Notes under the pieces: model-generated
What the model was told of the DNA's origin: nothing
What the model saw: the letters and a program-made list of their open reading frames with translations, nothing else
The model's database searches: none
In this document: positions 1-24,555 of the stretch, in pieces
How the letters are laid out: the number at the start of each line of letters is the position of its first letter
Numbering within the stretch: position 1 is the stretch's first letter
Translations under genes and position numbers: made by a program
Source of the DNA: a virus
Direction: 5' to 3' (one strand)
DNA: 24,555 nt
Virus record (IMG/VR): IMGVR_UViG_3300037189_023406
Span: 1-24,555 of that record

Positions 1-81
1 CACGAATGGGGTGATTCTGACCATGACGGACACGAGGAGTGTCAAAAATGTGGACTATTACGTGAAGACGTAGAAGGATAA
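1..81 (+). CDS. C-terminal end of an unidentified gene (5'-truncated)
   Basis: Frame 1 is open from the left edge to a TAA at 79-81 and gives 26 residues ending in REDVEG. The fragment is rich in His, Asp and Glu and contains a CQKCG pair (Cys-x-x-Cys), as in a small zinc-ribbon knuckle. Only one Cys pair is visible, so metal binding is a guess. It is followed 23 nt later by the next plus-strand gene and is probably the end of the same transcript. I do not recognise it. Confidence 0.5.
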   Translation, partial: HEWGDSDHDGHEECQKCGLLREDVEG

Positions 82-104
82 ATAAACGACAAAAATAACA
101 GACT

Positions 105-359
105 ATGACATTTAAAGAATGGCTTATAGACCTTTTCAAAGATGAAAGAGGCACTATCTCGGCAAAACCGGTAATCGCATTTGTAGGCGCATTATTCCTA
201 TGTGGAACAATGTTAGCAAACTCATTTTCAAATAAAGATTTTGCACCTGCACCTGAATTAGTTAATGCGGTTATGGTTATAACTGCAATTGGTATGGGCG
301 CAGATACTTTGGATAAATTTACAAAGAAAGAAGCACCAAAAGAAGATTCTGAAGGTTAA
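105..359 (+). CDS. Small two-span membrane protein, holin-like in form
   Basis: This 84-residue protein has a short charged start, two hydrophobic segments (about residues 22-41 and 52-69) and a charged Lys/Glu-rich tail. Two spans, small size and a charged tail are the usual form of a phage holin or a small inner-membrane protein. No lysin, endopeptidase or spanin is visible beside it, so a lysis role is inference only. The ATG at 105 has no Shine-Dalgarno but sits in an A-rich leader, as do most starts here. It ends two nt before a strong terminator, so it closes the transcription unit entering from the left. Confidence 0.75.
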   Translation: MTFKEWLIDLFKDERGTISAKPVIAFVGALFLCGTMLANSFSNKDFAPAPELVNAVMVITAIGMGADTLDKFTKKEAPKEDSEG

Positions 360-360
360 T

Positions 361-390
361 AAAAAGGGAGTTAAGACTCCCTTTTTTTTT
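361..390 (+). terminator. Rho-independent terminator after the holin-like gene
   Basis: A GGGAGT/ACTCCC stem (366-371 with 376-381), loop TAAG, is extended by an A-run/T-run and followed by nine T's at 382-390. It lies directly after the stop codon at 359. Confidence 0.85.
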
Positions 391-395
391 GGATA

Positions 396-403
396 TATTT
401 ATA
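396..403 (+). promoter_or_regulatory. TATTTATA late-promoter-like element
   Basis: An exact TATTTATA followed by T lies 5 nt after the preceding terminator and 13 nt before the ATG at 417. No TTG is present at a -33 distance. It is one member of a recurrent set before plus-strand genes; the promoter role is inferred. Confidence 0.45.
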
Positions 404-416
404 TAAAAAACAGTTT

Positions 417-641
417 ATGACTTTATCATTTAAAAACATCGGAGAAACACTGTTCAAAGGTTATTTAATACTTGTTGGTGTTTGGTTAGTATTTGCATTA
501 TCATTTGATATTTTTGGGATTATACTTCATTTCACTAATCCTGATTTAGAACTAAAAATTTCAAACGAAATAGCATGGAAAATAGACGGAACTTATAAAA
601 ATAATCCGGATAATATATGGTATGAAGGACCAAAGAAATAA
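417..641 (+). CDS. Small single-span membrane protein, unknown function
   Basis: This 74-residue protein has one strongly hydrophobic stretch (about residues 15-37) after a short N-terminal segment, then a polar tail with several Asn, Lys and Trp residues. The topology suggests an inner-membrane protein with one span. It is the first gene after the terminator/TATTTATA pair and is followed after 5 nt by the CsgG-like gene, so the two are almost certainly co-transcribed. A helper role in export is possible from context only. I do not recognise the family. Confidence 0.65.
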   Translation: MTLSFKNIGETLFKGYLILVGVWLVFALSFDIFGIILHFTNPDLELKISNEIAWKIDGTYKNNPDNIWYEGPKK

Positions 642-646
642 TTAAA

Positions 647-1375
647 ATGAAAAAATTATTATTAACAACAATATTAATGACATGTTCACTTTTTTATTAC
701 AAGTGTCATGCACAAACAATTGGTAGAACTAAAACAGAAGAATTTAAAGCGGATTTTGAAAAGAAAAAAGACATTTCGGCTTATTTGAACTATGATGGAC
801 CTCAAGTTCCAATTCAAATCCTTAAGTGTGGTATCAACGACGAGACCTATGAAATGTATCCTGAATTAAAGGAAAAACGTGTAGGCTTAGGTGTTGCAAA
901 CATCACTTTGGAATATTTGGATAACCTTGGTCGTTTTATGTTTACTGAAGATAAAACGGAAATTAAGAACCGTATGGTAAAACAATTCCAAGCGTCTCAA
1001 GCAGGTATATCTGAAGATAAATTAGATGGTCGTGGAAAGATTCGTTTAGCTCATTATTTTGTTGAAATTGAGGTATATGATTACTCAGTATCTGAAGACG
1101 AAACTATCAATCTAAAAGACGGTATTAAAGACAATATGGTAACTCGTATAGGTTTACAAGTAAGATTTACCGATGCTCAAACAGGAACCATCATTGGTGC
1201 TTCAGGTTTAGGTGAAGCTAAAACTAACAGAGAATTAACATTGTTATCTGATGCAACTGTAGACCCAATTAAATTTAATCAATCCACAATTAGTATTGCA
1301 ACTAAAAAAGCTTTAGATATTGCATGTGCAAATATTCTTGATAAAATGATTAAAAAAGGTGTGTTTACCAAATAA
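647..1375 (+). CDS. csgG-like: Exported CsgG-like protein (curli secretion pore family)
   Basis: CsgG forms the outer-membrane channel that secretes unfolded curli subunits. The 242-residue product starts with a signal peptide (MKKLLLTTIL onward) with a probable signal peptidase I site after HA, before Gln24. The mature part shows the CsgG-fold pattern: a LGVANIT strand near residue 81, GRFMFTE near 95-101, an exported-domain strand set near 135-145, QVRFTDAQTG near 171-180, and a C-terminal helix of regularly spaced Ala/Ile residues. E. coli CsgG is a lipoprotein; the only Cys near the signal peptide, in YYKC, does not fit a lipobox, so this copy looks soluble or periplasmic, or anchored differently. 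It lies among other exported proteins and ends before a terminator. CsgG homologues are, as I recall, known in marine phages, where their role is unsettled. The family call is fairly sure; a secretion role is inference. Confidence 0.65.
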   Translation: MKKLLLTTILMTCSLFYYKCHAQTIGRTKTEEFKADFEKKKDISAYLNYDGPQVPIQILKCGINDETYEMYPELKEKRVGLGVANITLEYLDNLGRFMFTEDKTEIKNRMVKQFQASQAGISEDKLDGRGKIRLAHYFVEIEVYDYSVSEDETINLKDGIKDNMVTRIGLQVRFTDAQTGTIIGASGLGEAKTNRELTLLSDATVDPIKFNQSTISIATKKALDIACANILDKMIKKGVFTK

Positions 1376-1394
1376 AATATTTTAAGATAATGAT

Positions 1395-1420
1395 AAGGGG
1401 GACTAAATCCCCCTTTTTTT
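1395..1420 (+). terminator. Rho-independent terminator after csgG-like gene
   Basis: GGGGGA (1397-1402) pairs with TCCCCC (1408-1413) around loop CTAAA, followed by seven T's (1414-1420). Confidence 0.85.
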
Positions 1421-1421
1421 A

Positions 1422-1429
1422 TATTTATA
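1422..1429 (+). promoter_or_regulatory. TATTTATA late-promoter-like element
   Basis: An exact TATTTATA abuts the T-tract of the terminator and lies 4 nt before the ATG at 1434. If it is a -10 element, the mRNA would be essentially leaderless. No -33 TTG is seen. Confidence 0.5.
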
Positions 1430-1433
1430 TGTT

Positions 1434-2363
1434 ATGGGAAAGTCAATTGTTATAACAGAATCACAACTTAAGCAAATCATAAGTAATGTGGTAAAACCTG
1501 AACCATTAAACGAGTGCACAGTAGCAGGTGTTAGACTTAATGATGGGGTTGTTTTAGCCAAAAACAGAGATAGAGGTTATAATGCTGAAATGGAAATTGT
1601 TCATGAAGTTTTAAATAACGTTGAAATAGCTTATTGGCATGATGTTGATACTGATTGGTCTGAAGGTATGAATGAATTTGGTATTGGTATTGTTAATTCT
1701 TCATTAATGGTTAATGATGATGAAAAGGAAAGTGATAAAATTAAAGCCGCTAAAGAAGAAAAAGAAGAAAATAAAGATAAAAAAAAGAATCCAAGACACG
1801 CAAGTGACGGTGCTAAAATTAGACAAGCATTATTACAAAAAAATATAAGAGATTGTATTAAAGTTTTGATATCAACAAAAGGTGACGGTAGTGCAAAAGT
1901 AAAGGGTGTTACAGGACAATCAATTGTTAGTGATGGTAATGAAATTTACGTTATTGAACATTCAAGTATTGATGTTCCTGTTATTAAAAAATTAAAATCA
2001 GATAAAAAAATTGTGGTTAGAACTAATCACGGAATATTCCATAAAGATTTAGGTTACCAAAGTGGGCCCAAAAAAGAATCTTCACATAGTAGAATGGAAT
2101 TAGCTAAAGAAAATTTGAAGAAGGCTAAAACAGATCAAGATGTGTTAGATTTATTAAAGAAAAAATATAAGAAAAATCCTTTTTTAAATCCATATAGAAC
2201 TGATAACAAATTTCATATGCAAACAGTTGGTCAAATTATGATGAACTGCGATAAAAAAACTATAACAATTCGTTTAGATAAAAAACATGGTGAATTTACC
2301 GGTATGGAAACATTGTTACCAAAAGGTTATGAACCAAAAATAAAAATTAAAATAGAAAAATAA
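1434..2363 (+). CDS. Ntn-hydrolase, choloylglycine hydrolase / acyltransferase (C45) type, with propeptide
   Basis: Members of this family cleave linear amides (bile-salt hydrolase, penicillin acylase, NAAA) with an N-terminal Cys exposed by autocleavage. In this 309-residue protein a 27-residue leader (residues 1-27) ends in PLNE, followed by Cys28-Thr29, the expected nucleophile. KNRD at 43-46 matches the family RNxD block, with Lys in place of the usual Arg. Further blocks are NEFGIGIVNSS (80-90), RTNHG (196-200) holding the expected catalytic Asn198, and SSHSRME (216-222). A Lys/Glu-rich insert covers about 95-120. There is no signal peptide. The leader starts with an ITESQLKQII-type amphipathic helix resembling the N-termini of prohead genes here, so the enzyme may be packaged. 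The next gene overlaps by one base (TAATG). The substrate is unknown. The fold call is strong; packaging is inference. Confidence 0.8.
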   Translation: MGKSIVITESQLKQIISNVVKPEPLNECTVAGVRLNDGVVLAKNRDRGYNAEMEIVHEVLNNVEIAYWHDVDTDWSEGMNEFGIGIVNSSLMVNDDEKESDKIKAAKEEKEENKDKKKNPRHASDGAKIRQALLQKNIRDCIKVLISTKGDGSAKVKGVTGQSIVSDGNEIYVIEHSSIDVPVIKKLKSDKKIVVRTNHGIFHKDLGYQSGPKKESSHSRMELAKENLKKAKTDQDVLDLLKKKYKKNPFLNPYRTDNKFHMQTVGQIMMNCDKKTITIRLDKKHGEFTGMETLLPKGYEPKIKIKIEK

Positions 2364-3172
2364 TGAAAAACATTTTATTCTTATTGTTACTTATCCCAAC
2401 ATTAATGTTTGGGCAAGTATCTCATTGGAGAAGTAGTGCACCACAACAAGGAAGTGTGACTCCAAGAATGCAACAATCATTTCCACAACAAAATAACGTT
2501 AGTAGATGGAGAACACAAACAGAACCAATTAGACCGGGTCAACCTATCCCACAACAACCATTAGTAAGAACATATAGACCAACTATGATGAATCCATATG
2601 GTTTATATTACGGAACATGGGGTTGGTATCAACCATACCCATATCTTTGGTATGATAACTATGGTTGGAGACATAGAAGTGTTGTTAGAATATATGAAAA
2701 TGGTAAAAGAGATACTGTAGAAAAGGTTCAATACTTTAGCGCAGGTATTGGTCACACAAATAATAAACAAGCTTCTTTTTGGGGCGCCATAGGTGGTAAT
2801 AAAGGATACTTTATTTTAGATTATACAATGTCGTATGATATTGACCGCAATGAATATTTTCCATATGGTAAAATTAATATGGTAGATTTCCCACTTAGTA
2901 AAACTGATTTTATCAAGCAAGGCACATTATATCTTGGTGGCGGTAAACGATTTGGTAAATTAGGTGTTCATGGAATGATTGGATTTGGACACGAAGAGAT
3001 TAGATATCAAGGTAAAGATAACCTCGGTGGTATTTCATTTCCAAAATCAAACGCAAATTTTACAACATTTAAGTTTGGTGTTATAAGAGATTTCAAATTC
3101 TTTACATTAAAATTAGATAGAGACCCAATTAGAAATTACAATCAAATATCTATTGGATTGCATAACTTATAA
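2363..3172 (+). CDS. Exported protein, possible small outer-membrane beta-barrel
   Basis: The 269-residue product starts with a signal peptide (MKNILFLLLL onward) cleaved most likely after FG, leaving Gln18. Residues 19-75 are rich in Gln, Pro, Arg and Ser and look disordered. A Tyr/Trp/Pro-rich patch follows (about 76-105), then from about 125 to the end a series of alternating hydrophobic/polar strands with Gly turns, which resembles a small beta-barrel or beta-sandwich of an envelope protein. It starts on the stop of the Ntn-hydrolase (TAATG) and ends the same way on the next gene, so the three are translationally coupled. I do not recognise the family; export is well supported, the barrel is inference. 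Confidence 0.75.
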   Translation: MKNILFLLLLIPTLMFGQVSHWRSSAPQQGSVTPRMQQSFPQQNNVSRWRTQTEPIRPGQPIPQQPLVRTYRPTMMNPYGLYYGTWGWYQPYPYLWYDNYGWRHRSVVRIYENGKRDTVEKVQYFSAGIGHTNNKQASFWGAIGGNKGYFILDYTMSYDIDRNEYFPYGKINMVDFPLSKTDFIKQGTLYLGGGKRFGKLGVHGMIGFGHEEIRYQGKDNLGGISFPKSNANFTTFKFGVIRDFKFFTLKLDRDPIRNYNQISIGLHNL

Positions 3173-4803
3173 TGAAAAAAATATTAATACCTCTCCTATT
3201 ACTATTTTTTTGTGTTAAATCTTTCGGTCAAAGCACTATAACACAAACTTACATTGACCCATGTGACAATAAAGTTTATGTGGTTACAATTCCATTTGGT
3301 CAAAACCAAACTATTGCAATTATTAGAGGACAATCAAGAATAGTTACGTTAGCTGACATGAATAGTGGAGCGTTTCAATTATGGGTTAATAAGATATTTT
3401 CAACACCATGTTCAACACAAAATGACGCAATAGCAGCCGCACAAGCGGCAGCAGCAAAAGCGGCGGCAGACGCAGCAGCTAAAGCAGCAGCAGATGCGGC
3501 AGCAAAGGCCGCGGCAGACGCAGCAGCAAAAGCAGCAGCGGCAGCTGCATCAAACGCTGCAGGTAATGCGGCTTCATCAGCAGCAAGTGGCGCAGCGAGT
3601 TCTGCGGCCAGTTCAGCAGCAAGCGGAGCGGCTTCTAATGCAGCAAGTTCAGCAGCATCATCATCTGCAAGTTCTGCGGCTAGTGGTAGCGCGAGTTCTG
3701 CGGCAGCAAGTTCAGCTGCGGCACCTCCACCTCCACCTGCGAGTGCACCACCGCCACCACCACCTGCGAGCGGAGGATCATCATCTCCACCACCGGCAAG
3801 TGGCAGCTCATCATCAGGAGGTGAAAGTAGCTCATCTTCAAGTAGCGGCTCATCATCAAGTAGTAGTTCATCTTCTTCTTCAAGTGGTGAAAGTAAATCA
3901 AGTGGAGGTTCTACTGAACAAAAATCAGAATCAAAAACCGAAAGTAAATCTGAATCAAAAACGGAAGAAAAGAAAACCGAATCAAAATCAGAAGAAAAAA
4001 AGGAAGAGTCTAAATCCGAAGAAAAGAAAAGCGACGATAAAAAAGAAGAAAAGAAAACAGAAGAAAAAAAGGAAGATAAAAAGGAAGAAGAAAAGAAAAA
4101 AGAAGAGAAGAAGAAAGAAGACGATAAAAAGAAAAAAGCGGAAGTTACTAATCCATTACTTTTGGCTTCAGATTTAACAACAGCACAACAGGCGGATGGT
4201 AGTTATTTGGCGTCAATATCATTGGGTGTAAGTAAATCATCATTAATGGGTGATGAAAGTTATAGCGGAGGTTTAGTTGTTAATAGTAATTTAAGTTCAG
4301 TTGTTACAACAGCGGGTTATACTAAAATGGCTATGACAAAAGATGGACAATTAAGTGGTATCCATTCATATGGAACGGCATTTGCATATTTGGCAGGAAA
4401 CTATATGAATTTGTTGGGATATACTTTCATAAAACCCACACCAAAAAGAGGAACGTATGGTTATAATTTAGGTGTGATTAATTTATTCCTTAAAAATGAT
4501 AACGGAGGATTTGATTATAATGTAGCTTCATCGGCAATTGTCTTTTGGACCAAACCTTATGTATATTCAAAAAAACTTACGATATCACCACAAGTGTTTA
4601 GCATGTTTTCACCCATTGCTTGGAATAGTGTTACTAACGTAACAACCGTAAATAGACATATGGGCTTTTTGTTAGGTTCTTCATTTGATTACAAACTAAG
4701 CAAAAGATTTGGGTTTAGTTTTAATTACAAATTAAGTGGTAACACAAAACCTGGTACACAATTCTTAAGTAACTTCTTGATTGGTTCAAGAATGATGCTT
4801 TAA
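3172..4803 (+). CDS. Exported low-complexity protein with C-terminal beta-barrel-like domain
   Basis: The 543-residue product has a signal peptide cleaved after FG before Gln20. Residues 21-84 form a small N-terminal domain with two Cys (31, 80). Four low-complexity blocks follow: Ala-rich with an AAAKAAAD period (85-127), Ala/Ser with Gly (128-186), Pro/Ser (185-210) and Ser/Gly (201-246), then a highly charged Lys/Glu/Ser block (247-323). Residues 324-543 are strand-rich with Gly/Tyr/Phe alternation and end in SRMML, like an outer-membrane barrel. The layout suggests a surface protein: barrel in the outer membrane with a long extended stalk. It is the last gene of the plus-strand exported group and is coupled to the previous gene by TAATG. 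A CsgG-like pore upstream would suit export of such an unfolded stalk. The reading frame is supported by the signal peptide and the barrel at opposite ends of the repeats. Confidence 0.85.
   Translation: MKKILIPLLLLFFCVKSFGQSTITQTYIDPCDNKVYVVTIPFGQNQTIAIIRGQSRIVTLADMNSGAFQLWVNKIFSTPCSTQNDAIAAAQAAAAKAAADAAAKAAADAAAKAAADAAAKAAAAAASNAAGNAASSAASGAASSAASSAASGAASNAASSAASSSASSAASGSASSAAASSAAAPPPPPASAPPPPPPASGGSSSPPPASGSSSSGGESSSSSSSGSSSSSSSSSSSSGESKSSGGSTEQKSESKTESKSESKTEEKKTESKSEEKKEESKSEEKKSDDKKEEKKTEEKKEDKKEEEKKKEEKKKEDDKKKKAEVTNPLLLASDLTTAQQADGSYLASISLGVSKSSLMGDESYSGGLVVNSNLSSVVTTAGYTKMAMTKDGQLSGIHSYGTAFAYLAGNYMNLLGYTFIKPTPKRGTYGYNLGVINLFLKNDNGGFDYNVASSAIVFWTKPYVYSKKLTISPQVFSMFSPIAWNSVTNVTTVNRHMGFLLGSSFDYKLSKRFGFSFNYKLSGNTKPGTQFLSNFLIGSRMML
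3424..4140 (+). repeat. Low-complexity coding repeats (Ala/Lys/Asp, Ala/Ser, Pro, Ser/Gly, Lys/Glu)
   Basis: Imperfect GCA/GCG-rich units coding AAAKAAAD run from about 3424 to 3550, followed by AGT/GCA-rich, CCA-rich, TCA-rich and AAA/GAA-rich blocks. The Ala part is clearly more GC-rich than its surroundings. The variation is mostly synonymous, which suggests selection for the amino-acid pattern rather than recent copying of one DNA unit. Confidence 0.8.
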
Positions 4804-4935
4804 TACTTCTTTATCTAACACTAACGGTTTAATATGTTGACGTTGTTTACGAAATCCATATTCGGTTGTGATTTTAGAAAGTGTAATTCCAAATGAGGAA
4901 CAAATTAAAAGAAGACCTATAAATAAATTTAACAT
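4786..4935 (-). CDS. Small hydrophobic protein (49 residues), unknown
   Basis: On the minus strand an ATG at 4935 opens a 49-codon frame to TGA at 4786-4788. The product begins MLNLFIGLLLICSSFGITLS, a hydrophobic signal-anchor or signal peptide, and continues as a basic, polar tail. It is convergent with the preceding plus-strand gene and overlaps its last 18 bases. It fills an otherwise empty interval and its codon use matches the neighbours. A weak AT-rich promoter region precedes it. No family is recognised; with this length a chance ORF cannot be excluded. Confidence 0.45.
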   Translation of the reverse strand: MLNLFIGLLLICSSFGITLSKITTEYGFRKQRQHIKPLVLDKEVLKHHS

Positions 4936-5033
4936 ATTGTATTTTTTTTATATAACTATTAGAATAATACAACAAAAATATTAGTTTACCAAGAATAATT
5001 GGATAATAACAAGAGGTTCTTGATATAATACAA

Positions 5034-5066
5034 TAAAAAAATCCTCGAAGTAAAAACCCCGAGGAT
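5034..5066 (-). terminator. Rho-independent terminator of the minus-strand RNA-repair block
   Basis: On the minus strand ATCCTCG pairs with CGAGGAT (5060-5066 with 5041-5047), followed by a T-run (complement of 5034-5040). It lies 31 nt after the stop of the 117-residue gene. Confidence 0.75.
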
Positions 5067-5097
5067 ATGACAAAAATAACAGCACCTCTCCAAGTAC

Positions 5098-5451
5098 CTA
5101 ATCAATAGTAACCAATAATTTTTTATTTGTCAAGCGTTCGTATAAATTTCTTATTTCAATACAAGTTTCGTAATCTTCTTTTTGCTCAAAGTAGGGCATA
5201 ACATCACGAATCAAAACAATTGTCTGCTCTCGATAGAATACAAATTCAGTATCCCACTCCAAGCCTTTGATTAAGCCTTTAAGGTAAAGACTTAGAACTT
5301 TTTTATCGCTATCAGCAAAACCTTCATAAATTTCAATAATTTTTTTATAAATCATTTCCTTGTTTGTTTCATAAATTTCATCGAAATCTTGGTATCTACC
5401 TTTAAGATGAAGGGTTCTGTAAGGCGTGCGTGTTTTCTTGTGGTAAGCCAT
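5098..5451 (-). CDS. Hypothetical alpha-helical protein (117 residues)
   Basis: The product starts basic (MAYHKKTRTPYRTLHLKGRY) and continues as probably all-helical sequence rich in Glu, Lys and Tyr, with no signal peptide, membrane span or recognised motif. It stands downstream of the RNA-repair genes on the same strand but is separated from them by a hairpin at 5517-5549, so it may have its own transcript or be a weakly expressed distal gene. The basic N-terminus would allow nucleic-acid contact, but this is only a possibility. Stop is TAG at 5098-5100. Function unknown. Confidence 0.7.
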   Translation of the reverse strand: MAYHKKTRTPYRTLHLKGRYQDFDEIYETNKEMIYKKIIEIYEGFADSDKKVLSLYLKGLIKGLEWDTEFVFYREQTIVLIRDVMPYFEQKEDYETCIEIRNLYERLTNKKLLVTID

Positions 5452-5516
5452 TGTGTTAGAATTTATGTGTTTGTAATTATTTGAAGACTAAATTATATAA
5501 TTTAATTGATGCCGCC

Positions 5517-5549
5517 AAAAAAGATTCAGTATAAATACTGATTTTTTTT
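5517..5549. terminator. Bidirectional hairpin terminator containing TATAAATA/TATTTATA
   Basis: TCAGTAT (5526-5532) pairs with ATACTGA (5535-5541). A-runs on the left and T-runs on the right make it a terminator on both strands; it follows the cREC gene on the minus strand. The loop and stem top also spell TATAAATA (5530-5537), the reverse complement of the late-promoter-like element, probably by chance. Confidence 0.65.
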
Positions 5550-5555
5550 CAGAGC

Positions 5556-6041
5556 TTATTCACTATTTTTACTGCGGTCCCAACGTGCCTCTCTAACTTC
5601 AGGAGATAGTTGAAATTGTTCATCTATAGTGTGCTCAATTTTAACGTATTGAGCTATTTGATGTGTCCTACAATTTTTAAAATAATTATTAACATACCCT
5701 AATATATTGTGTGTGCCGACGGGATTTGCTGAATGAACATAAATTTGTGGTAACGGTATTCCCCTATTCATACTTTCAGCTACAAGAAACTTTGCAGCAT
5801 CTAATCCTGTTTTCTCAGTAATGTTAGAATAATCAATCGTATAATTATTTTTTACATTTGTATAGTATTCAATCATAGCACTATCGCCTAAATCGTGGTC
5901 TAAAGATATAACTTCAAATCTTTCTAAACCATAACGTTTTACTTCCGTCACAAAATCATCGTAGTTCCTTACAACAATCCAATCTTCAGATATAGGCGTT
6001 CTCACGTCATCAAGATATAATCTTTTTTTCTCAGTTTTCAT
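5556..6041 (-). CDS. cREC: receiver-like domain protein predicted to process cyclic phosphates in RNA repair
   Basis: This 161-residue protein has the core of a receiver (CheY-like) fold used outside two-component signalling. Visible signature: RLYLDDVRTP (acidic pair Asp11-Asp12), SLDHDLG (Asp48-His49-Asp50), a TGLDAAKFL helix (78-86) and VHSANPVG (102-109). The cyclic-phosphate-processing receiver (cREC) family has these same blocks. Comparative genomics has linked it to RNA-repair operons, where it is proposed, not proven, to act on 2',3'-cyclic phosphate ends. The context fits: its start overlaps the end of the RNA-ligase gene by 11 bases, and a polynucleotide kinase gene lies upstream. 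The His residues next to the Asp residues are absent from ordinary response regulators and argue for catalysis over phospho-relay. The family call is strong; the activity is inference. Confidence 0.8.
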   Translation of the reverse strand: MKTEKKRLYLDDVRTPISEDWIVVRNYDDFVTEVKRYGLERFEVISLDHDLGDSAMIEYYTNVKNNYTIDYSNITEKTGLDAAKFLVAESMNRGIPLPQIYVHSANPVGTHNILGYVNNYFKNCRTHQIAQYVKIEHTIDEQFQLSPEVREARWDRSKNSE

Positions 6042-7074
6042 CGTTCTTAAATGGTTTTGAATATTTTGGATAAATAGTTTTCCAAATTATATGTTTATAA
6101 TCCTTATTGTCAAACATAGCAAATAAAATAGCAGAGTTAGTGTAACTTAACGCATAATGCGCAAACGTTTTTTTATCTGTTATATTATTTCTTTCTGTAA
6201 TATTTTTAAAAATTAATCGATATTCTAAATCAATCGTTTTAAATTGTTGTTCAAAATGTTCTTTGGTTTCTTTAACCCAATTGTAAAATTCATCAGGAAC
6301 CTTATCAAGTATTTCATCCAACGGTTTACCTTCTTTAACATATTCAAAAATATCTCTATTTGAGATATTTGTTAAAATTTTGTGAAGACGTTTATACTCA
6401 TCACCTTTGATTTTCATACGAAAACCATTTTTAAAACGAATCACATATCCTTCTTTATCCTTGGATATTTCTTCTTTTAATAAATCATAGCCTTCACCCC
6501 AAGTCTTATATGTGGTAACAACTTCAAATCCCGCGTCCTGCGTCCAAAACAAACTACTGTCAGGTATTTCTTCACCTGTTTCAGTATGGAAAGCACCAAG
6601 AACGACTAACTTTTCTTCATTACCATAATCAACAACAATTCTATTTTCAGGATAAATGATTTCAAACAAATACGTATTGTCTTTTCTCCACGCACTTATG
6701 TCATGCCTATCAAGAATTTCTTTTCCTTTAATTGCTTGCGGTGATGTGAAGGAACCACGAGTAGCTAAAATCCATTGATTTTGATAATTAAAAAGAATTC
6801 CTAATGAACCATCCATTTTTTCATAAACAACATAATCTTCATTTGGAATATCTTCAGGTTTATATTCTTCGTAATTAAAAAATTTTTTAAATGGTCTTGC
6901 AACAATCTCACCTTTTGAATTAGTAACTAATCCACGACATTGTATGGTGATTTCGTCCCATAATCTTTCATATTGAACTTTAGGTGAATAATTCCAAATA
7001 GTTAAATCAAGTGTTGGATGTATTTGCTTATGAAGTAAACCATCTTTGTAATATTTTTCTAATGTAGTTAGCAC
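6031..7074 (-). CDS. rnlA-like: RNA ligase, T4 Rnl1 (RnlA) type
   Basis: It joins 5'-phosphate and 3'-OH RNA ends using ATP through a covalent lysyl-AMP. The nucleotidyltransferase motifs are in order in the 347 residues: QCRGLV (45-50), motif I EKMDGS with nucleophile Lys86, a motif III-like FEIIYPENRIVVDY (137-150), motif IV EGYVIRF (208-214) and motif V MKIKGDEY (220-227). A helical C-terminal domain follows, as in T4 Rnl1, which repairs tRNA cut by host anticodon nuclease. The start is GTG at 7074; no in-frame ATG exists upstream before a TAA. An ATG frame at 7141, right after the kinase stop, would join this frame if one A were removed from an A5 run, so the N-terminus could be about 21 residues longer. 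The gene lies between kinase and cREC genes in one operon. Confidence 0.9.
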   Translation of the reverse strand: MLTTLEKYYKDGLLHKQIHPTLDLTIWNYSPKVQYERLWDEITIQCRGLVTNSKGEIVARPFKKFFNYEEYKPEDIPNEDYVVYEKMDGSLGILFNYQNQWILATRGSFTSPQAIKGKEILDRHDISAWRKDNTYLFEIIYPENRIVVDYGNEEKLVVLGAFHTETGEEIPDSSLFWTQDAGFEVVTTYKTWGEGYDLLKEEISKDKEGYVIRFKNGFRMKIKGDEYKRLHKILTNISNRDIFEYVKEGKPLDEILDKVPDEFYNWVKETKEHFEQQFKTIDLEYRLIFKNITERNNITDKKTFAHYALSYTNSAILFAMFDNKDYKHIIWKTIYPKYSKPFKNDEN

Positions 7075-7141
7075 AGTTTTTGATTGGTGTTTTTTGTGGT
7101 GGATTTACCGATTTAATAAAAGATTCGATAAACTGACTCAT

Positions 7142-7567
7142 TTACAATTTGATTTGAAATCTGTCCTTCATTTGCTGAAGTTTATCTTGCGGAACACCGT
7201 GAACATTTTCACCTTCGTGTCTATTTTCAACAATGACGCTATGAATACGATAATTATATCTTTCAGCCATTTCGTAATATTTTTCCATTTCCCATTCTTG
7301 GGTAAATGTATTAGCCACCACAATTTTTGATATTTCATATTTCATTCTTTCAGCACATTTTTCTTGACAAAAATTATGTGCCAATTTTATTTTCGAAGCA
7401 TCAAAATTGTAATTACCCTTTTCATCAATAAAAAAATCGTCGGCAGATAAAACGTGTGAATCGTCAATCGATAAATTGCGCAATATTATTTGACCCAATG
7501 TTGATTTACCTGAACCAGGTAAACCCCTTAATAATATTAAATCCCCTTTGTATATTTTTTCTTCCAT
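7142..7567 (-). CDS. P-loop polynucleotide/RNA 5'-kinase-like protein (AAA_33, N4BP2L-type)
   Basis: In this 141-residue protein the Walker A motif GLPGSGKST is at 15-23. SADDFF at 41-46 offers Asp43/Asp44 for substrate activation, as in T4 Pnk-type kinases. IVVANTF (82-88) forms the strand with the Asn-Thr sensor, and ENRHEGENVHGVP (114-126) matches the NxHGVP lid region of N4BP2-like kinases. Such kinases phosphorylate 5'-OH ends of polynucleotides, which is what the downstream ligase needs. There is no phosphatase domain, unlike T4 Pnkp. It is first in the RNA-repair operon: kinase, ligase, cREC. The start codon lies just after a terminator and T-rich DNA; no clear promoter was found, so expression may rely on read-through from the lipoprotein gene. 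Confidence 0.85.
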   Translation of the reverse strand: MEEKIYKGDLILLRGLPGSGKSTLGQIILRNLSIDDSHVLSADDFFIDEKGNYNFDASKIKLAHNFCQEKCAERMKYEISKIVVANTFTQEWEMEKYYEMAERYNYRIHSVIVENRHEGENVHGVPQDKLQQMKDRFQIKL

Positions 7568-7588
7568 TTGGAAGTTTTTTTTAAAGTT

Positions 7589-7618
7589 AAAAAAATAGGG
7601 GTCGGGTATACCAACCCC
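7589..7618 (-). terminator. Rho-independent terminator after the lipoprotein gene
   Basis: On the minus strand GGGGTTGG pairs with CCGACCCC around a TATAC loop, with one U-G wobble that exists only in this orientation, followed by TATTTTTTT. It sits between the lipoprotein stop and the kinase start. Confidence 0.8.
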
Positions 7619-7625
7619 CCATTTC

Positions 7626-7820
7626 TTATTTTACAGTTGTTTCAGTTTTAGAACCACCTGTAGTAGAATCTGTTTTAACTGCAGTGCTGTCAGTTGCTTT
7701 AGCTGTTGAATCAACAATTGTTGCAGTAGAGTCAGTTGTTTGAGTTGCGGTTGACCCTGAACCACATGCTGTTAGTGTAAGTGCTACACCAAGAGCCAAT
7801 ACTAATGTAATTTTTTTCAT
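7626..7820 (-). CDS. Small lipoprotein with repeated TDSTA-type units
   Basis: The 64-residue precursor has a lysine start, a hydrophobic stretch and a lipobox Leu-Thr-Ala-Cys19, so the mature lipoprotein is about 46 residues. The mature part is nearly all Ser, Thr, Ala, Asp and Lys with four DSTA/DSTT units, hence probably disordered. It would be lipidated at Cys19 and held at the envelope. Similar short Thr/Asp/Ala-rich lipoproteins occur in flavobacterial chromosomes, so a host origin is plausible. It is an independent unit: an exact-spacing host-type promoter (TTG-N19-TATATTTA) in front and a terminator behind, the form of a phage moron. Superinfection exclusion or surface change is possible; nothing in the sequence proves a role. 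Confidence 0.8.
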   Translation of the reverse strand: MKKITLVLALGVALTLTACGSGSTATQTTDSTATIVDSTAKATDSTAVKTDSTTGGSKTETTVK

Positions 7821-7826
7821 ATACCT

Positions 7827-7856
7827 TAAATATACGAAAAATAAGGCAGATTACAA
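7827..7856 (-). promoter_or_regulatory. Host-type (Bacteroidetes sigma-A) promoter for the lipoprotein gene
   Basis: Minus strand: TTG (7854-7856), 19-nt spacer, TATATTTA (7827-7834), one mismatch from TAnnTTTG. The start site would fall at about 7821, making the mRNA nearly leaderless at the ATG (7820). Confidence 0.6.
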
Positions 7857-7867
7857 AATATATTAAT

Positions 7868-7896
7868 AAAAAAACCCCAACGAGTTGTCGGGGTTT
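7868..7896 (-). terminator. Terminator between clpC-like and lipoprotein genes
   Basis: On the minus strand CCCC and CAAC pair with GTTG and GGGG with a GA bulge, flanked by AAA/TTT and ending in a run of T's (complement of 7868-7874). It ends either the clpC-like transcript or a short separate one. Confidence 0.75.
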
Positions 7897-7957
7897 AAGG
7901 TCTTTCAGTGAGTTCAACGTCACTTACTTTTGAAAAAAACGAAAAGGTAATCGACAA
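7895..7957 (-). other. Possible 20-codon microprotein or small-RNA region with a rare Shine-Dalgarno
   Basis: On the minus strand GGAGG (7964-7968) lies 6 nt before a TTG (7955-7957) that opens a 20-codon frame (SITFSFFSKVSDVELTERP after the start) ending exactly at the terminator stem. A TATTTATA element (7974-7981) lies just upstream. Together this is a possible transcription unit of about 100 nt. A strong GGAGG is very unusual in this window. It could be a microprotein, an attenuator-like leader, a small RNA, or merely the 3' end of the clpC-like mRNA. Confidence 0.25.
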
Positions 7958-7973
7958 AGAGAACCTCCAAGGA

Positions 7974-7981
7974 TATAAATA
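7974..7981 (-). promoter_or_regulatory. TATTTATA element on the minus strand
   Basis: TATAAATA on the plus strand reads TATTTATA followed by T on the minus strand, 25 nt after the clpC-like stop and just before the GGAGG region. It has the same form as the plus-strand late-type elements; function inferred. Confidence 0.3.
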
Positions 7982-8006
7982 TATAAATTTTAGAAAAAAT
8001 TAAATA

Positions 8007-10025
8007 TTAAATAACTTTTTTTGCAATAAATAATTTTTCATCCTTAAATTTAATGGTAATTGATTGATTTTCAACAATATTACCTTTTAAAATCTCTTCG
8101 CTTAAGAAATCCTCTAAAAGATTTTGTATGATTCTTTTAAGAGGACGTGCACCATATTCTTCTTGTGAGTTTAATTCAAATACTCTGTTTAATAAAGTTT
8201 TATCAAAATTAATTTTGTATCCTTTTTCTTTTAAACGATTTGATAACTTATCGATTTCAATGGCGATGATTTTTTTCATCGTTTCTTCATTAAGTGCGTT
8301 GAATAAAATAATATCATCGATACGATTTAAAAACTCGGGATTGAATTGTTGCTTCAATGCTTTTTGAATCATTGATTTTCTAACCTCAAGTTGTTCTTCT
8401 TCTTTACCTTTTAAATTAAAGCCGACACCACCACCTAATTCAGATACACGTTTAGCACCAACATTAGATGTCATGATAATAATCGTATTTGTAAAATTAA
8501 CTTTTCTACCAAATGAATCGGTTAAGTGACCTTCATCTAAAATTTGAAGTAAAATATTAAACACGTCTTTGTGTGCTTTTTCAATTTCGTCAAATAACAC
8601 AACGGAGAATGGATTGTTTTTTATCTTCTCAGTTAATTGACCACCTTCATCATATCCAACATAACCCGGAGGTGAACCAATTAATTTAGATACGTTATGT
8701 TTCTCCATGAACTCACTCATATCAACGCGAATGATTTTATCAGGGTCGCCAAATAATAATTCCGCAATTGATTTAGCTAAGAATGTTTTACCAACACCCG
8801 TTGAACCTAAGAATATAAATGAACCAATTGGTTTATTCGCATCTTTAATACCAACGCGATTTCTTCTAATCGCTTTTGATATTGTGGTGATAGCATCATC
8901 TTGACCAATAACCTTAGCTTGTAAAATTTGTTCCATTTTTAAAAGCTTCTCAGTTTCTTTAGCATCCAATTTAGTAATTGGAACACCAGTCATATTAGTG
9001 ATGATAGTATAAACATCATCAACACTAACAGGGGTCTTATTATCTTTTAATGAATCAGCCCACTTTTGTTTTTCAACATCTAATTTAGTGTTAAGCTTTT
9101 TTTCGTCATCGCGTAACTTAGCTGCTTGTTCGTAATTTTGCTTTTTAACGACATCAAGCTTCTTATCCTTAATTTCATCAATTTCTTTTTTTAATTTTTC
9201 AATTGAATCGGGAACACGGCTTGTTACTTTCTTTTCAGAACCCAACTCATCCAAAACATCGATTGCTTTATCAGGGAATTGTCTATCGGTAATATATCTA
9301 CCTGATAATTTGACGATTGTTTGAATAACATCGTCTTGATATAATACCTTATGAAACGTTTCGTAAGATGGTTGTAAATTTTTTAAGATTTCAACCGTTT
9401 CAGCAGCTGTTGGTTCTTGTAAAATAATTTTTTGGAAGCGACGAACTAAAGCAGCATCTTTTTCAATATGTTTTTTGAATTCATCAAACGTTGTTGCACC
9501 AATACATTGTATTTCACCGCGTGCAAGCGCAGGCTTTAATATATTAGCAGCATCCATTGCACCACTTGCATTACCAGCACCAACCATAGTATGTAATTCA
9601 TCGATGAAAACAATTACATTTGGTTCAGCTTGTAATTCATTTAATATTGCTTTAATTCTTTCTTCAAATTGACCACGATATTTTGTTCCTGCAACTAATG
9701 ATGTTAAATCTAAAGAAACTAATCTTTTATCCAAAAGATTGGAAGGACATTCACCCTTTTGAATTAATAACGCAAGCTTTTCAACTAACGCTGATTTACC
9801 AACACCAGCATCACCTACAATAACTGCATTATTTTTTTTCTTACGAGATAAAATTTGCGCAATGCGCTTTACCTCTTTATCTCGGCCAACGACAGGATCA
9901 ATCTTTCCTTCTTCAGCCATTTTGTTTAAGTCGCGAGAAAAGTTATCAAGTATCGGCGTTGATGAGCCTTTTCTAACTTTCTTTGGACTGATGGGTGCAC
10001 CATCATCGAAATAATCTACTGACAT
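8007..10025 (-). CDS. clpC-like: ClpC-like AAA+ unfoldase lacking the Clp N-domain
   Basis: HSP100 unfoldases thread proteins into ClpP or disaggregate them. From the ATG at 10025 the product has 672 residues: a short linker with STPILDNFSRDL (22-33), first AAA+ domain with GDAGVGKSA (71-79) and FIDELH (140-145), a short middle region with a UVR-like segment (298-311), second AAA+ domain with GSTGVGKT (407-414) and VVLFDE (475-480), and sensor-2 GARP (625-628). A VGF loop (534-536) matches the ClpP-docking loop of ClpC, which ClpB lacks. The pair of Clp_N repeats, about 150 residues in host ClpC, is missing, so adaptor or substrate choice must differ. A longer frame from 10097 adds 24 hydrophobic residues, but these only translate the promoter. 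No phage ClpP is seen, so host ClpP is the likely partner. It is transcribed divergently from hsp20. Confidence 0.92.
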   Translation of the reverse strand: MSVDYFDDGAPISPKKVRKGSSTPILDNFSRDLNKMAEEGKIDPVVGRDKEVKRIAQILSRKKKNNAVIVGDAGVGKSALVEKLALLIQKGECPSNLLDKRLVSLDLTSLVAGTKYRGQFEERIKAILNELQAEPNVIVFIDELHTMVGAGNASGAMDAANILKPALARGEIQCIGATTFDEFKKHIEKDAALVRRFQKIILQEPTAAETVEILKNLQPSYETFHKVLYQDDVIQTIVKLSGRYITDRQFPDKAIDVLDELGSEKKVTSRVPDSIEKLKKEIDEIKDKKLDVVKKQNYEQAAKLRDDEKKLNTKLDVEKQKWADSLKDNKTPVSVDDVYTIITNMTGVPITKLDAKETEKLLKMEQILQAKVIGQDDAITTISKAIRRNRVGIKDANKPIGSFIFLGSTGVGKTFLAKSIAELLFGDPDKIIRVDMSEFMEKHNVSKLIGSPPGYVGYDEGGQLTEKIKNNPFSVVLFDEIEKAHKDVFNILLQILDEGHLTDSFGRKVNFTNTIIIMTSNVGAKRVSELGGGVGFNLKGKEEEQLEVRKSMIQKALKQQFNPEFLNRIDDIILFNALNEETMKKIIAIEIDKLSNRLKEKGYKINFDKTLLNRVFELNSQEEYGARPLKRIIQNLLEDFLSEEILKGNIVENQSITIKFKDEKLFIAKKVI

Positions 10026-10048
10026 GTGTTTATAATTTAATGTTGATA

Positions 10049-10079
10049 CAAATATAACAATAATTGTGATAAAAACCAA
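10049..10079 (-). promoter_or_regulatory. Host-type promoter of the clpC-like gene
   Basis: Minus strand: TTG (10077-10079), 20-nt spacer, exact TATATTTG (10049-10056), a full match to TAnnTTTG. The start site near 10042 leaves a leader of about 17 nt to the ATG at 10025. Confidence 0.7.
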
Positions 10080-10084
10080 ACCAA

Positions 10085-10095
10085 GACAAATTGTC
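10085..10095. promoter_or_regulatory. Operator-like inverted repeat 1 (GACAA-A-TTGTC)
   Basis: A perfect 5-bp-arm palindrome lies 5 bp upstream of the -33 box of the clpC-like promoter. It shares GACAAA-N-TGTC with the second copy 31 bp away. Confidence 0.45.
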
Positions 10096-10104
10096 AAAAA
10101 AAAT

Positions 10105-10136
10105 TTGTATATTATGACAAAGTGTCAATATTTTTG
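10105..10136 (+). promoter_or_regulatory. Host-type promoter of hsp20
   Basis: TTG (10105-10107), 21-nt spacer, exact TATTTTTG (10129-10136). The start site would be near 10143, about 39 nt before the hsp20 ATG. Confidence 0.65.
10116..10126. promoter_or_regulatory. Operator-like inverted repeat 2 (GACA-AAG-TGTC)
   Basis: The inverted repeat, flanked by T and A so that TGACA/TGTCA pair, lies inside the spacer of the hsp20 promoter. Its centre is 31 bp, about three helical turns, from copy 1. Confidence 0.45.
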
Positions 10137-10181
10137 TTGTGGCAAATAATTTGATTAAATGTAATAAAAAAATATAATACT

Positions 10182-10550
10182 ATGATTACATTATTCAAAG
10201 ACCCATTCTTTCAAGGATTTGAAAGCGTGTTTGAAACATCAAAGTTTCTAAAAACTCCTGAAACTAAAGTTCAGAAAACCGAGACCGAATATAAGGTTTC
10301 ATTAAGCGTCCCTGGTTTAACTAAGGACGATTTAAAAATAACAACCAAAGAAGGTGTCTTAACCATTCAATTTGAAAAAGACGAAAAGGATTTGGAACAC
10401 CATTTCATTGGTTCGTTTGTTAAATCATATAATGTTCCTGATGACGTTAAAGAAAAGGATATCATCGGTAAGGTTGAGAACGGTGTGCTTGAATTGGTGC
10501 TACCAATTGATAAGAAGAAGTCATTGGAAAGACTAATTTCGTTGAATTAA
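10182..10550 (+). CDS. hsp20: Small heat-shock protein, Hsp20 / alpha-crystallin family
   Basis: Hsp20 proteins are ATP-independent holdases that keep unfolding proteins soluble. In this 122-residue protein the alpha-crystallin domain covers about 30-109: ETEYKVSLSVPGLTKDDLKI is the classic first part, GVLTIQF the next strand, and NGVLELVLP (100-108) the conserved A-x-x-x-G-V-L end motif, here with Asn. A short tail ends ISLN, which can act as the I-x-I/L oligomer anchor. The N-terminal arm is short. Hsp20 is found in many T4-type phages, often near head genes, where it may help capsid protein folding. Divergent pairing with a ClpC-like unfoldase and shared operator-like sites suggest a joint protein-quality-control response. 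Confidence 0.92.
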   Translation: MITLFKDPFFQGFESVFETSKFLKTPETKVQKTETEYKVSLSVPGLTKDDLKITTKEGVLTIQFEKDEKDLEHHFIGSFVKSYNVPDDVKEKDIIGKVENGVLELVLPIDKKKSLERLISLN

Positions 10551-10634
10551 CAAAATTTTTTAATATTTTTTGCTCAAAATTTTTTTTTACCGAATTTTTT
10601 GTATAAATTTATTACACACCTAAATTATATACAT

Positions 10635-10883
10635 ATGAGTATTAAAAAAGAAAAAATCAACGGAAGGATGATTGATTTGAACATCACATCATCAAGTCTT
10701 AAATCGGCTTCATTCGATTGTTTGACTGAAAAATTAGTTGTTAATTTTAACAACGGCGCATCTTACGAATACAGAAAGGTCCCAACTTTGTTATTCACAA
10801 AGTTCAGATTATCTGAATCGCAAGGTAAGTTTTTCAATCGTTACATTGCAAAGCAATTTAAGTTCAAAAAAGTTTCAAACTAA
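10635..10883 (+). CDS. KTSC-domain protein, copy 1
   Basis: KTSC is a domain of about 60 residues named after its similarity to a lysyl-tRNA synthetase C-terminal part; its function is not known. In this 82-residue protein it shows SSSLKSASFD (19-28), the strand ASYEYRKVP (42-50), LFTKFRLSESQGKFFN (53-68) and IAKQFKFKKV (71-80). The start at 10635 is preferred over the in-frame ATG at 10599 because it makes this protein align end to end with the paralogue downstream (MSIxxExING). It is followed by a terminator, so it can be a single-gene unit. An AT-rich leader of about 80 nt separates it from hsp20, with no clear promoter match. Confidence 0.85.
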   Translation: MSIKKEKINGRMIDLNITSSSLKSASFDCLTEKLVVNFNNGASYEYRKVPTLLFTKFRLSESQGKFFNRYIAKQFKFKKVSN

Positions 10884-10890
10884 AGATAAG

Positions 10891-10915
10891 CCCCGAGAAA
10901 TCGGGGTTTTCTTTT
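10891..10915 (+). terminator. Rho-independent terminator with GAAA tetraloop
   Basis: CCCCGA (10891-10896) pairs with TCGGGG (10901-10906) around GAAA, followed by a T-rich tract. It separates the two KTSC genes. Confidence 0.85.
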
Positions 10916-10918
10916 TGG

Positions 10919-10926
10919 TATTTATT
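10919..10926 (+). promoter_or_regulatory. TATTTATT, near match to the late-promoter-like element
   Basis: One mismatch from TATTTATA. It lies directly behind a terminator and 26 nt before the ATG at 10953. Confidence 0.3.
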
Positions 10927-10952
10927 AGATATATTATTAAAAAATAACTAAT

Positions 10953-11198
10953 ATGTCTATTTTATCTGAAGCAATAAATGGTAAAGAAATCTCTGTTACC
11001 ATCAAATCATCTAACATTACGGCCGCCACTTATGACACCGAAGCGGAAACATTAGCAATAACATTTAATACTGGTGGTATTTATGTATATAATAAAGTTC
11101 CTTGGGCGCTATTCACTAAATTTAGAATGGCTGACTCCCAAGGAAAATTCTTTAACGAGAAAATCGCTAAGAATCACGAATATACCAAAGTAAAATGA
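10953..11198 (+). CDS. KTSC-domain protein, copy 2
   Basis: This 81-residue paralogue of the preceding KTSC gene is collinear over its whole length: MSIxxExING start, KSSNITAATYD (18-28), GGIYVYNKVP (41-50), LFTKFRMADSQGKFFN (53-68), IAKNHEYTKV (71-80). The pair is clearly a tandem duplication that has since diverged. Unlike copy 1 it is coupled to the next gene: its stop overlaps the ATG of the nucleotidyltransferase (ATGA, 11195-11198). Copy 2 therefore probably works with that enzyme. The molecular role of KTSC is unknown. Confidence 0.85.
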   Translation: MSILSEAINGKEISVTIKSSNITAATYDTEAETLAITFNTGGIYVYNKVPWALFTKFRMADSQGKFFNEKIAKNHEYTKVK

Positions 11199-11941
11199 GT
11201 TTATTTGAAGAATTAATTGAGGATAAGGAAGGTGACGAAAGGATTATTAAATCTTTTGAAACTAAAGAAGAATTATCCCCTCAAATATTTGAAGGTAACA
11301 AAATGCGCGATGACATCAAGGATAAGTTATTGGAAATAGCTGACGACTTTATTGAAAGCCTTGGCGTTGATTTTTTTATTCATGATATTGTTCTTACGGG
11401 TTCGCTTGCAAATTACAATTGGTCTGATTTTTCAGACGTTGACCTACATATCATGATTGATTTTAAAGAATCGAAATATAATTCCGATATCCTAAAAGAG
11501 TTTTTTGATGCAAAAAAAGCGGTATGGAATGAAAAACATGAAGTAATTGTAAAAGGTTACGATGTTGAATTATACGTTCAAGATGTTGAAGAAGAGCATG
11601 TATCATCCGGTGTTTATTCTGTTTTACACGATAAATGGTTGGTTAAGCCGAGTAAGAATAAGGCGAAGATTGATGACAGAAAAATATTAAGCAAAGGTGA
11701 GGAGTTTGCTAAGAAAATTGACGCTTTGATTGCGCAATCGCAAAAAGGTGTTAATGTTTTAGATAAAATCGAGTCCTTAAGAAAGAAGCTTAAGGAGTTT
11801 AGACAAAGTGGTTTGGATACGGGCGGTGAGTATTCTTATGAAAATTTAACCTTCAAACTATTGCGTAGAAACGGATATATTGAAAAACTATTAAAATTAA
11901 AAACAAGCATTACGGATAAAAAATTGTCTGTGGCACAATAA
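11195..11941 (+). CDS. Nucleotidyltransferase, polymerase-beta fold
   Basis: In this 248-residue protein the pol-beta NTase signature is clear: LTGSLANYNWSDFSDVDLHI (67-86), with the Gly69-Ser70 pair and metal-binding Asp81 and Asp83. A third acidic residue is expected in YDVELYV (Asp123 or Glu125). Residues 1-60 and 145-248 are helical and Lys/Glu-rich. Such enzymes transfer NMP groups to RNA, proteins or small molecules; the substrate cannot be told here. It overlaps the KTSC gene by four bases. Its N-terminus (MSLFEEL) and position before the head genes would also permit a packaged protein. It is not a tRNA CCA-adding enzyme by length or motifs, and no HEPN partner of a toxin-antitoxin pair is seen. 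Confidence 0.85.
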   Translation: MSLFEELIEDKEGDERIIKSFETKEELSPQIFEGNKMRDDIKDKLLEIADDFIESLGVDFFIHDIVLTGSLANYNWSDFSDVDLHIMIDFKESKYNSDILKEFFDAKKAVWNEKHEVIVKGYDVELYVQDVEEEHVSSGVYSVLHDKWLVKPSKNKAKIDDRKILSKGEEFAKKIDALIAQSQKGVNVLDKIESLRKKLKEFRQSGLDTGGEYSYENLTFKLLRRNGYIEKLLKLKTSITDKKLSVAQ

Positions 11942-11970
11942 ATACCCTTATTTTTTTCCGTATTACAATG

Positions 11971-11978
11971 TATTTATA
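11971..11978 (+). promoter_or_regulatory. TATTTATA late-promoter-like element
   Basis: An exact TATTTATA followed by T lies 32 nt before the ATG at 12011, at the head of the structural gene block. No -33 TTG is present. Confidence 0.45.
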
Positions 11979-12010
11979 TGATAAGAATAAGTTAACTTAA
12001 TTATTAAAAA

Positions 12011-13000
12011 ATGGCAGATTTGAAACCAGTCGGTAGCGAAAAGTTACAAGGTGACGAGAAAATGAAAAGAATTCTCGAATTAACATACTACGGTAACAAT
12101 AAAAAATCCTCAACAACTAAACCTGAGTTAGTAAAAGAATCTAAAATAGGTGGTGTATATGGTATCGTTAAAGAAAAAGACGGTTACTATGTTAAAAGAG
12201 GTTTAAATGAATCATCACTCGATTATATCGGTGGTATGTTCATGAAAAATAAAAACAAATTTAGCTCATACGGCGAAGCTTTAAAAAGATTAAATCTTAT
12301 TCAAGGTCAAGACGAGTTAAACGAAGCAACAAAGTATGTTTTAAAACCATCAAAACCTGAAGCGGAATTACCGGAACAAGACATGCCACCTGCACCGGCT
12401 CCTGCACCTGAAGATGCGGCTGCTCCTGCACCTGATGCCGCACCGGCTCCTGATGCTGCTCCTGCTCCAGAAATGGGCGATGCACCTGATGGTCCTGATA
12501 CCGCAGATTCTGTAGGTAGTGGTGACGAAGAAGGAAAGCGTTCAAGCTATATGGCTGAAGTTCAAAAATACGCGGGTAAATTAGGTCAAGAATTAAGAGA
12601 CCAACATGAGAAAATGGAAAGCGATGATATCAAATACGTTTTAAACATGATTATATCTGCGGTTGATTTAGACAAATTAGACGATGAAGATATTGAAGAA
12701 ATAGGTAAGAAATTTGAAAGAGACGAAGAAGGTGAAGAAGGTGGTGAACAACCAACAGGTGAAGAGCCTGCTGTTGAGCCAGAAGCTGCTCCTGACGCTC
12801 CTGATCAAGATATGGGCGAGGGAATGAATGCTCTTGAGGCATTTGTAAATTCAGGCGCACCTGCTCAACAAAATGAAACAAGTTTATCTGACTACATGGA
12901 TGAAAACAATTCTATGGATGGTGGTGATAAAACTGAATACATTGATTTAGAAGAAATAAAAAAAGCATTAGGTAATACTTTAAGCAAATACTTCAAATAA
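12011..13000 (+). CDS. Probable virion/prohead protein with Pro-Ala-rich linker
   Basis: This 329-residue acidic protein has an N-terminal segment with ILELTYYGNNK (21-31), a small domain (about 45-110), a Pro/Ala/Asp linker with PAPAPAPED-type repeats (about 126-155), a helical domain (179-236) with KYAGKLGQELRDQ and YVLNMIISAVDLDKL, a Glu/Gly/Pro stretch (238-270) and a helical tail. LNE followed by a small residue occurs at 65-68 and 103-106, similar to prohead-protease sites. It opens the head-gene block behind a TATTTATA element and is followed after 3 nt by the next gene. Alternating helical and disordered parts are typical of internal head or core proteins. I do not recognise a named family. 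Confidence 0.75.
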   Translation: MADLKPVGSEKLQGDEKMKRILELTYYGNNKKSSTTKPELVKESKIGGVYGIVKEKDGYYVKRGLNESSLDYIGGMFMKNKNKFSSYGEALKRLNLIQGQDELNEATKYVLKPSKPEAELPEQDMPPAPAPAPEDAAAPAPDAAPAPDAAPAPEMGDAPDGPDTADSVGSGDEEGKRSSYMAEVQKYAGKLGQELRDQHEKMESDDIKYVLNMIISAVDLDKLDDEDIEEIGKKFERDEEGEEGGEQPTGEEPAVEPEAAPDAPDQDMGEGMNALEAFVNSGAPAQQNETSLSDYMDENNSMDGGDKTEYIDLEEIKKALGNTLSKYFK

Positions 13001-13003
13001 CAA

Positions 13004-13405
13004 ATGCATCTAATATATGTCAATGAAATCGGCTCCGATTACAAAGGTCAAAAGCAATACGAATTCATCTTCAGTGAATCCACTGAAATTGACATGGGTG
13101 AATGGTTTGTAATTCCCGCATCTGCATCAACCCAACCAAAATCTCCTGACATGGAATATGTCGATGTGGTTGGTTTATTAAAAAATACTGATTTACAATT
13201 AGACTTAATTCAAGACTCCGATTATTTCGGAGTCATTGATGCTGTAGATGGTGTCATAGCGTTAGCATGGGAAAAATTCGATTTTGACGCCGAAAATGAA
13301 AGGTTAACTTTTAAATTCGGAGAATCGATTGATAGCGTAACTAAAAAATTAAAACAAAGGTCATTTGTTTTATTAAAAGAAGAAATAAATTTCAAGAATA
13401 TATGA
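13004..13405 (+). CDS. Hypothetical protein in head-gene block
   Basis: This 133-residue protein begins MHLIYVNEIGSDYKGQKQYE and is probably mixed alpha/beta, with repeated strand-like segments such as YEFIFSE and EWFVIPAS and a final FVLLKEEI strand. There is no signal, span or low complexity. It sits 3 nt after the preceding gene and its stop overlaps the next start by four bases (ATGA), so it is tightly coupled within the virion operon. A compact, single-domain structural or assembly protein is likely from position alone. No family recognised. Confidence 0.75.
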   Translation: MHLIYVNEIGSDYKGQKQYEFIFSESTEIDMGEWFVIPASASTQPKSPDMEYVDVVGLLKNTDLQLDLIQDSDYFGVIDAVDGVIALAWEKFDFDAENERLTFKFGESIDSVTKKLKQRSFVLLKEEINFKNI

Positions 13406-14676
13406 AACGTTCAGAATTAATACAAAAATTGGTTAATGAAGGAATGTCAGCAAAAACGTTGGCTAATTTCAATGACAACCAAATAAATGATTTAGCTAAA
13501 AGAATGTTAGGTGAACAAGCGACACAAACATCAGGAAAAGCTCCTGTAACTGTAAGTGCAAAATTACCTAACGCTGCTCAAATTGCTACAGGTTTATCTA
13601 ATTCAGGGACACCTGCAAATATTGGTGAAGAATTAAAAGGTGGTCAAAAGAAATTAGATAAAAATCATAACGGTAAAATTGACGCTCAAGATTTTAAAAT
13701 ATTAAGAGGTCAAAAAAAGAAAGAAGTTAAAGAAGATTTAAAAGGCGACCAAAAGAAAATTGATGCAAATCACAATGGTAAAATTGACGGTCAAGATTTT
13801 AAAATATTAAAAGCTAAAAAAGAAGATATGAAGGAGGCTGATATGGGATTAACCGTTAAAGCTCCAAAATCAAGTGGTTCAGTATTTGGTGCACCTGTTA
13901 AGGGCGCAGCAAAAACAACACCTAAGAAAAAAACAGCCCCTAAAAAGAAAGAGGTTGAAGCAACTGAGGAAGATGAATCTGATGATTCATTGCATGATGT
14001 AATTCATAACGCAATTAAGGAAAAATTAACTAAGGATTTGGATAGAGAACCTACTGATGACGAGGTTAAAGACGCACATAAGAATTATGTTAACGATTGT
14101 AAAGACGATTCAAATGAAGAAGAGTCTGATGAAAAATCTGATGATGAAAGCGATATGGATGAATCAAAACCATCTGCAGGTCTTTCTAAAGAGAAAAAAA
14201 GTGAAGTTGTAAAGAAAGCTAAGAAGGGTGGTGATATTGGTAAAAAAGGTAAAGGATTTGAAAAATTAGCGGATAAAGCAGCTAAGGAATATGGTAGTAA
14301 AGAAAAGGGCGAAAAGGTTGCAGCTGCAGCTATGTGGAAGAATCTTAATAGAGAACAAAAGGAAGTAAATAATTGGGTAAATAATTTGGCTGAAAGTAAT
14401 TTTTATCATAGTTTTACGTCAAAAGAAGAAATTATGGAACTTATCAGCACAAAATTAACAGAAGCAGACATGGCAGTTGCACACGGTCCAAACGTAAAAA
14501 AAGGTCACAATGGTGTTCCTGAATTTATGAGTTACGAATCAATTAAATCTGCGGGTCCCGCAACAGCACCAACAAAACCAACAGTTAAACCAGGAACTAA
14601 ACCAGGTGAAAAACCAAAAACACCTTATAATCCGGGCAAAAAACCTAATCCAAAGCCAAAAGCTTCGTTTGAGTAA
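13402..14676 (+). CDS. Probable internal head protein with two EF-hand-like loops
   Basis: This 424-residue protein has an N-terminal helix MKRSELIQKLVNEG. Two near-identical units then occur, each with a 12-residue calcium loop: residues 86-97 (Asp86, Asn88, Asn90, Asp94, Asp97) and 121-132 (Asp121, Asn123, Asn125, Asp129, Asp132). The final Asp instead of Glu is as in dockerin and bacterial EF-hands. Lys-rich and Asp/Glu-rich stretches follow, then a basic segment (261-315) with KGFEKLADKAAKEYGSKE and AAAAMWKNL, a pattern I associate with internal proteins of marine T4-like phages, and a Pro/Lys-rich tail. Basic and disordered parts suit DNA contact inside the head. A calcium role is inferred from the loop only. 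Confidence 0.75.
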   Translation: MKRSELIQKLVNEGMSAKTLANFNDNQINDLAKRMLGEQATQTSGKAPVTVSAKLPNAAQIATGLSNSGTPANIGEELKGGQKKLDKNHNGKIDAQDFKILRGQKKKEVKEDLKGDQKKIDANHNGKIDGQDFKILKAKKEDMKEADMGLTVKAPKSSGSVFGAPVKGAAKTTPKKKTAPKKKEVEATEEDESDDSLHDVIHNAIKEKLTKDLDREPTDDEVKDAHKNYVNDCKDDSNEEESDEKSDDESDMDESKPSAGLSKEKKSEVVKKAKKGGDIGKKGKGFEKLADKAAKEYGSKEKGEKVAAAAMWKNLNREQKEVNNWVNNLAESNFYHSFTSKEEIMELISTKLTEADMAVAHGPNVKKGHNGVPEFMSYESIKSAGPATAPTKPTVKPGTKPGEKPKTPYNPGKKPNPKPKASFE

Positions 14677-14691
14677 AAAATATTTGTATAA

Positions 14692-16053
14692 ATGAAATTT
14701 TCTAAAAAGAATTTGTTATCTTTGATTGAATCAAACATTAATGAGATGGCAATGGATTATGATACACCCGATAGACCGCATGGTGATATTACGGGTAAAT
14801 TAGAAACAGGAGATACTCCGTTACAAAAAATTCCTTTACCTCAAACAGGTAGAGAAGAAGGTGCACCGGGTCAAAATTTCCAAGAGTTATTAGCATCTGA
14901 AAGATATAAGCAAGTAGTAGCTAAAGTTAGACAATATACAGGTCAAAACGCACCAATGAACGCTGATAGAGGTATAGGTCCTTTAACTCAGATGATGATG
15001 GGTGCTCATAACAGAATTGTTCAAATTGAAGCATCACACAGAGCTGAGTTAGAACAATTAGCTGTTGAATTGGTAATGAAAGAAATGGGCATTCCTGAAG
15101 GTTCATTCCAATGGGATGTTAAAATTGTAGGTATGGGTGAAATTAATACCGATAATTTTAATAGAGAACAACAACAAGAACCCCAAATACCTCAAGTAAA
15201 CATTGAAGTTGAGGAGGAGTTAATGACAGATTTGGAGCAGTTGAATCTAGAGAAAGCCAAAAGAAGAATGATGAATGCTATGATACAAGGCGCATCTAAA
15301 AAAGGCCATTACATGTATCATTTAGTTCCTGAAAGAATACAGCAAATCACTGGTTCACAAACATTATTAAACGACTATGGCATATTGATGTCAATTAACG
15401 ATAGCTTATATTGGCAATTGGGTGATGACACAATGCAAATGATGATGAATTCTGCAGGTGGTGTTGGTGGTAAAGAAGAGGTAGATACTCAAACAGACCC
15501 TCCAACAATTAAAGTTAGAGCGTTGAATTTCCCTATATGTGTTCACGAATGTATAAAGGGTGTTATGGAAATATTTGCAATTCACGGTCAACCTGAAGAT
15601 GACGAAATGAATCAAGCGGTTTCTGATAGTGAAGACACATTAGAAAAAGAAATGTGGGATTTACGTTTAGGACCTGCTATTTGGGATAGAATCAGATTAC
15701 AAATGCCAGAGGATATTTTAACCGATGAAAATAAAGTTGAAATACAAAACTACTTGTTAATGGAAATTTTCAAGTTACCTGCAAAAAAGTTTTTAGTTTT
15801 ATGTAAGGAAGTGGTATCAGGTAGTGATGCAGGTAAGAGATTACTTAGTGAATTAACAGATAACATCATCAAAACGTTTAATGACGAAGAAATTAACGAT
15901 TTATTTAATAGTGATTTAGACCAATTGACTGATGAAGAAGATGACGACGAATTAAAAAGTTGGTTGAATTCAATAGGCGTTGATTTACCAAATAGTGGAA
16001 ATGACGACGAAGAAGATGACGATGACGGTGGGGAGTTAGTTCCTGCGAGATAA
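14692..16053 (+). CDS. Conserved-looking structural protein upstream of the terminase
   Basis: This 453-residue protein starts with an amphipathic helix MKFSKKNLLSLIESNINE followed by Met-Ala, again resembling a cleavable targeting peptide. The body is helical, Gln/Met-rich, with a segment FPICVHECIKGVMEIFAIHG near 280-299. The HECIKG part recalls a metal-site pattern but lacks the second His of HExxH, so I do not call a protease. The last 60 residues are extremely acidic (Asp/Glu runs). It sits 15 nt after the previous gene and is followed by a terminator that separates it from the terminase. In this place T4-type phages carry neck, small-terminase or head genes; none is recognisable here. 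Confidence 0.75.
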   Translation: MKFSKKNLLSLIESNINEMAMDYDTPDRPHGDITGKLETGDTPLQKIPLPQTGREEGAPGQNFQELLASERYKQVVAKVRQYTGQNAPMNADRGIGPLTQMMMGAHNRIVQIEASHRAELEQLAVELVMKEMGIPEGSFQWDVKIVGMGEINTDNFNREQQQEPQIPQVNIEVEEELMTDLEQLNLEKAKRRMMNAMIQGASKKGHYMYHLVPERIQQITGSQTLLNDYGILMSINDSLYWQLGDDTMQMMMNSAGGVGGKEEVDTQTDPPTIKVRALNFPICVHECIKGVMEIFAIHGQPEDDEMNQAVSDSEDTLEKEMWDLRLGPAIWDRIRLQMPEDILTDENKVEIQNYLLMEIFKLPAKKFLVLCKEVVSGSDAGKRLLSELTDNIIKTFNDEEINDLFNSDLDQLTDEEDDDELKSWLNSIGVDLPNSGNDDEEDDDDGGELVPAR

Positions 16054-16060
16054 TATTGAA

Positions 16061-16085
16061 AAGAGGGTTTTAACCCTCTTTTTTT
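16061..16085 (+). terminator. Rho-independent terminator before the terminase gene
   Basis: AAGAGGGTTTTAACCCTCTT (16061-16080) is a perfect 20-bp palindrome followed by T's to 16085. Confidence 0.88.
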
Positions 16086-16086
16086 G

Positions 16087-16094
16087 TATTTATA
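16087..16094 (+). promoter_or_regulatory. TATTTATA late-promoter-like element
   Basis: An exact TATTTATA followed by T lies 1 nt behind the terminator and 3 nt before the terminase ATG at 16098, too close for a normal leader. Confidence 0.5.
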
Positions 16095-16097
16095 TAT

Positions 16098-17879
16098 ATG
16101 AATTCAAAAATAGAACAATTAAAAGAATACGCAAGAATTATTAAAGATACACCATATGCTTTGAAAACATATCTTCAAACATATGACAATACGCAGAAGA
16201 AATACGTTCCAATGGATTTATTTCCTGACCAAATTCAATTGATTGAGGATTACGAAAAGTATAACGAAAATATCACAAGGAAATATAGACAAGCAGGTGT
16301 TACTACAGTAACAGCAGCATGGTTATCAAAAAAATTACAATTAGCAAAACCTGAAAACCCCGAAAGAGTCTTAGTTATTGCGAACAAAAAAGATACTGCA
16401 GTGGAAATGGCTAACAAGATTAGACATTTCTTAGAACAATGGCCAGAATGGTTAAACGTAGGGTTTTCACCTGATAAAAACTCTGAAAGTAGATTTAGAT
16501 TAAACAATGGTTGTGAAGTAAAAGCGGTAGCAACATCTGCGGATGCATTACGTGGTTATACACCAACAGTATTGGTATTTGACGAAGCTGCTTATATTGA
16601 AGCGGGAGAAGATTTTTGGGCGGCGTCTATGGCCTCACTTTCTACGGGAGGTAAAATTATATTAGTATCAACACCGAATGGTTATGACCCGATTTATTAT
16701 GGTGTTTTTGACCAAGCATTACGCGGTATAAATGATTTCCATATTACAGACTTAAGATGGTTTAAAGACCCTCGTTATACCAAAGATTTACGTTGGGTTA
16801 AGTGTAGTGATATTTGTCATTACATGTTAAACAGAGAACAATACAATGATGATGAAGTTGTTATGTATGATTTTGATATTGAAAAATATGAAGAATACAT
16901 GGAACAAGGTTACAAACCATTCTCATCTTGGTTTGAATCAATGTCAAAAAAATTCAAATATGATAGACGTAAGATTGCACAAGAGTTGGAATGTGACTTT
17001 TTAGGTTCGGGTGATGGTGTAATTCCTGGTGAAGTCCAAGAGAACATTGCTAAGAATTTAGTTAGACAACCAAAAGAAAAATATATGCAAGGAACTTTCT
17101 GGCAATGGAAAGAACCAATTCAAGGACATCGTTATATTATGGGTGTCGATGTTAGTAGAGGAGATAGCGAAGACTTTTCATCAATTAACATTGTTGATTT
17201 TGATGATAGAGAACAGGTTGTTGAATATATTGGAAAAATACCTCCTGATGACTTAGCTGCAATTGCATACAAATGGGGAATATTATATGACGCATTTATC
17301 GTTATAGATATCACAGGCGGTATGGGTATCGCAACGTCAAGAAAGTTACAAGAATTAAATTATAAACACCTTTATATTGATGGTGTAAACACACAAAATA
17401 TTTGGGAATACAATAAAAAAGCCATGGAGAAAATCCCTGGTTTAAACTTTAATAATAAAAGAACACAAATTGTTGCAGCATTTGAAGAACAAGTAAGAAA
17501 GGGATTTGCAATTCGTTCTACCAGATTATTAAATGAACTTAACACGTTTGTTTACATAAATGGTAGACCTGATCACATGAAAGGAGCACATGATGATTCA
17601 ATCATGAGTTTATCTATGGCATTGTATGCTGGTGACATGTGTTTCAATCAGTTACAAAAAAATGATGCAAAAAATAAGGCCATGATTGAGTCTTGGGTAT
17701 CATCAGAAAGAACATACGAAGCAAATAAAACCTTTTATTCATACGGAACATCTTTAGACCCAATAGGTTCTATGGCCATGGATGGTGGTGTTAATAACAT
17801 ATTTCATCAAAATAACGACACTCGATTACCACAAGAATCATATAAGGAGTTCGGTTGGTTATTCGGTAGACCAAGATAA
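16098..17879 (+). CDS. 17: Terminase large subunit, T4 gp17-like
   Basis: It is the ATP-driven DNA-packaging motor with headful nuclease, acting at the portal. The 593 residues show an ATPase domain with a Walker A position KYRQAGVTT (62-70), Walker B VLVFDEAA (158-165), and coupling motif STPNG (191-195). The RNase H-like nuclease domain has acidic residues at Asp351 (MGVDVSRGD), Asp404 (VIDITGG) and Asp499/500 (AHDDS). The P-loop lacks the usual Lys before Thr: T4 has GKTT, here GVTT; Lys62 stands five residues before the Gly, as in the deviant motif of lambda-type terminases. Its gene is the first after a terminator and TATTTATA element, with the portal next. No small subunit is recognised. 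Confidence 0.95.
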   Translation: MNSKIEQLKEYARIIKDTPYALKTYLQTYDNTQKKYVPMDLFPDQIQLIEDYEKYNENITRKYRQAGVTTVTAAWLSKKLQLAKPENPERVLVIANKKDTAVEMANKIRHFLEQWPEWLNVGFSPDKNSESRFRLNNGCEVKAVATSADALRGYTPTVLVFDEAAYIEAGEDFWAASMASLSTGGKIILVSTPNGYDPIYYGVFDQALRGINDFHITDLRWFKDPRYTKDLRWVKCSDICHYMLNREQYNDDEVVMYDFDIEKYEEYMEQGYKPFSSWFESMSKKFKYDRRKIAQELECDFLGSGDGVIPGEVQENIAKNLVRQPKEKYMQGTFWQWKEPIQGHRYIMGVDVSRGDSEDFSSINIVDFDDREQVVEYIGKIPPDDLAAIAYKWGILYDAFIVIDITGGMGIATSRKLQELNYKHLYIDGVNTQNIWEYNKKAMEKIPGLNFNNKRTQIVAAFEEQVRKGFAIRSTRLLNELNTFVYINGRPDHMKGAHDDSIMSLSMALYAGDMCFNQLQKNDAKNKAMIESWVSSERTYEANKTFYSYGTSLDPIGSMAMDGGVNNIFHQNNDTRLPQESYKEFGWLFGRPR

Positions 17880-17922
17880 TATACATTTTATCAATTATTA
17901 ATGTTATATTCTTAAAGAAAAC

Positions 17923-17930
17923 TATTTATA
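17923..17930 (+). promoter_or_regulatory. TATTTATA late-promoter-like element
   Basis: An exact TATTTATA followed by T lies 3 nt before the portal ATG at 17934. It gives the portal gene its own probable start, 43 nt after the terminase stop. Confidence 0.5.
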
Positions 17931-17933
17931 TAC

Positions 17934-19772
17934 ATGGCAGAGCAAAACATGACAGTCTTTCAGAAACTTACCAAGATGTTTGGTTATCCTGGTAAAGTTG
18001 ACCAAGAAAAGTCACCTTCGTTTAATTTTTCAAAAGACGAGTTATTAAAAACAGATAGCAAAGAAGAATATGAAAAGGCCTTGTTACAAGCACAGCAATC
18101 ATCATACATTGCTGACAAATGGACAAAACTTGATCAATCTTTATACAATCAATCGGTTTATTATGAACCAAATAGATTAGCAGCATATTACGATTATGAA
18201 TCAATGGAGTTTACTCCTGAAATTTCAGCGGCGTTAGACATCTATTCAGAAGAATCTACAACGATGTCTGAAAAGGGTGAAATATTAACCATATTTTCGG
18301 ATTCAGATAGAATTAAAACTGAATTGGATGATTTGTTTAATAACAAATTAGACATTAACACAAACTTACAAATGTGGGCTCGTGGTTTATGTAAGTATGG
18401 TGATAATTTTGTTTACTTAAAAATTGACCCTGAAGCAGGTATTGTTGGTGTTCAACAATTACCAAATATTGAAATAGAAAGAATTGAAGGTGCTTCATCA
18501 AAATCACCTGTTCAAAGAGAGATTAAATTACCATCAAGAGAATTACGTTTCCAATGGAAAAATAAAGAAATGGAATTCCAAGCATGGGAAGTTGCTCACT
18601 TTAGATTATTAGGTGACGATAGAAAGTTACCATATGGAACATCAATGTTGGATAAGGTTAGAAGAATTTGGAAACAATTACTTTTAGCTGAAGATGCTAT
18701 GTTAATTTATAGAACAACAAGAGCACCTGAAAGACGTGTGTTTAAAGTGTTTGTGGGTAACATGGATGATAAAGACATCGAACCATATGTTCAACGTGTT
18801 GCGAATAAGTTTAAAAGACAAGCTGTTCCTGATGCTCGTAATGGTCAAGTGGATATGAGATTTAATCAAATGGCGGTAGACCAAGATTATTTCATTCCTG
18901 TTCGTGACCCATCACAATCAAGTCCAATTGAAACTTTAGCAGGCGCTCAAAATTTAGGTGAGATTGCGGACATTGAATATATTCAAAAGAAAATGTTAGC
19001 AGCTCTTCGTATTCCTAAGGCTTTCTTAGGTTTTGAAGAAGTTGTTGGTGATGGTAAGAATCTTGCATTAATGGATATTCGTTTTGCAAGAACAATCAAT
19101 AAAATTCAAAAGTCTTTAATACAAGAGTTAAATAAAGTTGCGTTAATCCATTTATACCTTTTAGGTATGGAAGATGAATTAAACAACTTCCAATTATCTT
19201 TAAGTAATCCATCGACACAATCTGATTTATTAAAAATTGAATCTTGGAAAGAAAAAATAACATTGTATAAAGACGCAACATCTGACCAATCACAAATAGG
19301 TATTTTACCTGTATCACATACATGGGCTAAAAAGAACATTCTTGGATTTAGTGATAACGATGTTATTCTTGATTTACAACAACAACGTCTTGAAAGAGCT
19401 ATCGGATTTGAATTAACGAACACACAAAACATTATTAAACGTTCAGGTGTGTTTGATGAAGTGGATGCTAAATACGGTATACCTGAAGAAGAAAGAGAAA
19501 AGCTTGAAGCATCTGGCCAATTAGGTGGTGAAGCACCTGGTGGTGGAATGGGAGCTATGGGCGGCGGAGCATCAGCACCACCATCACCTGCGGGTGGAGG
19601 AGCGGAACCATTAAGCGAAGGTTACTCTAAACCAAATAAAACGAAGAAATCTAAAATATTAAGTCTATTGGGTGATGAAAGTTCTGAATTTAAAGATTTA
19701 TTTAATATGGAAAAGGCTCAACAGAATATTTATGAGATAGAAACAAAATTAAACGAAATTATAAACGAATAA
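17934..19772 (+). CDS. 20: Portal protein, T4 gp20-like
   Basis: It forms the dodecameric ring through which DNA enters, nucleates the prohead and docks the terminase. The 612 residues carry gp20-type blocks: EFTPEISAALDIYSEEST (about 87-104), LIYRTTRAPERRVFKVFVG in the stem/clip part (about 258-276), and FLGFEEVVGDGKNLALMDIRFAR (about 363-385). It is about 90 residues longer than T4 gp20 because of a C-terminal extension from about 519 on: a Gly/Ala/Pro linker (532-558), a Lys-rich patch and a helical tail. LSE-Gly at 560-563 resembles a prohead-protease site, so the tail may be removed on maturation. The next gene begins 2 nt after its stop. Confidence 0.95.
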   Translation: MAEQNMTVFQKLTKMFGYPGKVDQEKSPSFNFSKDELLKTDSKEEYEKALLQAQQSSYIADKWTKLDQSLYNQSVYYEPNRLAAYYDYESMEFTPEISAALDIYSEESTTMSEKGEILTIFSDSDRIKTELDDLFNNKLDINTNLQMWARGLCKYGDNFVYLKIDPEAGIVGVQQLPNIEIERIEGASSKSPVQREIKLPSRELRFQWKNKEMEFQAWEVAHFRLLGDDRKLPYGTSMLDKVRRIWKQLLLAEDAMLIYRTTRAPERRVFKVFVGNMDDKDIEPYVQRVANKFKRQAVPDARNGQVDMRFNQMAVDQDYFIPVRDPSQSSPIETLAGAQNLGEIADIEYIQKKMLAALRIPKAFLGFEEVVGDGKNLALMDIRFARTINKIQKSLIQELNKVALIHLYLLGMEDELNNFQLSLSNPSTQSDLLKIESWKEKITLYKDATSDQSQIGILPVSHTWAKKNILGFSDNDVILDLQQQRLERAIGFELTNTQNIIKRSGVFDEVDAKYGIPEEEREKLEASGQLGGEAPGGGMGAMGGGASAPPSPAGGGAEPLSEGYSKPNKTKKSKILSLLGDESSEFKDLFNMEKAQQNIYEIETKLNEIINE

Positions 19773-19774
19773 AA

Positions 19775-20521
19775 ATGAATAAATTTGGCATTGTTAAATC
19801 AAAATTGTTAACTAAGTTAACTGAATCTTACGCAAACGAAAATAAGGCGGAGATTAAAGATATTTTAACAACTATAAAGGAAAATAAAGATTTTAAAGAA
19901 ATGTATTTGTTCTATGAAGAAATCGAAAACAAGTATATTGAAGATAAGGATACCGCAAGATTATACGTTGAGGGATTAAATACGTATTTTGGTCAACCAA
20001 TAGGTAATTGGGGTAAACTAAACATGTTTTGTGAATCTTTACATAATAAATTAGGTGATGTTGAAATTGTAACAAACGATTTATATGAAGCATTAGATGT
20101 ATTATCTGAACCTGACAAATTATCCAATATTGAAAAGAAGGTAACCGCAAAAAAGAAATTGGTGGAACATTTATCAACTAAAAAGGAAATTAAAGAATCA
20201 AAAGAAACAACATTAGTTCCAAACGAAAATTTATTAAACGCTGTTTTGGCAAACAATTTTAACGTATTATATTCAAATACACTATCTGAATCGGAAAAAG
20301 ATGAATTGAAAAATATCTTATCAATTTCACACGATGAATTAATAACTAAATCAAACGAATTAGCAGAATCGGTTATTAACCAAGTATCTACACTTTTAAG
20401 TGAATCAAATGATACGGATTTATCCAACAAATTAAAGGCGGTAAAGGATGAGGTGACTCAAATGTCCCCGTCGCGATACAATTACTTTAGATTAAACGAA
20501 TTAAAAAATGGTCTTAATTAA
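19775..20521 (+). CDS. Probable prohead-core or portal-associated helical protein
   Basis: This 248-residue protein is almost wholly helical and Lys/Glu/Asn/Leu-rich, without Cys-based or catalytic motifs. It starts MNKFGIVKSKLLTKLTES, an amphipathic helix ending in an LTE-Ser that fits the prohead-protease pattern (Leu15-Thr16-Glu17). It follows the portal by 2 nt, so it is made together with it, and stands before the gp21/gp22 genes, where T4 carries small core genes 67 and 68. A core or portal-linked role fits; direct homology is not shown. Its stop lies inside a palindromic terminator shared with the convergent bS21 gene. Confidence 0.7.
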   Translation: MNKFGIVKSKLLTKLTESYANENKAEIKDILTTIKENKDFKEMYLFYEEIENKYIEDKDTARLYVEGLNTYFGQPIGNWGKLNMFCESLHNKLGDVEIVTNDLYEALDVLSEPDKLSNIEKKVTAKKKLVEHLSTKKEIKESKETTLVPNENLLNAVLANNFNVLYSNTLSESEKDELKNILSISHDELITKSNELAESVINQVSTLLSESNDTDLSNKLKAVKDEVTQMSPSRYNYFRLNELKNGLN

Positions 20522-20535
20522 GACCATTTCTTTTT
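20506..20535. terminator. Bidirectional terminator shared by convergent genes
   Basis: AAATGGTCTTAATTAAGACC with ATTT (20506-20529) is a perfect 24-bp palindrome with T-rich tracts on either side. Both convergent stop codons (plus 20519-20521, minus 20514-20516) lie in its centre. Confidence 0.85.
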
Positions 20536-20705
20536 TGTTGAATATACACCGCTTTTAGCTTTTGCGTTCTTTTCTTAACTGAAGGTTTTACAAATACTTG
20601 TCTCATCCTTAATTCTTGAACTTGCTTAACTTTTTGAACTTTATTTTTATAAGTTCTTAACGCTGTTTCAATACTTCTTTCTTTAGATAAATCAACGATA
20701 ATCAT
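20514..20705 (-). CDS. rpsU: Phage-encoded ribosomal protein bS21
   Basis: bS21 binds the platform of the 30S subunit next to the 3' end of 16S rRNA. The 63 residues follow the family closely: MIIVDLSKERSIETALRTYK (1-20), KVQKVKQVQELRMRQVF (22-38), KPSVKKRTQK (40-49) and the Bacteroidetes-like end KAVYIQQKRNGLN with Tyr54. In flavobacterial ribosomes, as I recall from structural work, Tyr54 of bS21 helps hold the anti-Shine-Dalgarno tail in a closed position. The length equals a complete bacterial bS21. It is the only minus-strand gene in the head block and is convergent with the core gene. No GGAGG precedes its ATG, although host rpsU genes of this group are said to carry one. Phage bS21 genes are known from environmental phages. 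Identification is strong; the effect on translation is inference. Confidence 0.92.
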   Translation of the reverse strand: MIIVDLSKERSIETALRTYKNKVQKVKQVQELRMRQVFVKPSVKKRTQKLKAVYIQQKRNGLN

Positions 20706-20722
20706 ATTATATAATTATATAA

Positions 20723-20730
20723 CAAAAATA
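20723..20730 (-). promoter_or_regulatory. Possible -7 element of the bS21 gene
   Basis: The minus strand reads TATTTTTG, an exact TAnnTTTG, 17 nt before the ATG at 20705. No TTG is found 17-23 nt upstream, so the promoter is incomplete or activator-dependent. Confidence 0.35.
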
Positions 20731-20807
20731 TAAAAAATTTTTGGAATTCTAAAATATTTTATTTATTTTTTAAATAACACCATAAAATATAATAATATGA
20801 AAAATTA

Positions 20808-21233
20808 ATGAAAACAGGTAAGTATATCCCATTGGGGATTTACAACAATGTAAAAATCGGGTATGGAACAGTAGATTTTAAAAATCTTAAAACAATCTAC
20901 TTAAAACTTAATTCTTGGTTACAACCCGAAATTGAAGATGAAGATTATGACAATCTAATTTTTAAAACAAGAAAACAAATAAAGCAAATTATCTATAATA
21001 TGGGTAATGCCAATTTCAAACAACAATGTATTGTTGATTTGGACATAAGGACCAAAGGTATTAAAATGGAAAAAAGGTCTTTTATGAATTTGGAAATCAC
21101 ATTATATGTTGACAAATTCTTTGATGTTAAGTCAAAAGAAATAAAAACGTTAACAAGAACTATCATGGAAACCGTTGTTGATAATGGTTTAACGGATAAA
21201 AAGCTATTCAATTTTCATAATACTAAAAAATAA
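20808..21233 (+). CDS. Hypothetical protein between bS21 and prohead protease
   Basis: This 141-residue protein is basic and probably alpha/beta: KYIPLGIYNNVKIGYGTVDF at the start, a helical middle with TRKQIKQIIYNMG and strands with IVDLDIRTKGI. There is no signal or span. The start ATG at 20808 overlaps the TAA of a three-codon frame (ATG AAA AAT TAATG from 20797), an odd mini-ORF that may affect initiation. A TATTTATT lies at 20760-20767. It is followed by the gp21-like gene, so a role in head formation is likely by position. Family not recognised. Confidence 0.75.
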   Translation: MKTGKYIPLGIYNNVKIGYGTVDFKNLKTIYLKLNSWLQPEIEDEDYDNLIFKTRKQIKQIIYNMGNANFKQQCIVDLDIRTKGIKMEKRSFMNLEITLYVDKFFDVKSKEIKTLTRTIMETVVDNGLTDKKLFNFHNTKK

Positions 21234-21247
21234 TAGCGATATCGAAG

Positions 21248-21255
21248 TATTTATA
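21248..21255 (+). promoter_or_regulatory. TATTTATA late-promoter-like element
   Basis: An exact TATTTATA lies 16 nt before the ATG of the prohead-protease gene at 21272. Confidence 0.45.
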
Positions 21256-21271
21256 GAAATAAAATCTATAG

Positions 21272-21955
21272 ATGAAGATATTAGGACCAAAAGATTCCGG
21301 TCACGGAATATTAATTGAATACGACGCGGGACATGTTTCCGCTGAAGAAAATAAGCATATTCTTAGAGAAGCGAAGGATATAGATTTTTCGCAAGATTTA
21401 ATTTTATACGCAGTTTTACAAAAATATGACACTCCTAATAAGAATGGTAGGATTTATCCTAAACCCATTCTTATGAGGGAGAATGAGAAATATCAATCCG
21501 TAATTAAAAAAGGTGGTGCTCTAAATGAATTAAACCACCCATCCTCATCCCTTATTGATTTAGACCGTGTATCACACTCAATTCTTGAGACTTGGTGGGA
21601 CGGTAAAATGTTAATGGGAAAAATCAAATTATTCACATCACCCGGTTGGAGAAAAATGGGTATTGTATCCACTAAAGGAGACCAAGCTGCAATGTTATTA
21701 ATGAACGGAGCAACTTTAGGTATCTCATCACGTGGTGTCGGTTCTTTAAAGAACGTTAAAGGTGAAAACATTGTTCAAGACGATTATGAATTAGTTTGTT
21801 TTGACTTAGTTTCTTCACCATCAACACCTGGTGCATATGTTTTCCAAGATTTAAAAGATAGGGATCAATATCAAGAATCAGTGCAAGAAAAACCCCAAGA
21901 AGTGGACAAAATGAAAAAATTAATGGGGAAACTTGATAATTTTTTAGGTAAATAA
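21272..21955 (+). CDS. 21: Prohead protease, T4 gp21-like
   Basis: This serine protease of the herpesvirus-assemblin-like fold degrades the scaffold and trims capsid proteins during head maturation. The 227 residues show RIYPKPIL (60-67), the catalytic His in ELNHP (His89), the DRVSH segment (98-102), and the nucleophile Ser in GISSRGVG (150-157; Ser152 or Ser153), then YELVCFDLVSSPS (172-184) typical of the family. The C-terminal 40 residues are charged and probably self-cleaved. Length is close to T4 gp21. It precedes the gp22 and gp23 genes in T4 order. The 13-base end of the gene, AATTTTTTAGGTA, is repeated 20 bp further on. Confidence 0.93.
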   Translation: MKILGPKDSGHGILIEYDAGHVSAEENKHILREAKDIDFSQDLILYAVLQKYDTPNKNGRIYPKPILMRENEKYQSVIKKGGALNELNHPSSSLIDLDRVSHSILETWWDGKMLMGKIKLFTSPGWRKMGIVSTKGDQAAMLLMNGATLGISSRGVGSLKNVKGENIVQDDYELVCFDLVSSPSTPGAYVFQDLKDRDQYQESVQEKPQEVDKMKKLMGKLDNFLGK

Positions 21956-22008
21956 GCAATTTTTTAGGTATAACAATATCAAAAACAAGTTTTTTATTAA
22001 TAACACAC

Positions 22009-22016
22009 TATTTATA
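22009..22016 (+). promoter_or_regulatory. TATTTATA late-promoter-like element
   Basis: An exact TATTTATA followed by T lies 23 nt before the ATG of the gp22-like gene at 22040. Confidence 0.45.
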
Positions 22017-22039
22017 TAGTAATAAAACCAATTTAAATA

Positions 22040-23302
22040 ATGGCTGAAAAATCAATTTTAGAACAAGCTTTACTTCAAATCGAAACACTTGAAGAAGCAG
22101 TTAAAGCAAATGCAAAAGGTATAATTTCTTCAACTATGAAGAAAGAACTAAGCGAATTGCTTAAAGAATCTAAAGAAGAAGAGGATGAAAACTGGGCATC
22201 ACAAGAAGAGGAAGCTAAGGCTTCTGAAGAAGATGATGACGAAAGTGCTATTCCTGACGAAGAGGAAGAAAATGATATGGCAAGCGACGACGAGGAATCA
22301 GATGACGATGAGTCAGATGAAGAAGGAGAAGCTGCTGATGACACAGACCTCGATAATGAACCAAAAGGTATCGACTCATTAGATGCTGATTCTGACATGG
22401 ATGCTGACGCTGATATGGATGATTACAATGCTGATGATGAAGATGATACTGATGTTGACGCGGACAACGACGTTATGGACATGACAGGTGCTTCAGATGA
22501 TGAAGTTATGAAAGTGTTCAAAGCTATGAAACCAGAAGATGGTATCGTAGTTAAAAAAGACGGAGGTCATCTTAGCGTTAATGACGGTGACAATGAGTAT
22601 ATCATTAAACTTGATGATGAATCTACACCATCTCATGAAGAAGAATCTGAGCCGTTTACGGATCATACTTCAGATGAGGAAGAAGAAGATGAATCAAATT
22701 TATATGAAATAACATTGGATGAAGAAGACACTGACCCTACTACACCTGATACTAATTTAGGTGAAGAAGAGGATGAAGACGAAGATGATGACGATGACCA
22801 CAAAGTTCAAGCTGATGAAGCTGCAAGAACTAAGTCTAATCCTCATGGTAACAAAAACGGTATGCATCGTGCAGGTTTACCAAGTAAGAAAAAATACAAA
22901 GCAGGTTCAACAATCAACGAAGAGGTTGAAACTTTGAAGAAACAAAATGGTGAATATAAAAAAGCCTTAGTTCTTTTCAAAGACAAACTTAACGAAGTTG
23001 CAATCTTCAATGCAAACTTAGCTTACTTCACTCGTTTGGTGACTGAGCATTCAACAACAAAACAAGAGAAATTGAACATATTAAAGAGATTTGATTCAGT
23101 TTCTACTATGAATGAGTCTAAAAACTTATTCAAAACTATTGAAGCAGAATTAGGTTCTAAAAAACCAGTAACCGAGTCTGTTGTAAATAAAATCTCTGCA
23201 ACTCCAACAACATCTTCTTCTCAAGAGACATTGACTGAGTCAAAAGCTTACGAAAATCCTCAATTCAAGAGAATGAAAGATTTGATGAGTAAAATAAAAT
23301 AA
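22040..23302 (+). CDS. 22: Prohead core scaffold protein, T4 gp22-like
   Basis: It forms the internal core on which the capsid shell assembles and is later digested by gp21. The 420 residues have an N-terminal helix (MAEKSILEQALLQIETLEEA), a very long acidic region of Asp/Glu runs (about 45-260), and a C-terminal helical part (about 295-420) with the gp22-like block LNEVAIFNANLAYFTRLVTE and a KLNILKRFD helix. Several LTE-, VTE- or MNE-Ser sites in the last 80 residues fit gp21 cleavage. T4 gp22 is shorter (about 270 residues); the acidic block explains the extra length. It follows gp21 and precedes gp23 as in T4. Confidence 0.9.
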   Translation: MAEKSILEQALLQIETLEEAVKANAKGIISSTMKKELSELLKESKEEEDENWASQEEEAKASEEDDDESAIPDEEEENDMASDDEESDDDESDEEGEAADDTDLDNEPKGIDSLDADSDMDADADMDDYNADDEDDTDVDADNDVMDMTGASDDEVMKVFKAMKPEDGIVVKKDGGHLSVNDGDNEYIIKLDDESTPSHEEESEPFTDHTSDEEEEDESNLYEITLDEEDTDPTTPDTNLGEEEDEDEDDDDDHKVQADEAARTKSNPHGNKNGMHRAGLPSKKKYKAGSTINEEVETLKKQNGEYKKALVLFKDKLNEVAIFNANLAYFTRLVTEHSTTKQEKLNILKRFDSVSTMNESKNLFKTIEAELGSKKPVTESVVNKISATPTTSSSQETLTESKAYENPQFKRMKDLMSKIK

Positions 23303-23334
23303 AATAAAAATTAAAAAAAACAAAAACATACAAA

Positions 23335-24555
23335 ATGGGAGCATTATTAGAATCAGGTATGGTTGGTAACATCGGTCTTAAGCACTTACGTGTTATCAAA
23401 GAAGATACCATCAAAAAATGGGATGACTTAGGATTTTTAGAAGGTCTTGAAGGTCACCAAAAAGATAACATCGCGCAATTATATGAAAACCAAGCGTCTT
23501 ATTTAATCAACGAAGCTGCAACTGCAGATGCGTCTGGTTCTTTCGAGACTGTGGTATTCCCTATCATTCGTCGTGTATTCTCTAAATTATTAGCTAACGA
23601 CTTAGTGTCTGTTCAAGCTATGAACTTACCAATTGGTAAATTATTCTACTTCATTCCTAAAATTCAGGAAAGAAATAGTGGAGACCATTACGGTCCTTAC
23701 ATGGGTGAAAACTCTAACTTTAGTGGAACAAACACATCTAAAGGTGCAGGATATCCTGATACAGCTAAAAGCCTTTACGATCGTTTCTATGAAAATAGTG
23801 ATGATGTAAACCAAGGTCTTTTTGATTACTCAAAAGGAGCTTTCACGCTTAACACTGCAACTGTTGCTGATATCGTTTCATTTGCTACTGGTACTGAAGC
23901 AAGTATCAACCCAATCGCTACTGGTGTAACAGTAAATTCTGTAATATTGAAAGTTACTGGTTTCACAAGTGATGGTGCTGGTAAAATCGCAGGTCCAGAC
24001 GGTAACTTAATGGATACTGAAGAATTTTTAGCTTCTTTAACAGTTGCTTGTTCTCAAATTACAAATAGTAACACTGGTTACACTACAAACTTACCATTCA
24101 ACATTGTAACTCAAAAATATGGTAAAGGTATTGTAGAATACGGTAGCAAGCATACAGGTGCTTACACAACTGGTAAGTATTATGATATTTGTGATCAAAC
24201 AGGAGTAATTTATCTTTCTGTAGATACACAATATTACGATGCAACTGGTTTCCACGGTTATTCAGTAGCAGGTTCAACTTTAGCGGTTGGTGATTTCACA
24301 GTAACTTTCAGAAGTTATGACACATTAGACGGTTACACAGGAACAACTATCTCTGACTTAAAAGTTGGTGATTTCAAAGCTGTTTACAGACAATATGCTG
24401 ACTTAGAATTTGAAGATAAAATCGGTGAGGTTTCTTTCGAATTAGATTCAGTTACTGTATCTGTTACAGAAAGAAAATTAAGAGCACAATGGTCTCCTGA
24501 GTTAGCTCAAGACGTTGCAGCTTTCCACAACATCGATGCTGAAGCTGAATTAACA
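23335..24555 (+). CDS. 23: Major capsid protein, T4 gp23-like (3'-truncated by window)
   Basis: The ATG at 23335 opens a frame of 407 codons without stop to the right edge. gp23 hexamers build the head shell. Family blocks: FPIIRRVFSKLLANDLVSVQAM (75-96, split by the family-typical Arg and Leu residues), LPIGKLFYF (98-106), and near the edge ERKLRAQWSPELAQDVAAFH with DAEAEL. A prohead-protease site is likely at Ile58-Asn59-Glu60 before Ala61, as T4 gp23 loses its first 65 residues. The ELAQD block lies later here than I remember for T4, so the middle Thr/Gly-rich stretch (about 140-340) probably contains an inserted domain. An A-rich leader precedes the ATG 32 nt after gp22; no own TATTTATA is seen. 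Confidence 0.95.
   Translation, partial: MGALLESGMVGNIGLKHLRVIKEDTIKKWDDLGFLEGLEGHQKDNIAQLYENQASYLINEAATADASGSFETVVFPIIRRVFSKLLANDLVSVQAMNLPIGKLFYFIPKIQERNSGDHYGPYMGENSNFSGTNTSKGAGYPDTAKSLYDRFYENSDDVNQGLFDYSKGAFTLNTATVADIVSFATGTEASINPIATGVTVNSVILKVTGFTSDGAGKIAGPDGNLMDTEEFLASLTVACSQITNSNTGYTTNLPFNIVTQKYGKGIVEYGSKHTGAYTTGKYYDICDQTGVIYLSVDTQYYDATGFHGYSVAGSTLAVGDFTVTFRSYDTLDGYTGTTISDLKVGDFKAVYRQYADLEFEDKIGEVSFELDSVTVSVTERKLRAQWSPELAQDVAAFHNIDAEAELT

Follow-up and report, generated by a model that had tools for sequence, protein, structure and literature searches.

Organization of the bS21 Locus

The DNA analyzed here is a virus record of 24,555 bases, which we call the window and to which all positions refer. 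Its minus strand carries a reading frame for the ribosomal protein bS21 (rpsU, positions 20514–20705), which runs from an ATG to a TAA codon and encodes 63 residues with a tyrosine at position 54 (MIIVDLSKERSIETALRTYKNKVQKVKQVQELRMRQVFVKPSVKKRTQKLKAVYIQQKRNGLN). On one side of it, the plus strand encodes a T4-type large terminase (TerL; 16098–17879, PF03237), a gp20-type portal protein (17934–19772, PF07230, E 3.9e-77) and a 248-residue protein ending in LKNGLN, whose gene converges on bS21 (19775–20521). On the other side lie a divergent gene for a 141-residue protein (20808–21233), an S77 prohead protease (21272–21955, PF03420) and a gp23-type major capsid protein that runs off the window (23335–24555, PF07068), all on the plus strand. 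Neither of the two immediate neighbors matched Pfam or PHROG, and each has a homolog in a second viral clade described below (E 1e-14 for the convergent and 1e-30 for the divergent gene). bS21 is therefore alone in being reversed amid a T4-like head block of terminase, portal, protease and capsid genes, as the preliminary description of this DNA had stated.

Sequence comparisons confirmed that the reading frame is a true, full-length bS21 and support its assignment to the Bacteroidia type. It scored 44 bits (43.1 in a separate search) with the Ribosomal_S21 profile (PF01165), whose cut-off is 27, over profile positions 2–52 of 55, and it also matched PHROG 21469, "ribosomal protein S21." A phmmer comparison with the bS21 of Flavobacterium johnsoniae (7jil) gave an E-value of 1.2e-10 and an alignment of residues 1–62 without gaps, a register that places Tyr54 of the window protein on Tyr54 of F. 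johnsoniae, and both the KPSVKKR and KAVYIQ segments are present. The family assignment, the KPSVKKR and KAxYIQ segments and the exact position of the tyrosine had all been proposed earlier, together with an alignment to Flavobacteriia bS21, and the profile match, the phmmer match and the ungapped alignment agree with them. A scan of IMG/VR recovered relatives encoded at 125 viral loci, which excludes a chance reading frame, and we kept 80 of these, with 70–94% identity. Tyr54 is present in 35/35 distinct proteins of this clade and in 67/67 host proteins. The closest cellular matches are nearly all from Bacteroidota, at 53% for Algoriphagus and 47% for Flavobacterium, and similarity alone does not fix the order of the host. 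A Foldseek search of the modeled protein against the PDB returned no match with E ≤ 10, which is uninformative for a 63-residue protein of two helices.

The arrangement is known. Chen et al. (2022; PMC9723584) described 47 freshwater phage genomes with Bacteroidetes hosts, in which bS21 carries Tyr54 or another aromatic residue and is encoded on the opposite strand from the surrounding terminase, portal, protease and capsid genes, with a hypothetical gene on either side, and proposed that the phage protein substitutes into host ribosomes. The window shares with these huge phages a reversed bS21 that is closest to those of Bacteroidetes, Tyr54, the TerL/portal/protease/capsid block and the character of a large T4-like myovirus, and we found no difference in the basic arrangement. 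The phage of the window is thus of a published class, and the finding as first written is not new. Nor does the significance of a phage bS21 in hosts that occlude the anti-Shine-Dalgarno (anti-SD) sequence deserve the words "little explored," as it is discussed both by Chen et al. (2022) and by McNutt et al. (2023; PMC9976891), who linked the phage-encoded protein to the mechanism by which the anti-SD is hidden and speculated on proteases and counter-defense. A more distant precedent is the bS21 of the Pelagibacter phage HTVC008M, which enters Escherichia coli ribosomes (Mizuno et al., 2019; PMC6375957); it is likewise phage-borne, but it comes from a phage of Pelagibacter and was assayed in E. 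coli, whereas the window encodes a protein of Bacteroidota type.

Two Viral Clades and Their Conserved Residues

In a tree of 64 alignment columns, with long branches and no outgroup, the phage proteins formed a clade of their own (99/96) that joined a second viral clade (98/95). The members of the latter (loci L163–L182) are about 44–48% identical to the window bS21. In the two that we checked in detail, L171 and L174, the gene order is protease, small gene, reversed bS21, convergent gene and portal; the portal protein of L174 is 61% identical to that of the window, and its flanking proteins without assigned function are also homologous. Both viral clades have V/I23, K/R27 and Q28, while in cellular bS21 F/Y23 and G27 are each found in 66 of 67 proteins and Q28 never occurs. 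The simplest reading of these sequences is that one old acquisition of bS21 lies behind both viral clades.

Within the clade of the window, Tyr54, K40, R46 and A52 are invariant. The preliminary description had left room for a phage protein that alters the closure of the anti-SD, and a tyrosine that never changes in the clade speaks against an opening of this kind. The gene lies within the head block, bS21 reportedly has an extraribosomal role elsewhere, in the OLE RNP (PMC12054373), and Chen et al. (2022) raised delivery in the virion as an untested idea. If the protein acted in the virion or otherwise away from the ribosome, for instance by binding RNA and being packaged with the head, it would nevertheless need neither Tyr54 nor the conserved C-terminal half that contacts rRNA, and we give such a role hardly any credence.

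The N-terminal half is a different matter. Fixed differences between phage and host proteins fall at residues 8–30 (K/N8, E9, R/K10, T/S14, R17, T18, position 21, Q/L24, Q28, and Q30), V/I23 and K/R27 are nearly fixed, and pure mimicry of the host protein does not account for these differences. The F. johnsoniae protein belongs to the same family and has the same register, Tyr54 and KPSV and KAxYIQ segments, yet it is 44% identical to the phage protein and has G27/T28 where the phage has K27/Q28. Following Chen et al. (2022; PMC9723584), who advanced the same idea, these differences could mean specialized ribosomes, in which a phage-specific N-terminal half near the mRNA path confers a preference for late phage mRNAs beyond the closure of the anti-SD. 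The clustering of the changes at residues 8–30 while Tyr54, K40, R46, and A52 stay invariant would fit such a role, as would the occurrence of V23, K27, and Q28 in both viral clades. We nevertheless regard it as unlikely, though deserving of some weight: we found no start-site signal that sets phage genes apart from host genes, SDs being absent from both, the predicted folds are alike (helices 12–35 and 41–59 in the phage protein, 12–36 and 41–63 in that of Flavobacterium), and the N-terminal divergence may have accumulated by drift during a long period of separate evolution. The notion that the phage-specific K27/Q28 fuses two helices was discarded, as the Flavobacterium protein modeled in the same way also has a single helix at 12–36.

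A Predicted Terminator Shared by bS21 and Its Convergent Neighbor

The bS21 gene and the convergent gene overlap tail to tail by 8 bp (20514–20521), and the stop codon of the antisense gene keeps the same offset in most relatives. The overlap lies inside a palindrome, AAATGGTCTTAATTAAGACCATTT (20506–20529, both strands), which contains the last codons and the stop codons of both genes. A pattern scan called a terminator independently on each strand, at 20503–20532, and the RNA of the palindrome folds into a 13-bp stem of −13.9 kcal/mol with T tracts on both sides. From its GC-containing hairpin, the T tracts on the two strands and its two-sided changes among relatives, we predict that AAATGGTCTTAATTAAGACCATTT is a bidirectional intrinsic terminator shared by the two genes.

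The palindrome is also coding. It encodes NGLN at the C-termini of both window proteins and, across copies, NGL followed by N, S, or D; its arms are paired in 81/81 copies. The glycine codons of bS21 and of its neighbor are paired through their third bases, as T:A in 28 copies and as A:T in 53, with no mixed combination among the 81. Because the switch between the two states is silent in both proteins, the coupling is not accounted for by selection on protein. A tree built from the remaining coding sequence shows five switches of the pair, one independent pair lying on well-supported branches; with that single pair, a formal test for independent compensatory changes was under-powered. Template switching within the hairpin, in which one arm is copied onto the other, could be the source of the pattern. 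The bS21 of Flavobacterium ends in DGLES, and the Gly-Leu pair may therefore be ancestral and have been built into the palindrome later.

Chen et al. (2022) ascribed the conservation of the phage bS21 C-terminus to ribosome function. In the clade of the window this C-terminus is also part of the terminator palindrome, so its conservation is not clean evidence of ribosome function, and the dual-coding terminator could account for it instead or in addition. We found neither the shared terminator nor the locus of the second clade in the main texts of Chen et al. (2022) and McNutt et al. (2023).

Promoter-Like Signals and Timing of Expression

A promoter-like sequence, TATTTTTG, lies 25 nt before the bS21 ATG (20723–20730, minus strand). 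It has the form TAnnTTTG, which resembles the −7 box of Bacteroidetes, and 70 of the 81 bS21 copies have it at −24 to −27. As a motif of the window at large TAnnTTTG had to be dismissed (44 occurrences, 40 expected), and we treat the element before bS21 as a putative promoter, its fixed position being the sole argument for the motif. A second sequence, TATTTATA, occurs at 10 sites in the window against 4.2 expected, nine of which directly precede a gene and lie on its coding strand (396, 1422, 11971, 16087, 17923, 21248, and 22009 on the plus strand, 5530 and 7974 on the minus strand; the remaining site is at 4918, minus strand). This sequence, whose reverse complement equals the T4 late element TATAAATA, is absent before bS21, which has TATTTTTG instead. 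The earlier proposal of a different promoter type for bS21 thus holds insofar as TATTTATA precedes other genes and TATTTTTG precedes this one, and is weakened by the lack of enrichment of TAnnTTTG in the window. In L163–L182, the region upstream of bS21 is a strongly conserved leader, AAAACTTG...TATATTTATTATCATAA, with a promoter-like block unlike that of the window's clade.

The separate timing deduced from this promoter is at odds with published metatranscriptomes, in which the bS21 of sister phages is transcribed late, together with the structural genes (Chen et al., 2022; PMC9723584). Expression of the sister-phage gene at a stage when the phage needs ribosomes also bears on the proposal that phage bS21 is a competitive poison, displacing host bS21 and lowering host translation. 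That proposal draws on the pelagiphage protein, since E. coli ribosomes carrying the tagged form make about 5% of the normal product in vitro (PMC6375957); the combination of pelagiphage and E. coli is, however, a cross-phylum mismatch, and the half of the protein that contacts rRNA is conserved in the phage. We consider a poison very improbable.

Shine-Dalgarno Contrast Between Phage and Host rpsU

In F. johnsoniae, autoregulation of rpsU works through an extended SD: ribosomes without bS21 translate the mRNA best, and replete ones repress it (McNutt et al., 2023; PMC9976891). We calculated duplex energies between the 30 nt before each start codon and the 16S tail ACCUCCUUUCU, which was deduced from the published A1534–U1544 region and from what is generally known of 16S rRNA in Bacteroidota. 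The start region of the window rpsU (20706–20735, minus strand) is SD-less, its best pairing with the tail being +1.5 kcal/mol against a threshold of −13 kcal/mol for a strong SD. The leaders of the 80 relatives behave alike, with a median of +0.9 and a minimum of −6.3 kcal/mol, none reaching −7, and a GC content of about 9%. The 80 cellular rpsU genes closest by similarity gave a median of −10.7 kcal/mol, and all 24 Flavobacteriaceae loci lay between −16.2 and −17.2 kcal/mol; about 0.1–0.2% of host leaders, once shuffled, get as low as −13. Outside the Flavobacteriaceae, a strong SD is missing from 32 of 54 distinct rpsU leaders. The missing SD, host autoregulation and a promoter all go unmentioned in the main text of Chen et al. 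(2022; PMC9723584), and in the main texts of open-licence articles in PubMed Central the contrast between an SD-controlled host rpsU and an SD-free phage rpsU is apparently unreported.

The expectation that phage mRNAs are SD-less was borne out, as pairing of −7 kcal/mol or stronger precedes none of the 26 window genes and 2 of the 191 ORFs that a mechanical call yielded at the clade's loci, compared with 1 of 70 neighboring genes in Flavobacteriaceae; this suits a closed anti-SD. With SD-less genes throughout, the missing SD of rpsU follows the general start style of the phage and may be that default rather than a selected escape. Selected or not, a copy without an SD cannot be driven by the SD-based loop of the host, and phage rpsU could stand outside that loop, with the virus making bS21 free of this brake. 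The bS21 genes of the second viral clade (L163–L182) and of LR756504 are also SD-less. That every phage bS21 gene is so was ruled out by L185 (−9.7) and by LR756501, a 735-kb phage (L188/L190) in which a strong SD (−12.1) precedes the gene for a Tyr54 bS21; in a 30-kb region of LR756501, 21% of ORFs are preceded by an SD, unlike in the window's clade. A 72-kb viral contig encodes a further bS21 (L162:3001–3168) that is 77% identical to that of F. johnsoniae, carries His54 and has no strong SD.

A Model for Phage bS21 in Anti-SD-Occluding Hosts

On balance, we favor the reading that the phage Tyr54 bS21 is made late, enters the 30S subunit and keeps the anti-SD closed, to the benefit of SD-less phage mRNAs, while holding host rpsU low. 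Late expression would parallel that of the sister phages (PMC9723584). Judging from its family membership and the pelagiphage precedent, the protein would enter the host 30S subunit, replacing or adding to host bS21, and its C-terminal helix and Tyr54 would keep the 16S 3′ tail tucked, as the invariance of this residue and F. johnsoniae genetics suggest. Ribosomes closed in this way should start well on SD-less phage mRNAs, and phage rpsU, with no SD and a promoter region of its own, would stay on when ribosomes are replete; replete ribosomes would hold host rpsU low, given the published behavior of that gene and the SD contrast. A pocket for the anti-SD made up entirely of phage proteins was rejected, as we found one bS21 each and neither bS18 nor bS6 in five contigs of the clade (up to 335 kb), so host bS18 and bS6 would complete the pocket. 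Against the model we count that the window has no proven host, that some Bacteroidota rpsU genes are without a strong SD, that the bS21 gene of LR756501 has one, that the SD-less leader may be no more than the usual start style of the phage, that pelagiphage bS21 lowered the activity of E. coli ribosomes to about 5% (PMC6375957), and that the N-terminal half departs from host proteins at many fixed positions.

A stronger version, which we think doubtful but worth stating, is that the phage frees the anti-SD lock from its feedback control, so that closed ribosomes shut off the SD-dependent host rpsU and phage bS21 progressively replaces that of the host. Experiments are feasible in F. johnsoniae, where SD recognition by the ribosome is under the control of bS21 and rpsU serves as a reporter gene, and an SD-controlled host rpsU set against SD-free phage genes provides a simple test of the action of phage bS21.

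Several other genes of the window merit a note. A Clp ATPase with two AAA domains (8007–10097, minus strand) contains a GGGVGFN stretch resembling a ClpP-binding loop and adjoins an Hsp20 gene (10182–10550, plus strand), and ClpP is encoded in relatives of 335 and 217 kb. These genes could bear on the idea of McNutt et al. (2023) that phages drive the removal of host bS21; that phage ClpP and the Clp ATPase speed replacement in this way is pure speculation. An RNA-repair-like cassette (5556–7567, minus strand) comprises a T4 Rnl1-type RNA ligase (PF09511), a cyclic-phosphate-processing receiver domain (PF20274) and a P-loop kinase (PF13671), and possibly serves tRNA repair against anticodon nucleases. 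Finally, two similar small genes lie in tandem on the plus strand (10599–10883 and 10953–11198), the first encoding a KTSC domain (PF13619) and the second resembling its paralog.
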